64,000 nt of DNA, from positions 248,001 to 312,000 of the forward strand of contig SHYA01000001.1 in NCBI GenBank assembly GCA_009693055.1, read 5' to 3'. Made by a program: the position numbers and the translations under genes. Every line of letters begins with the position of its first letter. Within the stretch, counting starts at the first letter, position 1. This document shows, in pieces, positions 1 to 64,000 of the stretch. The notes under the pieces are model-generated. The model was not told the DNA's origin. It ran no database searches and saw nothing but the letters and a program-made list of their open reading frames with translations. Source of the stretch: Dehalococcoidia bacterium (GTDB taxonomy: Bacteria; Chloroflexota; Dehalococcoidia; Lucifugimonadales; SHYT01).

Positions 1-265
1 GCCAGCCACACGCCGGTGCCCCTCCGCCCACGCCTGCCGCTCCGATGTTAGCGTTGGCCTGCCCACTTTTGTCATCCCGAGTCCCGACGTGTCGGCACCA
101 GGAATCTCTGCACACCGCTTCTCACGTTTGCGCACGTCCCTCGCCCCCGCCGGAGCACGCCGAGGGGCCACAGGCCCCTCGGGCACCCCGCTTGCCGGAG
201 CAGACGCTGCCAAGAATAGCCCTTCCCTGTCACCGTCACCTGCATATCCAGCGGACAGGCTGTCC

Positions 266-1612
266 TTACCTTTGCAGCATCCGCGCCAGGTCCACGTTGC
301 GCCCCTTGGACTTTGCGAACTGCTTCATCACCTTCTGCATCTCGCGGAACTGGTTCAGGAGCTGGTTCACCTCCTGCACCGTCGTGCCGCTCCCCTGCGC
401 GATGCGCCGCCTGCGCGACCCGTTCAGCACGTCCGGGTCCCGCCGCTCCTTCCGCGTCATGGAGAGCACAATCGCCTCCACCCGCCTGATCTTCTTCTCG
501 TCCAGGTTCGCCTCCGCCAGCCGCTTCTTCAGCCCGCCGATGCCCGGCAGCAAGTCAAAGAGTTGGTTGAGCGAGCCGATCTTCTTCATGGCGCGGAGCT
601 GCTCCAGAAAGTCCTCAAGGTCGAACTTGGCGCGGCGCAGCTTCTTCTCCAGCTCCTGCGCCTTCTCGGTGTCTATCGCCTGCTCCGCCTTCTCCACCAG
701 CGTCAGCACGTCCCCCATCCCGAGGATGCGCGAGGCCATCCGGTCGGGGTAGAACGGCTCCAGCGCGTCCGTCTTCTCGCCCGTCCCAATGAACTTGATC
801 GGCACGCCCGTGACCGCCGTGATGGAGAGCGCCGCGCCTCCGCGCGCGTCACCGTCCAGCTTCGCGAGCACCAGCCCGGTCAGCCCAAGCCGCTGGTGGA
901 ACTCCGTCGCCGCCTGCACCGCGTCCTGCCCCGTCATCGCGTCCACGACCAGCAGAATCTCGTGCGGCGAGACCGCCCGCTTGACCGCCTCCAGCTCCGC
1001 CATCAGCTCGTCGTCAATGTGCAGCCGGCCGCCCGTGTCCAGGATGACCCACGGAAGGCCCAGTTCCTTCGCCCGCTTCACCCCGTTCTCCGCCACCTTC
1101 ACAGCCGTGGACGTGACCGGCTCCGTGTACACCGGCGCGTCAAGCTGCTTGCCGAGCGTCATAAGCTGCTCCACCGCCGCCGGACGGCGCAGGTCGCCCG
1201 CCACCAACAGCGGCTGCGGCCTGCTCGGCGCGCGGCGCAGGTGCAGCGCCAGCTTCGCCGCCGTCGTCGTCTTGCCGGACCCTTGCAGCCCCACCAGCAT
1301 CACGACCGTCGGCGTCTGCGGCGAGGTGGTCAGCTTGTGCTCCCCGCCGCTCAGGACGGCCGCCAGCTCCTCGTTCACCACCTTCACCACGTGCTGCGCC
1401 GGGTTCAGCCCCTGCAGCAGCGGCGAGCCAACCGTCTTCTCCCGCACCTTCGCCACCAGGTCGCGAGCCACGCGGAAGTTCACGTCCGCTTCCAGCAGCG
1501 CCACGCGGACCTCCTTGAGCGCCTCGTCCACGTCCTTCTCGCCCAGGTGGCCCTTCCCGCTCAGTCGCTGGAAGACCGCCGTCAGCTTGCCAGTCAGCGT
1601 TTCAAATGGCAT
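266..1612 (-). CDS. ffh: Signal recognition particle protein Ffh (SRP54)
   Basis: 448 aa; GLQGSGKTTTAAKLA P-loop, ILDTGGRL, LDGDARGGAALS, M-domain at C-terminus. Confidence 0.97.
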   Translation of the reverse strand: MPFETLTGKLTAVFQRLSGKGHLGEKDVDEALKEVRVALLEADVNFRVARDLVAKVREKTVGSPLLQGLNPAQHVVKVVNEELAAVLSGGEHKLTTSPQTPTVVMLVGLQGSGKTTTAAKLALHLRRAPSRPQPLLVAGDLRRPAAVEQLMTLGKQLDAPVYTEPVTSTAVKVAENGVKRAKELGLPWVILDTGGRLHIDDELMAELEAVKRAVSPHEILLVVDAMTGQDAVQAATEFHQRLGLTGLVLAKLDGDARGGAALSITAVTGVPIKFIGTGEKTDALEPFYPDRMASRILGMGDVLTLVEKAEQAIDTEKAQELEKKLRRAKFDLEDFLEQLRAMKKIGSLNQLFDLLPGIGGLKKRLAEANLDEKKIRRVEAIVLSMTRKERRDPDVLNGSRRRRIAQGSGTTVQEVNQLLNQFREMQKVMKQFAKSKGRNVDLARMLQR

Positions 1613-1635
1613 AGTGTTCCCCTCTTAGTACCGCT

Positions 1636-1658
1636 CATCCTGAGCCTGTCGAAGGATG
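1636..1658 (-). repeat. CCTTCGACA-family palindromic repeat upstream of ffh
   Basis: CATCCTGAGCCTGTCGAAGGATG. Confidence 0.8.
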
Positions 1659-1753
1659 GCCTCACGAATGCGAACGCCCCTGCAAGGCCTCAGCCATTCT
1701 AGGCCAGCCGCAGAGCGCGGGCAACGTTCAAGCCCGATGAGGGAGTACTACGC

Positions 1754-2035
1754 ATGGCGAGCAAGGCGCCAGTGACATCCACTTCTCAGGGTTGGCTGGT
1801 TGACCGATTGCGCCGCCTCGGCAGGGAAGCCACCGTTTGCCTGCTGGCGGGCCTCATAGCGGGCGCTCTCGTGGGAGGCATCGGGGGACGTTTAGCCATG
1901 CGGGTCTCAGCGGCTGCCGGCGGGGACGAGATCGCGGGCCGCATCACCGAGGCCGAAGCCACTGTGGGAGACATCACTAACATAACTAGCGTCGCGCATC
2001 CCAAGCGTTTTGTATTATTGAAAATATGTCTCTAA
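1754..2035 (+). pseudogene. Truncated membrane protein remnant
   Basis: Gly-rich TM segment (GLIAGALVGGIGGRLAMRV...TEAEATVGDIT) ends abruptly in an AT-rich tail. Confidence 0.4.
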
Positions 2036-2111
2036 ACAAAAGCTCTTTCCGCATTCGGCCAGGGCCGCATGGCTTTGCCTCACTACATCAAGAAGGAAGC
2101 GCGGAGGCCCC

Positions 2112-4709
2112 GTGATCCCGCTTCGGCTCTCCCTGCGCAACTTCATGAGCTACCGGGACGCCGCCCCCGTCCTGGACCTGGAGGGCGTCCGCGTCGCCTG
2201 CCTCTGCGGCGACAACGGCCACGGCAAGTCCGCGCTCCTGGACGCCATCACGTGGGCCTTGTGGGGCGCCGTCCGCGGCGTCCCCGTCGGCACCCGCAGC
2301 CTCCGCACCGACGAGCTTGTCCACGCGGGCCAGACGGAAATGGGGGTCGCTCTGGACTTCCTCGCCGGCGAGACGCGCTACCGCGTTATCCGTAAGCACG
2401 GCAAAGCCACGCGCGGGCCCAACGCTGGCACTTCCCTGGACCTCCAGGTCGCCAGTGGCGCTGGACCGGACGGCTTTCGCTCCATCAGCGAAGGCTCCAT
2501 TGCCGCCACGCAGCGCAAGCTCACGCAAATCCTCCAGATGGACTACGAGACGTTTATCAACACCTCCTTCCTACTCCAGGGGCAGACGGACCGCTTCACG
2601 CGCGCAGAGCCGATGCGCCGGAAGGAGATCCTGGGCAACATCCTTGGCCTCTCCCTGTACGACAGTCTGGCGGCAAAAGGCCGCCTGCGGGCAGGCGAGG
2701 CCAAGGCGCGCCTTGAGCTGGCGGAGGCGGACCTGCTCCGGCTAGACCAGGATCTGCTCACGCGCCCGCAGGCAGAGGCCGAAGCGCGGCAGGCCCGGGC
2801 CGGGGTGGATGCCCTCGCGCCGCGCGTCTCCGCCAGCGGCCAGGCGGCGGAGGCAGTCCGCCTCCGGCTCGCCCTCCTGGACCGCAAAGCCCAGGAGGAG
2901 CGCCGTCTCCGGCAGGAGCTGGACCGCGCCCGCGCGAACCTGCGCGACCTCCAGGCCCTCTCCCAGCGCGTGGATGAGCAGCGATTCGCGTACGAGGCCG
3001 CCATCGCCCGGCGGGAAGCCACGTTTCGCGACGAGGCAGCTCTCCAAGAGACCCGCCGCCAGCTTGAGCAGGCGGAAGCCGCGTTCACCCGGCACCACGC
3101 GCTCCAGGGCTCCGTCCAGGAGCACCAGAAAACGGCCGCCGTGGCCCGCGCACGCCTGGAGGCCCAGCTTCGCGCCGCTCAGGAGCGCCTCGCCGAACTT
3201 ACCAAAGCGGCCTCCGCAGCAGGCGCGCAACGCGCTCTTGACGCTGCCCTTACCGCCCTCGCGGCACTGGACGGTGCGGGCGCTGCCCTACGCGCACGCG
3301 AGGATGCGTTTGTTTCCCTCCGTGCGGAGGAGATCCGCCTGGAGAGCGAGGGGAAGGCGCTCGCCGCGGAGGTCCGCTCGCTCAGGGACCGCCTCGCTCT
3401 GCTGGAGCACCACGAAGACCCGGTTTGTCCTCTCTGCGGCAACCGGCTGGGGCCGGACGGCCTGGCGCACCTACGTCAAGAGCATGAGCAGCGTGGGATC
3501 GCCCTGCGCCAGCAGCTTGACGAGGGGCAAGCCCTCCTCACGAGCCGCCGCGTACAGCTTCGCTCCCTTCAGCACGAGCTTGCGGAGTCCGAGGCCTCGC
3601 TCCTCCAGCAGCGGGAAGCCTCACTGAAAGACCGGGCACTCGCGCTTCGCGGCGTTGAAGAGGCCGGCGCAGCCGCCAACGCCCTCCCCGTCGCCCAGCA
3701 GGGCGCAGACACCCTCTCCGCCCAGCTCTCCTCGGGGGCATTTGCCGCAGAGGCCCAGCAGGCCCTCCGCCTGGCCGAGGCAGAGCTTGCGGCCCTTGGG
3801 TATAAGCCCGACCTCCTTCCCCAGCACCGCCAGCGGCTCGCTGCCCTGACCGACGCACCCGAGCGGTCACGCCTGCTGCGCGAAGCGGAACAGCGCCTGC
3901 CTTCCCTTAGGGAGGAGTTGGTCGCCCTCGCCGCACGGCTTTCGGAAGCCGCCCAATCCTTCCACGAGCTTGAGGGCGATCTCCGGCTCTTGGCAGCCGA
4001 GCTTCACGAACGCCCCGGCCTAGAGGCTGAGACGAGCCGCCTTGCCAGTGAGCACCAGGCCGCCCAGCAGCACCTCCAGGCCTCGCAGGCTGCCGTGGCC
4101 CACTGCGATGCCCGCCTGCACGAGCTGGATGCAAAAGAGCGCCAACGCCGAGAGACCCGGCAAACGGTGCGCGCCCTTCAAGACGACCGCGCCTCGTTCT
4201 CCCTCCTGGCGGACGCGTTTGGCCGCAACGGCCTTCAGGCGATGCTCATCGACGAAGTGCTGCCGGAGCTGGAGCAGGACGCGAACCAGCTCCTCTCCCG
4301 CCTCACCGACGGGCGGATGACGCTCCGCCTCCAGACCGAGCGGGTGACCAGGAGCGGCGAGCCTCGCGAAACGCTTGACCTGCTGGTCGGCGACGAGCTG
4401 GGGACCCGCTCCTACGACCTGTTCAGCGGCGGCGAGGCCTTCCGCATCAACTTCGCCCTCCGCCTGGCCCTCGCCCGGCTGCTCGCCCGCCGCGCCGGAG
4501 CGCCGCTCCGCACCCTGTTCGTCGACGAGGGATTCGGCACACAGGACGCCGCCGGCAGGGAACACCTCGTAGAGGCACTCCAGTCCATCCAGAGCGACTT
4601 TGACCTGATCATTGCCATCACACACCTTGAAGAGGTCAAGGAAGCCTTTCCCGTCAAGATAGAGGTCACCAAAGACGAGCGGGGATCGGTCTTCAGGTTA
4701 GTCGCCTAG
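2112..4709 (+). CDS. sbcC: SbcC/Rad50-like SMC-type ATPase
   Basis: 865 aa, GTG start; GDNGHGKSALLDAITWALWG Walker A, CPLCGNRL zinc hook, FSGGEAFRINFALRLALARLL signature, LFVDEGFG Walker B. Confidence 0.93.
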   Translation: MIPLRLSLRNFMSYRDAAPVLDLEGVRVACLCGDNGHGKSALLDAITWALWGAVRGVPVGTRSLRTDELVHAGQTEMGVALDFLAGETRYRVIRKHGKATRGPNAGTSLDLQVASGAGPDGFRSISEGSIAATQRKLTQILQMDYETFINTSFLLQGQTDRFTRAEPMRRKEILGNILGLSLYDSLAAKGRLRAGEAKARLELAEADLLRLDQDLLTRPQAEAEARQARAGVDALAPRVSASGQAAEAVRLRLALLDRKAQEERRLRQELDRARANLRDLQALSQRVDEQRFAYEAAIARREATFRDEAALQETRRQLEQAEAAFTRHHALQGSVQEHQKTAAVARARLEAQLRAAQERLAELTKAASAAGAQRALDAALTALAALDGAGAALRAREDAFVSLRAEEIRLESEGKALAAEVRSLRDRLALLEHHEDPVCPLCGNRLGPDGLAHLRQEHEQRGIALRQQLDEGQALLTSRRVQLRSLQHELAESEASLLQQREASLKDRALALRGVEEAGAAANALPVAQQGADTLSAQLSSGAFAAEAQQALRLAEAELAALGYKPDLLPQHRQRLAALTDAPERSRLLREAEQRLPSLREELVALAARLSEAAQSFHELEGDLRLLAAELHERPGLEAETSRLASEHQAAQQHLQASQAAVAHCDARLHELDAKERQRRETRQTVRALQDDRASFSLLADAFGRNGLQAMLIDEVLPELEQDANQLLSRLTDGRMTLRLQTERVTRSGEPRETLDLLVGDELGTRSYDLFSGGEAFRINFALRLALARLLARRAGAPLRTLFVDEGFGTQDAAGREHLVEALQSIQSDFDLIIAITHLEEVKEAFPVKIEVTKDERGSVFRLVA

Positions 4710-5240
4710 CTGAGCTCTTTGGGGAGAAGCCGCGGGATTGCGTGGAAAACTTCGCCTGCCTGCGGATAACTACTTCCCAAAAACACTTTTATGTCTACAG
4801 CTTGCTCACAAGGCTCCTCCATTTCCTCCTCCTCTTTCCCCGTTTCCCACCCGTCTCAGCAACTCTCTCCCTACCTGTCCACAGCTGCCCACTGCCTTTA
4901 CCGCGGCGGTCTCCTCGCTCACAGCGCTTCACCATGCGGTATCCACAGAATCCACGCTATCACCATCATCGTCTTCATACTCTTATCTAGGGTACTTAAG
5001 GTAAAGGGTATATAAGTAAGAAGGAATAGTGCTGCGTTGAGTTGGGGAAAGTAGTTAGAGGGAAAGCGAGGAAGGGGGAAAGGAAGTGTCATGGGGAAAC
5101 TAGTGCAAATGCATCACGCAGAGAGGGAAGAAAGGGGGCACGATAGGAACCGGTTCCAGGATTGCGCCCGGTGGTGCCAAACCCTCCCCACTACCGTGGC
5201 GCAATCGCTTTTCTGAGAGGCTCGCTCCGGTCTGCTTCTG
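4710..5240. other. Candidate oriC-like or regulatory intergenic region
   Basis: 531 bp between sbcC and gyrB; DnaA-box-like TGCGGATAA (4761-4769), GTATCCACA (4939-4947), CTGTCCACA (4875-4883); AT-rich core 4976-5030; pyrimidine then purine tracts. Confidence 0.3.
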
Positions 5241-7805
<2,565 letters not shown>

Positions 7806-8340
7806 TTAGGGTGACCAGAGACCGATCAGGCCGTTGACCCTACCCTTCTCTCGGGAGTCGCGCTACGCCGCTCGTAGCGGGCGCAACACGGCCCTGAGCG
7901 CTGAGGGAGCGATAGGAGGCGACTGGTAGGTGGTTGACAGACGGGCTGCGGCGCAGGGGCTCAATACGCGAGGCGATAAGTCCGACGTGCCCGCGCGGGG
8001 CGTTACGCCAAATCGGTCTCCGGGCTTCGGCCCCGAAGCCACCAGCCAGGGAGTCAATCGCGCCTCCAGCCCCGACGGATTGGACGGCCCGCTTCGTTCA
8101 CGATTGAAGAATAGCACACAAACACCCTCGTGGGAAGCCTTCCGCCGCGAGGAGACGGAGCGGGAGGCCTAACGATAAATCGAGGTATGAACATCGAAGC
8201 GGGCAGCCGAAGGCAGAGCGGCCACCAATTGGCGTCTACCCGAACGTTTGCCATGCGTTCACCTCTCTCCAGGGAGCTAGAGCTGCCGGAACGGCGCCTG
8301 CTGATGGTTGGTGGAAGGCGCTATACTTTTTGCTGGCCTG

Positions 8341-8360
8341 CGCCCCGAGGCTTCGGGGCG
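8341..8360. repeat. 8-bp-stem hairpin (CGCCCCGA-GGCT-TCGGGGCG)
   Basis: Perfect inverted repeat 17 nt upstream of the next ORF start. Confidence 0.6.
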
Positions 8361-8376
8361 GCCGTTGGAGACCACG

Positions 8377-8790
8377 ATGAGCCTCATCATCCTGCTGACC
8401 CTCGTCGTCTGGGCTGGCGGCATCACCGCCTCCCTGGTGATGGCGCGCGACCTGCTGCGAGACAAGGCCGAGCTTGGCCGGGGGCCCCTTTGGCTGGAGG
8501 TGAAGACGAGAGGCGGCGCGTGCCTCGCCGCGGCCGGCGGGTTGGTCAGCCTGGCCGCGGTCGCCAGCATCACCTCCGACTTCCACAGCGTGTGGGTGTA
8601 CGTGCCGCCGGCGTGGCTCGCCTCCAGTATCCCGCTCATGCTCCCCACGGGCCGCGCCCCCCTCCTCAGGTTCCAGGTCTCCCACCTGACCCTTGTGGGG
8701 GTGTCCATCGCCCTCACCATCGCGTTCGGCCTCTCCATCGCCTTCTACCACCTGGCACGCCTCTTGCAGAGCCACCCGGAGTTCCTCTAG
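8377..8790 (+). CDS. Small integral membrane protein
   Basis: 137 aa from ATG 8377; several hydrophobic segments. Confidence 0.6.
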   Translation: MSLIILLTLVVWAGGITASLVMARDLLRDKAELGRGPLWLEVKTRGGACLAAAGGLVSLAAVASITSDFHSVWVYVPPAWLASSIPLMLPTGRAPLLRFQVSHLTLVGVSIALTIAFGLSIAFYHLARLLQSHPEFL

Positions 8791-9281
8791 GGCCTGCCGC
8801 GCGAGCCGGGCTCTTTTCCCGTGCTCTCGTTGCTTCGCGGTGAAAGGTGCAGGACCGCGTCCTGCCTGCCGCGCGAGCCTCGTTTCTTCTTCGGTGCCTC
8901 TCCAATGCTGCTGGGCCCGTCATGGCGCACGCTCTCCAGCCCCTGGCACCGGCTCATGTCGCATGCGGCTACTGTAGTAGCCTCGAAGACGGCGCCGGAG
9001 AGGTTGGCACCGAAGAGCATGGTGCGGTAGAGATCGGCGCCCTCCAGGTCGGCGTCGGTCAGGTTGGCGCGGGTCAGGTTGGCGCGGGTCAGGTCGGCTT
9101 CGGACAGGTCAAGCCTCTCGTCGGGGTGCTCCTTGCACCATGCCTCTATCGCCTTCGCGCCCTGCTTCACCACCGCCACGTGCTTAGGGTTGGCCGCACC
9201 GTCCCCCTTCCCGCGCCGGAGAAGGGGGACAGGGGGGTTAGCGCCTGCCCTTGAGCCGAGCGAAGGGTCTCCTTTCGCCAT
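8787..9281 (-). pseudogene. Truncated pentapeptide-repeat protein
   Basis: ADLTRANLTRANLTDADLEGADLYRTMLFGANLSGAVF then GLESVRHDGPSSIG, after which the sequence is non-homologous-looking and low-complexity. Confidence 0.6.
9201..9240. repeat. Short palindromic element (GTCCCCCTTC-N10-GAAGGGGGAC + AGGGGGGTTAG)
   Basis: 10-bp perfect stem; encodes NPPVPLLRRGKGD in the pentapeptide ORF. Confidence 0.6.
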
Positions 9282-9368
9282 TGTACCGCCTGCCACACCC
9301 CAAACATGCGTCAGCCAAAGGTGAAGAGGGAGCGCGAGGAGGGCCGAGGGCCCCCTCGCCGTAAGTCT

Positions 9369-9391
9369 CCCCTTCCCTTGTAGGGAAGGGG
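9369..9391. repeat. Palindromic element CCCCTTCCCT-TGT-AGGGAAGGGG at 3' end of ctaB
   Basis: 10-bp perfect stem, 3-nt loop, followed by CAGGGGTTAGG. Confidence 0.65.
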
Positions 9392-9398
9392 CCAGGGG

Positions 9399-10322
9399 TT
9401 AGGTCGTAAAGAACACCCGGTCCAGCACCAGAACCAGAAAGTAGAGCGCCAGGTACGTGGTAGAGAACTTGTACAGGCGGCGGGTCAGTGCGGGGGTGGG
9501 GTTGCGATGCACGCGAGCCGCCAGGACAAGAAACGCCACGCCCAGCACCAGCGACCCTGCGAAGTACAGCGGCCCGAACAGGCCAAACGCCACCGGCAGC
9601 ACCGTCACCGCCAGCAGCGACACCGAGTACAGCAGCATCTGCCACGTCGTCTCATGCTCCCCCATTACCACGGGCAGCATCGGCACGCGTGCCTTCCTGT
9701 ACTCGTCCTTCACCATGAGCGCCAGCGCCCACGCGTGTGGCGGCGTCCAGAAGAAGATGGCGAGGAAGAGGAACACCGCGGCGGGCTCCAGCGAGCCGGT
9801 GACCGCGACCCAGCCTATCGTCGGGGGGAACGCCCCCGCCGCACCCCCGATGACGATGTTCTGCGGCGTCCGCCGCTTCAGGTACCAGGTGTACCCAAAG
9901 ACGTAGTAGAGGAACGCGAAGGCCGCCAGCACGGCGCTCAGGCCGTTGGCAAACACGGCAAACAGCGCGATAGACACAGCGCCGCACGCGACGCCGAACA
10001 CCAGCGCGCCCTGCTCGCTGACCCGGCGCGACGGGAGGGGGCGTTTGCGCGTCCGCTCCATCAGCGGGTCAATGTCGCGGTCCAGGTAGGAGTTCAGCGC
10101 ACTCGCGCCGCCCGCGCACAGGTAGCCGGCCGCCAGCGTGGCCACCGCCAGCCCGGCTGACAGGCCGCCGCGGTCTGCCGCCAGCATCCCCGCCAGCGTG
10201 GTGACCAGCAGCAGCACGATGATGTTCGGCTTGGTGAGCAGCAGGTAGGAGAGCACCGCCCGCTTCAACGAGCCGGCCGAGGGCCTGGGGGGCGCCCCGG
10301 CGGAGGCGACGGCCTTAGGCAT
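9399..10322 (-). CDS. ctaB: Protoheme IX farnesyltransferase
   Basis: LTKPNIIVLLLVTTLAGM, NSYLDRDIDPLMERTRKRPLPS UbiA-family motif. Confidence 0.95.
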   Translation of the reverse strand: MPKAVASAGAPPRPSAGSLKRAVLSYLLLTKPNIIVLLLVTTLAGMLAADRGGLSAGLAVATLAAGYLCAGGASALNSYLDRDIDPLMERTRKRPLPSRRVSEQGALVFGVACGAVSIALFAVFANGLSAVLAAFAFLYYVFGYTWYLKRRTPQNIVIGGAAGAFPPTIGWVAVTGSLEPAAVFLFLAIFFWTPPHAWALALMVKDEYRKARVPMLPVVMGEHETTWQMLLYSVSLLAVTVLPVAFGLFGPLYFAGSLVLGVAFLVLAARVHRNPTPALTRRLYKFSTTYLALYFLVLVLDRVFFTT

Positions 10323-11343
10323 GGGACGCCACTCCTTTGGGGGCTTCGCCCTTCCCTGGAAGGGCCGGCGAGGCTATCCGCACGCCCCAGAGCGAGCCCG
10401 CCGCCATCACGGCGACCGTGAACGTGAGCGACGCGATGACCAGGTGGCTCAGCCGCGCCCAGCCGGGCAGCAGGAAGAGGACGTTACTGGCCCCCAGGGC
10501 CACCTGGAGCGCGAACAGCGCCGCAAAGCCTCCCAGGAGCAGCAGCGGGGCAGCGTTCGCCGCACGCACGCGCCACGCGGTCCAGAGGGCGTACACGGCA
10601 AGCAGGCCCGTCGCAAGCGCCGCGTACCGGTGCAGCATGTGGATGTCCTGGAGCGCCCAGGAATCGCCTGGGGGGGGCGCCACGCCGCAGAACGGGTAGC
10701 TCAGGCATGCCAGCGGAGCGCCGGAGCGGTACACGTACGACCCGCTCAGCAGCAGCAGGTAGGTGAGGAGCGCCAGGAGGAGCATCGCCGTGCGCAGGTG
10801 ACGGTCGAGCCGGTGCCCGCGCAGCGCCGCCTTCAGCGGCTCGGTGACGCGCGTAGACCAGCCGCCGGAGCCGCACGTCAGGAGCGCCAGCACGCCGACG
10901 AACGCCATTGCGATCGCCGTGTGCGTGACCGCTACCCCGGCGTCAAGCTCGGAGAGCACGGTGGCGGCCCCAAAGATGATCTGGACGATGAGCAGCACGG
11001 GCGCGAACAGCGGCAGCAGGAGGGAGCGCCGGAAGCCGTGCTGGACGACAGCGGTGGCGGCCATGAGAACGACAAAGATGGAGGTGAGCGTGACCGACAG
11101 CCGGTGGAGGTACTCAATCCACGCCTTCACGTCCGCCGGCGGGATGACCCGCCCGTGGCACAGCGGCCAGTCCGGGCATCCAAGGCCGGAACCGGTCACG
11201 CGCACAATCCCGCCAAAGATGACCACCAGGAGCGCGGTCACCAGGCTGGCCGCGGCAAGGGACGGAAAGTGCTTGCAGCCCCACCGGTACAGCGAGGGTG
11301 GCGCCCATGCCAGCGGCCGGCCTGCCCCTGTGGGTCTGTCCAT
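10315..11343 (-). CDS. ctaA: Heme A synthase (CtaA/Cox15-type)
   Basis: GGIVRVTGSGLGCPDWPLCHGR, EYLHRLSVTLTS, HMLHRYAAL. Confidence 0.93.
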   Translation of the reverse strand: MDRPTGAGRPLAWAPPSLYRWGCKHFPSLAAASLVTALLVVIFGGIVRVTGSGLGCPDWPLCHGRVIPPADVKAWIEYLHRLSVTLTSIFVVLMAATAVVQHGFRRSLLLPLFAPVLLIVQIIFGAATVLSELDAGVAVTHTAIAMAFVGVLALLTCGSGGWSTRVTEPLKAALRGHRLDRHLRTAMLLLALLTYLLLLSGSYVYRSGAPLACLSYPFCGVAPPPGDSWALQDIHMLHRYAALATGLLAVYALWTAWRVRAANAAPLLLLGGFAALFALQVALGASNVLFLLPGWARLSHLVIASLTFTVAVMAAGSLWGVRIASPALPGKGEAPKGVASHA

Positions 11344-11709
11344 TCAGTGGTCAGCGACGGCGTAGACCGCCGCGGCCAGCACCATCGCCCCCGGCAGCAA
11401 CGCCCACACCAGCTCCAGCCCCCGGTTGGTCCTAGCGGGGACCATGCCTTTAGGGCCGCCCGCCGTGACGCGCAGGGCGCTCCTCAGCACCAGCGCCTGG
11501 CTTCCCGCGATCAGCAGCGCGGCGAGCGCTAGCAGCACCCGCAGCGAGGTGTCGAGCGAGCCGGACGAGTTTGTGATGCGCGTCGGCAGAGGAGCCGCGA
11601 CCGCTGCGGCCACGCCCGCAACGGCGATAGCCACTCCGAGTAGGAAAAGCAGGGCAATCTGCCGGTTGAGCAATGCTGTTCTGTCCCTGTTTGCGGGGTG
11701 CGCATGCAT
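11344..11709 (-). CDS. Membrane protein resembling the COX2 transmembrane region
   Basis: 121 aa, TM helices; RTNRGLELVWALLPGAMVLAAAVYAV. Confidence 0.5.
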   Translation of the reverse strand: MHAHPANRDRTALLNRQIALLFLLGVAIAVAGVAAAVAAPLPTRITNSSGSLDTSLRVLLALAALLIAGSQALVLRSALRVTAGGPKGMVPARTNRGLELVWALLPGAMVLAAAVYAVADH

Positions 11710-12054
11710 TTGCTAAGGCCACCTTCCATTATACCCGCGCCCTACGAGCAAGCACAACCCGAAGGGCAGTGCCCCGTTCGCTTCGCCAGGACAGGCTCTT
11801 CGCGCCGAGGGAGCTTGGTCAGGTTTTCGTGAGCCGTTTCCGGCAGGAAGGCGGATTAGCTAACTCCCGGGGGCCTTTCACCTATGCGGGCAGCGCGGAA
11901 TGAGCAGAGATTCCCTTCGCAAGGGTAGGCCCCGGGCATACTTCAGATGAAGGACTTCCTCGGAATGACAGGGGGCGGCGCTTGTCGTATAATCCCCTCG
12001 CAGCGCGGAGGGCGTCGCCCACCCGCCTGACGAGTCCCCGGAAGGAGCCTGGCC

Positions 12055-12249
12055 ATGGAAGGCAAAGCATCAATCGTCTGGGTGCCTCTCGCGGCCGTGC
12101 TGGCCGCCGGCCTCATGCTGGGGGGCTTGGGGGCGCTGTTCACGGCGCTGGGAAACCAAGCGACCATTGGCATAGGCCTGGGGATCACCGTCTTCCTTCC
12201 CATCCTCGGCTACCTCTACTTGCGGAGCAAAGGCAGCAGCGGCTTCTAA
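12055..12249 (+). CDS. Small membrane protein, 64 aa
   Basis: ATG preceded by AAGGAG; two hydrophobic segments; followed by a strong terminator. Confidence 0.6.
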   Translation: MEGKASIVWVPLAAVLAAGLMLGGLGALFTALGNQATIGIGLGITVFLPILGYLYLRSKGSSGF

Positions 12250-12272
12250 GCGCTCACCGCACAGGCGTCATT

Positions 12273-12306
12273 AAAGAAGGGGCTGTCACTAGACAGCCCC
12301 TTCTTT
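12273..12306. terminator. Bidirectional intrinsic terminator
   Basis: Perfect 15-bp stem AAAGAAGGGGCTGTC-ACTA-GACAGCCCCTTCTTT with T/A-rich ends, between convergent genes. Confidence 0.85.
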
Positions 12307-12336
12307 GTTGCTCAGCCTCACTCCCAGACTCCGGTG

Positions 12337-13152
12337 TCAGCGTTCTTGATGCTGGGCGCGGTCTCGCACCGCCTCCTCCCTCTCAGCCTTGGCGAACCAG
12401 ACGAAGAACACTGCCCCAAAAACGGCGAAGAGGATAAAGGCGAAGGGGCCCCACATGATGGCGCCGCCTATCTGCTGGTCCATGTGGGCTGAGATACCGC
12501 CAATCCGAGGCGCCTCCATATAGTGATCATAGAGAGGCTTTCCCGCCAGCGTCAGGATGGCGGCCAGGAGCTTTTGCGGGAAGGCCACGGCGAACAGGTA
12601 GAAGAGCTGCCCGGCGTAGGAAAGCCGAGGGTGCTCCGGCAACGGGCTGAGCACCGGCCACCACAAAAGCAGCGCAACAAACAGGAAAAGGGCGTGCTGG
12701 AGGTAGTGTAAGCCGTGGACCTCCAACACACTGTTGTAGAAGACAGGAACGTGCCAGACGAGGAGGACGACGTTGAAGAGGACGCCGGCCACGATGGGCT
12801 TGGTGAGGACGCGGACGACCGGCTGGACCCACGCGAGCGTGGTGACCGGGCGGAGCAGCCATTCAGGCGTCCCAAGAAGAAGCAAGGGAGGCGCCGCCAG
12901 GAGCAGCAGAAGGTGCTGGCTCATGTGGGCCGTGAAGAGATAGTTCTCGCTCAGCCCGTGGAGCGGCGTGCCCTCCACAAGGCCTATGACGAGTAGGCCG
13001 AGGGTGAAGAAGATGGCCTTGCACCTGTCAAAGCGGTCAGCCCAACTGAACTCTTTACGGAGCGGCTCCACGGCAAAGAGGTAGAGCCCTTGGATGGCGA
13101 GGAGGATCGCCCACGCGGTAGGGTGCCACTCTTTCCAAGCGAACCATTCCAT
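12337..13152 (-). CDS. ctaG: caa3-type cytochrome c oxidase assembly factor CtaG
   Basis: TAHMSQHLLLLLAAPPLLLLGTPEW; multi-TM; in the cox cluster. Confidence 0.88.
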   Translation of the reverse strand: MEWFAWKEWHPTAWAILLAIQGLYLFAVEPLRKEFSWADRFDRCKAIFFTLGLLVIGLVEGTPLHGLSENYLFTAHMSQHLLLLLAAPPLLLLGTPEWLLRPVTTLAWVQPVVRVLTKPIVAGVLFNVVLLVWHVPVFYNSVLEVHGLHYLQHALFLFVALLLWWPVLSPLPEHPRLSYAGQLFYLFAVAFPQKLLAAILTLAGKPLYDHYMEAPRIGGISAHMDQQIGGAIMWGPFAFILFAVFGAVFFVWFAKAEREEAVRDRAQHQER

Positions 13153-13214
13153 CGCCGCACCCCACCTACCAACGCCTCACCAGCGCGTGCCTCCTCAGAG
13201 GAGGGCGCCCGGCC

Positions 13215-13535
13215 CTAGACAAAAATGGTCTTGAACAGGGCGATCAGGCCGAGGACAATGCTCGCGGCCAGCAACAACGCCCCAACGAAGAAGCCGGAGA
13301 ACAGGCGGGAATCGTACCGCAGGTGCATGTAGAACATGACCACCAGTGCAAACTTCACGACGGAGAGGATGAAGAACACGGGAATAACGATATCGTTGAG
13401 GGCATTAATGTAGAGGAGGCCAATCTCAGCGACGGTGATGAGGCCGAGGGCTGCTGCCACCTTGGCGTAGGTGATGGGCGTGGGGTGCACGGGCTCCCGC
13501 CGGTGTGCTTGCGTCGTCTGCGTGTGCTGCGCCAT
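13215..13535 (-). CDS. ctaF: Cytochrome c oxidase subunit IV
   Basis: FILSVVKFALVVMFYMHLRYDSRLFSGFF; internal start MAQHTQ. Confidence 0.88.
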   Translation of the reverse strand: MAQHTQTTQAHRREPVHPTPITYAKVAAALGLITVAEIGLLYINALNDIVIPVFFILSVVKFALVVMFYMHLRYDSRLFSGFFVGALLLAASIVLGLIALFKTIFV

Positions 13536-13563
13536 GGTTACGCTCCTGCTGAGTCCTAGACCG

Positions 13564-14178
13564 TCACTGTCCGCCGGCCACGCCCGAGAGGTAGACGACC
13601 GTGAAGATGACGATCCACACGATGTCAACGAAGTGCCAGTACAGGCCGGCGATGTCCACGACGTGGTTCTTGTCGGCGCCAAGTTTGCCCCTGAGCGAGA
13701 GGATGAAGAGGCTGAGCAACCAGACGACGCCGATGGTGACGTGGGCGCCGTGGAAGCCGGTCAGCGTGAAGAAGGTGGTGCCGAACAGATTGGTCCTGGG
13801 CGTCAAGCCTTCGTGGGCAAACGCCTGGAACTCAAAGACCTGGAAGCCCAGGAACGTGGCGCCCAGGATGGCGGTGCACAGCACCCAGGTGCGGAAGGCG
13901 CGGTAGTCACCACGGGTGTGGGCTGCCAGCGACAGGACAAACATGAAGCTGCTCATGAGCAGCACGAAGGTGCTGATAGAGGTGACGGGAATGTCCAGGA
14001 TCTCCTGTGGCGTGGGCCCCGTCACGCTCTTCCCGAAGTGGATGAGGTACGTGGCGATGAACGAGCCGAAGAAGAGGCAGTCGGACGCCAGGAAGAGCCA
14101 CATGAGGAGCTTCCGGTTGTCCAGCCCCGTGCTCGTCGGATGCTCTGGCGCGTGCTGCGCTTGCGCTCGTTGACTCAC
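13564..14178 (-). CDS. ctaE: Cytochrome c oxidase subunit III
   Basis: TFFTLTGFHGAHVTIG, YWHFVDIVWIVIFTVVYL. Confidence 0.94.
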   Translation of the reverse strand: MSQRAQAQHAPEHPTSTGLDNRKLLMWLFLASDCLFFGSFIATYLIHFGKSVTGPTPQEILDIPVTSISTFVLLMSSFMFVLSLAAHTRGDYRAFRTWVLCTAILGATFLGFQVFEFQAFAHEGLTPRTNLFGTTFFTLTGFHGAHVTIGVVWLLSLFILSLRGKLGADKNHVVDIAGLYWHFVDIVWIVIFTVVYLSGVAGGQ

Positions 14179-14202
14179 TGCGACCTCGTCTCCTAGATGC
14201 CT

Positions 14203-16053
14203 CTAGTGGCGTTCCTGCTTCAAGGCAGGCTGCCGGTACCAGCCAAACACGCTGACCGCCGCGAAAGCGACGCCGACCATGATGACTGAGTAGTGGTAAA
14301 CCAGGCCGTAAGCCGCAATCATCAGGCCGGCGGAAACCAGCAGCGGCCAGTAGGAAGGGTTCGGGATGTGGATTGCCTCATGGCCGGCGGTGTGCTCCTG
14401 GCCGTGGCCGTTGGCGCCGCCCGCGGGAACAGGGAGAGCGTGGGGATGCTTCTGCTCCCAGAAGGCGTCCAGGCCGTGGACGGTCGGGATGGTGTCAAAG
14501 TTGTGCTCAGGCGGTGGTGATGCGATGGACCACTCCAATGTGCGGGCGTCCCACGGGTCGTTCCCTGCCCGCTCGCCCTTGCGAACCGAACGGGTGAAGT
14601 TGTGCATGAAGACCAGAATCCCGGCGAGGAGGAAGAACACGCCGGTGGTGGCCACCATGTTCCAGGCGTCCCACCCCATGCCCTCCGCGTAGGTGTACTG
14701 CCGGCGCGGCATACCGTCCAACCCCAGGAAGTGCATGGGCATGAAGGTCACATTGAACCCGATGAAGATAAGCCAGAAGCTCAATTGCCCCAGCTTTTCG
14801 CTTAACAATCTGCCCGTCGCCTTTGGAAACCAGTAGTAGATACCCGCGAAGATGCCGAAGATGGAGCCGCCGAAGAGGACGTAGTGGATGTGGGCCACGA
14901 TGAAGTAGGTGTCCTGCTGCTGCCCGTCTGATGGGGAGGCGGCGTGCATGAGGCCGCTCAGACCGCCAATGATGAACATGGCCACAAAGCCGAGGGCGAA
15001 CAGCATGGGAGTGGTGAACCGGATAGAGCCGCCCCACAAGGTCCCAATCCAGTTGAAGATCTTGACCCCCGTGGGCACGGCGATGGTTATGGTGGTGAGC
15101 GTGAAGAGGGTGTTCGCCACCGGCCCCATGCCTACGGTGAACATGTGGTGCGCCCAGACCATCCAGCCCATCACGCCTATGGATATACCCGAGAAGACGA
15201 TGAACCGATAGCCGAAGAGCGGCTTGCGGGAGAAGACGGGCAGTACCTCGGAGACGATGCCCATCGCCGGGAGGATCAGGATGTACACCTCGGGGTGGCC
15301 GAACACCCAGAACAAATGCTGCCACAGGATAGGGGTGCTGCCTGCCGCGACGTTGAAGAAGTTGAAGCCCCACGTGCGGTCAAAGACCAGCTCGATGAGG
15401 GCCACGGTGATGACGGGGAAGGCCGTGATGAGGAGCATGGCGACCACGAGGGTCATCCAGGTGAACACCGGCATGCGGGTAAGCGACATGCCCGGCGCCC
15501 GCATGTTGACGATAGTGACGATGAAGTTCAGAGCCGCGGCGGTGGAAGAGATGCCGAGAAGCATCAGGCTGATCGCCCAGAAATCCACGCCGTTGCCCGG
15601 GTTGTGGGACAGGCCGGTCAGCGGAGAGTAGGCGAACCAGCCGGCGTTGAGGGCTCCTCCCAGGAACCAGCTTGTGTTCAGCATGACGCCGCCGGCAAGG
15701 AACAGCCAGTAGCTGAAGGCGTTCAGGCGGGGGAACGCCACGTCCCGTGCGCCGATCTGGAGTGGGATGATGATGTTAAAGAACGCCGCACTCAGCGGCA
15801 TGACGCCCAGGAAGATCATGGTGGTCCCGTGCATGCTGAAGAGCTGGTTGTAATTGTCCGCAGGGATGAGCCCTTGCTCTGGCGCGGCCAGCTGGAGGCG
15901 CATCACGAGCGCCTCTATGCCGCCAAACAGGAAAAAGATGAACGCAGTGACGCCGTACAGGGCGCCAATCTTCTTGTGGTCAACGGTCGTGACCCACGAC
16001 TGCACGCCGGCCCAGAATGCGCTCCGCGGGTATGCAGCCGTAGCAGTAGCCAT
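14203..16053 (-). CDS. ctaD: Cytochrome c oxidase subunit I
   Basis: WQHLFWVFGHPEVYILILPAMGIVSE, MVWAHHMFTVGM, TYFIVAHIHYVLFGG. Confidence 0.97.
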   Translation of the reverse strand: MATATAAYPRSAFWAGVQSWVTTVDHKKIGALYGVTAFIFFLFGGIEALVMRLQLAAPEQGLIPADNYNQLFSMHGTTMIFLGVMPLSAAFFNIIIPLQIGARDVAFPRLNAFSYWLFLAGGVMLNTSWFLGGALNAGWFAYSPLTGLSHNPGNGVDFWAISLMLLGISSTAAALNFIVTIVNMRAPGMSLTRMPVFTWMTLVVAMLLITAFPVITVALIELVFDRTWGFNFFNVAAGSTPILWQHLFWVFGHPEVYILILPAMGIVSEVLPVFSRKPLFGYRFIVFSGISIGVMGWMVWAHHMFTVGMGPVANTLFTLTTITIAVPTGVKIFNWIGTLWGGSIRFTTPMLFALGFVAMFIIGGLSGLMHAASPSDGQQQDTYFIVAHIHYVLFGGSIFGIFAGIYYWFPKATGRLLSEKLGQLSFWLIFIGFNVTFMPMHFLGLDGMPRRQYTYAEGMGWDAWNMVATTGVFFLLAGILVFMHNFTRSVRKGERAGNDPWDARTLEWSIASPPPEHNFDTIPTVHGLDAFWEQKHPHALPVPAGGANGHGQEHTAGHEAIHIPNPSYWPLLVSAGLMIAAYGLVYHYSVIMVGVAFAAVSVFGWYRQPALKQERH

Positions 16054-16150
16054 AGCTAACTCCTGGGGCCTCTCGTGGAACTTTCGTAGCCCTGTGTCAC
16101 TTTGTGTTCAGCCCCTCAACTCCGTGAATGCGCGATAGAGAACTGCAAGA

Positions 16151-17188
16151 CTACTGCAGGCTTTGAAGGTAGGCCGCGAGCGCCTTGAGCTCGTCTTCCG
16201 TGAACTTGCCCTTGGTGATCAGTGTGCCCATGAGGTTGCCTGGCTTCAGGTCGTTCGGATCGCTGAGCCACTTTATCAAGTTGGCTTCGGTGTTGTCCAG
16301 CATGCCCGCTGCGATGGTGGTGCGGCTTCCCACATGCGTAAGGTTAGGCCCTGCCTTGGCGTTGGCGTTGGTGCCCATGACGGTGTGGCAGGCGAGGCAC
16401 AGCCCCTTGCCCATGAAGAGCTGTTCGCCCGTGGCGGCCAGTCCGGAGGTTGGCCGCGCGGGCTCCTTCTGCTTGGCCACCCAGGCGGCGAATCCGTCGT
16501 CGGTGTCCACAACGGCCCGGAACCGCATGAAAGCGTGCGACTCACCACAGAACTCGGCGCAGTGGCCGTAGTATTCTCCTGGCTCCGAACCTTGGAGCCA
16601 CATCCTGTTTGCTCGGCCCGGGACGACGTCCACCTTGCCGCCCAGCTTGGGGATCCAGAAGCTATGGATGACGTCGGGGCTCTTCAGCGTGAACACAACC
16701 TTCTTGTCGACCGGCATGTGGACCTCGTTGGCGGTGGTCACTCCAAGCGCGGGGTAGTTGAACTCCCACCACCACTGGTGCGCGACGACCTCAACTTCCA
16801 GGTCGCCTTGCTCTGGAACGTCATAGATCCGCCAGAGCGTGATGAGGGTGGGGACCGCGACGATGGCCATGATGACGGCGGGAGCAATGGTCCAGCCGAT
16901 CTCCAGTCGCGAGTGACCGTGCACCTGAGGGGGGATGGCATCGCCCGGACGCGCGCGGAAACGGAAGACGGCGAAGACGAAGGCCCCTTCTACGATGATA
17001 AAGACGAAGACCGCAGCCCAGAAGATCCACCAGAAGAGGTTGAGCTGGTCCTCAGCGACTTTGCCGCTGGCGTCAAACGTGGACATGTTGTGGTCAGGAG
17101 TATAGCCCGCCAGTAGGATCCACGCGAGAAAGGCGCCGGGAACCACGATCGCCGCAATGAGCGGCAGCAGCCACTTGCGCCGGTTCAA
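16151..17188 (-). CDS. ctaC: Cytochrome c oxidase subunit II with C-terminal cytochrome c domain
   Basis: CuA site GHCAEFCGESHAFMRF; CLACH heme motif; TTG start 17188 preceded by AGGAGGT. Confidence 0.94.
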   Translation of the reverse strand: MNRRKWLLPLIAAIVVPGAFLAWILLAGYTPDHNMSTFDASGKVAEDQLNLFWWIFWAAVFVFIIVEGAFVFAVFRFRARPGDAIPPQVHGHSRLEIGWTIAPAVIMAIVAVPTLITLWRIYDVPEQGDLEVEVVAHQWWWEFNYPALGVTTANEVHMPVDKKVVFTLKSPDVIHSFWIPKLGGKVDVVPGRANRMWLQGSEPGEYYGHCAEFCGESHAFMRFRAVVDTDDGFAAWVAKQKEPARPTSGLAATGEQLFMGKGLCLACHTVMGTNANAKAGPNLTHVGSRTTIAAGMLDNTEANLIKWLSDPNDLKPGNLMGTLITKGKFTEDELKALAAYLQSLQ

Positions 17189-17453
17189 GACGACCTCCTG
17201 CCGAATGCCCGGCACCGTCCCAGGCGAGGCCCCAAATGTGGGGACATTCACGTGCCCAGCGGGCGCACCACCACCCCTTCCCAACGGCCCAGCGGTAAGA
17301 TATATCACACTCGGTAAGCCAGGTCAACCTCCGCGTTGCTCAGCGGGTGCTCGGAAGGGGCCCACAGGCGGGAATCGAAACCTCTCGCCTGACCGCTTGC
17401 TTAGGGGCCGCGACCGCGCGACAATAGCCGAGGAGGGATCCGAAAGGAGAGCT

Positions 17454-17654
17454 ATGCGTGGGTTGGTGGGGTTACCTGAGCTCCTCGTCATCTTGGTGGT
17501 CGTGCTGCTCCTGTTTGGCGCCACTCGGCTGCCGAAGCTCGCCAAGTCCCTGGGTGAAGCGGTGCATGAGTTCCGCAAGGGTACTGAGGAAGAGCAGCCT
17601 CAACAACGGCGAAAAACCAAGGCGCACACGAAAGACACCTCGAACGAGGCTTAA
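17454..17654 (+). CDS. tatA: Sec-independent translocase TatA/E
   Basis: 66 aa; PELLVILVVVLLLFGATRLPKLAKSLGEAVHEFRKG; AAAGGAG RBS. Confidence 0.9.
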   Translation: MRGLVGLPELLVILVVVLLLFGATRLPKLAKSLGEAVHEFRKGTEEEQPQQRRKTKAHTKDTSNEA

Positions 17655-17748
17655 CGCGCCCGGGTTCTTCTTAAAGAGCGTCTCGTTCGTGCTTATCCCA
17701 GCCCTGTTGTGAGAAGCCCGGCGAGTCCGTTGACGTGAGAGAGGTGGG

Positions 17749-18324
17749 ATGCTCCGGCGAGGACTGAGGCTGCCAGCCGGCTACCCGAGAAGGGTTGCGG
17801 AAAGGGCTGGCCCGCGCGCAGGCTCGCCCACGTTCGTCGCGATAGACTTTGAAACAGCGGGCTACCAGCCCGACAGCGCGTGCGCCGTTGCGGTGGTCCG
17901 GGTTGAGGGGGGGCAGGTGGTCCGCCGGGAAGTGCGCTTGTTGCGTCCTCCGCGTCAGGAGGTCCTTTTTAGTCACCTGCACGGGATAACGTGGGCGACG
18001 GTTGCGCACAAGGAGACCTTCGTGCAAAGCTGGCCGTCTCTGGCGGAGCTGCTGGAGGGGGCGCAGTTCCTGGCCGCCCACAACGCCGCGTTTGACCGGG
18101 GGGTTCTGAGCGCCTGCTGCGCGGCGGCTGGCCTTGAGGCCCCTGCCTTGCCGTTTGTGTGCACCGTGCGGCTTGCCCGGCGCGTATGGGGCATCTATCC
18201 CACCAGGTTGCCGGACGTCTGCGCCCGCCTGGGTCTTCCCCTGCACCACCACAATGCGCTCTCCGACGCCGAGGCGTGCGCCGGAATAGTCGTGGCGGCC
18301 CTGCGTCAGGGCGCGCGGTTCTGA
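17749..18324 (+). CDS. DnaQ-like 3'-5' exonuclease (DEDDh)
   Basis: AIDFETAG, HNAAFDRGVL, HNALSDAEACAGIV; start uncertain. Confidence 0.85.
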   Translation: MLRRGLRLPAGYPRRVAERAGPRAGSPTFVAIDFETAGYQPDSACAVAVVRVEGGQVVRREVRLLRPPRQEVLFSHLHGITWATVAHKETFVQSWPSLAELLEGAQFLAAHNAAFDRGVLSACCAAAGLEAPALPFVCTVRLARRVWGIYPTRLPDVCARLGLPLHHHNALSDAEACAGIVVAALRQGARF

Positions 18325-18331
18325 GGGCTTG

Positions 18332-19180
18332 CTAGCCGCGCTTGGGCCAGGCGGAGGATGGCGCGCCGAACACCTGGGCGCGGTTGGCCGCGCGGGACGC
18401 GAGCCAGTACAGCCCCATCGCCACCACGACCACGGCCGCCCCGCCAACGGCGTCCAGCATGTAGTGGTTGCCCGTTCCCACAATGGTGAGAAAGGTGACG
18501 GAGGGGTAGAGGACGCCGGCAGCCTTAAGCCACCAGGGGCCGGTGTTCCAGAACATGATGCCGATGAGGAACGTCCAGCCGAAGTGCAGGCTGGGCATCG
18601 CGGCGTAGGCGTTGTAGTACGACTGCGCCTCGTGGCTTGTCAGAAAGCTCGGCCCGAACCGGAGCGCGGAATCCACAAAGCCGTGGTACGCCATCATCCT
18701 CGGTGGCGCGAGAGGGAAGATGGCGAAGACGACCAGTGCGATGCCAAAGGTCAGAAGGAAAGCGTTCCGATAGAAAACGTAGCGCCCCCGGTTGGTGTAA
18801 AACATGAAGATGGCGGCACTGGCGATAATCGGCCAGAAGGTGAGCATGTACAGCCAGTTGAACGTCTGGATGAGCCAGAGGGCGTGGTCAATCATCCAGC
18901 GCTGGAACTGCGTCTCCCACAGATTGAAGAGGGCTTTCTCAAACCGTACTAGGTTTTCAGCATTCAGGTACGCAACGAAAGCGGAATCCTCGTGAAAGAC
19001 CAGACGGCGGGTGAACAGGTAAGCGAAGTAGGCGGCGCCAACCAGAATCACTTCGCGGGCGAATGCCAGCCGCCCGGAGCTTAGAGCGTAGGCGGAGGAG
19101 GCCACCAAAGAGCGCAGCTCGGCCCCTCTACGGGCCCCCGCTGGACCTATCTGGGACAAAGGACCCCGCTCATGTCTCAT
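18332..19180 (-). CDS. PAP2-superfamily membrane protein, paralog 1 (PAP2_3/Aur1-like)
   Basis: YNAYAAMPSLHFGW...GTGNHYMLDAVGG. Confidence 0.82.
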   Translation of the reverse strand: MRHERGPLSQIGPAGARRGAELRSLVASSAYALSSGRLAFAREVILVGAAYFAYLFTRRLVFHEDSAFVAYLNAENLVRFEKALFNLWETQFQRWMIDHALWLIQTFNWLYMLTFWPIIASAAIFMFYTNRGRYVFYRNAFLLTFGIALVVFAIFPLAPPRMMAYHGFVDSALRFGPSFLTSHEAQSYYNAYAAMPSLHFGWTFLIGIMFWNTGPWWLKAAGVLYPSVTFLTIVGTGNHYMLDAVGGAAVVVVAMGLYWLASRAANRAQVFGAPSSAWPKRG

Positions 19181-19271
19181 GAGGGTGAGCAGCCATCCTT
19201 AGACTCTGGTTCCAACCCCTGGAGCCCTCGCTTCTGAAACGTTGGTTTCTTTGAGAGGATACCTGGGCGTG

Positions 19272-20150
19272 TCAACTCCTGGGCCCTCTCGCGGCTTTGT
19301 CTGGCCACATCCGGGCGAGCGGCCTGAGGACCCCGCGCGACAACAGCGGCTCGGTCTTCGGGCGGCTGGGCAGAAGCGCCGCGTAGAGGAGTACGGAGGC
19401 CAAGACCATCACACCCGCGCCAACGGCGTCAAGCATGCAGTGGTTGCCTGTGCCGACTATGGCCAGGAAGGTGACGGTTGGGTAGAGAACGCCGGCAGCT
19501 TTGAGCCACAGCGGCCCTGTACGCCAGAACATGACGCCAAGAAGGAGCGTCAAGCCGAAGTGGATGCTGGGCATGGCAGCAAAGGCATTGAAATACACCG
19601 CGCCGTCTCTCGTGTTGTAGAACGCGGGCCCCAGCCGTTCGATAGCGTCAATGAACTCGTAGTGGGTCATCATGCGGGGCGGAGCTAGAGGGAACGCCAT
19701 AAAGATGAGGAGCGCGACTACGAAGGTGAGAAGCACGACGTTTCGGCAGTACCGGTACCGCCCTCTGTTAGTGAAGAACATGACGACAGCGGTCAATGCG
19801 ACCATGGGCCACAAGGTGATGATGTAGAGCCAGTTGAGGCTTCGGATCGCCCACGTGGCCTGGTCAATGAGATAGCGCTCAAAGGTGACCTCCCAAAGTC
19901 CGAAGAGTTTCTCCTCAAAAGCGATAAGGTGCTCTGCGTGCACGAACGCCACGAACTCCCAGTTTTCTTGGAACAGTAGCCTCCTGCTGAACATGTAAGC
20001 GAAATAGACGGCTGCAAAGAGCACCAACTCCCTACTGAACAGGAGGTGAGTGCGGGAGAACACAAGCACCCCCAGACGACGCCACCGGCCTGCAGGGGTC
20101 GTGACAGGGGGGGGGGGGGCTTTGAGGCTCGCGGCCCTTTCGTGTTTCAT
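19272..20150 (-). CDS. PAP2-superfamily membrane protein, paralog 2
   Basis: FNAFAAMPSIHFGLTLLLGVMFWRTGPLWLKAAGVLYPTVTFLAIVGTGNHCMLDAVGAG; likely start MKHERAAS. Confidence 0.82.
   Translation of the reverse strand: MKHERAASLKAPPPPVTTPAGRWRRLGVLVFSRTHLLFSRELVLFAAVYFAYMFSRRLLFQENWEFVAFVHAEHLIAFEEKLFGLWEVTFERYLIDQATWAIRSLNWLYIITLWPMVALTAVVMFFTNRGRYRYCRNVVLLTFVVALLIFMAFPLAPPRMMTHYEFIDAIERLGPAFYNTRDGAVYFNAFAAMPSIHFGLTLLLGVMFWRTGPLWLKAAGVLYPTVTFLAIVGTGNHCMLDAVGAGVMVLASVLLYAALLPSRPKTEPLLSRGVLRPLARMWPDKAARGPRS
20107..20119. repeat. 13-bp homopolymeric G tract within PAP2 paralog 2 coding sequence
   Basis: Direct count of 13 G on + strand (APPPP codons on - strand). Confidence 0.85.
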
Positions 20151-20154
20151 CGCC

Positions 20155-21063
20155 CTAACGGCCGGGGCTTCGATCTGCTGCGGTCTGCCCGGTGGACGGC
20201 GCGGCGCGGTTTCCGCCCAGCCATTTGCTGAGGAACCCCTCGTAGAAGACGAGCGCCCCAAGGGTAAGGACGCCTCCGGCTACGGTGTCCAGGGCGAAGT
20301 GCATGCCGGTGGCGACGATGGCGAGGAAGGTCATGCTGGGATAAGGCACGCCGGCTATTTTAAGCCACCGCGGCCCGATGCGCCAGAACAGGATGCCGAA
20401 AAGGAGGCCCCACGCAAAGTGCAGGCTTGGCACCGCGGCAAAGGCGTTGTACCGGTCTTGGGCGGACTCGCTCAAGAGGGCGGAGGGACCGAGCTGCACC
20501 ACGGTGTCCACGAAAACGTACTGAGGGAGCATTCTCGGCGAAGCCACTGGGGCCAGCATGAAGACGACCAGCGCGACGGTGATGGTGATGAGGACGACGT
20601 TCCGGTAGAAGCGGTACCGGTCGCGGTTGAAGCAGTAGAGGACCACCGCTATGGCGGCGATGAGCGGCCAGAAGGTGAGGAAGTACACCCGGTTGAGCGC
20701 CCGGATGGCCCAAAGGGCGTTGTCCAGGAGCCAACCCTGAAGGTGTGCTTCCCATCGCGTGAAGCCCTTCGCCTCAAAATCGGCGAAGGCGATCCCGTTC
20801 CTACGCGCCACCTGTTCCGTGTCATGTCCAAAGACGAGCTTGCTGGTGAACAGGTAGAGGCCGTAAAGCCCAAGGTGGAGCAGCATCTCTCTAGCGAAGG
20901 CGAGCTTGCTCCACGGGAGGGGGGGGGCGAGCAAGGCGCGCAGCGTTGGCAGGGCACTTTCTCGCGCCCTTGAGGTGGCGGTGATGGACGTGCCGGTGTG
21001 CACCTGGCCCATATCAGCAGCTACATTCAGGTTGCATGCCGCAAGGCAATACGCATGCGGCAC
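20155..21063 (-). CDS. PAP2-superfamily membrane protein, paralog 3
   Basis: YNAFAAVPSLHFAWGLLFGILFWRIGPRWLKIAGVPYPSMTFLAIVATGMHFALDTVAGG. Confidence 0.8.
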   Translation of the reverse strand: MPHAYCLAACNLNVAADMGQVHTGTSITATSRARESALPTLRALLAPPLPWSKLAFAREMLLHLGLYGLYLFTSKLVFGHDTEQVARRNGIAFADFEAKGFTRWEAHLQGWLLDNALWAIRALNRVYFLTFWPLIAAIAVVLYCFNRDRYRFYRNVVLITITVALVVFMLAPVASPRMLPQYVFVDTVVQLGPSALLSESAQDRYNAFAAVPSLHFAWGLLFGILFWRIGPRWLKIAGVPYPSMTFLAIVATGMHFALDTVAGGVLTLGALVFYEGFLSKWLGGNRAAPSTGQTAADRSPGR

Positions 21064-21359
21064 AGGGCGCGTCGATGTGGGAGGCTCCAGGCTGTCCGAA
21101 TCGGCTCAGACCATCCTATGGGCGGCAAGCTCCTATTGCTGGCGGCTTCGGCCTAGTGTACCGGAAAGACTGGGCGGAAGGAAGAGACCTGGGGCAACAG
21201 GCCTGCTCGTCCTTGGCGTCCTTCGGTGCGGGAGATATGAGGACTGGCACGCTTGAAGGCTGCGCCTTCCGCACTGCACAGCACACCCGGGGTGCCGCAG
21301 GCGCGCGTCGGTTCGGGGCTGTCTGGGGTGCCGTATACTGAGGGCAAAGAGGGGCAGGT

Positions 21360-23588
21360 ATGGCGGCAACCATCGAGTCGCTCGTTGAGAAAGCGGACTC
21401 CTACCTGCAACCAGACAAGGCGCGGCTGGTGCGGGAGGCGTACGAGTTCGCCCGCGCGTGCCACGAAGGCCAGAAACGCCTCTCCGGCGAGCCGTACATC
21501 TCCCATCCTCTTGAGACCGCCCTCATCCTTTCCGACCTGTCCCTGGACGCCGATACGCTGGCCGCCGCCCTGCTCCACGACGTGATTGAGGACTGCGGCG
21601 TGAGCAAGGAGGACCTGGCCGCCAAGTTTGGCGCCCAGGTCGCAACCCTGGTGGACGGCGTGACTAAGCTGGCGCATCTGGAGTTGCACCAGGGTGCAGT
21701 CCAGGCGGCTGTCGGCAAGGACGGCAAGCGGGCTGGCGAGCACCTTCAGGCTCAGGCGGAGAGCCTCCGCAAGATGCTCGTGGCCATGGCGCAAGACATC
21801 CGCGTGGTGCTCATCAAGCTGGCGGACCGGCTGCACAACATGCGCACCCTAGAGGCGCAGCCGCTGGAGCGGCGCGTGGCCATCGCCCAGGAGACGCTGG
21901 ATATCTACGCCCCGCTGGCGCATCGCCTGGGGATCTGGGACCTCAAGTGGCAGCTTGAAGACCTTGCCTTCCGGCACCTGCAGCCGGAGGAATACCGGCA
22001 CGTCGCCCGGCTGCTGGCGACGAAGCGGGCGGAGCGCGAGGCCTACATGGACCAGGCGTGCCGCCAGTTGCAGGAGGCGCTTCGACAGGAGGGCGTTACC
22101 GCGGAGGTGTACGGCAGGCCGAAGCACCTATACAGCGTGTACCGGAAGGTGCAGAAGTACGCGGAGCTGGGCAAGGATTTTGACGAGATCTACGACCTGT
22201 ACGCCTTGCGGGTGCTGGTGAAGCCGCAGGCCGACTGCTACAACGCCCTGGGCGTCGTTCACACGCGCTGGCGCCCGATGCCCGGCCAGTTTGACGACTA
22301 CATCGCCAACCCAAAGGCCAACCGGTACCAGGCCCTGCACACCACCGTGATGGGTGAAGGGGGCACGCCGTTTGAGGTGCAGATCCGGACGTCCGAGATG
22401 CACCAGGTCGCAGAGTACGGCGTCGCGGCCCACTGGCGGTACAAGGAGGGGAGCGCTGGAAAAGACCCGCACTTTGAGGAGAAGATGACCTGGCTCCGGC
22501 AGCTCCTGGAGTGGCAGCGTGAGGTGGCGGGGGCGGGGGCCGAGGAGTTCGTGGAGTCGCTCAAGACCGACCTGTTCCGCGACCAGGTCTTTGTGTACAC
22601 GCCAGGGGGGGACATCAAGGAGCTGCCCGTGGGGGCGACACCGCTGGACTTCGCTTACTTGGTGCACACCGACCTGGGGCACCGGTGCATCGGCGCCAAG
22701 GTCAACGGGCGCCTGGTGTCGCTGGACCACCAGCTCCAGAACGGCGACACGGTGGAGATCATGACCAGCAAGCTGGCGCGCGGGCCCAGCCTGGACTGGC
22801 TCAACCCGGAGCTGGGATTTCTGCGGACCGCCTCCGCCATGGGGAAGGCGCGGCAGTGGTTCCGCCGCCAGGAGCGCGCCGCGAGCCTGGAGCGCGGCAA
22901 AGACCTGCTCCAGCGGGAGCTGAGACGGCTTGGCCTGCATCATGCGGAAGCCGAGGTCGCGCGCCTGCTCCGGTACGATAACCCCGAGACGCTGCTGGAG
23001 GAGCTTGGCAACGGCACGCTGGGCATCGGCAAGGTGTCCTCTCGGCTGACGGCCGGCGAGGAGTCCGCGCAAATACCAACGGTCAAGCCGACGGTGGAGC
23101 CGACCCGCACGCCGCGCGGCATCCGCGTGCTGGGGGTTGGCGACCTGCTCACCCGCATCGCGCGGTGCTGCTCGCCGCTTCCCGGCGACGAGATTGCCGG
23201 GTATATCACCCGGGGCGCGGGCGTCACGGTGCACCGCAAGAGCTGCCCGAACATCGCGAACGAGGACGAGCCGGAGCGTGTTGTGCCCGTGACGTGGGGC
23301 CCGTCCAAGGACATGTACGCGGTCACAGTCGGCGTCGCGGCGTGGGACCGGGTGGGCCTGCTGCGGGACATCACCACGCTCGTTGCCGCCGAGGGGGTGA
23401 ACATCACCTCCTCGTTGGTGGAGACGGTACCGGACGGGACGGCGCTGATCACGCTCTCCCTGGAGACCACCGGCATCGCGCAGCTCCGCAAGCTGTTCAC
23501 CAAGCTGGAAACGGTCAAGGGCGTGACCAGCGTGGCGAGGGCAGGCGCGGCCGCGCCCGCAAAGACGAAGGGCTCGGGGCGCGGGTAG
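21360..23588 (+). CDS. relA: RelA/SpoT bifunctional (p)ppGpp synthetase/hydrolase
   Basis: HD site LLHDVIEDCGV, YDLYALRVLV, PKANRYQALHTTVMG, TGS domain VYTPGGDIKELPVGATPLDFAY, C-terminal ACT. Confidence 0.96.
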   Translation: MAATIESLVEKADSYLQPDKARLVREAYEFARACHEGQKRLSGEPYISHPLETALILSDLSLDADTLAAALLHDVIEDCGVSKEDLAAKFGAQVATLVDGVTKLAHLELHQGAVQAAVGKDGKRAGEHLQAQAESLRKMLVAMAQDIRVVLIKLADRLHNMRTLEAQPLERRVAIAQETLDIYAPLAHRLGIWDLKWQLEDLAFRHLQPEEYRHVARLLATKRAEREAYMDQACRQLQEALRQEGVTAEVYGRPKHLYSVYRKVQKYAELGKDFDEIYDLYALRVLVKPQADCYNALGVVHTRWRPMPGQFDDYIANPKANRYQALHTTVMGEGGTPFEVQIRTSEMHQVAEYGVAAHWRYKEGSAGKDPHFEEKMTWLRQLLEWQREVAGAGAEEFVESLKTDLFRDQVFVYTPGGDIKELPVGATPLDFAYLVHTDLGHRCIGAKVNGRLVSLDHQLQNGDTVEIMTSKLARGPSLDWLNPELGFLRTASAMGKARQWFRRQERAASLERGKDLLQRELRRLGLHHAEAEVARLLRYDNPETLLEELGNGTLGIGKVSSRLTAGEESAQIPTVKPTVEPTRTPRGIRVLGVGDLLTRIARCCSPLPGDEIAGYITRGAGVTVHRKSCPNIANEDEPERVVPVTWGPSKDMYAVTVGVAAWDRVGLLRDITTLVAAEGVNITSSLVETVPDGTALITLSLETTGIAQLRKLFTKLETVKGVTSVARAGAAAPAKTKGSGRG

Positions 23589-23706
23589 AGGTGGGAGAGG
23601 CTGAACGGCGCCTGTGCTATACTGCGTCCCGCGTGGTTTTCAATTGGCTGGGCCCGTGAGTACCCTGCCCCGCAGCACGTTCCCAGGCTCATTTTGAGGA
23701 GGCATT

Positions 23707-23967
23707 GTGCCAAGCGACAAGTCGCACCGTGTGTCCGTGAACAAGGCCGCACAGAACAAAATTGTCCGAAGCGCGGCCCGCACGGCCCAGAAGAAGGGCC
23801 TCTTGGCGGCCCAAGAAGCCAGTCCCAGCGCCGCGGCTGACGTGAAAACGGCGATCGCCGCAATGGACCGCGCCGCGCGCAAGGGGATCGTCCACCGGAA
23901 CAAGGCGGCCCGCGCCAAGTCGCAGCTCATGCGCGCCCTTAACGCCGGCCAGTCCAAAAGCGCCTAA
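23707..23967 (+). CDS. rpsT: 30S ribosomal protein S20
   Basis: 86 aa; MDRAARKGIVHRNKAARAKSQLMRALN. Confidence 0.92.
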   Translation: MPSDKSHRVSVNKAAQNKIVRSAARTAQKKGLLAAQEASPSAAADVKTAIAAMDRAARKGIVHRNKAARAKSQLMRALNAGQSKSA

Positions 23968-24067
23968 CTCGCCTTCAGGCGTCTTCCCCAGCGGTGCGTA
24001 GGACAGGCGTGCGTTCGTGCGTTGGCTCTGATGATTTGGGGTTTGGGGAGGGCGGAGCAGGGAGCAG

Positions 24068-24517
24068 ATGGCCAAGCCACGGAAGCACGCGGTCGCCCTG
24101 GTCATTCTCAAGCCGCGAAGCGCCAGGTTAGCGCTCGTCGTGCTCCGCCCCGCGGACGATGAAGAGTTGCCTGGGATTTGGGGGCTGCCCGCCGGGTCGG
24201 TGAAACGGGACGAGACACCCGAGGCCGCCGCTCTGCGCGTGGGCCGCGAGAAGCTGGGCCTCGTCCTCCGGCTCAAACGCCCCCTTGCAGTTGGCGAGCA
24301 GGAGCGGCCCGCCTACACGCTGACGATGACCGTGTTCTCCGCCGAGATTGCCGCGGGCAAGCCCCCACTGCCCAACAGGCGCGGAGGTCCTGCGGTCACG
24401 ATGTACGAGGACTGGCGGTGGGCGGAGGACGGCGTTCTCCAGGAGGGGGCGATGCGCGGCTCCCTCTGCTGTCAGCTCTACCTTCAGCACCGGCGCCAGG
24501 CCGCAGCCCCTTCGTGA
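24068..24517 (+). CDS. Nudix-fold protein with degenerate Nudix box
   Basis: LPGIWGLPAGSVKRDETPEAAALRVGREKLGL. Confidence 0.65.
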   Translation: MAKPRKHAVALVILKPRSARLALVVLRPADDEELPGIWGLPAGSVKRDETPEAAALRVGREKLGLVLRLKRPLAVGEQERPAYTLTMTVFSAEIAAGKPPLPNRRGGPAVTMYEDWRWAEDGVLQEGAMRGSLCCQLYLQHRRQAAAPS

Positions 24518-24584
24518 TAGAGTCGTAACGACAACCTGGCTTTCCAGGCGCCGCGCACCGGTCCACCGAGGGGGCAACGATTCC

Positions 24585-25784
24585 GTGCAGCCGCTTGTCG
24601 CCGTCCACTACTTCCACGAGATCGCGCTGAAGGGCGGGAACCGCCGCATGTTCGTGCGGCAGGCGGCGGGTAACCTTAGGCGGGCCATTGTGGGGACAGG
24701 CTCGCGAATGATCGCGAGCGCCGAGATGAGCGCCAACCTTTCGTATCCGGGCGATGAGCGCTGGGCGGCTCCGGACGGGCTGAAGGAGCGGCTGGAGCAC
24801 GTCATCGGTGTGGAGCGTTTCGCGCGCGCCTACCCCGTCTCCGCGAGCATGGACGCCATCCGCGAGGGGGTGCGCGAACTCCTTCGCGGGCGCGAGTTGC
24901 CCGAGAGCTTTCGCATCAGCGCAAGCCGCGCGGACAAGGCGTTCCCGGTGACCTCTCCCGACATGAACGTGCAGCTTGGCGACATGGTCCGCCGCGAGAC
25001 GGGGATGAAGGTGGACCTTGAGCAGCCAGGGCTGAACGTCCATGTCCTGGTGCGGGCGGGAGCCGCCTACCTGTCGTTGGAGGAGTTCCGCGGCCTGGGG
25101 GGGATGCCCGTGGGGGTGAGCGGCAACGTGGTCGCGCTCCTGTCAGGGGGCATCGACTCGCCCGTGGCGGCCTTCCAGACGATGCTGCGCGGCTGCCACG
25201 TCACCCTCGTCCACTTCCACAGCTTCCCGCTGGTGGCGGGAACGTCGCGGGAGAAGGCGAAGGAGCTGGCGGAGATGCTCACCCGCTACCAGTTCTTCTC
25301 GCGGATGTACCTCGTGTCGCTGGCGGATATCCAGAAGCGCATCTTGGTAGCCGCGCCTCAGGACTACCGGGTGGTGCTGTACCGGCGCTTCATGCTGCGG
25401 ATCGCGGAGGCGCTGGCGTTAGAGGAGGGGGCGCTGGCGCTGGTGACGGGCGACAGCGTGGGCCAGGTGAGCTCACAGACGCTGGAGAACATGCTCGCCA
25501 TCAACGCAGTGATGAAGCGGCTGCCGGTGCTGAGGCCGTTCGTCACGGCGGACAAGGAAGAGATTGTGCGGCACGCGCGGCGCCTCGGCACGTACGAGAC
25601 GTCCATCCAGCCGGACGAGGACTGCTGCTCGCTGTTCGTGCCGCCGCACCCGGTGACGCGCGCCACGCCAGAGCTGGCCGCTGCAGCGGAGGCGTCGCTG
25701 GATGTGGACGCGCTCGTGCGCGAGGCGATCGCGGGCGCGGAGCGGTGGGAGGCCAAGTGGCCCCGACCTGCCGGGGAGCGGTAG
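24585..25784 (+). CDS. thiI: tRNA sulfurtransferase ThiI
   Basis: GTG start; THUMP region; PP-loop VVALLSGGIDSPVAAFQTMLRG; LVTGDSVGQVSSQTLENM. Confidence 0.94.
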   Translation: MQPLVAVHYFHEIALKGGNRRMFVRQAAGNLRRAIVGTGSRMIASAEMSANLSYPGDERWAAPDGLKERLEHVIGVERFARAYPVSASMDAIREGVRELLRGRELPESFRISASRADKAFPVTSPDMNVQLGDMVRRETGMKVDLEQPGLNVHVLVRAGAAYLSLEEFRGLGGMPVGVSGNVVALLSGGIDSPVAAFQTMLRGCHVTLVHFHSFPLVAGTSREKAKELAEMLTRYQFFSRMYLVSLADIQKRILVAAPQDYRVVLYRRFMLRIAEALALEEGALALVTGDSVGQVSSQTLENMLAINAVMKRLPVLRPFVTADKEEIVRHARRLGTYETSIQPDEDCCSLFVPPHPVTRATPELAAAAEASLDVDALVREAIAGAERWEAKWPRPAGER

Positions 25785-25855
25785 CCGCCGCGCACCGCCT
25801 TTACGCCCGCGCCGCCCTGCGCTAAGCTACGGACAGCCCCGCTGAGGAGACCGCC

Positions 25856-27175
25856 GTGACGTTCAAGGCGCCCCGTGGCACTAAAGACCTTCTCCCGGAG
25901 CAGCAGCCCCTCTGGCGGCACGTAGAGCAGACTGCGCAGGGGGTGGCGCGCCGCTTTGGGTACCAGCGGATAGATACGCCGATGTTTGAGGACGCGCACC
26001 TGTTTGTCCGCGGCGTCGGCCAGGGGACCGACATCGTGGAGAAGGAGATGTACGTCTTCAAGGACCGCAGCGACGACGAGCTGGCGCTGCGCCCTGAGGG
26101 CACCGCCCCGGTGTGCCGCGCCTACCTGGAGCACGGGATGGCCTCGCTGCCGCAGCCCGTCCGGCTCTACTACGTCTGCCCCATCTTCCGCTACGAGCGG
26201 CCCCAGGCCGGGCGCTACCGCCAGCATCACCAGTTCGGCGTGGAGGCGATCGGCGACGCCGACCCCGCCGTGGACGCGGAGGTGATTGAGCTGGGCTGGC
26301 GGCTGGTGGAACAGCTTGGGTTGAAGGACCTGTCGCTCGTGATGAACGGCATCGGCGACAAGGCGTGCCGCCCCGCGTACCTGGAGTCGCTGCGGGCGCA
26401 CTACGGCACGCGCCTGAGCGAGGTGTGCCCCGACTGCAAGCTCCGCTACGAGAAGAACATCCTGCGCACGCTGGACTGCAAACGGACGGACTTCAAGTGC
26501 CAGGAGGCGGCGGATACCGCGCCCCGCATCGCGGAGCGCCTCTGCGACGCGTGCCGCGAGCACTGGATGCAACTCACGCAGTACATCGGGGCGCTGGGCA
26601 TCCCGTACCGGGTGGAGCACCGGCTGGTGCGCGGCCTGGACTACTACACACGCACCGTGTTTGAAATCCAGCCCCGCGAGGAAGGCGCCCAGAGCACCAT
26701 CCTGGCGGGAGGCCGCTACGACGGGCTCATTGAAGAGCTGGGCGGCAGGCCCACGCCGGGCATCGGGTTTGGGACGGGGATTGAGCGGCTGGTCGCCAAC
26801 CTCCAGCGGTCAGCCGAAGGTGGAGACAAGCAGGTGACCGCCCCCGCGCCGGACACGCTCGTGGCCTACCTGGGCGCGACGGCCAAGGAGCAGGCGCTCA
26901 AGCTCGCGTCGGAGCTGCGGCGGCAGGGCGCGAACGTGGTGCTGGCGCCGGCGGGCAAGAGCCTGAAGGGCCAGATGCGCCACGCCTCCGCGCTGGGCGC
27001 GCGCGCAGTCCTCATCCTCGGCGACGAGGAGCTGGCGTCCGGCACCGTCACCTTCAAGGACATGGCGAGCGGCGAGCAGAAGCGGGTGCCGCGGGCGGAG
27101 GTGGGGGAGGCCCTTAAAGACCTCACCCCTCTCCATACAATGGAGAGGGGTAATGAGCATGGACAAGGAACGTAA
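25856..27175 (+). CDS. hisS: Histidyl-tRNA synthetase
   Basis: RGTKDLLPEQ, RPEGTAPVCRAYLEHG, RYERPQAGRYRQHHQFGVEAIG, GLDYYTRTVFEI, AGGRYDGL. Confidence 0.96.
   Translation: MTFKAPRGTKDLLPEQQPLWRHVEQTAQGVARRFGYQRIDTPMFEDAHLFVRGVGQGTDIVEKEMYVFKDRSDDELALRPEGTAPVCRAYLEHGMASLPQPVRLYYVCPIFRYERPQAGRYRQHHQFGVEAIGDADPAVDAEVIELGWRLVEQLGLKDLSLVMNGIGDKACRPAYLESLRAHYGTRLSEVCPDCKLRYEKNILRTLDCKRTDFKCQEAADTAPRIAERLCDACREHWMQLTQYIGALGIPYRVEHRLVRGLDYYTRTVFEIQPREEGAQSTILAGGRYDGLIEELGGRPTPGIGFGTGIERLVANLQRSAEGGDKQVTAPAPDTLVAYLGATAKEQALKLASELRRQGANVVLAPAGKSLKGQMRHASALGARAVLILGDEELASGTVTFKDMASGEQKRVPRAEVGEALKDLTPLHTMERGNEHGQGT
27126..27150. repeat. Palindromic element CCCCTCTCCAT-ACA-ATGGAGAGGGG at hisS 3' end
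   Basis: 11-bp perfect stem, 3-nt loop. Confidence 0.75.
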
Positions 27176-27188
27176 GCATCCAAAAGCA

Positions 27189-27290
27189 GGACCGTGGTGC
27201 TCATCCTGGGTGGGAACGAGAGGGCGTCGGGGGCGGTGAGTGTGAAGAGCCTGTGACAAGGGAGCAAACGCGGGTGGGGCGGGAGGAGGC
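27189..27290 (+). pseudogene. Degenerate duplicate of hisS C-terminal segment
   Basis: Translation RTVVLILGGNERASGAVSVKSL*QGSKR versus HisS RAVLILGDEELASGTVTFKDMASGEQKR. Confidence 0.5.
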
Positions 27291-27334
27291 GAGGCTGCGC
27301 GGCTTACCTCAAGTGGGAGGCACCCCATCCCGTT

Positions 27335-27357
27335 CGCCCTGAGCCTGTCGAAGGGCG
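27335..27357 (-). repeat. CCTTCGACA-family palindromic repeat
   Basis: CGCCCTGAGCCTGTCGAAGGGCG. Confidence 0.8.
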
Positions 27358-27378
27358 TCAGAACAGTGAGGACACGCC

Positions 27379-27720
27379 ATGAGTTTCCGGGCCTACATCC
27401 TGCTGTGTGCTGATAATTCGTACTACACCGGCCACACTGACAACCTTGAAACGCGAGTCGTTGCTCATGAGCGCGGAGAGATCCCTGGGTATACGTTCAC
27501 TCGGAGGCTTGTCCATTTAGCTTTCGCCCAGGATGTTCCTACGCGAGCGGAAGCTATTTCGGCGGAGCGGCAGATAAAGGGTTGGGGTCAACGAAAGAAG
27601 GAAGCGTTGATTAAGGGCGAGTGGGAACGGTTGCCGGAGTTGGCCAAGTCCTCATTTGGAACGCGGAAGGTGATTACAAAGCAAGGACACCCTTCGACAA
27701 GCTCAGGGCGAACGGAATAA
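27379..27720 (+). CDS. Small GIY-YIG endonuclease family protein
   Basis: YILLCADNSYYTGHTDNLETRVVAHERGE...AISAERQIKGWGQRKKEALIKGEWERL; C-terminus HPSTSSGRTE encoded by the repeat. Confidence 0.9.
   Translation: MSFRAYILLCADNSYYTGHTDNLETRVVAHERGEIPGYTFTRRLVHLAFAQDVPTRAEAISAERQIKGWGQRKKEALIKGEWERLPELAKSSFGTRKVITKQGHPSTSSGRTE
27690..27710 (+). repeat. CCTTCGACA-family palindromic repeat (inverted relative to 27335)
   Basis: CCCTTCGACAAGCTCAGGGCG. Confidence 0.8.
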
Positions 27721-27808
27721 GGGCGCACCGCCTTACAATTAAGATGGCTTCCACCAGACCACCGTGGACTTGACACCTCCATTTGTCTGAAGTCGTTCAA
27801 ACACATTT

Positions 27809-27833
27809 CCCCTCTCCACATGGTGGAGAGGGG
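27809..27833. repeat. Palindromic element CCCCTCTCCAC-ATG-GTGGAGAGGGG
   Basis: 11-bp perfect stem, 3-nt loop, flanked by TTAGGGGTGAGG. Confidence 0.75.
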
Positions 27834-27859
27834 TTAGGGGTGAGGTTCAAAAGATACCA

Positions 27860-30190
27860 ATGACAGAAACCCACCAGCAAACAACTGACGGAGCGACTGC
27901 TTCCCCCGCCCTCGCCCTCCTCGCCGGCCTCAACCCGGCGCAGCGGGAGGCGGTGGAGCACCTGGAGGGGCCGCTGCTCATCGTGGCGGGGCCCGGCTCC
28001 GGCAAGACGCGCGTCATCACCCACCGGATCGCGTACCTGGTGCGCATCGTGGGCGTGAGCCCGCACCGGGTCTGCGCCGTCACGTTCACGAACAAGGCGG
28101 CCAAGGAGATGCGCGAGCGGCTGGCGCGGCTGCTCGGTCCCGACCTGTCGGGGCGGCTGACCGCGGGGACGTTCCACGCGCTCTGCGCCCGGATATTGCG
28201 GCGAGACGGCGCGGCCATCGGCCTCTCGCGTGACTTCGTCATCTACGACACGGACGACCAGCAGGCGGTGCTCAAGCGCGCATTTGAGGCGGAGGACGTG
28301 GACCCCAAGCGCTTCGCCGTGGGCGCGGTGCGCGCCGCGATCTCGCGCGCCAAGGCGCAGCTCATCGGCGTGGAGGCGTTCGGCAACCAGGCCGCGTCGC
28401 CGTACGACCACGTCGTGCACCGGGTGTACGCCCGCTACCAGGCGATGCTTGTCCAGAGCCAGGCGGTGGACTTTGACGACCTGCTGTACAAGACGTACCT
28501 CCTCTTTCACGACCACCCGGAGGTGCTGGCGCGGTATCAGGAGCGGTACCTGCACCTGCTGGTGGACGAGTTCCAGGACACCAACGTGGTGCAGTACGCG
28601 CTGGCGCGGCAGCTCGCGGGCAAGTACCAGAACATCTGCGTGGTGGGCGACCCGGACCAGGCTATCTACTCGTGGCGGCACGCGGACGTGCGGAACATCC
28701 TGAACTTCCAGCGAGACTTCCCGGCGGCCAAGACGGTCCGGCTGGAGACGAACTACCGCTCCACGCCGTACCTGCTCCAGGCGGCGCAGGGGGTCATCGT
28801 GGCGAACCGGCAGCGGATTGAGAAGGCACTGGTGCCGGCCAAGAGCGGCGGCGTCCCCGTCGTGGTCACGGAGGCGTACAACGAGGAGGAGGAGGCGCAA
28901 TGGGTGGTGCGCGAGGTTGACCGGCTGCGCCGCGACGAGGGGTTCCGGTACTCGGACTGCGCCGTGCTCTATCGAGTAAACGCGCAGTCGCGCCCGTTTG
29001 AGGAGGCGTGCCTGCGCTACGGCATCCCGTACAAGCTCGTGGGCGCGCTCCGGTTCTACCAGCGCAAGGAGGTCAAGGACGCCATCGCGTACCTGCGGCT
29101 GGCGCTGAACCCCGCGGACGAGGTGAGCCTGGCGCGCGTGCTGAGCGTCCCCCCAAGGGGCATCGGGCAGAAGACGGCGGACGAGCTGGTGCGCTGGGCC
29201 CGCTCGCAGGGGTGCTCCACGGCGGAGGCGATCCACCGGGTGGCGGGCAGCCTCACCCCTAACGCCGCTCCATATAATGGAGCGGCGGAACGAGGAGAGG
29301 GCAAGGGGGAGAGGTCAGTGGATGCGGCAGGCGAAATCCCTGTCCCTCGCACGGCCCGCGCCGCGCTCGCCCGCTTCTCTGAGCTGCTGCGCGAGATGAC
29401 GAAGGCCGCGATCAAGCTCACGCCTCTGGAGGTGCTGGATCTAGTGCTGGAGCGAGTGGGGTACAAGGAGTTTTTGCTGAAACAGCCCGCGGACGGCGCC
29501 CAGGACGGCGAGGAGCGGTGGGACAACGTCCAGGAGCTGCGCGCGCTGGCGAGTGAGTCCTCCGACCTGCCGCCGCCCGAAGGGCTGGCCACGTTCCTGG
29601 AGCGCGTCGCGTTGGTCTCCGACCAGGACAACCTCGACGAGGCGAAGGAGGGGCTGACGCTTATCACGTTGCACCAGGCGAAGGGGCTTGAGTTCCGCTC
29701 CGTGTTCCTGGTGGGGATGGAGGAGGGGCTGCTGCCGCACACGCGCTCCATGGACTCGCCGGAGGAGCTTGAGGAGGAGCGCCGCTTGTGCTACGTGGGC
29801 ATGACCCGCGCGGAGGAGCGGCTGTACCTGGTGCGGGCGTTCCGCCGCCACATGGCGGGAGGGAGCAGCGCCTCGCTGCCGTCCCGCTTTCTGCGGGACG
29901 TGCCGGTGGAGGCCATGACGCAGCCGGGGGCGCTTGCACGCACGACGCCTCAAGAGCCGCGCCTGACGCGCCGGGAGCGCGCGGCGCTGGCCGGCGAGGG
30001 GCGCCCCGCGGAGCCGCTGCCCGACAAGCCCGCCCTGCGCCCGGGCGACCACGTGCGCCACGAAAAGTTCGGCGAGGGCGTGGTGGCCAGCTTCCAGCCC
30101 TCCGGCTCCGATCACGAGGTGACGGTGGCGTTTGACCAGAACGGCGTCAAGCGGCTGTTGTACTCCGTGGCGCCGCTGGAGAAGCTGTAG
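27860..30190 (+). CDS. pcrA: UvrD/PcrA-type DNA helicase
   Basis: LNPAQREAVEHLEGPLLIVAGPGSGKTRVITHRIAYL, VDEFQDTN, VGDPDQAIYSWR, TLHQAKGLEF, C-terminal Tudor-like domain. Confidence 0.95.
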   Translation: MTETHQQTTDGATASPALALLAGLNPAQREAVEHLEGPLLIVAGPGSGKTRVITHRIAYLVRIVGVSPHRVCAVTFTNKAAKEMRERLARLLGPDLSGRLTAGTFHALCARILRRDGAAIGLSRDFVIYDTDDQQAVLKRAFEAEDVDPKRFAVGAVRAAISRAKAQLIGVEAFGNQAASPYDHVVHRVYARYQAMLVQSQAVDFDDLLYKTYLLFHDHPEVLARYQERYLHLLVDEFQDTNVVQYALARQLAGKYQNICVVGDPDQAIYSWRHADVRNILNFQRDFPAAKTVRLETNYRSTPYLLQAAQGVIVANRQRIEKALVPAKSGGVPVVVTEAYNEEEEAQWVVREVDRLRRDEGFRYSDCAVLYRVNAQSRPFEEACLRYGIPYKLVGALRFYQRKEVKDAIAYLRLALNPADEVSLARVLSVPPRGIGQKTADELVRWARSQGCSTAEAIHRVAGSLTPNAAPYNGAAERGEGKGERSVDAAGEIPVPRTARAALARFSELLREMTKAAIKLTPLEVLDLVLERVGYKEFLLKQPADGAQDGEERWDNVQELRALASESSDLPPPEGLATFLERVALVSDQDNLDEAKEGLTLITLHQAKGLEFRSVFLVGMEEGLLPHTRSMDSPEELEEERRLCYVGMTRAEERLYLVRAFRRHMAGGSSASLPSRFLRDVPVEAMTQPGALARTTPQEPRLTRRERAALAGEGRPAEPLPDKPALRPGDHVRHEKFGEGVVASFQPSGSDHEVTVAFDQNGVKRLLYSVAPLEKL
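29263..29287. repeat. Palindromic element CGCCGCTCCAT-ATA-ATGGAGCGGCG inside pcrA
   Basis: 11-bp perfect stem preceded by CCTCACCCCTAA; encodes LTPNAAPYNGAAERGEG. Confidence 0.75.
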
Positions 30191-30193
30191 AAC

Positions 30194-30277
30194 GCCAGAA
30201 GGGGCCATTGGCCCCCTCTGGACTCCCCCAGAGAAATGTTGACGGGGGAGCCCGAGGGGGCTAGAGTCCCCTCGGCG
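30194..30277. repeat. Structured intergenic repeat (second family, copy S1) between convergent helicase genes
   Basis: CCAGAAGGGGCCATTGGCCCCCTCTGGACTCCCCC ... GGGGGAGCCCGAGGGGGCTAGAGTCCCCTCGG. Confidence 0.65.
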
Positions 30278-30282
30278 TGACC

Positions 30283-32622
30283 CTACCTGTGCAACCCCAA
30301 CAGCGCCTTCAGAAGCGTGACCGCAACGCCCTTGTCTAGCGGGTGGTTGTTGTTGCCACACTTGGGGGAGTAGACGCAGCCTGGGCAGCCCGACTCGCAG
30401 GGGCAGTTGGCGATGACGTCCAGGGTGGCGCGCCACAGCTCCTCGATCCGCTCATAACCGCGCTCCGAGATGCCAACGCCGCCGGGGTGGCCGTCATAGA
30501 TAAAGATAGTGGCGGTGCCGGTGTCCGGGTGGAGGGGCGTGGAGACGCCGCCGATGTCACGCCGGTCGCACAGCGCGAACAGTGGCAGCACCCCAATGGC
30601 GGCGTGCTCCAGCGCGTGCAGCCCGCCCGCCAGGTCCTGCCGCTTGGCCATGAGGGCTTTGCGCGTGTCCTCCGGCAGGTCAAACCAGAGCGCCATCGTG
30701 CGGAAGTGGTGGGGCGGCAGCTCCAGCGGCTCGTCGCCGAGCACCTGGTCCTCGTACTGCGCGATCTTCTTGTAGCCCAGCACCTGGCTGACCACCTCCA
30801 CCTCGCCGTAGAACACCTCCGAGCCGTTGGGTGCCTTTTTCTGCTTGCCGGTGGTGATGATGCGGGTGTCCGTCAGCTCGCGGGCGAGGGTGTAGTACGG
30901 GGCGTCTGTGGCGCCCACGAAGGCGGTGCCGGTGAGCCGGTCCAGGCGGGAGACGAGAAGCGCCTCGCCCTGGTGGAGGTACACCGCGCCCGGGTGGAGC
31001 TGCGTGAAGGCGGACGACTCGCCGATGCCCTCCTCCAGCACGCGGCCCGTCGCCTCCTCCACGACCACGTAGGTGGTGGCGTCCGTGGCGCGCAGCCGCA
31101 CCGCCTGAGCGGGGTACGCGATGCGGGTGTCCGGGAACCAGCCCTCAGCGCCCTCACGGAGCAACTCGTCCCTGGCCAGCTCGTCCACGCACTGGCGGAA
31201 TGTGGGGCCGAACAGCGCCTCGTCCTGGGGCGTCAGCGGCGCCTCGTAGGCGGCGCAGAGCAGGTGCGGCTTGAGGATGTACGGGTTGCCGGGCGAGACG
31301 AGCGCGTGCTCCGGCGAGCGGCCAAAGAAGAACTCCGGGTGGCGCATCAGGTACTGGTCCAGCGGGTCGTTGCGGGCGACGAGGATCGAGAGGGAGGGAG
31401 CGCCGCGGCGGCCGCTGCGCCCTGCCTGCTGCCACGTGCTGGCGATGGTGCCCGGATAGCCGGTTAGCACCGTGGCGTCCAGCCGCCCGATGTCCACCCC
31501 CAGCTCAAGCGCGTTGGTAGCGACCACACCCTTCAGCGTTCCGTCAAACAATTCCCGCTCGATGCGGCGGCGGTCCTCCGGCATGTAGCTGCCGCGATAC
31601 GGGGCCACCTGGCGCGCCAGCGCCTGCCCTGAGCCTGCCGAAGGGGCCGCGCCGTCGCCCGCGTCTGCGGAAGCGTCGTGCTGGCGGAGCAGGTCAAGCA
31701 CGTGGCGGTACACCAGCTCGGCGGAGCGGCGCGAGCGCACAAATGTGATCGTCCGCACTTGCCGGCGTAGCAGCTCGTGGAACAGCAGGGTCGCCTCGCT
31801 GCCCGCGCTGCGCCGGCTCCCCTTCGCCTCGTCCTCCACCGGCGGGTTCCAGAAGCTGAACGTCTTGCCGCCGAACGGCGAGCCGTCCTCCTGCACCTCG
31901 GTGAACGGCAGGCCGGTGAGCGCTTCGGCCAGCTCCCTGGGGTTGCCGATGGTGGCGGAGGAGAGGATGAACTGGGGCGTCGCGCCATAGCGGTGGCACA
32001 CGCGCCGGAGGCGGCGCAGCAGATCCGCCATGTGCGAGCCGAACACGCCGCGGTAGATGTGTGCCTCGTCCACCACGACGTAGCGGATGCCCTGGAACAG
32101 CCGCGACCACATCCTGTGGTTGGGCAAGATGCCGAGGTGGAGCATGTCCGGGTTGGAGAGCACCACCTGGGCGCGGGCGCGGACACCCGTCCGGTCTTCG
32201 TGGGGCGTGTCGCCGTCGTAGATGGCGCACAGCACGCGCGACTGAGGCGGCACCAGGTCGTGCAGGTGCCGGAGCTGGTCCTGGGCGAGCGCCTTGGTGG
32301 GGAACAGGTACAGCGCTTGCGCGAGGCGGTCCTCCAGCGCCGCGGCGAGGACGGGGATGTTGTAGCACAGGCTCTTGCCCGTGGCCGCGGGCGTGGAGAC
32401 TACCACGTTGCGCCCCTCGGCGAGCGCGTCTATCGCCTGGGCCTGGTGCGTGTACAGGCGGGTGATGCCCCGGGCGCGCAGCTGTTCCCGCAACAGGGGG
32501 TGGAGGGGTGCGCACGGCTCCTGGAAGCGCGCCTCGCGGACCGGCACCTCCTGGGTATGCACCAACTGGCCCTTGTACCACGGCCGGTGACGCACCCAGT
32601 CCAGGAACGCTGCGGTGTTCAC
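30283..32622 (-). CDS. DEAD/DEAH helicase with DUF1998-type four-cysteine C-terminus (MrfA/YprA-like)
   Basis: STPAATGKSLCYNIPVL, VVDEAHIYRGVFGSH, QQAGRSGRRG, CPCESGCPGCVYSPKCGNNNHPLDK. Confidence 0.9.
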   Translation of the reverse strand: MNTAAFLDWVRHRPWYKGQLVHTQEVPVREARFQEPCAPLHPLLREQLRARGITRLYTHQAQAIDALAEGRNVVVSTPAATGKSLCYNIPVLAAALEDRLAQALYLFPTKALAQDQLRHLHDLVPPQSRVLCAIYDGDTPHEDRTGVRARAQVVLSNPDMLHLGILPNHRMWSRLFQGIRYVVVDEAHIYRGVFGSHMADLLRRLRRVCHRYGATPQFILSSATIGNPRELAEALTGLPFTEVQEDGSPFGGKTFSFWNPPVEDEAKGSRRSAGSEATLLFHELLRRQVRTITFVRSRRSAELVYRHVLDLLRQHDASADAGDGAAPSAGSGQALARQVAPYRGSYMPEDRRRIERELFDGTLKGVVATNALELGVDIGRLDATVLTGYPGTIASTWQQAGRSGRRGAPSLSILVARNDPLDQYLMRHPEFFFGRSPEHALVSPGNPYILKPHLLCAAYEAPLTPQDEALFGPTFRQCVDELARDELLREGAEGWFPDTRIAYPAQAVRLRATDATTYVVVEEATGRVLEEGIGESSAFTQLHPGAVYLHQGEALLVSRLDRLTGTAFVGATDAPYYTLARELTDTRIITTGKQKKAPNGSEVFYGEVEVVSQVLGYKKIAQYEDQVLGDEPLELPPHHFRTMALWFDLPEDTRKALMAKRQDLAGGLHALEHAAIGVLPLFALCDRRDIGGVSTPLHPDTGTATIFIYDGHPGGVGISERGYERIEELWRATLDVIANCPCESGCPGCVYSPKCGNNNHPLDKGVAVTLLKALLGLHR
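31626..31646 (-). repeat. CCTTCGACA-family repeat inside helicase CDS
   Basis: GCCCTGAGCCTGCCGAAGGGG; encodes APSAGSGQALA. Confidence 0.65.
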
Positions 32623-32639
32623 GCGGCCATTGTAGCCCC

Positions 32640-32891
32640 CCTCTGGTCTTTGTGGAGGTGAAGACGCGCCGGTCAACGCTCTTTGGGGCAGCGGAGGAGG
32701 CCGTCAGTCGCGCGAAGGGCCAACGGCTGCTCCGGTGCGCGGAGCACTACCTGGCCGAACGCCCGCTGGACGTGCCGTGGCGCGTTGACGTCGTGGCGGT
32801 CACCATCGACGAGAAGGGAACGAAGCCGTCGCGGGTGACGCTGGTGCAGAACGCCGTGACGGGAGACGCGAGGGATAAGCCGGAGCGGTAG
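32640..32891 (+). pseudogene. C-terminal half of a YraN/UPF0102-family protein
   Basis: LVFVEVKTRRSTLFGAAEEAVSRAKGQRLLRCAEHYLAERPLDVPWRVDVVAV; N-terminal half (including the GEIDLI region) absent. Confidence 0.65.
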
Positions 32892-32924
32892 GTGCCCCTA
32901 GCAGGGTGCTAGAAAAGTCCGCGC

Positions 32925-33006
32925 CGCCCTTCGACAGGCTCAGGGTGAACGGAGTGGACGAGGCCGCGGCCATAGCGACCGCTCGTGCTGAGCTTGTCGA
33001 AGCACG
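32925..33006. repeat. Head-to-head pair of CCTTCGACA-family repeats
   Basis: CGCCCTTCGACAGGCTCAGGGTGAACGG (32925-32952) and CGTGCTGAGCTTGTCGAAGCACG (32984-33006). Confidence 0.75.
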
Positions 33007-33007
33007 T

Positions 33008-33217
33008 TCAAGAGTCCGCGACGACCTCCGACTTGAACTCCGCCGTGCGGTGTGCGCCGTCGCAGAACGGCTTTGTGGCGGAGTGGCCGCAGCGGCAAAG
33101 GGCGACCGCCGACCCTTCCGGCACCTTCATGGGCTGGTCGTTGGCGTCCAGCAACGTGATTGGCCCCCGGACGATGTAGGGGCCGTCTTTGCGGACCTTG
33201 ATCGATGTGTCTGCCAT
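33008..33217 (-). CDS. CDGSH-type iron-sulfur domain protein
   Basis: ALCRCGHSATKPFCDGAH. Confidence 0.9.
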   Translation of the reverse strand: MADTSIKVRKDGPYIVRGPITLLDANDQPMKVPEGSAVALCRCGHSATKPFCDGAHRTAEFKSEVVADS

Positions 33218-33361
33218 GCTGTTCCTCCTTGCGACAGGGTGCTAGCAGGCATTGTACCAGCATGGAGGGGCCCGCCACTTGCGCGGGACGGCCGTCTCGG
33301 CAATGATAGGGCCAGCACGCACGCGCCAGGGGCAGGGCGCGGTACGGGATAGGAGGAAGTG

Positions 33362-33808
33362 ATGGCGGGAAGCGCGACGAGCAAGAGGCTTCTCGGGTTG
33401 TGGAGGCTGGTATCGCTGAGGACGCAGGCGCCAGGCCGGCCCACAGAGTACCCGCTGGGCAAGAACCCGGTGGGCATCATCAGCTATTACCCGAGCGGGC
33501 ACATGTCGGTGCACCTGATGCGGCGCGGCCGGAAGCGATTTGCGTCGAACGATGCGCGGCAGGTAACGGTGGAGGAGAAGGCTGCGGCGTACGACAGCTT
33601 CGGGGCGTACTTCGGCAAGTTTGAGGTGAAGCCGAAGGAGAAGGCGGTGTACCACCTGGTGGAAGGGGCCTCCTTTCCCAACATGGTGGGGACGGCGCAG
33701 AAGCGGCTGTACGAGTTTAGGGGCAGGCGGCTGACCCTCCGCGCGATTGCGGACCTGCCGGAGGGCGGGCAGTCGGTCACGCAGGTGGTCTGGGAGCGCG
33801 CGGTCTGA
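33362..33808 (+). CDS. Lipocalin-like domain protein
   Basis: LLGLWRLVSLRTQ...GIISYYPSGHMSVHLMR pattern. Confidence 0.6.
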   Translation: MAGSATSKRLLGLWRLVSLRTQAPGRPTEYPLGKNPVGIISYYPSGHMSVHLMRRGRKRFASNDARQVTVEEKAAAYDSFGAYFGKFEVKPKEKAVYHLVEGASFPNMVGTAQKRLYEFRGRRLTLRAIADLPEGGQSVTQVVWERAV

Positions 33809-33901
33809 GGCGCTGGGGGCTTGCGCCGCGTCCCTGTGCTAGAATGAGGCGGAAAGGCCATGGCGGCCGCACTCGGCAACCCAGCCGTGAAGAGAAGGGC
33901 C

Positions 33902-34261
33902 ATGCCTGTTTACGAGTACCGGTGCCAGCAGTGCAAACGGAAGGTGTCGGTGCTCTTTCGGAGCTTCTCGGACACCCGGGCGCCGTCGTGTCAGCATTGC
34001 GGCAGCGCCCAGCTCACGCGGCTCGTATCGCGGGTGACGGTGATGAAGACGTGGGGCGATTCGGTGAGGTTCCCCGGGGCAGAGGCGCTGGACGGCGCGG
34101 ACGAGGGTGACCCCGCGCAGATGACCGAGTGGATGAAGCAGATGAAGCGGGAGCTGGGCGACCCGGACCCGAAGCTCAACGAGTTGGACAAGCTGGACGC
34201 CGGCATTCCGCTGGACGATGCGGGTGGCGACGATGGCACTAGGGGCGACTCGGAGGATTAG
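33902..34261 (+). CDS. FmdB-type zinc ribbon protein
   Basis: MPVYEYRCQQCKRKVSVLFRSFSDTRAPSCQHCGS. Confidence 0.85.
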   Translation: MPVYEYRCQQCKRKVSVLFRSFSDTRAPSCQHCGSAQLTRLVSRVTVMKTWGDSVRFPGAEALDGADEGDPAQMTEWMKQMKRELGDPDPKLNELDKLDAGIPLDDAGGDDGTRGDSED

Positions 34262-34341
34262 GGGAGCCGTCACGCCCCTGTTGCCGGACAAGTCCGATCG
34301 GCAGAGATGCGTGACGGCGAGACGACGGAGCGGAAACGGTT

Positions 34342-35394
34342 GTGACGACCTCAGAGAATGCCGCGCTCTCCCCGTATCTTGGCGCCCTCCGGCAGTCATT
34401 GCTGGAAGGTCTTATCCTGCTGGAAGGCGTGGTCAAGCAGCCCATCGGCTTGACGTACGACCTCAGGGCGGCGCGCTCCGCCTTGACGGTGGCGCTTGGC
34501 AGGGAGGAGGCGGAAGCGGAGGCCGATGGCGGCGAGGGGCACGACGCGGCGAGGCCGCTGCGCAGGCCCCGTCCGGCCGTCACGCTGGAGCAGGCGCTGC
34601 AGAGTCTCACGGCCACGCGCCGAACGCTGGGCGTGCTCGTGGATCTCGGCGGGGTTGAGCGCGGGTGGGCGAACCGCGCTACCAATGTGCTCACGCGCGC
34701 CGGCCAGCGTCTCGGGACGGAGCTTCGACAAAAGACGGCGGCGAAGGTGCGGGGCCTGTACGTGGTCTTGGACCCGCAGGCGGCGCGCGGCCGCGACACC
34801 CTCCAGCTTGCGGAGGCGGTGCTCGCGAACGGCGCGCGCATCATCCAGCTGCGGGACAAGCTCTCCGAGAAAGGCGTCCAGCTCCAGACGGCCAGGCGGC
34901 TGATGGAGCTGTGCGCCAAGCACGACGCGCTCCTCATCGTGAACGACCACGCCGACCTGGTGGCCGCCGCGAACGCGCACGGGCTGCACCTGGGGCAGAA
35001 GGACCTGCCCATCGAGGAGGCGCGCTGGGGGCTTTCCTGGGGGCAGCTCGTCGGTACCTCCAACGCCACGGTTGAGGAGGCGATGGCCTCGCAGCAGAAG
35101 GGCGCCGACTACGTGGCGGTAGGCGCGATGTTCCCCAGCCCCAGCAAGGACAACACGCGTCCTGCGGGCGTGGCCACGCTGCGGAAGGTCAAGGAGCAGG
35201 CCCAGGTGCCGCTGGTGGCGATCGGGGGCATCACGGAGGCGAACGTGGACGAGGTGCTGGCCGCCGGTGCGGACGCAATCGCGGTGGTGAGCGCGGTGCT
35301 CGGCGCGGGCGACCCTGGGAAAGCGGCTGCCAGGCTGAGCGAGCGGATTGAGCGGGCGCTGGCGGGGCGGGGCCCTGCGCCGGTCAATCGGTAA
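34342..35394 (+). CDS. thiE: Thiamine-phosphate synthase with ~130-aa N-terminal extension
   Basis: QLRDKLSEKG, LLIVNDHADLVAAANAHGLHLGQKDL, YVAVGAMFPSPSKDNTRPAG, VPLVAIGGITEANVDEVLAAGADAIAVVSAV. Confidence 0.88.
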   Translation: MTTSENAALSPYLGALRQSLLEGLILLEGVVKQPIGLTYDLRAARSALTVALGREEAEAEADGGEGHDAARPLRRPRPAVTLEQALQSLTATRRTLGVLVDLGGVERGWANRATNVLTRAGQRLGTELRQKTAAKVRGLYVVLDPQAARGRDTLQLAEAVLANGARIIQLRDKLSEKGVQLQTARRLMELCAKHDALLIVNDHADLVAAANAHGLHLGQKDLPIEEARWGLSWGQLVGTSNATVEEAMASQQKGADYVAVGAMFPSPSKDNTRPAGVATLRKVKEQAQVPLVAIGGITEANVDEVLAAGADAIAVVSAVLGAGDPGKAAARLSERIERALAGRGPAPVNR

Positions 35395-35402
35395 GGAGAC
35401 GG

Positions 35403-36041
35403 ATGGGACAGCACTCGGTGAGGCTGAACCAGCTGGCGCAGGAGGCGCGAAGCGCGCTGTCCGCGACGTTCAGCGCGCGAGAACCGGGGATACGCCTCTC
35501 GCGCGAGGCGATCCAGTCGTCCGCGACGGCCATCCGGGCGATCCACCGCGGCGAGTTTCCGCAGGCGGAGGAGCTGATCAAGGCCGCGGGCAACGCGCTC
35601 CAGCAGGCGGCCAAGCACCTGGCGCCGCACCCGGACATCTACTACGCGGGCTTTCTGGAGGACGCGCAGAAAGAGTACGCGGAGGCGCATATCACCCTGG
35701 CGCTGGTGAGCGGGGGGCCGTTGCGCGGCCCGCTCGACCTCGGCGTGGGGCACCCTCCGTACCTGAATGGGATGGGCGAGGCGGTGGGGGAGCTACGGCG
35801 GTACGTGCTGGACGCCTTGCGGAGCGGCGACCCGTCCCGGTGCGAGGGGCTGCTGGACACGATGGACGAGGTGTACACGATCCTGGTGACGATGGACTTT
35901 CCGGACGCGCTGACGCGGGGCCTGCGCCGCACCACCGACATGGTGCGCGGCGTGTTGGAGCGCACGCGGGGCGACCTGACGATGGCGATGCGGCAGCAGC
36001 GCCTTGAGGAGCGACTGGCGGGGTTGGAGAAGAGGGAATGA
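35403..36041 (+). CDS. Translin-family protein
   Basis: VTMDFPDALTRGLRRTTDMVRGVLERTRGDLTMAMRQQRLEERL; YYAGFLEDAQKEYAEAHI. Confidence 0.75.
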   Translation: MGQHSVRLNQLAQEARSALSATFSAREPGIRLSREAIQSSATAIRAIHRGEFPQAEELIKAAGNALQQAAKHLAPHPDIYYAGFLEDAQKEYAEAHITLALVSGGPLRGPLDLGVGHPPYLNGMGEAVGELRRYVLDALRSGDPSRCEGLLDTMDEVYTILVTMDFPDALTRGLRRTTDMVRGVLERTRGDLTMAMRQQRLEERLAGLEKRE

Positions 36042-36042
36042 A

Positions 36043-36105
36043 GACGCCGAGGGGACTCCAACCCTCCTGCGACTTCGCTCAGGACAGGCTCTCGGGCTCC
36101 CCCGA
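36043..36105 (-). repeat. Second repeat family, copy S2, interrupted by a CCTGAGCGAAGTCG-type unit
   Basis: On - strand: GGGGGAGCCCGAG-AGCCTGTCCTGAGCGAAGTCGCAGGA-GGGTTGGAGTCCCCTCGGCGT. Confidence 0.65.
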
Positions 36106-36131
36106 ACACGCACAGCGAGGTTGACGGCATA

Positions 36132-36662
36132 GTGGCGGGGCTGAGAGTCGGAAGTAAGGGCAAGGTTGCAAACCTTTTTCTGTGCCTCAAGCGGCGCGGG
36201 CCGCTGGTCGCGGTGCAGCAGGCGAGGGCGCTGCTGGGCTACGGCCTGGAGGGGGACTGCCACACCAAGCGCCGCCTGGACGCTCCCAACCAGGTGCTGC
36301 TGATGGACACGGGCGTGCTGAAGGCACACGGCTTGAAGCCGGGGCAGCTCAGGGAGCAGGTCACGGTGGACTTCCCGCCGCTGCACGCGCTGCCTGCGGG
36401 GAGTCTGCTGCGCGTCGGCCAGGCGGTGCTACAAATCTCGGGCCACTGCGTGCCGTGCCTGCACATCGGCGAGATGGCGGGCGTGAAGGATCCGGAGGCG
36501 TTCCGCCGGTCGCTGGAGAAGCAGCGGGGCATGCTGGCGTCCGTCGTGAGCGCGGAGGGCGATGGGTGGGTCCGCATGGGCGACTCGGTGGAGGTGCTCA
36601 GCGTGGAGCGGGAACCGGCGCGGGTGATGGAAGAAGCGAAGGGGAAGTCGCCGTACCGCTAG
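36132..36662 (+). CDS. MOSC-domain protein
   Basis: GYGLEGDCHTKRRLDAPNQVLLMD, ISGHCVPCLHIGEM. Confidence 0.75.
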   Translation: MAGLRVGSKGKVANLFLCLKRRGPLVAVQQARALLGYGLEGDCHTKRRLDAPNQVLLMDTGVLKAHGLKPGQLREQVTVDFPPLHALPAGSLLRVGQAVLQISGHCVPCLHIGEMAGVKDPEAFRRSLEKQRGMLASVVSAEGDGWVRMGDSVEVLSVEREPARVMEEAKGKSPYR

Positions 36663-36737
36663 GAAGGGCTGCGCCCTTCACCCTTCACGCCGAAGGAAGT
36701 CACGGTAAGATAGAGACGAAGTTCCGGAAGGCAGGGC

Positions 36738-37526
36738 TTGCCCTGCACCCCATCACACCGAGGAAAGGCATCGCACGAAGATAAAGGGTTTCCCATTGGG
36801 CTCCTCCTCGCGCCGTTACTAGCAGTCCTGTTGTTTGCATGCACCGGTTCAAACAAAGCGGCACAGCACTTTGAGGCCGGGAACGGGCTGCAGGGACAGG
36901 GAAGGTTGCAGGAAGCGGTAGAGGAATACAGCAAGGCGCTCAAACTGGACCGCAAACTGGCGGTGGCGTATGCCAGCCGTGGGGCCACGGCCAACGCCAT
37001 GGGGAACTACCAGCAGGCGGTTGAAGACCTGAGCGAAGCCATTGGGCTGAACCCTGTGAATGCCGGCGCGTATAACGAGCGAGGGGTTGCGCACGCCGCT
37101 CTTGGTCAGCCTGAGCAGGCCGTTCAAGACCTGGACAACGCCCTGAGATTGGATCCCGGGCTTGCATCGGCGTGGAACAGGCGAGGCGAAGCTCACCGCG
37201 TTTTGGGTGAGTACCAGCGGGCCCGTCAAGACTTTGACGAGGCGATCCGGCTTGACCCCCAACTTGCTCCGGCGTACAACAGCCGCGGCCTGGTTCACTT
37301 CAGGCTCGGACGTGTGCTGCTCGCGATTCAAGACTACGACGAAGCGATCCGCCTGGAGCCGATGCTTGTGGCAGCGTACGACAATAGGAACGCCGCGTAC
37401 GACAGGATCAGCAAAAGTCAACAGGATATGCAGGAGGCCATGGCCGCCTTAGCCGCGAACCCGGGGGCCTTCCCCGGGTGTGCGCTTCGCGCCTGCTCCA
37501 CACGCTCGCCGTACGGTAGTCCTTAA
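36738..37526 (+). CDS. TPR-repeat lipoprotein
   Basis: Lipobox LLFACTG; tandem ~34-aa TPR units (AYNERGVAHAALGQPEQAVQDLDNALRLDP...); start uncertain. Confidence 0.8.
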   Translation: MPCTPSHRGKASHEDKGFPIGLLLAPLLAVLLFACTGSNKAAQHFEAGNGLQGQGRLQEAVEEYSKALKLDRKLAVAYASRGATANAMGNYQQAVEDLSEAIGLNPVNAGAYNERGVAHAALGQPEQAVQDLDNALRLDPGLASAWNRRGEAHRVLGEYQRARQDFDEAIRLDPQLAPAYNSRGLVHFRLGRVLLAIQDYDEAIRLEPMLVAAYDNRNAAYDRISKSQQDMQEAMAALAANPGAFPGCALRACSTRSPYGSP

Positions 37527-37549
37527 TCGCATAGCGGCCACGGCTTCTC

Positions 37550-37583
37550 GCCAGAGGGGGCGAACCCCCTCTGGACTCCCCGG
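37550..37583. repeat. Second repeat family, copy S4 (CCAGAGGGGG-CGAA-CCCCCTCTGG)
   Basis: 10-bp perfect stem followed by ACTCCCCGG, as in S1. Confidence 0.65.
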
Positions 37584-37680
37584 AAGGGATCTCCGAAGAA
37601 TTTCAACTAGGCTGAGGAAAGCTTCGCCAGGTCCAGCAACTTCATGTATTCACCTCGGCTTGACACGCACCTCAATCGAC

Positions 37681-37712
37681 ATGTAGGGGCAATTCATGAA
37701 TTGCCCCTACAT
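37681..37712. repeat. 32-bp perfect palindrome ATGTAGGGGCAATTCATGAATTGCCCCTACAT
   Basis: Uninterrupted self-complementarity. Confidence 0.9.
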
Positions 37713-37731
37713 AATCGGGGTGAGAGGAAAA

Positions 37732-37763
37732 GCGTAGGGGCGGCTCGAGAGCCGCCCCTACGC
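37732..37763. repeat. Palindrome GCGTAGGGGCGGCTC-GA-GAGCCGCCCCTACGC
   Basis: 15-bp perfect arms; shares GTAGGGGC ends with the preceding palindrome. Confidence 0.9.
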
Positions 37764-37878
37764 AATGCCGTTACCATGTCGCCGCCGGACTCCCCGTTGC
37801 CCCTGCTGCGGCTTGACCTTTGCGCTGACAGCGATGACTCTCCAAACCGCGAGAAGGGTGAAGGGCCCTGCCCTTCTT

Positions 37879-38283
37879 CTAGCGCTTGGTCCACTGAGGC
37901 GCGCGGCGGGCGCCCTTGAGCCCGTACTTTTTGCGCTCCTTTTCGCGGGCGTCTCGGGTGAGGAAGCCCAGCGAGCGGAGCTGCGGTTTGAGGCCTTGGT
38001 CATAGGCGAGCAGCGCGCGGGCGATGCCGTGGCGCAGCGCGTCCGACCAGGCGCTGATGCCGCCGCCGTGCAGCTTGGCCACCACCGAGAACTGTTCCAG
38101 CATGTTGGTCGCCCGCAGCGGTTCAAGCGCCGTGGACTGCCACTCCGGCCAGGGGAACACCTCCGCCAGCGGCTTGCCGTTCACGCTGAGCACGCCGCCG
38201 CCCGGGTACAGCCGCACTTCCGCGATGGCGGTCTTTCGCTTGCCCGTGCCGTAGTAGTACTTGGGTGTCTGTTGCGTTGTCAA
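37879..38283 (-). CDS. rpsI: 30S ribosomal protein S9
   Basis: YYGTGKRKTAIAEVRL, GGGISAWSDALRHGIARAL, C-terminal KKYGLKGARRAPQWTKR. Confidence 0.97.
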   Translation of the reverse strand: MTTQQTPKYYYGTGKRKTAIAEVRLYPGGGVLSVNGKPLAEVFPWPEWQSTALEPLRATNMLEQFSVVAKLHGGGISAWSDALRHGIARALLAYDQGLKPQLRSLGFLTRDAREKERKKYGLKGARRAPQWTKR

Positions 38284-38777
38284 GGTGTTGCTCCTTGCGA
38301 ACTGGACTCCTCGGGCTCCGCTTTGGCGGGCTGCTGCCGCATGGCGGCGAATTGTCCCTGGTGCGGGTGCTCAGAGCCAGCGTACACCCGTAACCGCTTG
38401 AGCATCCGCTCGCCAAGGGTGCTTCCGGGCAGCATCCCCTTCACCGCTAGGTAGATGATCTTGGAGGGGTTCTGCTTGACCAGCCTGTCCATGGGCGTCT
38501 CCTTCAGGCCGCCCGGGTAGCCGCTATGGTGGTAGTAAATCTTCTGCTTCATCTTCTTGCCGGTGACGCGGACCTTTGCCGCGTTGATTACCACCACAAA
38601 GTCCCCCGTGAGGAGGTGGGGTGTATAGATAGGACGGTGTTTGCCCTGAAGGACCCGGGCGATCTCCGTCGCCATGCGACCCAGCGGGCGCTCCGAGGCG
38701 TCCACCAGCCGCCACTGAGGCTCCATCTCTGCCGTCTTCGCCATGTAGGACTTCTGCCGTTTCACTGCCATGGGCAA
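38280..38777 (-). CDS. rplM: 50S ribosomal protein L13
   Basis: WRLVDASERPLGRMATEIARVLQGKHRPIYTPH, KGMLPGSTLGERMLKRLRVYAGSEHPHQGQ. Confidence 0.97.
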   Translation of the reverse strand: MPMAVKRQKSYMAKTAEMEPQWRLVDASERPLGRMATEIARVLQGKHRPIYTPHLLTGDFVVVINAAKVRVTGKKMKQKIYYHHSGYPGGLKETPMDRLVKQNPSKIIYLAVKGMLPGSTLGERMLKRLRVYAGSEHPHQGQFAAMRQQPAKAEPEESSSQGATP

Positions 38778-38842
38778 CTCCTGAAATCATTCAATCTGGG
38801 CCACCTGAGCCAGGTGGGGGGCTCGCACATCGGTGTTTCCCG

Positions 38843-39712
38843 TCATTGCACCACGCACAATCGGGTGCTCTGCTCGACATGCCGTCGTAGGGCCAGAGAG
38901 GGCGGGAAGTCCGCGTAGGCGATGCGCTTGAGCGTGAGTCCTCTGGCGGGCAGCGTCAGCGCGGACTGCTTCCGTTGCGGTCCGTCCACCAGGGCCGCGA
39001 ACTCCGCGTGGGTCATGCGGCCCAGCCCCACGTGGACCAAGGCCCCCGCCGTCCTGCGCACCTGGTGCGGCAGGAACGCGTTGGCCTCCAGGACGATGCT
39101 CACGAGGTGCTCATGGCGCTGCACCTGTGCGGTGAACACGTGGCGTACGGTCGGCTTGTGGCGCGCGTACTCCGCCGTGGTGAACGCGAAAAGGTCGTGT
39201 TCGCCCTCCAGCGTCCGTGCCGCGCGGTCCATAGCCACCTCGTCCAGCCCACGCATGGCCAGCGGGATGTGGTGCGCCGTCCTGCGGCGCAGCGGCGACG
39301 GGTAAGGGCCGTTCCAGATGGCGTACTCGTACACGCGGCTAAGGGCGTGCCTGCGCGGGTTGAACTCCCCGGGTGCTTCCCACGCCTCGCGCACCTTGAT
39401 GTCATCCGGCAGGTGAAAGTTCAGCGCAGCGCGCAGCACGTCCGTAGGGTACGCTTTGGTCGCCCAGAAGGTGACCACTTGCTCCTCAGCGTGGACGCCG
39501 GAGTCGGTGCGGCTTGCGCCCCACGTCTTCATCGGCGTCTCGTACAGCCGCTCAAGCGCCCGTTGCAGCTCTCCCTGGATGGAGGGCTTCCCGAACTGGA
39601 CCTGGAAGCCCTGATAGGCCGTGCCTTCGTACTCCAAGACCAGCGCGATCTTTCTGGCGCCTGGTAAGGCCAGGCTTGGAGAGGCGGCTCCGGGTCCATA
39701 CGTGCCGGTCAT
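38843..39712 (-). CDS. truA: tRNA pseudouridine synthase A
   Basis: LEYEGTAYQGFQVQ, RTDSGVHAEEQVV, FLPHQVRRTAGALVHVGLG. Confidence 0.95.
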   Translation of the reverse strand: MTGTYGPGAASPSLALPGARKIALVLEYEGTAYQGFQVQFGKPSIQGELQRALERLYETPMKTWGASRTDSGVHAEEQVVTFWATKAYPTDVLRAALNFHLPDDIKVREAWEAPGEFNPRRHALSRVYEYAIWNGPYPSPLRRRTAHHIPLAMRGLDEVAMDRAARTLEGEHDLFAFTTAEYARHKPTVRHVFTAQVQRHEHLVSIVLEANAFLPHQVRRTAGALVHVGLGRMTHAEFAALVDGPQRKQSALTLPARGLTLKRIAYADFPPSLALRRHVEQSTRLCVVQ

Positions 39713-39717
39713 CAGGA

Positions 39718-40116
39718 TCAGTCCACCAGCTGCAGCATCGCGATCGGCGCGGCGTCGCCGGGACGATAGCCAAGCTTCAGCAGGCGGACGTAGCCGCCCG
39801 GCCGATCCTTGAAGCGCGGCGCCAGCTCGCCGAACACCTTTTGGACGACTTCGTGGTCGGGTAAGAAGGCGTAGGCCTGGCGGCGAAGGTGCACTGCCTT
39901 GGCCTTGCTCTCCGGGGTCTCACCGGCCTGCAAAGCGGCCTGGGCGCGTTTGCCCAGGGTGATGAGCTGCTCCGCGATGGGCTTGACCGCCTTCGCCTTT
40001 GGCACGGTGGTGGTGATGCGTTCGTGCAGCACGAGCGACCTGACCTGGGACCGGAAAAGCGCCTGGCGCTGCGCCGTGGTCCGGCTAAGTTTGAAGGTAG
40101 ACTTTTGGTGCCGCAC
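39718..40116 (-). CDS. rplQ: 50S ribosomal protein L17
   Basis: GTG start; VRHQKSTFKLSRTTAQRQALFRSQVRSLVLHERITTTVPKAKAVKP. Confidence 0.95.
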   Translation of the reverse strand: MRHQKSTFKLSRTTAQRQALFRSQVRSLVLHERITTTVPKAKAVKPIAEQLITLGKRAQAALQAGETPESKAKAVHLRRQAYAFLPDHEVVQKVFGELAPRFKDRPGGYVRLLKLGYRPGDAAPIAMLQLVD

Positions 40117-40118
40117 GG

Positions 40119-41141
40119 CTACCCCCCCCCCGCCGCTTCCGCAGCGGGAGCCTCGACCCCCGCAGGCAGCGGCAGGCCGCGTTCGCGCAGACGGTTCACC
40201 AGCTCGGTCAGCGACTTCTCGCCAAAGTTTCGGATGTGCTCCAGGTCTTCTTTCGAGCGCTCCAACAGCTCGCCCACCTTGTTGATGCCTGAGCGCTTGA
40301 GGCAGTTGAACGTGCGGGAAGAGAGCTCCAGTTTCTCGACCGGCATATTGAAGGCTTCCGGACTCAAGAAGGCGGCAACGCCGGAGATCACGGGAGGCGC
40401 TTCTTGCACTCCAGCTCGTTTCAAGAGCGCGAGGTGGTCCACCAGGATGGAAGACGCCTTTTGGACCGCGTCGGTCGGTGTTATCGTGCCGTCGGTCCAC
40501 ACCTCAAGGACCAGGCGGTCGTAGTCCGTCACCTGGCCCACCCGGGTGCGCTCCACGGCGAAGTTGATTTTCCTGACTGGGGAGAAGATGGCGTCCACCT
40601 GGAGCGTCCCTATGGGCAGATTCTCCCCATGCTGGGCGGGCACGTACCCCTTGCCCAGCTCAACGTTAAACTCCACGCGCAGCTTCCCCTGCGCAGAGTC
40701 CAGCGACGCGAGGTGGAGCTCGGGGTTCACGATCTCAAACTCCGGCGGCACGATGATGTCTCCCGCGGTCACGTCGCCCGGGCCAACGGCGTTGAGCTGT
40801 AACCGCCCCGGCATTTCGGCGAGGGGGCGCAGCCGGACCGCCTTCACGTTCTGGAGGAACTCCAACACGTCCTCCTTCATGTGGGGCAGGGTGGAGTACT
40901 CGTTCAGCACGCCTTCTATGCGGACCCACGTGACCGCGGCGCCTTCAAGGGAGCTGAGTAGCACGCGGCGCAACGGATTCCCAATGGTGACCGCGAACCC
41001 GCGAGGGAGCGGCTCCAACGTGAATTTGCCGTAGGTTGCCGTGGTCTCCACGGTGTCGAGCTTAGGCGCAAGCTCGTCCGCGGCCTTAACGTCCGGGTCG
41101 CTGGGCAGCACGATAACCGATTCAACCATGGACTTAGTCAC
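40119..41141 (-). CDS. rpoA: RNA polymerase alpha subunit
   Basis: FTLEPLPRGFAVTIGNPLRRVLLSSLEGAAVT; alpha-CTD LSSRTFNCLKRSGINKVGELLERSKEDLEHIRNFGEKSLTEL. Confidence 0.97.
   Translation of the reverse strand: MTKSMVESVIVLPSDPDVKAADELAPKLDTVETTATYGKFTLEPLPRGFAVTIGNPLRRVLLSSLEGAAVTWVRIEGVLNEYSTLPHMKEDVLEFLQNVKAVRLRPLAEMPGRLQLNAVGPGDVTAGDIIVPPEFEIVNPELHLASLDSAQGKLRVEFNVELGKGYVPAQHGENLPIGTLQVDAIFSPVRKINFAVERTRVGQVTDYDRLVLEVWTDGTITPTDAVQKASSILVDHLALLKRAGVQEAPPVISGVAAFLSPEAFNMPVEKLELSSRTFNCLKRSGINKVGELLERSKEDLEHIRNFGEKSLTELVNRLRERGLPLPAGVEAPAAEAAGGG
40122..40131. repeat. 10-bp C tract (G tract on coding strand) immediately before the rpoA stop
   Basis: ...GCG GCG GGG GGG GGG TAG CC GTG(rplQ). Confidence 0.85.
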
Positions 41142-41170
41142 CCCCCGTATGCGCAGGCGTTCTGGGCACG

Positions 41171-41797
41171 TTAGCGCGTATAGTGCTCCACAATGAGCCG
41201 CGCATCCATTTTGATGTCAGAATCTTCCGGCCTTGGCAAGCTGAGCACTTTGCCTTCAAGCGCAGCGGCGTCGCGGCTCAACCAGCCGGGCACCGTCTGC
41301 TTGGAGCCTTCTGCCAGCTTAGCCTTGGCAAAGGGCTTCTCCTTAGAGGCAGGCCGCCACGTCACGGTGTCGCCCGCCTTGACGAAGAAGGAGGGGATGT
41401 CTACCTTGCGCCCGTTCACCAGCATGTGTCCGTGTAGAACAAGCTGCCGGCCCTGGGCGCGTGAGTCGGAAAAGCCGAGCCGGAAGACCACGTTGTCCAG
41501 CCGGCGCTCAAGGAGCTGGAACAGGTACTGGCCGGTCACGCCCGGCTGCTTCTCCGCCATGTCCACGTACCGGGCGAACTGGCGCTCCATGATTCCGAAG
41601 GTGTAGCGGAGCTTCTGCTTCTCACGCTGTCGGATGCCGAACTCGGAGAGGCGGCGGCGCGTTGGGCGCTGGGAGCCGGGCGCCCGCCGATGCTTTTCTA
41701 TGGCGCAGTGCGGCGTGTAGCACCGCGCGCCCTTGAGAAACAGCTTTTCCCCAACCTGGCGGCAAAGGCGGCAAACTGGTCCGGTATAGCGTCCCAT
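41171..41797 (-). CDS. rpsD: 30S ribosomal protein S4
   Basis: LRYTFGIMERQFARYVDMAEKQPGVTGQYLFQLLERRLDNVVFRLGF. Confidence 0.97.
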   Translation of the reverse strand: MGRYTGPVCRLCRQVGEKLFLKGARCYTPHCAIEKHRRAPGSQRPTRRRLSEFGIRQREKQKLRYTFGIMERQFARYVDMAEKQPGVTGQYLFQLLERRLDNVVFRLGFSDSRAQGRQLVLHGHMLVNGRKVDIPSFFVKAGDTVTWRPASKEKPFAKAKLAEGSKQTVPGWLSRDAAALEGKVLSLPRPEDSDIKMDARLIVEHYTR

Positions 41798-41811
41798 GAA
41801 CCCTCTCTCTG

Positions 41812-42198
41812 CTAGACGCGCCTGCGCTTGGGCGGGCGGCAGCCATTATGCGGAATGGGCGTAACGTCCTTGATGCCGGTAACGATCAGCCCGACAGCCT
41901 GCAAGGAGCGGATGGCGGCCTCCCGCCCCGGGCCCGGGCCACGCACGTACACTTCCACCTGCCGGAGTCCCACCTCTTGGCCCTTTCGCGCGGTGCTCTC
42001 CGCAGCGCGTTGCGCGGAGAAGGCCGTCCCCTTGCGGGAGCCCTTGAACCCCTGCGCGCCGGCGCTGTTCCAAGCGATAACGTTTCCTTGCAGATCGGTG
42101 AGGGTGACCATCGTGTTGTTGAACGTGGACTGGATGTACATCCTGCCCACGGGCACCATCTTGCGGGCCCGCTTGCCTGCTCCTCTGCGTGGTGGCAT
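41812..42198 (-). CDS. rpsK: 30S ribosomal protein S11
   Basis: [42 protein letters not shown]. Confidence 0.97.
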
Positions 42199-42249
42199 CT
42201 TCGCTTCTCTCCATCTGAACGATTTGCGGGGCGGCTGGTGTGGCCGCCG

Positions 42250-42630
42250 CTACTTCTTGGCGGCGGCGCGCGACCTGCCGGCTACGGTCTTGCGAGGGCC
42301 TTTGCGTCCCCGCGCGTTGGAGCGGGTCCGCTGGCCGTGGACCGGCAACCCGCGGCTGTGCCGGATCCCCTGGTAGCTCCGGATTTCAATCTTGCGGCGG
42401 ATGTTCATCTGCACCTCGCGCCGCAAATCCCCCTCGATTTTGAACTTCGCGATGATCTCGCGCAGCCGGGCCAAGTGCTCGTCGGACACCTCGCGCATCT
42501 TGGGGTTTCCCTGAATCCCCGCCTCGCGAGCCACGACCAGCGCCCTCGTCGGCCCGATGCCGAACAGGTACCGCAGCGCTATCGCCACGCGCTTGTTGTC
42601 TGGAAGGTTGATGCCCGCTATAATCGCCAT
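42250..42630 (-). CDS. rpsM: 30S ribosomal protein S13
   Basis: MAIIAGINLPDNKRVAIALRYLFGIG, SYQGIRHSRGLPVHGQRTRSNARGRKGP. Confidence 0.97.
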   Translation of the reverse strand: MAIIAGINLPDNKRVAIALRYLFGIGPTRALVVAREAGIQGNPKMREVSDEHLARLREIIAKFKIEGDLRREVQMNIRRKIEIRSYQGIRHSRGLPVHGQRTRSNARGRKGPRKTVAGRSRAAAKK

Positions 42631-42635
42631 CGCCG

Positions 42636-42749
42636 CTATCCTTGCCGTTGCTTGTGCTTTGGGTTGCTGCAGACCACCCGGACCACGCCGTGGCGCCGGA
42701 TGACCTGGCACTTTTGACAGCGCCGTTTAACCGATGGGGTAACCTCCAT
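42636..42749 (-). CDS. rpmJ: 50S ribosomal protein L36 (not in the ORF track)
   Basis: Own translation: [37 protein letters not shown]. Confidence 0.96.
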
Positions 42750-42781
42750 TAATCCTCCTGGGCCAGCCACCTGCGCCGACG

Positions 42782-43003
42782 TTACCGGAAGCGGTAGGTC
42801 ACTCGTCCCCGTGCAAGGTCGTAGGGGGAGAGCTCCACCAGCACGCGGTCACCGGGCAGCACGCGGATAAAGTGCATTCTGATTTTCCCCGAGGCGTGGG
42901 CCAACACCATGTGGCCGTTCGCCAGCTTCACCTTGAACATGGCGTTGGGAAGCGACTCCTCCACAACTCCTTCTACCTCAATGGTATCTTCCTTCTTCGC
43001 CAT
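42782..43003 (-). CDS. infA: Translation initiation factor IF-1
   Basis: [63 protein letters not shown]. Confidence 0.97.
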
Positions 43004-43011
43004 GCGGCTGG

Positions 43012-43842
43012 TCACACCTCCTCGCGAGCCGTCAGGACCTGAGGCCCTTCCGGTGAGATGTGCACCGTGTGTTCAAAGTGCGCGGAGAGGCTGCCGTCCT
43101 TGGTGACGACGGTCCAGTTGTCGCCCAGCAGCCGGGTCTCCCATCCGCCGATGTTGAGCATGGGCTCAATGGCGATGGTCATGGACGGCTGCAGCACCAA
43201 ACCCTGGCCTGGGGTGCCGAAGTTGGGCACGTTGGGGTCCTCGTGGAGGGCCCGTCCGATGCCGTGTCCAACGTATTCGCGCACCACGGAGAAACCGTGC
43301 GCTTCCGCCACGGACTGGACCGCGTAGCCGACGTCGCCCAGACGGGCGCCGGGCCGTGCGGCCTTCACGCCGGCCTCAAGCGCAAGCCGCGTGGTCTCCA
43401 CGAGCTCGCGGACCCGCGGGGGCGCCTCGCCGACGCACACGCTGACGGCGGAATCGCCATAGAAGCCGTCCACTACCGCGCCGACGTCCAGCTTGAGAAC
43501 GTCGCCCTCTCGCACGAGCCGTTTCCCGGGGATGCCGTGCACAATCTCCTCGTTGAGCGAGGTGCAGATGGTGGCGGGAAAGCCCCGATAGCCCAGGAAT
43601 GCCGGCTGGCCCCCCAGCCGCTTAATCTCGGCGGCGGCCAGCTCGTCCAGGTCGCGGGTGGACATGCCGGGCTTGACCGCGGCGAGCAGCGACGAGATGG
43701 TTTTCCCCACCACCCGTCCCGCCTGCCGCATGGCCTGGAGCTCCCTGGCTGACTTGAGGGTCACGCCAACGGGGCGCGCCGCCGCCGGTCTGGCGTCGTC
43801 GCGCTTGAACAATCGTTTGACGGCGGTATTACTCCGGGACAA
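43012..43842 (-). CDS. map: Methionine aminopeptidase type I
   Basis: [52 protein letters not shown]. Confidence 0.96.
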
Positions 43843-43938
43843 TGCACCCTCACTACACAGCAGCCATGCGGCGCTCTTCGCAGCGGCAGAAGCTGTATTC
43901 TACCATGTTTCCGCAGCCAAAGCAGCCGGAGGCCTCGG

Positions 43939-44577
43939 CTATCGGGCCAGCTTGGAGAGGACCTCCTCCTGGACCTTCTGAATGCTCTGCTTGCCGTCCA
44001 CCTGGCGCAGCACGCCCTTGCGCCGGTAGTACGCCACCAGCGGCGCGGTCTGCCGTTCGTACACCTCTACCCGCTTGCGGACCGGCTCGGGCTTGTCGTC
44101 GTCGCGCTGGAACAGCTCACCGCCGCACAGGTCGCAGCGGCCCGGCGCCTTGGGCGGGTTGGTGACCTGATGGTAGGGGGTCTGGCAGGAGCGGCACGTC
44201 AGCCTGCCGGTGAGCCTGTGCACCAACTCGTCCGCCGGCACCGCGATGTTCAGGGCCAACTGCACGCCGCGCGGCGCAAGCGCCTTGTCCAGCGCCTCCG
44301 CCTGCTCGCCCGTGCGCGGGAAGCCGTCCAGCAAGAACCCCCGCTGGCAGTCGTCCCGGCGCAGGCGCTTAAGCACCATGTTGATCACGACCTGGTCCGG
44401 CACCAGCAGCCCCTTCTCCATGTAGCTGCCGGCTTGCTTCCCGAGGGGGGTGCCCGAAGCGCGGTGCTCGCGGAGGAGGTTGCCGGAGGCGATGTGCGGC
44501 ACGCCCAGATGCCCGGCGATCGCCGCAGCCTGGGTGCCCTTTCCCGCACCCGGTGGTCCCATGAGCACGATGCGCAC
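43939..44577 (-). CDS. adk: Adenylate kinase (with zinc-type LID)
   Basis: MRIVLMGPPGAGKGTQA, FLLDGFPRTGEQAE, CRSCQTPYH...CDLCGGEL. Confidence 0.97.
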   Translation of the reverse strand: MRIVLMGPPGAGKGTQAAAIAGHLGVPHIASGNLLREHRASGTPLGKQAGSYMEKGLLVPDQVVINMVLKRLRRDDCQRGFLLDGFPRTGEQAEALDKALAPRGVQLALNIAVPADELVHRLTGRLTCRSCQTPYHQVTNPPKAPGRCDLCGGELFQRDDDKPEPVRKRVEVYERQTAPLVAYYRRKGVLRQVDGKQSIQKVQEEVLSKLAR

Positions 44578-44633
44578 CGTGTCCCCTCCGAAAAGCCGGG
44601 CTGACCGCGGAAGCGGTCAAGCCGCGCGTGGCG

Positions 44634-45992
44634 TCAGCGAATGAATCCCTGGTACCGGCGCATAAGGAGCTGCGCCTCAAGCTGGCGCATGGTGTCCAGC
44701 GCCACGCCCACGACGATGAGGAGCGCGGTGCTACTGAGCTGGATGGCCTGAATGCCCGTGACCTTGCTCGCGATGTACGGCGTTATCGCAATGAAGCCTA
44801 AGAACAGCGCGCCGCCCCACGTGATGCGGATGATGACGCGGCTCAGGTACTCCTCCGTCGGCCTGCCGGGGCGAATGCCGGGAATGAACCCGCCCTGTTT
44901 CTGCAGGTTCTCTCCGATGTGCATCTGGGAGAAGGTGACCAGGGTGTAGAAGAAGGCGAACGCGACCACAAGGAAAAAGAGGATGACCCAGTACACGATG
45001 CTGTCCAGGCCCAGCAGGTCAACCACGCCCTGGGCGAACCTGCTGACCGCTCCGGTCTCGCCAGGCACCACGAAGTAGCTGGCCAGCGCGGCCGGCAGGA
45101 TGAGTAAGGAGAAGGCGAAGATCAGCGGGATCATGCCGGCTGAGTTGACGCGCAGCGGGATGTACGATGTACCCGCCGCTCTGCGCACGGTGCCGCCTCG
45201 GAACACCGTCCTTCCGTACTGGACCGGGATCTTCCGCTGCGCCTCCGTGAAGATGACGATAAGCGCGATTACCAGCAACCCCGCGATGCACAGCAGAAAG
45301 AGACCGGATACGTTGGTTCGGGAGGCAAAGGCGTTGTTCACGATGCTCGGCAGGCCGGACACGATGCCGCCAAAGATGATGATGGAGATGCCGTTCCCGA
45401 TACCCCGTTCGGTGATCAGCTCGCCCAGCCATACCAGGAACATCGTGCCTGCCACCATGGCGACGATCATGGTGAACATGCCGGCGCTTCCGCCGCCAAA
45501 GATATCGTTGGCGCCCAGCACCCCCGCCCGCTGGAAGATCAGGATCTGGCCGTACCCTTGCAAGGCCGCAATGGGCACCGTGGCGTAGTGGGTAAGCTGG
45601 TTCAGGCGGCGCCGCCCGTACTCGCCCTCTTTGGAGAGGGCTTTGAGCTGGGGGAGAATGGGTACGAGGATCTGCAGGATGATGGACGCGGTGATGTACG
45701 GATAGACACCCAGGGCAGCCACGCTCAACTTGCGGAGTGAACCGCCGCTGAACAGGTCGAGGAAGCTGAGTAACGAGGTGAATCCGCCTTGGCCGGAAAA
45801 CAGGTTGTTCAGAGCGGTGTGGTCTATCCCAGGGACTGGTACGTGGGCCGCGAAGCGGAAGACGAGCAGCATAGCCAGGGTGAACAGGATGCGCGCCCGG
45901 AGCTCTGGGATGCGAAACGCATCCACCACCGCCTGAAGGAGTGGTGGGCGTGCCGCAGCCGCTTCCGCGCCCTCCCTGGACTGGACTGCCAC
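44634..45992 (-). CDS. secY: Preprotein translocase subunit SecY
   Basis: VPGIDHTALNNLF, YGQILIFQRAGVL, GIGNGISIIIFGGIVSGLPSIV, MIPLIFAFSLLILPA. Confidence 0.97.
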   Translation of the reverse strand: MAVQSREGAEAAAARPPLLQAVVDAFRIPELRARILFTLAMLLVFRFAAHVPVPGIDHTALNNLFSGQGGFTSLLSFLDLFSGGSLRKLSVAALGVYPYITASIILQILVPILPQLKALSKEGEYGRRRLNQLTHYATVPIAALQGYGQILIFQRAGVLGANDIFGGGSAGMFTMIVAMVAGTMFLVWLGELITERGIGNGISIIIFGGIVSGLPSIVNNAFASRTNVSGLFLLCIAGLLVIALIVIFTEAQRKIPVQYGRTVFRGGTVRRAAGTSYIPLRVNSAGMIPLIFAFSLLILPAALASYFVVPGETGAVSRFAQGVVDLLGLDSIVYWVILFFLVVAFAFFYTLVTFSQMHIGENLQKQGGFIPGIRPGRPTEEYLSRVIIRITWGGALFLGFIAITPYIASKVTGIQAIQLSSTALLIVVGVALDTMRQLEAQLLMRRYQGFIR

Positions 45993-46003
45993 GCTACCTC
46001 ATC

Positions 46004-46471
46004 CTACGCTGAGCGCTTCGGGAGAGGCAGTTCCACGGCGGAGCCGCCGGCCTCCTGGATTTTCTGCCGTGCCGAGGCGGAGAACCGGTGCGCGCTTACC
46101 TGAAGCGGTTTGGTGAGCGCGCCATCGGCCAGGACTTTGACGGGCGCCTTCCGGTCCTTCACGAGCCCCGCCTGAAAGAGCCAGTCCGGAGTCACCGGCT
46201 GGTCCGGCGCGGCCCTGCGGTCCAGCTCGCCCAGGTTCACGATGGCGTATTCGCGCCGGAAGTGGTTGGTGAATCCGCCTAGGGTGGGAGCGCGCTGTAC
46301 CAGAGGGAGCTGGTTCCCCTCAAAGCCGGGGTTCTGTTTGTTCTTCCGCGCCTGCTGCCCCTTGCGGCCCTTCCCGGAATAGCTGCCGCGCCCGCTACCG
46401 TCGCCGCGGCCGACCCGCCTGCGGTGCTTATGAGCGCCTGGGGGCGCTGGAATCTCGTGCTGTCTCACCAT
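46004..46471 (-). CDS. rplO: 50S ribosomal protein L15
   Basis: HKHRRRVGRGDGSGRGSYSGKGRKGQQARKN; GFEGNQLPLVQRAPTLGGFTNHFR. Confidence 0.96.
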   Translation of the reverse strand: MVRQHEIPAPPGAHKHRRRVGRGDGSGRGSYSGKGRKGQQARKNKQNPGFEGNQLPLVQRAPTLGGFTNHFRREYAIVNLGELDRRAAPDQPVTPDWLFQAGLVKDRKAPVKVLADGALTKPLQVSAHRFSASARQKIQEAGGSAVELPLPKRSA

Positions 46472-46504
46472 CGTAAAGCTCCGTTGTGGAATACCGTATG
46501 GCCC

Positions 46505-46741
46505 TTAGGCCTCTTTGGGCGCGTCCTGCAAACCATTCTGGCGATGCTCTGCCCCCGTTGTCAACGACACCTTCACCAGGTGGCGGACCGCCAGAATCAT
46601 CCCGCGCACGGCAGGGGTGTCCGGCAACTCCACCGTCTGGTTCAGCTTACGGAGGCCAAGGGAGCGCACGGTCTCCTGCTGCCTGCGGGGCTTGCCGCTG
46701 GCGCTCCGTGTCCAGGTGACTCTCAGGCGTGTCTCAGCCAC
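46505..46741 (-). CDS. rpmD: 50S ribosomal protein L30
   Basis: RLRVTWTRSASGKPRRQQETVRSLGLRKLNQTVELPDTPAVRGMILAVRHLVKV; GTG start inferred. Confidence 0.9.
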   Translation of the reverse strand: MAETRLRVTWTRSASGKPRRQQETVRSLGLRKLNQTVELPDTPAVRGMILAVRHLVKVSLTTGAEHRQNGLQDAPKEA

Positions 46742-47306
46742 GGCGTGTCCGGTCCTCACGCGGCCCGCTGCGGGCAACCGCCTCAGCTCCCAGGGGCTGT
46801 AACCGCTTGGCGACTTCCTCTTGCGGCGTTCGCAGGGACGCGAGCGCTTCCAGGGTGGCCTTGGCGAGGTTGACCCGGTTGGGGCTGCCTAGTGACTTCG
46901 TCAGGATATCCTTGACGCCTGCCAGCTCTACGACCGCACGGACCGTCGCGCCGGCCACAACGCCGGTGCCGGGGACCGCCGGCCGAAGCACCACGTGGGA
47001 GGCGTCAAAGCGCCCCTCAACGTCGTGCGGGATGGTGGACCCCTGCAGCGGGATGGTGATCATGCCCTTGCGGGCCGCCGCAACCGCTTTGCGGACCGCG
47101 TCCGGCACGGCGTCCGCCTTGCCCAGCCCGAGGCCGACGTGCCCCTCGCCATCGCCCAGCGCGGCCAGCGCGTTGAACCGCATGTGCTTGCCGCCCGCCG
47201 TCACCTTGGTGATACGGCGGATCATCACCACCCGCTCCGTGGCGTGGGTCACACGCTCAGGGTTCATCTTGGGCGCCCTCTCGTAAAGGGACTTCTTTCC
47301 GCTCAA
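46734..47306 (-). CDS. rpsE: 30S ribosomal protein S5
   Basis: [50 protein letters not shown]. Confidence 0.97.
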
Positions 47307-47698
47307 AAGCGTAACCCTCCTTGGCGCGCCGCTTCGGCAAGGGCCTTGACGCGTCCGTGGTACTGGAAACCGCCGCGGTCAAACACGACGGCCTCTATGC
47401 CGTGCTCCTTTGCCCGCTTGGCCACCAGCGTGCCGACCGCGGTCGCCATGTCGGATTTGTTCTTGCCCTTTGCTCCCGCGCGCAGCTCTTCATCCAGGTC
47501 TGAGGCCTGCACGAGGGTCTTACCCGCCTCGTCGTCGATCACCTGCGCATAGATGTGCTGCAGGCTCCGGAACACGGCGAGCCGGGGCCGCGTGGCCAGT
47601 CCCGTGACCTTGCGGCGGACGCGCAGGTGCCGTCGCAGCCTCCGCTTGAGGGAGACATGTAGCTTGCCGACTCGCTTCGTGGCGCTGATGCTGCTCAT
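47303..47698 (-). CDS. rplR: 50S ribosomal protein L18
   Basis: [52 protein letters not shown]. Confidence 0.97.
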
Positions 47699-47712
47699 CG
47701 TTTGTTCACCGT

Positions 47713-48261
47713 CTACTGCTTGCGGGCCGCGGCCTTGCCCGGCTTGAGGCGCAACACCTCGCCCGCGTACCGCACGCCCTTGCCCTTATAGCTGTCCGGC
47801 GGCCGCAGGGCCCGCAGTTGGGCCGCGACCTGCCCGACCTGCTGCTTGTCGCACCCGGTCACCGAGAGCTTGGTGGTGCCGGCAATCGCCACCTTGATGC
47901 CGGCAGGCGCCTTGAACAGCACCGGGTGGCTGTACCCGAGCAGGAAGGTGAGGTTGTCTCCAGCGCTCGACACCCGGTAGCCGGTGCCGGTGATCTCCAG
48001 GTCCTTTTGGTACCCCTTGGTCACGCCCAACACCATGTTGTTGATCAGCGCGCGGGTGAGACCGTGGAGGCTCCGTTCCAGCTTGGTTTCTCCCGAGCGC
48101 TGGACGGTGACGTGGCCGTCGGTGACCTGAACGTTCATTTCCGGCCGGAAGCGGGCGGTCAGGGTGCCCAGAGGGCCTGTGACCGTCACCTGGTTGTCCG
48201 GCCCCACCTCCGTTTTGACCTTCGGAGGGAGGACGACGGGGAGCTTACCGATGTGCGACAT
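47713..48261 (-). CDS. rplF: 50S ribosomal protein L6
   Basis: [64 protein letters not shown]. Confidence 0.97.
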
Positions 48262-48267
48262 ACCGGC

Positions 48268-48669
48268 TCACCATACCTTACAGAGGATCTCGCCGCCAAC
48301 ACCCTTGGCGCGGGCCTCCCGGCCGGTCATGATGCCCTGAGGCGTGGAAATGATGGTCATTCCCAGGCCGCCCTTCACTCTGGGGATCTCCCCCTTGCCC
48401 ACGTAGATCCGGCACCCTGGGCTGCTCACGCGCTCCAGGCCACGGAACGCGGCGGCCTTCTGCTCGTCGTAGCGAAGGGTTATTTTGAGCGACTTGGTGG
48501 GCTTGTTCGGCACAAGCTCCACGTCGCGCACAAACCCTTCGGCCTTTAGGATCTGCGCGACCGCGAGCCGGAGGCTGGACGCAGGGAGCATCAACATGCC
48601 CTGACGCCCGGCCGCGGCGTTCCTGATGCGCGTCAGCATGTCCGCTAGGGGGTCTGTTACACCGCTCAT
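48268..48669 (-). CDS. rpsH: 30S ribosomal protein S8
   Basis: DPLADMLTRIRNA, SSPGCRIYVGKGEIPRVKGGLGMTIISTPQGIMTGREARAKGVGGEILCKVW. Confidence 0.97.
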   Translation of the reverse strand: MSGVTDPLADMLTRIRNAAAGRQGMLMLPASSLRLAVAQILKAEGFVRDVELVPNKPTKSLKITLRYDEQKAAAFRGLERVSSPGCRIYVGKGEIPRVKGGLGMTIISTPQGIMTGREARAKGVGGEILCKVW

Positions 48670-48676
48670 ACGCTCC

Positions 48677-48886
48677 TCACCAACTCGCCTTGCGTACGCC
48701 CGGGATCTGGCCTTTCAGCGCCAAGCCGCGGAAGCAGATCCTGCACAGCCCAAAGTGCCGGATATAGCCACGAGGCCGCCCGCACAGGTAGCACCGGCTC
48801 CGGAATTTGGCCTTGTGCTCCAGCGCCTTGTGCTCCAGCTTGATCAGTTGGCTCTGCCACTTGACGACCTTGGCGTTTCTGGCCAC
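48677..48886 (-). CDS. rpsN: 30S ribosomal protein S14 type Z
   Basis: [41 protein letters not shown]. Confidence 0.96.
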
Positions 48887-48909
48887 CGTAGTCCTCTTTC
48901 TGCGTCCGC

Positions 48910-49716
48910 TTAGGAGGCTGCCCGTGCGCCGTCGCGCGCAAACGGCATTCCCAGCAGTTCAAGCAGCCGGAATGCCTCGCGGTCGTTCCGGGCGTTCGTG
49001 ACGATGTTCACCTGCAGCCCGCGGATCTTGTCCACCTTGCCGTACTCAATTTCGGGGAAGATGATGTGCTCTCGGATGCCGAGCGAGTAGTTCCCGCGCC
49101 CGTCAAACGCGTCCCGCGGCGTGCCGCGGAAGTCGCGGATACGGGGGAGGGAGATGACGAGCAACCGCTCCAGGAAGGTGTACATCCGGTCGCTGTGCAG
49201 TGTGGCCATGACGCCGATGGGCTGGCCCCCGCGGAGCTTGAAGCCCGCGATGTCGCGCTTGGCCCGGGTCACCACCGGGCGCTGTCCCGTGATGAGCGCC
49301 AGGTCCTGCGAAGCCCGCTCCGCGGCGTTGGCGTTCGTCAGCGCCTCCCCAAGACCGATGTTGAGGACCACTTTCATCACCCGCGGGGCCTGGAGGTCGT
49401 TGGTGTACCCAAACTCCTTGCGGAGCGCCGGGCGGACTTGCTGTTGGTACCGCACCAGGAGCGACGGGATGACGCGGGGCTGAGGGGGGGCGGGAGGAGC
49501 CGGCTTGGCTTCCGGCGCCGCCTGCTTGCCCTGGGGCTGCCCTTGGGGCCGGCCCTTCTTTTCTCCGCCAGACGCTTGAGCACCCGGAGCTTGTTGCTCC
49601 TGCCTGCCCTGGCGCCCCTTTTGCTGTTGCTTGTCTCGGCCGGACGCCTGAGCGTCAGGAGCTTGCTGCTCCTGCCTGCCCTGGCGCCCCTTTGGCTGTT
49701 TTCCTTCGGTTGTCAT
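48910..49716 (-). CDS. rplE: 50S ribosomal protein L5 with ~80-aa repetitive N-terminal extension
   Basis: Core [17 protein letters not shown]...[27 protein letters not shown]; extension has two [18 protein letters not shown] units. Confidence 0.95.
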
Positions 49717-49737
49717 GGCGTTGCGTCCTTGAACGGG

Positions 49738-50055
49738 TTAGTCAACGGTCTCGTGGCATTTGTGGCAGGTGCGCACCTTGCGACCGTCCTCAAGAAAGCG
49801 GAAGCCTACGCGCGCACGCTTGCTGCAGCGCGGGCAGACCAGGGCCACCTTAGAGGCGGACATAGGCGCCTCCATACGGATGACACCGACCTGGCGGGTG
49901 CCGGACTGCTTTCCCTGGTGTTTCTTGACTATGTTGAGGCCTTCCACCACCAATCGTCCTTCCTTGGTGACCACGCGCATGACCTTGCCCTGCTTGCCGC
50001 GGTCTTTTCCACTCAGGATGTGGACGGTGTCCCCCTTGTGGATCTTCCAGGTCAC
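49738..50055 (-). CDS. rplX: 50S ribosomal protein L24
   Basis: WKIHKGDTVHILSGKDRGKQGKVMRV; GTG start inferred. Confidence 0.94.
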   Translation of the reverse strand: MTWKIHKGDTVHILSGKDRGKQGKVMRVVTKEGRLVVEGLNIVKKHQGKQSGTRQVGVIRMEAPMSASKVALVCPRCSKRARVGFRFLEDGRKVRTCHKCHETVD

Positions 50056-50056
50056 G

Positions 50057-50431
50057 TTACACCACCTCAGGCGCCAGTGAGAGGATGCGGGTGTACCCTT
50101 TTTCCCGCAGCTCCCGGGCCACTGGCCCCATGATGCGGCTGCCCAGCGGGTCCTTTTTCTCGCCCAGGATGACCACCGCGTTGTCGTCAAAGCGGATATA
50201 GGTGCCGTCCGAGCGCGCGCAGTTCTTGGCGACGCGCACCACAACGGCGTGCGCCACCTTACCCGCCTTCACCGCGTCCGGGGCGTTGGGGATCGCCTCC
50301 TTGACGCTCACGGTGACGATGTCTCCAAGCCCGGCGTACCGGGCGTGGCCGTGCCCCGGGATGCCGATGCACATGACCTGCCGCGCGCCAGAGTTATCGG
50401 CGACGTTCATCCTGGTGTATCGCTGGATCAT
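50057..50431 (-). CDS. rplN: 50S ribosomal protein L14
   Basis: MIQRYTRMNVADNSGARQVMCIGIPG, FDDNAVVILGEKKDPLGSRIMGPVARELR. Confidence 0.97.
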   Translation of the reverse strand: MIQRYTRMNVADNSGARQVMCIGIPGHGHARYAGLGDIVTVSVKEAIPNAPDAVKAGKVAHAVVVRVAKNCARSDGTYIRFDDNAVVILGEKKDPLGSRIMGPVARELREKGYTRILSLAPEVV

Positions 50432-50763
50432 GGCGTCCCTTCCTGAGCGGCGGCCTGGGCCTTGCCGCTCTCTTCGGCGCCGGGCTCGGGGGCGCCAAGC
50501 TCCAGCGCCATCACCGGCTTGGCGGCTCTGGCCAGCACGCTCTTGACCAACCACCGTTTGCTCTTTGACAGGGGCCGGACCTCCACAACCTGGACCAGGT
50601 CCCCCAGTTGGCACTCTTGCCGCGGGTCGTGGGCGTACAGCTTGGTTATGCGCCGGAGGGTCTTCTGGTACAGCGGATGGACCACCACACGCGGCACGGC
50701 GACCACAATCGTCTTCTGCATCTTGTTGCTGATGACGCGCCCTGTCCGAATCTTTTCTGCCAT
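50428..50763 (-). CDS. rpsQ: 30S ribosomal protein S17
   Basis: RTGRVISNKMQKTIVVAVPRVVVHPLYQKTLRRITKLYAHD. Confidence 0.95.
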   Translation of the reverse strand: MAEKIRTGRVISNKMQKTIVVAVPRVVVHPLYQKTLRRITKLYAHDPRQECQLGDLVQVVEVRPLSKSKRWLVKSVLARAAKPVMALELGAPEPGAEESGKAQAAAQEGTP

Positions 50764-50765
50764 AG

Positions 50766-50963
50766 CTACCTTATCTCCAACGTCCGCTCGGTGAGTACCG
50801 TGTTCATGCGGGCGATGTCTTTTTGGAGTTTCTTAAGGTCGTGAATATTGGCGAGCTGGCGCGTCTCCCACCGAAAGCGCAAGTGGAGGAGGTCGCGGTA
50901 CGCGGTCTCCAACTCCAGCCGTATCTCGCCGTCGGACCTAGCGCGAATCTCCTCCATCTTCAT
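50766..50963 (-). CDS. rpmC: 50S ribosomal protein L29
   Basis: [56 protein letters not shown]. Confidence 0.95.
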
Positions 50964-51412
50964 TCCTTTGTCAGCCCCTCAACCGCTTCCGGCTCTTGCA
51001 GGTAGTCCGCACGGCCCACAATCCTGGTGGGGAAGGGGAGCTTGCCGGCGGCCTGGCGCAGGGCCTGCTGGGCCATCGTGGGCTGGATGCCGCTGATCTC
51101 GAAGAGGATGCGGCCGGGCTTGATGACGGCGACCCACTCCTCCGTCCCCGCCTTGCCTCCGCCCATGCGGGTCTCCAGCGGCTTCTTGCTGATCGGCTTA
51201 TCGGGGAACACGCGCACCCACATTTGGCCGCCGCGGCGCAGATAGCGCACGATGACGCGCCGTCCGGCCTCTATCTGGCGCGCGGTGAGCCAAGCCGGCT
51301 CCATCGCCTTGAGTCCGTACTGGCCGAAGTTCAGGACGGCGCCGCGCGTGGCGACGCCTTTCCTGCGCCCGCGCTGCGACTTGCGGTACTTGACGCGCTT
51401 AGGCTGGAGCAA
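50960..51412 (-). CDS. rplP: 50S ribosomal protein L16
   Basis: [66 protein letters not shown]. Confidence 0.97.
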
Positions 51413-52142
51413 TTGGCCCCTCCTTGCCCGGTTCCTCAGCGCGCACGGTGACCTGGATGGACGGCATGCGTTCCCCTTCCGGGACTTCCACGCCGGGCGG
51501 CAGCACGTCCCCCTTGTAGATCCAGACCCTGACGCCGATGCGGCCCATGACCGTGTGGGCTTCGCCGACGGCGAAGTCGATGTTGGCGCGGAGCGTGTGG
51601 AGCGGCACGCGACCGATCATTACCTTTTCGCGCCGCGCGATCTCGGCGCCTCCCAGGCGTCCCTGGCAGATGATCCTGACCCCCTTGGCGCCCGCCTGCA
51701 TGCAGCGCTGGGCGGTCTGCGCCATGGCGCGCCGATGGCCGACCCGCCGCTCAAGCTGTTCCGCCACGTTGCGGGACACGAGGGTGGCGTCCAGCTCGGG
51801 CTGCTTGACCTCCTGCACCGCGACGCGCACCTTGCTGGTGGTGAGCGTGTCCAGCTTCTTGCGCAACTCGTCCACCCGCTGTCCCTGCCGGCCGATGATG
51901 ATGCCCGGCCTGGCCGTCCATATCGTAACGGCGGCTTCCTGGGCGCTGCGCTCAATCTCCACCCGGCTGATGCTCCCCTCCGGATAAAAGCCCATCACCA
52001 TCCGGCGGAACTTCAGGTCCTCCTGGAGGACGTCCTTGAACGCGCGGGGCGTGGCGAACCACCGCGCCTGCCAGTCGGCGTTTATGCCCAGTCGAAAGCC
52101 GATGGGGTGCGTCTTATGTCCCACGGGGTCTTGTCTCCTCAA
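51399..52142 (-). CDS. rpsC: 30S ribosomal protein S3
   Basis: [69 protein letters not shown]. Confidence 0.97.
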
Positions 52143-52461
52143 CGATGACCGAGATGTGGCACGACCGCCGGGTCACCCTGCTGATGCGCCCGCGGGCCTG
52201 CGGACGGGATCGCCGGATTTTCAGGGCATCGTCCGCGTACGCCTTTAACACCTTCAGGTTCGCCGCATCCATCATGTGGTTGTTCTCCGCGTTTGCCACG
52301 GCCGACTGGAGCGTCTTGCGTACCGCCTGGGCTGCCGGGCTGGGCATGAACTGCAGCATGGCCGAAGCCTGGGCCACCCGTTTCCCCCGGATAAGGTCAA
52401 GGTACCGGCGCACCTTCTTGGGCGACATGCCAAAGTTTCTCGTGAGGGCTTGTACCGCCAT
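52114..52461 (-). CDS. rplV: 50S ribosomal protein L22
   Basis: [53 protein letters not shown]. Confidence 0.97.
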
Positions 52462-52473
52462 CCTGCGTGCCCC

Positions 52474-52845
52474 CTAGCGTCCTGGCGCCGTCGGAGCGGG
52501 AGATCGGCCAGCCCTGGGCGGTCTGGAGGCCGGCGAAGCTGAGAGCGCCCCCGCCGGGCCGGCGCTCGCGGCGGCCGCGGCTATAACCTTGGAGGAGTGC
52601 CCGCGGAAGACCCGCGTGGGGGCGAACTCACCCAGCCGGTGCCCCACCATGTTCTCCGTGAAGAACACCGGGACGTGCCGGCGGCCGTCATGGACCGCGA
52701 TGGTGAGGCCAACCATGTCCGGCATCACCATGGACGCGCGCGACCAGGTCTTGATAATGACCTTCTCGCTGGACCGCTGGGCCGCTGTGACCCGCTTGGC
52801 CAGCTTGGCCTCTACAAAGGGCCCCTTCTTAACCGACCTGCCCAT
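52474..52845 (-). CDS. rpsS: 30S ribosomal protein S19 with Ala/Pro-rich C-terminal tail
   Basis: [69 protein letters not shown]. Confidence 0.96.
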
Positions 52846-53677
52846 ACCCTATCCTTCGCCGTTTGATGATGAGCACGTTGCTCTTCTTATTGCGGCGGGT
52901 CTTGTGGCCGCGCGCCGGCTTGCCCCACGGGGTCTTGGGACCGGGCATGCCAATGGGGTTGCGCCCCTCGCCGCCTCCGTGCGGGTGCGCCCGGGGGCTC
53001 ATCGCCTTCCCGCGCACTTGGGGCCTGCGGCCCATCCACCTGCTGCGGCCCGCTTTGCCGATGACGATGTTCTTGTGGTCCACGTTCCCTAGTTGCCCGA
53101 TGGTGGCGTAGCCCGTGCTGATGATGCGCCGAATCTCGCCGGAGGGCAGGCGAACCTGGGTGTACCGCTCTTCCCTGGCCATGACTTGGGCCGCTCCGCC
53201 CGCGCCACGGACCAACTGGCCGCCGCCGCCGGGCTGGAGCTCGATGTTGTGCACCGTGGTGCCCACGGGAATGGAGCCGAGCGGCATGGCGTTGCCGACC
53301 TTGATGTCCGCCTCGGGGCCGGCCATGATGACCGCGCCAACCTCCAGCCCCGCCGGGCAGAGGATGTACCGGCGCTCGCCGTCCGGGTAGCTCAGAAGGG
53401 CCAGCCTGGGGGAGCGGTTGGGGTCGTACTCAATGGCGAGGACGGTTGCCGGCACGCCTTCCTTGTCTCGCCGTGAGAAGTCAATGACGCGGTACATCCG
53501 GTGGTGCCCGCCGCCGCGGTGGCGGACGGTGACCTTCCCCTCACGGTTGCGGCCTGCGTGCGTGCGCAACGGCTTTAAGAGGCGGCGTTCCGGCGTGGTC
53601 TTGGTAATTTCACTAAAGTCGGGCCGGACGACGCCCCGCTGGCTGGGAGTGACCGGCTTTAGCTTTTTGAGTCCCAC
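52829..53677 (-). CDS. rplB: 50S ribosomal protein L2
   Basis: [69 protein letters not shown]. Confidence 0.97.
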
Positions 53678-53679
53678 GG

Positions 53680-53973
53680 TTAGATACCCTCAAACAGTGC
53701 TATCTTGTCGCCCGGCGCCAGGGTTACAATCGCCTTCTTCCACGTGCGCCCGTACACCTCGCGCTTGCCGAACCGCTTGGTCTTGATCGTGCCGCGCAAC
53801 GTGTTCACGGCGGTGACCTTGACCCCGAACGTCTTTTCCACCGCTTCCTTGATTCCGCCTTTTGTGGCGGTGCGCGCTACCTCAAACACGTATTTGCCCT
53901 GTCCCTGCAGGCGGGTGCTGTTTTCCGTCACCACAGGGCGGAGCAGCATAGCAGCGTACGTCCGGGTACTCAT
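53680..53973 (-). CDS. rplW: 50S ribosomal protein L23
   Basis: [13 protein letters not shown]...[31 protein letters not shown]. Confidence 0.95.
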
Positions 53974-53989
53974 TGGAGTTCCGCCCCCA

Positions 53990-54649
53990 TCAAGAAGCTG
54001 CCAGCGCGAACGCACCTCGCCGAGGGCGCTGCGCCCACAGCTCTTCTATCCGTCTGACCGCATCGGTGGTCAGCAGAAGGTGATCGTAGGTCAACAAGTC
54101 TAGCACATTCAACGTGTCTACGGGGAGCGTCCGCACCCGCTCAAGGTTGCGGGCTGCGTGCACCACGCCGGGGTCGGGCGTTCGCGTGACCACCAGGCAG
54201 GAGCGGGGTACTCCCAGGGCCTTGAGGAGCGCTCCCATCTCCTTGGTCTTTCCGTTGGGCAGGGCGAGCTGCTCCACCAAGGTGTAGCTGTTCCGGCGCA
54301 CCTTTTCCGAAAGGAGGCTGAGCAGCGCTTGGCGGCGCATCTCCTTGGGTATGGCCTGGCGGTAGCTCCTGGGCTTGGGCGCGTGCGCGACGCCGCCGTG
54401 ACGCCACTGTGGCGAACGGGTGCTCCCCTGGCGGGCGCGCCCGGTCCCTTTCTGGCGCCAGGGCTTGCGCCCGCCGCCGGAGACCTCGCTGCGCGTTTTG
54501 GTGCTCTGCGTGCCGACCCGCTGGTTGGCGCGGTACGCCACCATGAGCTGGTAGAGCAAAGGCTGCCGAAGCGGCGCTCCAAACACCGCATCGCTTGCCT
54601 GGAAGGTTCCCGCAGCCTGGCCGTTGAGGCCCTTGATGGTCAGCTCCAT
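53990..54649 (-). CDS. rplD: 50S ribosomal protein L4
   Basis: [57 protein letters not shown]. Confidence 0.96.
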
Positions 54650-54651
54650 GG

Positions 54652-55350
54652 CTACTTTGCGGCCTCCCGAACGATGTCCTTGCGGATGATGAGGATGCCG
54701 CGGCTTCCTCCCGGCACCGCTCCTTTGAGGAACAACAGGTTGCGCTCCGGGTCCACCTTGACCACCTCAAGGTTGCGGACGGTGATCCGCTCGTCCCCCC
54801 AGTGGCCGGCCATGCGCATCCCCTTGAAGACGCGGCCCGCGTAGGTGGTGGAGCCGATGGAGCCGGGAGCGCGGTGGCGGTCCGATTGGCCGTGCGTCTT
54901 TGGGCCGCCCTTGAAGCCGTGCCGCTTCACCACGCCGGAAAAGCCATGTCCCTTGGACGTGCCGGTGACGTGCACGTGCTCCCCCGGCTTGAAAAGGCTC
55001 ACGTCAACCCGCTGGCCCACTTGCACGTCGCCCAGCCCGGTGGCGGGGACCTCGCGCAGGTGGCGGAACAGGTGCCCGGCGCGCCGCAGGTGTCCGACCT
55101 CCGGCAGCGTCAGCGGCTTTACGTCCTTCCGCTTCACGGCGCGCTTGATCGGCATCCCCTCCCGGAGGGTCACTGGGCGCAGCTCTTCAAAGCCGAGCTG
55201 TACCGCGGTGTAGCCGTCCCGCTCCTGCAGGCGGATCTGCGACACGGTGCACGGGCCCGCCTGAATGGCCGTCACGCCGACCAGGCCGCCCTGCTCCGTG
55301 AAGAGCTGGGTCATGCCGATCTTCTTGCCGATGAGGCCGCCAATTCCCAT
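54652..55350 (-). CDS. rplC: 50S ribosomal protein L3
   Basis: LIGKKIGMTQLF, VTGTSKGHGFSGVVKRHGFKGGPKTHGQSDRHRAPGSIG. Confidence 0.97.
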   Translation of the reverse strand: MGIGGLIGKKIGMTQLFTEQGGLVGVTAIQAGPCTVSQIRLQERDGYTAVQLGFEELRPVTLREGMPIKRAVKRKDVKPLTLPEVGHLRRAGHLFRHLREVPATGLGDVQVGQRVDVSLFKPGEHVHVTGTSKGHGFSGVVKRHGFKGGPKTHGQSDRHRAPGSIGSTTYAGRVFKGMRMAGHWGDERITVRNLEVVKVDPERNLLFLKGAVPGGSRGILIIRKDIVREAAK

Positions 55351-55354
55351 ACGC

Positions 55355-55663
55355 CTACGTCTTTATCGTGATGTCAACGCCCGCGGGGACGTTGAGCCGC
55401 GAGAGCGCTTCCAGCGTGCGCGGTGTTGGGTTCAACAGGTCCACCAACCGCTTGTGGGTCTGGAGCTCAAAGTGCTCGCGCGAGTCCTTGTCGATGTGCG
55501 AGCTGCGAATGACGCAGAAGCGGCGGAGGCGCGTGGGCAGCGGGACGGGCCCGGACACCTGCGCGCCCGTGCGCTCCGCCGACTCCACGATCTGCCGGGC
55601 CGAAAGGTCAAGCAGCCGGTGGTCAAACGCCTTGAGTACGATGCGTATCCGCTCTGTGGCCAT
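55355..55663 (-). CDS. rpsJ: 30S ribosomal protein S10
   Basis: [40 protein letters not shown]. Confidence 0.97.
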
Positions 55664-55690
55664 GACTCCCCCCGAAATTCGCTTCTTCTG

Positions 55691-57763
55691 TTATACCTTC
55701 ACGAGCAGCTGTTCGGCAACGCTGGCGGGGACCGGCTCGTAGCTTGAGAACTCCATGGTGTAGGAGGCGCGTCCCTGCGTGAGGGAGCGGAGCACGGTGG
55801 CATAGCCAAACGTCTCCGCGAGCGGGACCAGCGCGTCCACGACCTGGATGTTGCCCAGTCCTTCCATGTTTTGCACGCGGGCGCGCCGCCCATTCAGGTC
55901 GCCGAGCACTTCACCCAGGAACTCGCCCGGCGTCACCGACTGCACCTTCATGATGGGCTCCAGCAGGATGGGCCTTGAACGCCTCAGGCCCTCGCGCATC
56001 GCAATGAGCGCCGCCGCCTTGAACGCTATCTCAGAGGAGTCCACGGCGTGGTAGCTGCCGTCCACCAGCCGGACCATGACGTCCACGACCGGATAGCCGC
56101 CGAGGACGCCGCTGGCCAGGGCCTCCTTCACGCCGGCGTTGACCGGCGCGACGTACTCCCGTGGCACCGCCCCGCCGGTGATCTTGCTCTCAAACGTGTT
56201 CCCGGTGCCGCGCGGCTGGGGCTCCAGCTCCAGCCATACGTGGCCGTACTGGCCGCGGCCGCCGGACTGGCGGATAAAGCGGCCCTCCACGCGACACGGG
56301 GCCGTGATCGCCTCTCGGAAGGAGACGCGCGGCTTGCCGACGTTCGCCTCCAGGTGGAACTCGCGCCGCATCCGGTCCACCAAGATCTCCAGGTGCAGCT
56401 CGCCCATGCCGGCGATGAGCGTCTGGTTGGTCTCCTGGTCAAAGCGGACCACAAAAGTGGGGTCTTCGTCCGCGAGCTTGCGGAGCGCTTCGTCCAGCTT
56501 CTCCTGGTCCGCCTTGGTCTTTGGCTCCACCGAGACGGCGATGACCGGCTCCGGGAACTTCGGAGGCTCAAGCACCACGGGGGCGTCCTTCAGGCAGATC
56601 GTCTCGCCCGTGAACGTCCCCTTTAATCCGACCACCGCGCCGATGTCGCCGGCGGTCAGCTCGGGGACCTCTTCGCGAGCGCTGGAGTGCATGCGCACGA
56701 CGCGGCTAGCGCGCTCCACGGTGTCGCGCGACGCGTTGTACACCGCGCTCCCAGCCTTGATCGTGCCGGAGTAGACGCGCACGAAGACCAGACGCCCAAT
56801 GTACGGGTCAGTCTGAATCTTAAAGGCGAGCGCGCACAGCGGGCCCGAAGGGTCGGGGCCCAGCAGCACCGCGCCGCCCGTCTTGGGGTGAACGCCGGTC
56901 ACCGGCGGGGCATCGAGCGGAGCGGGCAGGTAGTCGACGATGGCGTCCAGCAACGGCTGGATGCCCACGTGCTGGAGCGCGGTGCCGCAGAAGACGGGCA
57001 CAATCTGCGCGTTGATGGTGGCCTTGCGCACTCCGGCCCGCAGCTCCTCTTCAGAGACCTCTTTGCCGTCCAGGTACTTGACCAGGAGCGCGTCGTCCGT
57101 CTCGGCCACCTTCTCCACCAGGTACTGGCGGAACTCGGCAGCCTGCTCCTTCATCTCCTCAGGGATGGGCTGCTCATCGGGCGCCTCGGTTTTGCCCATC
57201 TCGTAGACCAGTGCCTTCATTTTGACGAGGTCCACCATGCCGTGGAACGCCTGCTCGGCGCCCATGGGGATCTGAAGGGGGACGGGGTTGGCGTCCAGCC
57301 TGCGCCGGATCATCTCCACAGCGCCCAGGAAGTTGGCGCCCGCCCGGTCCATCTTGTTGATGAATGCCAGGCGGGGAACCTTGTACTTGTTCGCCTGCCG
57401 CCAGACCGTCTCCGTCTGGGGCTGTACGCCTGAAACGGCGTCAAAAATGACCACGGCGCCGTCCAGGATTCGCAGGCTTCGTTCCACTTCGGCGGTGAAG
57501 TCCACGTGTCCGGGTGTGTCAATGACGTTGATGTGGTGCCCCCGCCAGAGGCACGTGGTGGCGGCCGCCGTAATCGTGATGCCCCGCTCGCGCTCCTGGG
57601 GCATCCAGTCCATGACGGTGGTGCCTTCGTCCACGTTGCCGATCTTGTACGTGCGGCCCGAAAAGAACAGCACCCGCTCGGTGACCGTGGTTTTCCCGGC
57701 GTCGATGTGGGCGATGAACCCGATGTTACGGACCTCTTGCAGCGACATGGCGTTTGGGCACAA
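55691..57763 (-). CDS. fusA: Elongation factor G
   Basis: [72 protein letters not shown]. Confidence 0.98.
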
Positions 57764-57798
57764 TCCTTCCTGGAGGAGTCAACGCAGGCCTGGGGCGT

Positions 57799-58266
57799 TT
57801 ACCAGCGGTAGTGGGCGAAGGCGCGGTTAGCCTCCGCCATGCGGTGGAGCTCTTCACGCCGCTTCGTGGCTGCCCCTTCTCCTCTGGCTGCATCCAGCAG
57901 CTCCTGCCCGAGCCGAATAGACATCGGCTTCCCCTTGCGTGCTCGGGCCGCCTGGATCAGCCAACGGGAACTGAGCGCGGTGCCCCGCTCTGGGCGAAGG
58001 GCCACCGGCACCTGGTAGGTGGCGCCGCCCACGCGGCGGGGCCGGACCTCCAGGAGGGGCGTTGTGTTCTTCATCGCCTCTTGCAGCACTTCAAGAGGGT
58101 TGCGCTTGGACTGAGCGCTCACGTAGTCCAAGGCCTGGTACATGATGCGCTGGGCGACGGTGAGCTTCCCGCGCTGGATGATGCGCCGCACGATGCGGGC
58201 TACCTCCACGTTGTTGTAGCGCGGATCGGGATTGACCTTCCGGGGCTCTGCGCGACGCCTTCTCAT
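57799..58266 (-). CDS. rpsG: 30S ribosomal protein S7
   Basis: [55 protein letters not shown]. Confidence 0.97.
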
Positions 58267-58778
58267 TTCTTGGCTTCCGCTTTCTTAGCTCCCGCCTTTG
58301 GCGGAGCGGAGGCAGGCGCGCCCGCTGCAGGTGCTCCGCCCGGGGCCCCTGGGGTCTTGGCCGCGCCGCCGACCTTGGCGCCGTACTTGCTGCGCCCTTT
58401 CTTTCGATTGGCAACGCCCGCCGCGTCCAGTGCGCCTCGCACGATGTGGTACCGGACGCCCGGCAGGTCAGGCACGCGCCCTCCGCGGATGAGCACCACC
58501 GAGTGCTCCTGAAGGTTGTGGCCCTCGCCGGGGATGTACGCGGTGACCTCCACGTGGTTGGTCAAGCGCACGCGGGCGATCTTGCGCAACGCGGAGTTCG
58601 GCTTCTTTGGGGTCATGGTGCGCACGAGGACGCACACGCCACGCTTCTGAGGCGCGCCGCGGGCACGCCACTGGGTCTTGTTGGCCAGGGAGTTGGTGTG
58701 CCAGTGCAGGGCGGGCGCTTTGCTCTTTGTGCGGAGCGAGCGCCGTCCGAAGCGTACGAGCTGGTTCACTGTGGGCAC
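58263..58778 (-). CDS. rpsL: 30S ribosomal protein S12
   Basis: [62 protein letters not shown]; Ala/Pro-rich tail. Confidence 0.96.
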
Positions 58779-58941
58779 GAAAGTACCTCCGTTCCGCATA
58801 GCGCGGCCAAAAGAGTATGCTACCGCGTATGCCGCAAGCTGTCAACGGTTTCCGTTCTTTTCTCGTGGGTCACTTTGCCGTTCATACTTCTCTCACTGCC
58901 GTTGGCCCGACCGGGAATTTATAGGGGGCGGAGCCCTCTCG

Positions 58942-58972
58942 TCCGGGGAGCCCGAGGGGACTCGTTCCCTCG
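58942..58972. repeat. Second repeat family, copy S3 (partial)
   Basis: CCGGGGAGCCCGAGGGGACTCGTTCCCTCGG; shares GGGGAGCCCGAGGGG with S1. Confidence 0.5.
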
Positions 58973-59041
58973 GAAAAGCCACGAATGCGGGTGGGTGGCC
59001 TTCTGAGCAGTCGCAAGATCGTGGCGTGCAATAATGACGCC

Positions 59042-59905
59042 GTGCGCATTGACGCCCACGCCCACTGCTTCCCCAAGCGCTTTCTCACGCAGCGGAGCAG
59101 CCTGCTCGCCCGCGACGCGACCTTCGGGCTGCTGTACCGCGACGCGAAAGCCCGCATGGCGACCGCCGAGGATCTGGTCGCGGCGCTGGACGCCGCCCAG
59201 GTGGACGCGGCCGTGGTCGCTGGTATCGGCTGGACGGACCGGGAGCTGGCGCGGGAAGCGAACGACGCCGCGCTGGAGGCCGCCTCGCGCTACCCTGGCC
59301 GCCTCATCCCGTTCTGCTCCGTGAACCCCGCGTGGGGCGACGCGGCCCTGCGGGAAATGGAGCGGTGCGCTAAGGCGGGCACGCGTGGCGTCGGCGAGCT
59401 ACACCCGGACACGCAAGGGTTCCGCCTGGACGACATCCCGCTGCTCACTCCTTTCGCCGGGCTGGTGCGGCGGCTTGGCCTGGTAGTTCTGACGCACACC
59501 TCGGAGCCGGTGGGCCACCAGTACCCCGGCAAGGGGCGCACGACGCCGGAGCAGGTAGTGGCGTTCGCGCAGGCGTTCCCACAGGTGCGCCTTGTCTGCG
59601 CGCACTGGGGCGGCGGCCTCCCCTTTTACGCGCTGATGCCCGAGCTCGCCGCGACGCTTCGCAACGTGTACGTGGACTGTGCAGCCTCGCCGTTTCTCTA
59701 CCGGCCCCAGGTGTTCTCCACGGTCGCCGGCCTGCTGGGCGAAGACAGGGTGCTGTTCGGTTCCGACTTCCCGCTGCTGGGCTACGAGCGCGCGTTGGCC
59801 GACCTCCAGGCGGGCGGTCTCACCCTCAAAGCACGCCGGAAGGTGATGGGCGGGAATGCCGCGCGGCTGCTTGGCCTGTCCCCGAGGGGTCGCCGTGGCG
59901 CGTGA
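59042..59905 (+). CDS. Amidohydrolase-family metal-dependent hydrolase (TIM-barrel)
   Basis: VRIDAHAHCFP, LTHTSEPVGHQYPGKG, CAHWGGGLPFY, VLFGSDFPLLGYERAL. Confidence 0.85.
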   Translation: MRIDAHAHCFPKRFLTQRSSLLARDATFGLLYRDAKARMATAEDLVAALDAAQVDAAVVAGIGWTDRELAREANDAALEAASRYPGRLIPFCSVNPAWGDAALREMERCAKAGTRGVGELHPDTQGFRLDDIPLLTPFAGLVRRLGLVVLTHTSEPVGHQYPGKGRTTPEQVVAFAQAFPQVRLVCAHWGGGLPFYALMPELAATLRNVYVDCAASPFLYRPQVFSTVAGLLGEDRVLFGSDFPLLGYERALADLQAGGLTLKARRKVMGGNAARLLGLSPRGRRGA

Positions 59906-60484
59906 TGGGGGCGGCGAGCCGGTCCGTGCGTTCATCGCGGTTGAGCTGTCCGAGGAGGTGCGGCGCGCCCTGGCCGACGTCCAGCGGGCGATGCATCGTC
60001 ATCGTCAGGCCCCTTCGGGCGTGAAGTGGGTGGCGCCGGAGGCGATGCACCTGACGCTCAAGTTTCTGGGCGCTGTCCCTGCCGCCTCCGTAGGGCTGGT
60101 TGCGGACGCCATACGCGAGGCCGCCCGCGGCGTTGCCCCCTTCCAGGTTACGCTGGGTAGCACGGGCTGTTTCCCCAACCCTCAAGCGCCCCGCGTCGTG
60201 TGGGTGGCCCTGACCGGCGAGGTGGAGCAGCTCGTCCGGTTGGCGCAGGCGATTGAGCGCGCCGTGGCGCCGCTGGGGTTCCCGCCGGAGGGACGGCCCT
60301 TCTCGTCGCACGTCACGCTGGGCCGCGCCCGCGATGGCCTCTCCGATGACGAGCGCCGCCGCCTCGCTCCCCGGCAGTACCGCCCGCGTCCACGCGCGTG
60401 GAGGCCGTCAGCCTCATGTGCAGCGTTCTGCGCCCCCAGGGGCCGGAGTACACAAGAATGGCGAGGGCACCGCTCAAGGGTTGA
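59895..60484 (+). pseudogene. thpR: RNA 2',3'-cyclic phosphodiesterase (ThpR/LigT), frameshifted near 3' end
   Basis: HLTLKFLG and HVTLGRA motifs; expected tail RVEAVSLMCSVLRPQGPEYTRMARAPLKG* is in another frame from about 60398. Confidence 0.75.
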
Positions 60485-60496
60485 TCTTGCGTTGAC

Positions 60497-60880
60497 AAAT
60501 CAGAGGGGAAAGCGATACCGTGAAAGGCAAAGCCCAGATCGGGACGAGTACGCCTTCAGCGGGGCCACAGAGAGCCGGGTAGTGGTGGGAACTCGGCGCC
60601 AGCGCAAAGGCCGAATGGACCCGGGAGCTTCAGCCCGAACGGGCCTTCGCCCGTCTTTCCTGGTCACGGCCAGGCCGGCGGCAAGGCGCAAGTAGGCGCT
60701 GACGGAGCGGGCACCGTTATTGCAGCCCTAGGTGGCTACTCCCGATGACCATCGGGACTCACCGAACAGAGGCCCACGCCGACCTCGCGGCAGGCGTAGT
60801 CCTTCCGTGGAAGGACAAAGGCTGGGCGAACAGGGTGGCATCGCGGGAAAACCCGCCCCTGATGGGGCGGGTTTTTGTTT
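60497..60880 (+). promoter_or_regulatory. T-box leader (predicted tRNA-Trp) upstream of trpE
   Basis: AGTA 60547-60550; AGAGAGCCGGGTAGTGGTGGGAACTCGGC stem I apex; GAA-TGG-A specifier (TGG 60616-60618); T-box AGGGTGGCATCGCGG 60832-60846. Confidence 0.88.
60849..60880 (+). terminator. Intrinsic terminator of the T-box leader
   Basis: CCCGCCCC-TGAT-GGGGCGGG followed by TTTTTGTTTGTTT. Confidence 0.88.
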
Positions 60881-60897
60881 GTTTAGTGAGGAGCGTG

Positions 60898-62367
60898 ATG
60901 TACCACCCGACGCTGGAAGAGGTTAAACGGCTTGCGGGCCGGGGCAACCTGGTGCCGGTCTACCGCGAGCTGAACGCCGACCTGGAGACGCCCGTCTCCG
61001 CGTACCTGAAGGTCGCGCGGCCGCCGTACTCCTTCCTGCTGGAGAGCGTGGAGGGCGGCGAACGGATCGCACGGTACAGCTTCATCGGCACCGAGCCGTC
61101 GTGGGTGCTCAAGACGGGGCCGGGCTGCCCGGGCGGCGCGATTGACCCCCTCGTGCCGCTGCAAAAGCGACTGGCGCGCTACAAGCTGGTGCCCGTGGCG
61201 GGGCTTCCGCGCTTTCACGGCGGCGTGGTCGGTTACCTGGGGTACGACGCGGTGCGGTACTTTGAGCCGCGCGTTCCAAAGCCATCCAAAGACACCCTCG
61301 GCCTGCCAGAGGCGGTGTTCATGCAGGCGGACACACTGCTGGTGTTTGACCACGTGCGCCACAAGATCAAGGTGGTGAGCCACGCAAAGCTGGACGGCGA
61401 CACGGACAGGGCGTACGCGCGGGCCGTGGCGCGTATTGAGCGGGTGGTCAAGCGGCTGGAGCGCCCCTTGCGCTTGTCCAAACGCCCAGCACTGCCAGGT
61501 AATCCCGCTCATCCTTCGACAAGCTCAGGACGAGCGGAGCACAAGTCTAACTTCACCCGCGAGGGTTACCACTTGGCCGTGCTGCACGCCAAGGAGTACA
61601 TCACTGCGGGCGACGTCATCCAGGTGGTGCTCTCCCAGCGGCTGGAGCGTCCCACGAGCGCGGGCTCGCTGGACATCTACCGGGCGCTGCGCGCGATCAA
61701 CCCGTCGCCGTACATGTACCACCTGGCCCTGGACGACTTCGCCGTCGTGGGCGCGTCGCCGGAGCTGCTGGTGCGCGTGGAGGACGGGTTGGTGGAGAAC
61801 CACCCCATCGCGGGCACGCGGCCGCGCGGCCAGACAGAGGAGCGGGACGCAGCCCTGGAGCGCGAGCTGCGCGCCAGCGAGAAGGAGCGCGCCGAGCACA
61901 TCATGCTGGTTGACCTGGGCCGCAACGACATCGGCTGCGTCAGCCGGCCGGGCACCGTCAAGGTCACGCAGCTCATGGACGTGGAGCGGTACTCCCACGT
62001 GATGCACCTGGTCTCCCACGTGGAGGGGGGGCTGCGCCCGGAGCTGAACGCCTTTGACGCGCTCCGCGCCTCGTTTCCGGCGGGTACCGTGTCCGGCGCG
62101 CCGAAGATCCGCGCTATGGAGCTCATCTCGAAGCTGGAGGGCCAGGCCCGCGGCACGTACGCGGGCGCCGTCGGTTACTTCAGCTTCTCCGGCAACATGG
62201 ACACCGCCATCGCCATCCGCACCCTGGTGCTTAAGGACGGCGTCGCGTACATCCAGGCGGGCGGCGGCATTGTGTACGACAGCGACCCGGAGGCGGAGTA
62301 CCAGGAGACGCTGCAGAAGGCGCAAGCGCTGCTCCGCGCCGTGGCCCAGGCGGAAGAGGGGCGGTGA
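60898..62367 (+). CDS. trpE: Anthranilate synthase component I
   Basis: AKEYITAGDVIQVVLSQRLE, AGTRPRGQTEERD, LVDLGRNDIGCVSRPGTVKV, FPAGTVSGAPKIRAMELI. Confidence 0.96.
   Translation: MYHPTLEEVKRLAGRGNLVPVYRELNADLETPVSAYLKVARPPYSFLLESVEGGERIARYSFIGTEPSWVLKTGPGCPGGAIDPLVPLQKRLARYKLVPVAGLPRFHGGVVGYLGYDAVRYFEPRVPKPSKDTLGLPEAVFMQADTLLVFDHVRHKIKVVSHAKLDGDTDRAYARAVARIERVVKRLERPLRLSKRPALPGNPAHPSTSSGRAEHKSNFTREGYHLAVLHAKEYITAGDVIQVVLSQRLERPTSAGSLDIYRALRAINPSPYMYHLALDDFAVVGASPELLVRVEDGLVENHPIAGTRPRGQTEERDAALERELRASEKERAEHIMLVDLGRNDIGCVSRPGTVKVTQLMDVERYSHVMHLVSHVEGGLRPELNAFDALRASFPAGTVSGAPKIRAMELISKLEGQARGTYAGAVGYFSFSGNMDTAIAIRTLVLKDGVAYIQAGGGIVYDSDPEAEYQETLQKAQALLRAVAQAEEGR
61506..61537 (+). repeat. 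CCTTCGACA-family repeat inside trpE
   Basis: CGCTCATCCTTCGACAAGCTCAGGACGAGCGG; encodes AHPSTSSGRAE in frame. Confidence 0.85.
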
Positions 62368-62368
62368 C

Positions 62369-62950
62369 ATGCTGCTGCTTATCGACAACTACGACAGCTT
62401 CACGTACAACCTGTACCAGTACCTCTCGGAGCTGGGGGCCGACGTCGTGACCGTTCGCAACGACCAGGCCAGCGTGGAGGAGATTGAGCGCATGGCGCCG
62501 GAGCGGATCGTCATCTCGCCCGGCCCGTGCACGCCGCGTGAGGCGGGCATCTCCAACGACGTTATCCTCCGGTTGGGACCGCGTATCCCTACGCTCGGCG
62601 TCTGCCTGGGCCACCAGTGCATCGGCTACGCCTTTGGCGCGAGGGTGGACCGCGCCGGCGAAATCATGCACGGCAAGACGTCGCTCATCCACCACGATGG
62701 GAAGGGCGTGTTCCGCGGCCTGCCCAATCCGTTTGAGGCGATCCGGTACCACTCGCTGGTCATCTACCCGGAGATGCTCCCGCCCGAGCTTGAGGTGACC
62801 GCGCGCACGGAAAGAGGCCTTATAATGGGCGTGCGGCACCGCAGGTTTCCTATTGAAGGCGTCCAGTTCCACCCAGAGTCCATTATGACCAGCGTCGGCA
62901 AAGACCTGCTCAGGAACTTCCTGGCGATCCCTGTCCCCGCCGCACAATGA
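62369..62950 (+). CDS. trpG: Anthranilate synthase component II (glutamine amidotransferase)
   Basis: LLLIDNYDSFTYNLYQYL, ISPGPCTPREAG, LGVCLGHQCIGYAFG, GVQFHPESIMT. Confidence 0.96.
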   Translation: MLLLIDNYDSFTYNLYQYLSELGADVVTVRNDQASVEEIERMAPERIVISPGPCTPREAGISNDVILRLGPRIPTLGVCLGHQCIGYAFGARVDRAGEIMHGKTSLIHHDGKGVFRGLPNPFEAIRYHSLVIYPEMLPPELEVTARTERGLIMGVRHRRFPIEGVQFHPESIMTSVGKDLLRNFLAIPVPAAQ

Positions 62951-62983
62951 AGCGCCGGAACGGCTGACAAGAGGTGATGTGCC

Positions 62984-63238
62984 ATGGATATGCGGACACT
63001 GGTCAAGCCGCACAAGGAGACGACGCGGAGCCTGTCGCACCGCCCTGACGAGGTGCTGCTCCTGTGGTACGCCGACTTGGGCCTGAAAGTGGACGACGCC
63101 GGTCAGGTGGACTACCACTGTCCCCAGTGCGGCAAGCTCCAGAGGGCTCCGTTGGAGGCGTTCCTGTCCGTGGGCGACCGCCGTGACCCGCGCTGCAACG
63201 AGTGCTGGGGCAGCGCGGAGGAGCACGGCGGCGAGTAG
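62984..63238 (+). CDS. Small zinc-ribbon-like protein in trp operon
   Basis: 84 aa; CPQC ... CNEC pairs. Confidence 0.6.
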   Translation: MDMRTLVKPHKETTRSLSHRPDEVLLLWYADLGLKVDDAGQVDYHCPQCGKLQRAPLEAFLSVGDRRDPRCNECWGSAEEHGGE

Positions 63239-63291
63239 CCGGAGAGCGCGCACGCAGACCACGCTCCAAAGAGGGCGAGAGGAGTGAAGGA

Positions 63292-63525
63292 ATGCCCGTT
63301 AAAGCGTACATCCTGATTACGGTGGACGCCCTGCGCACCCGCGAGGTGATGGAAGTGCTGAGAAAGGACAAACGCCTCCACACTGTCAATGAGGTGCTCG
63401 GCCCGTACGACATCGTGGTGGAGATCGAGTCGGAGCAGCTTGACGACGTGACCAAGATCCTGCGCGAGGACGTGCGGCCCGTCTCCGGCATCCGCAACAC
63501 GCTCACATGCGTGGTCGTGCGCTGA
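63292..63525 (+). CDS. Stand-alone Lrp/AsnC ligand-binding (RAM) domain protein
   Basis: 77 aa; VKAYILITVDALRTREVMEVLRKDKRLHTVNEVLGPYDIVVEIESEQLDDVTKILREDVRPVSGIRNTLTCVVV; no HTH. Confidence 0.85.
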   Translation: MPVKAYILITVDALRTREVMEVLRKDKRLHTVNEVLGPYDIVVEIESEQLDDVTKILREDVRPVSGIRNTLTCVVVR

Positions 63526-63612
63526 GCAGTACGGCACCCGTCTCTCTGATGGCCCGAGGCAGGGGCGGTTTATGGGTAACCCCACGCGAACGGCCTGCCC
63601 AGGTGAAGAGCC

Positions 63613-64000
63613 ATGATCCGTGAAGCCATCGACGCCCTCGTCTCCGGCCGCTCGCTCACCGAACGGGAGGCCGCATCCGTCATGCAAGAGATCATGACCG
63701 GCCAGGCCACGCCCGCGCAGACAGGCGCGTTCCTCACCGCGCTCCGCATGAGGGGCGAGACCCCTGAAGAGGTGGCGGGGATGGCGCGTGTCATGCGAGA
63801 AAAGGCGCTGCGCGTGGACGTCCCTGGCCCGCTGGTGGACGTCGTCGGCACCGGCGGCGATGGGCGCGGCACGTTCAACATCTCTACCGCCGCCGCGTTT
63901 GTGGTCGCGGGCGCCGGCGTGCGCGTCGCTAAGCACGGCAACCGCGCCGCCTCCGGCACATGCGGCAGCGCCGACCTGCTGGAGGCGTGCGGCGTCAAAC
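63613..64000 (+). CDS. trpD: Anthranilate phosphoribosyltransferase (partial, runs off window)
   Basis: [78 protein letters not shown]. Confidence 0.95.

Follow-up and report, generated by a model that had tools for sequence, protein, structure and literature searches.

A small GIY-YIG nuclease gene between inverted copies of a cognate palindrome: a putative mobile system recurring in distant bacterial phyla

The question raised by the locus described here is whether a small nuclease encoded between inverted copies of a dispersed palindrome is the enzyme which spreads that palindrome. Short palindromic repeats are present in many bacterial genomes, and to our knowledge only one class of them, GTAG, has a dedicated enzyme, namely RAYT. 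The locus is situated in a 64,000-nucleotide stretch of DNA, referred to as the window, which belongs to a small Chloroflexota-type metagenome-assembled genome of 1.51 Mb in 11 contigs (about 94% complete; G000). Between hisS and a UvrD/PcrA-type helicase gene, the window possesses a GIY-YIG open reading frame of 113 codons (27379-27720, + strand; PF01541, E=3.8e-12), which was placed in the group called clade A below. Exact repeat cores flank this gene in inverted orientation at 27338-27354 (-) and 27691-27707 (+), as an earlier note made from the sequence alone had described. The full palindromic units occupy 27330-27357 (-), with the foot CCGTTC, and 27688-27715 (+), with the foot GAACGG, and both feet are directed away from the gene. 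The downstream unit overlaps the 3' end of the reading frame and provides its last ~10 codons, which encode the C-terminal HPSTSSGRTE, as the earlier note had read.

The five further copies reported in the earlier note were all recovered, two of them with 1-2 mismatches. Dispersed copies lie at 1631-1658 (-) and 61510-61537 (+), and a decayed copy with one core mismatch and no foot at 31628-31644 (-). The copies at 32925-32952 (+) and 32979-33006 (-) form an inverted doublet, the second half of which has the compensated stem CGTGC/GCACG. The window contains 7 matches (up to 3 mismatches) against 0.5 expected in shuffles. The genome-wide count which the note had proposed gave 19 exact copies of CCTTCGACARGCTCAGG in the 1.5-Mb genome and 0 of the reversed control. 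The repeats are mostly intergenic and are common in the host and related genomes.

Alignment of 124 distinct copies showed that the repeat has the form X(stem)-TCGA-CARG-CTC-X' followed by an unpaired ARCGG foot. X and X' covary: next to a T-A pair that hardly varies, the three inner stem positions form Watson-Crick pairs in 113, 115 and 118 of the 124 copies against 52, 60 and 84 expected if the two sides were independent, while the outer two positions are unconstrained. Because the inner pairs covary, pairing within the strand is maintained, as it is in REPs. Copies lying within 90 bp of each other are inverted in 69 cases and tandem in 17. The 54-nt inverted doublet folds as one hairpin of -17.8 kcal/mol (z about -5.4, as DNA); single short hairpins fold weakly (z -0.6 to -1.6), and a CGTC palindrome folds strongly (z about -5.2). 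Assignment of the window repeat to the CGTC-REPs, defined by a CGTC/TGTC/CCTC tag, a stem of 8-9 bp and a CCA tail, was rejected on account of its short covarying stem and ARCGG foot. This definition was fitted only by the palindromes of clade C.

A profile built from six relatives yielded 80 named loci with 81 clade-A genes, distributed over Chloroflexota, Alpha-, Beta-, Gamma- and Delta-proteobacteria and Dependentiae. A palindrome was found within about 250-300 bp of 78 of the 81 genes and on both sides of 58 (72%), while random positions in the same loci had one nearby in 3.5% and on both sides in 0.03% of cases. Homologues lying near a repeat only as often as chance predicts, which the earlier note had named as evidence against a link, were thus not what was observed; the test it had proposed, whether homologues are flanked by inverted copies, gave palindromes on both sides of the 58 genes, mostly with outward feet. 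The strict motif occurred in both flanks of 50 loci, in one flank of 11 and in neither flank of 19, and its density near the clade-A gene was 46-fold that beyond 500 bp. In the 19 missed loci, mostly from Sphingomonas, inspection of the flanks revealed mostly variant loops with an unchanged foot. With the general form X-TCGA-loop-CTC-X'-ARCGG, a palindrome was located within 250 bp in 77 of the 80 loci. The nearest upstream copy was in - orientation in 54 of 66 cases and the nearest downstream copy in + orientation in 62 of 69, so the feet generally point outward from the gene. The upstream and downstream palindromes of a locus also resemble each other. Their loop class agrees in 44 of 58 loci where 26 would be expected, and their foot type in 56 of 58 where the expectation is 42.8; not one of 10,000 permutations attained either figure. 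The strict repeat was present in 30 of the 32 named genomes of these loci, in 2 to 82 copies, with 0 for the reversed control. Taken by sequence, inverted cognate bracketing is near-obligate for clade-A genes.

Clade A is one of three sister clades of small GIY-YIG nuclease (A, B and C), each of which has its own palindrome family. The clade B palindrome is X-TCG..CTC-X'-TGACA, and that of clade C is GGATTCC..GGAATGACG, which is the CGTC-REP with the foot TGACG/CGTC. The matrix of clade against palindrome for 182 non-redundant genes was close to diagonal, with off-diagonal counts of 0-2, which is the background level. Near A genes, 217 A-palindromes were counted (3.26/kb against 0.094/kb far from them), and 0 near B and 0 near C genes; 36 B-palindromes were near B genes (2.18 against 0.042/kb) and 40 C-palindromes near C genes (3.16 against 0.094/kb). 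Genes assigned to A which lacked a palindrome were mostly of the YazA/YhbQ type or of other sister clades. A motif-free test, in which the longest word common to both flanks had to reach at least 12 nt, gave such words in 64 of 86 A, 17 of 29 B and 16 of 23 C genes, in 4-7% of the control pairs for these three clades and in 0 of 19 YazA-type genes. Flank type also tracked the protein tree, with 18 changes against a shuffled mean of 71.6. The host genome itself carries two clade B genes, one just right of the window (L020, G000:C11:313770) with TGACA-foot palindromes on both sides, the other (L021, G000:C9:127740) with one on one side. A clade-A-like gene of Methylobacterium bullatum (L362) is flanked by a different palindrome, CCTCATCCTGAGG..CCTCGAAGGAGG. 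Words of 12-50 nt common to both flanks were also seen in more GIY-YIG clades, of the GSTKNLERR and GSAADL types (L179-L185, L189), which may have their own, undescribed palindromes.

According to Di Nocera in 2013 (PMC3733652), no dedicated transposase serves the CGTC-REPs, which include dRS3 of Neisseria and for which A. lipoferum, N. aromaticivorans and Neisseria were named. Clade C genes are surrounded by palindromes of this kind, in species of that study; the difference is that here they bracket a GIY-YIG nuclease, and the clade A palindrome of the window is a separate family. For Alphaproteobacteria, clade C was tested through PLSDB records. CGTC-REPs bracket C genes in Neisseria gonorrhoeae, Azospirillum lipoferum 4B and Novosphingobium aromaticivorans DSM 12444, and also in Aeromonas caviae, Neorhizobium, Rhizobium, Shinella and Sphingobium. 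The C gene of Sinorhizobium meliloti has a variant palindrome, the C gene of Rhizobium tumorigenes has no bracketing palindrome, and none was found at the control, Bacillus subtilis yazA. By their flanks, clade C nucleases are candidate partners of the CGTC-REPs. In A. lipoferum 4B the clade C cassette (L350) is lodged in the suf operon, with sufB on one side and sufC on the other. The record of L349 and L443 (NZ_CP119140.1) is a 2.17-Mb N. gonorrhoeae replicon which PLSDB lists among its plasmids although it is evidently chromosomal.

The protein belongs to the GIY-YIG nuclease superfamily by its PF01541 match, catalytic residues and fold. Y6, Y16 and R26 do not vary among 47 homologues, and H30 and E63 hardly do; these five we take to be the residues expected of a GIY-YIG active site. 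The AlphaFold2 model of the window protein (pLDDT 86.5) matched first UPF0213 (1zg2, 1ywl), followed by the branched-DNA nuclease Slx1 and the N-domain of UvrC. The UPF0213 or YazA-YhbQ proteins are thus the closest solved structures and have an equal single-domain size; their genes differ in having no bracketing palindromes in the data set. A structure-specific nuclease would be a reasonable partner for a hairpin-forming repeat. A role in anti-phage defence was considered and rejected, there being no PADLOC match, and phage cargo was rejected with only 41-46% identity among the phage matches listed.

The explanation preferred here, with a probability of roughly 0.6, is that the nuclease cleaves its own palindrome and that cassette and repeats together constitute a mobile system which is RAYT-like and non-homologous to RAYT. 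The window would then contain a full-length mobile unit in which the GIY-YIG gene has a hairpin on either side and, beyond each hairpin, a foot. Palindromes dispersed singly or as inverted doublets would be related elements that are not autonomous, standing to this unit as REPs do to RAYT genes. The nuclease would cut its palindrome when this has folded out into a hairpin or cruciform, on the lagging strand or in supercoiled DNA, at or beside the ARCGG foot, and host repair would copy or join the break or the freed hairpin into intergenic DNA. Doublets without a gene would be mobilised in trans; the gene would often be lost and the repeats persist as fossils. Host repair is invoked because GIY-YIG enzymes cut DNA by hydrolysis and, unlike transposases, do not become covalently attached to it; the proposed mechanism would therefore differ from the chemistry of RAYT. 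What the sequences show is a unit structure, cognate specificity, covarying stems and movement of the unit.

Movement of the unit is indicated by paralogues and by empty sites. Genomes with two clade-A genes (e.g. G378, G379 and G375) have for each gene its own matched palindrome type, unlike that of the paralogue; the ends were therefore not drawn from the random genomic pool of repeats. In G358 the homology of two paralogous units begins at the upstream foot (CACCGTTCG), ends at the downstream foot (GAACGG) and does not extend further on either side. The cassette lying between LysE-type and metF-type genes in G243 is absent in G097, the flanks of which are 95% identical, and in G088 and G148; that of the window is likewise missing in G002, where the gap between hisS and pcrA measures 283 bp, and in the matching gap of G001. 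In the genus g81, repeat elements were gained at four sites: at two of them the element is present in one of six genomes, at the third in two of six, and at the fourth it is absent from four compared congeners. No target duplication was seen, the intergenic DNA between congeners being too diverged to fix insertion points. These comparisons show that the gene moves together with its repeats.

In another explanation, the nuclease gene is a selfish parasite of homing type for which a multicopy palindrome serves as landing site. The nuclease would cut the palindrome, recombination between repeats would copy the gene into it, and the repeats would be spread by other means. GIY-YIG is a classical homing-endonuclease fold, and the catalytic core of Tyr, Tyr, Arg, His and Glu is shared with I-TevI and I-BmoI. 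Repeats without the gene are far commoner than genes without repeats, the G243 cassette adjoins a repeat which is also present in G097, and cassettes abut half-palindromes such as CCCTTCGACT|CACCGTTCG. However, the nearest repeats are a matched, outward-footed pair delimiting the unit, and paralogues retain different matched ends. There is no phage or intron context, and no close phage homologue was present among the matches listed. Unlike homing endonucleases, the window unit has no intron or intein and no separate DNA-binding tail, and its putative target is its own ends; compared with a homing-endonuclease gene, which is nested in an intron, intein or conserved target gene and cuts the empty allele, it is intergenic and has palindromic ends, and empty sites for it do exist. 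This explanation is considered unlikely. Cassettes or repeats abutting or lying within half-palindromes CCCTTCGACT|CACCGTTCG were recorded at L395 (G357), L397 (G373) and G386:C19 and C45, and arrays in which a 14-bp half unit or a unit of ~44-51 bp is repeated in tandem were seen in this set.

Cleavage of the palindrome could also serve the host. The enzyme might be a domesticated housekeeping nuclease that trims or resolves hairpins and cruciforms and guards replication, with the flanking copies regulating its own expression and no mobilisation. The clade-A gene is of low copy, usually 1-3 per genome, which indicates that self-transposition is not efficient. Its fold is close to that of Slx1, and cassettes occur in conserved operons (nrdR-GIY-YIG-RNA methyltransferase, rnc-GIY-YIG-era) and as in-frame RNA methyltransferase fusions in Sphingomonas. 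The distribution in a sample of 301 Chloroflexota genomes tells against this reading, and against the preferred one as well. The clade-A gene is present in only four (G000, G226, G243, G277) of the 23 repeat-rich genomes, those with at least 4 strict copies, and absent from 19, although B or C genes, accompanied by their cognate palindromes, occur in some of the 19. The earlier note had named repeat-rich genomes without the gene as counting against a link, and such genomes do exist. The strict repeat occurs in 7 of the 8 genomes with a window-clade gene, some of them broken, compared with 39 of all 301; only G127 lacks it, and its clade-A gene is broken. The gene thus implies the repeat, and not the reverse, and the nuclease is not needed for repeats to persist. 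Loss of the gene while repeats remain would agree with this pattern. The gene is also absent from all six g81 genomes in spite of the gains described above; spread may thus do without a clade-A nuclease in residence, or the gene may have disappeared after the gains. Whole units present or absent at syntenic sites, and paralogues homologous from foot to foot, further show the gene moving with its repeats, and a purely housekeeping role is judged distinctly improbable. In-frame fusions of the GIY-YIG domain with an RNA methyltransferase of the TrmJ/SpoU type occur in Sphingomonadales (L107, L109, L126, L128, L129, L132, L133, L136, L137, L139, L140, L143, L150, L157, L159, L165 and L171), and some fusion linkers look repeat-encoded, e.g. 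RALRLRSGRTE.

The architecture is much like that of RAYT and REP, RAYT genes being described as always flanked by two inverted REPs (PMC2817692). Like RAYT/TnpA_REP with its GTAG-tagged REPs and REPINs, the present system has a small gene flanked by palindromes that are inverted and carry an unpaired foot. In both systems the stems covary, each clade has its cognate palindrome, inverted doublets occur, and a genome has one or few copies. It differs in its enzyme, a hydrolytic GIY-YIG protein (PF01541) and not an HUH-tyrosine one (PF01797), and in its foot, which is ARCGG (A), TGACA (B) or TGACG/CGTC (C) and not GTAG. A RAYT or IS200-type HUH transposase might still move the repeats with the GIY-YIG gene as cargo; no Y1_Tnp domain was found in the genome, which is about 94% complete, nor in most repeat-rich relatives. 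With PF01797 absent, RAYT as mobiliser is effectively refuted here save for an unrecognised HUH enzyme, and this explanation is very improbable. The interpretation in the earlier note is partly supported. Its bracketing and its RAYT analogy hold up well: the cognate palindromes are inverted and form matched pairs, their stems covary, empty sites exist, and RAYT itself is absent from the genome. The chemistry of GIY-YIG enzymes is not that of RAYT. MITEs and miniature insertion-sequence elements are likewise short non-autonomous elements with the ends of a gene-bearing unit, and differ in that no DDE transposase and no target duplication were seen here. Compared with an insertion sequence, which has a transposase, inverted ends and a target-site duplication, the window unit has inverted ends and no known transposase, and the present divergence is too great for duplications to be traced. 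Finally, chance or a passive gathering of repeats in short intergenic gaps around an expendable gene is hardly tenable, and is refuted for the association by shuffles, clade matrix and random positions: although the repeats are mostly intergenic and common in these genomes, both-side bracketing far exceeds that of random positions, the palindromes are clade-specific with near-zero cross-association, and YazA-type relatives have none.

A second nuclease-palindrome pair was observed around the window cassette. An unrelated palindrome, CCCCTCTCC..GGAGAGGGG, brackets the whole cassette with copies at 27126-27150 (+) and 27809-27833 (+), 2 in the window against 0 expected. In G001, at the site matching the window cassette, the same palindromes bracket a DUF559 gene (PF04480, E=1.3e-33), and a stretch at 27121-27198 (+) is 85% identical to G001:C1:51224-51301. 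By this similarity, the window cassette is placed inside the relic of a DUF559-nuclease cassette which is still present in the relative G001. DUF559 (PD-(D/E)XK) genes with CCCCTCTCC..GGAGAGGGG-type palindromes were also seen in Azospirillum, Deinococcus, Qipengyuania and cyanobacterial plasmids, and palindromes of the type at L416 (1077-1101 and 1508-1532). Among DUF559 genes in PLSDB records, 6 of 11 had words of at least 12 nt common to both flanks against 6.9% of controls, often CCTCCCC-type palindromes. A literature search covering few subscription journals found no link of GIY-YIG with such repeats, no mention of the window motif and no link of DUF559 with such repeats. It is proposed, tentatively, that the mobilisers still missing for most bacterial palindromic repeats outside the GTAG class are small stand-alone nucleases. 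GIY-YIG would contribute at least three clades, A, B and, for CGTC-REPs/dRS3, C; DUF559, paired with CCCCTCTCC-type palindromes, would be an independent case. Each would form a mobile class that does without a transposase, cutting its own hairpins and relying on host repair.

The recurrence of the nuclease-palindrome unit in distant phyla suggests a previously unrecognised, putative kind of small mobile DNA. Each of the three repeat families gains a candidate partner nuclease, in several phyla and in species amenable to laboratory work such as Novosphingobium aromaticivorans. The question comes down to a small protein, about 95 residues long, and a hairpin of 28 nt, and if cleavage holds true, the pair would represent a mobile-element strategy without a transposase.
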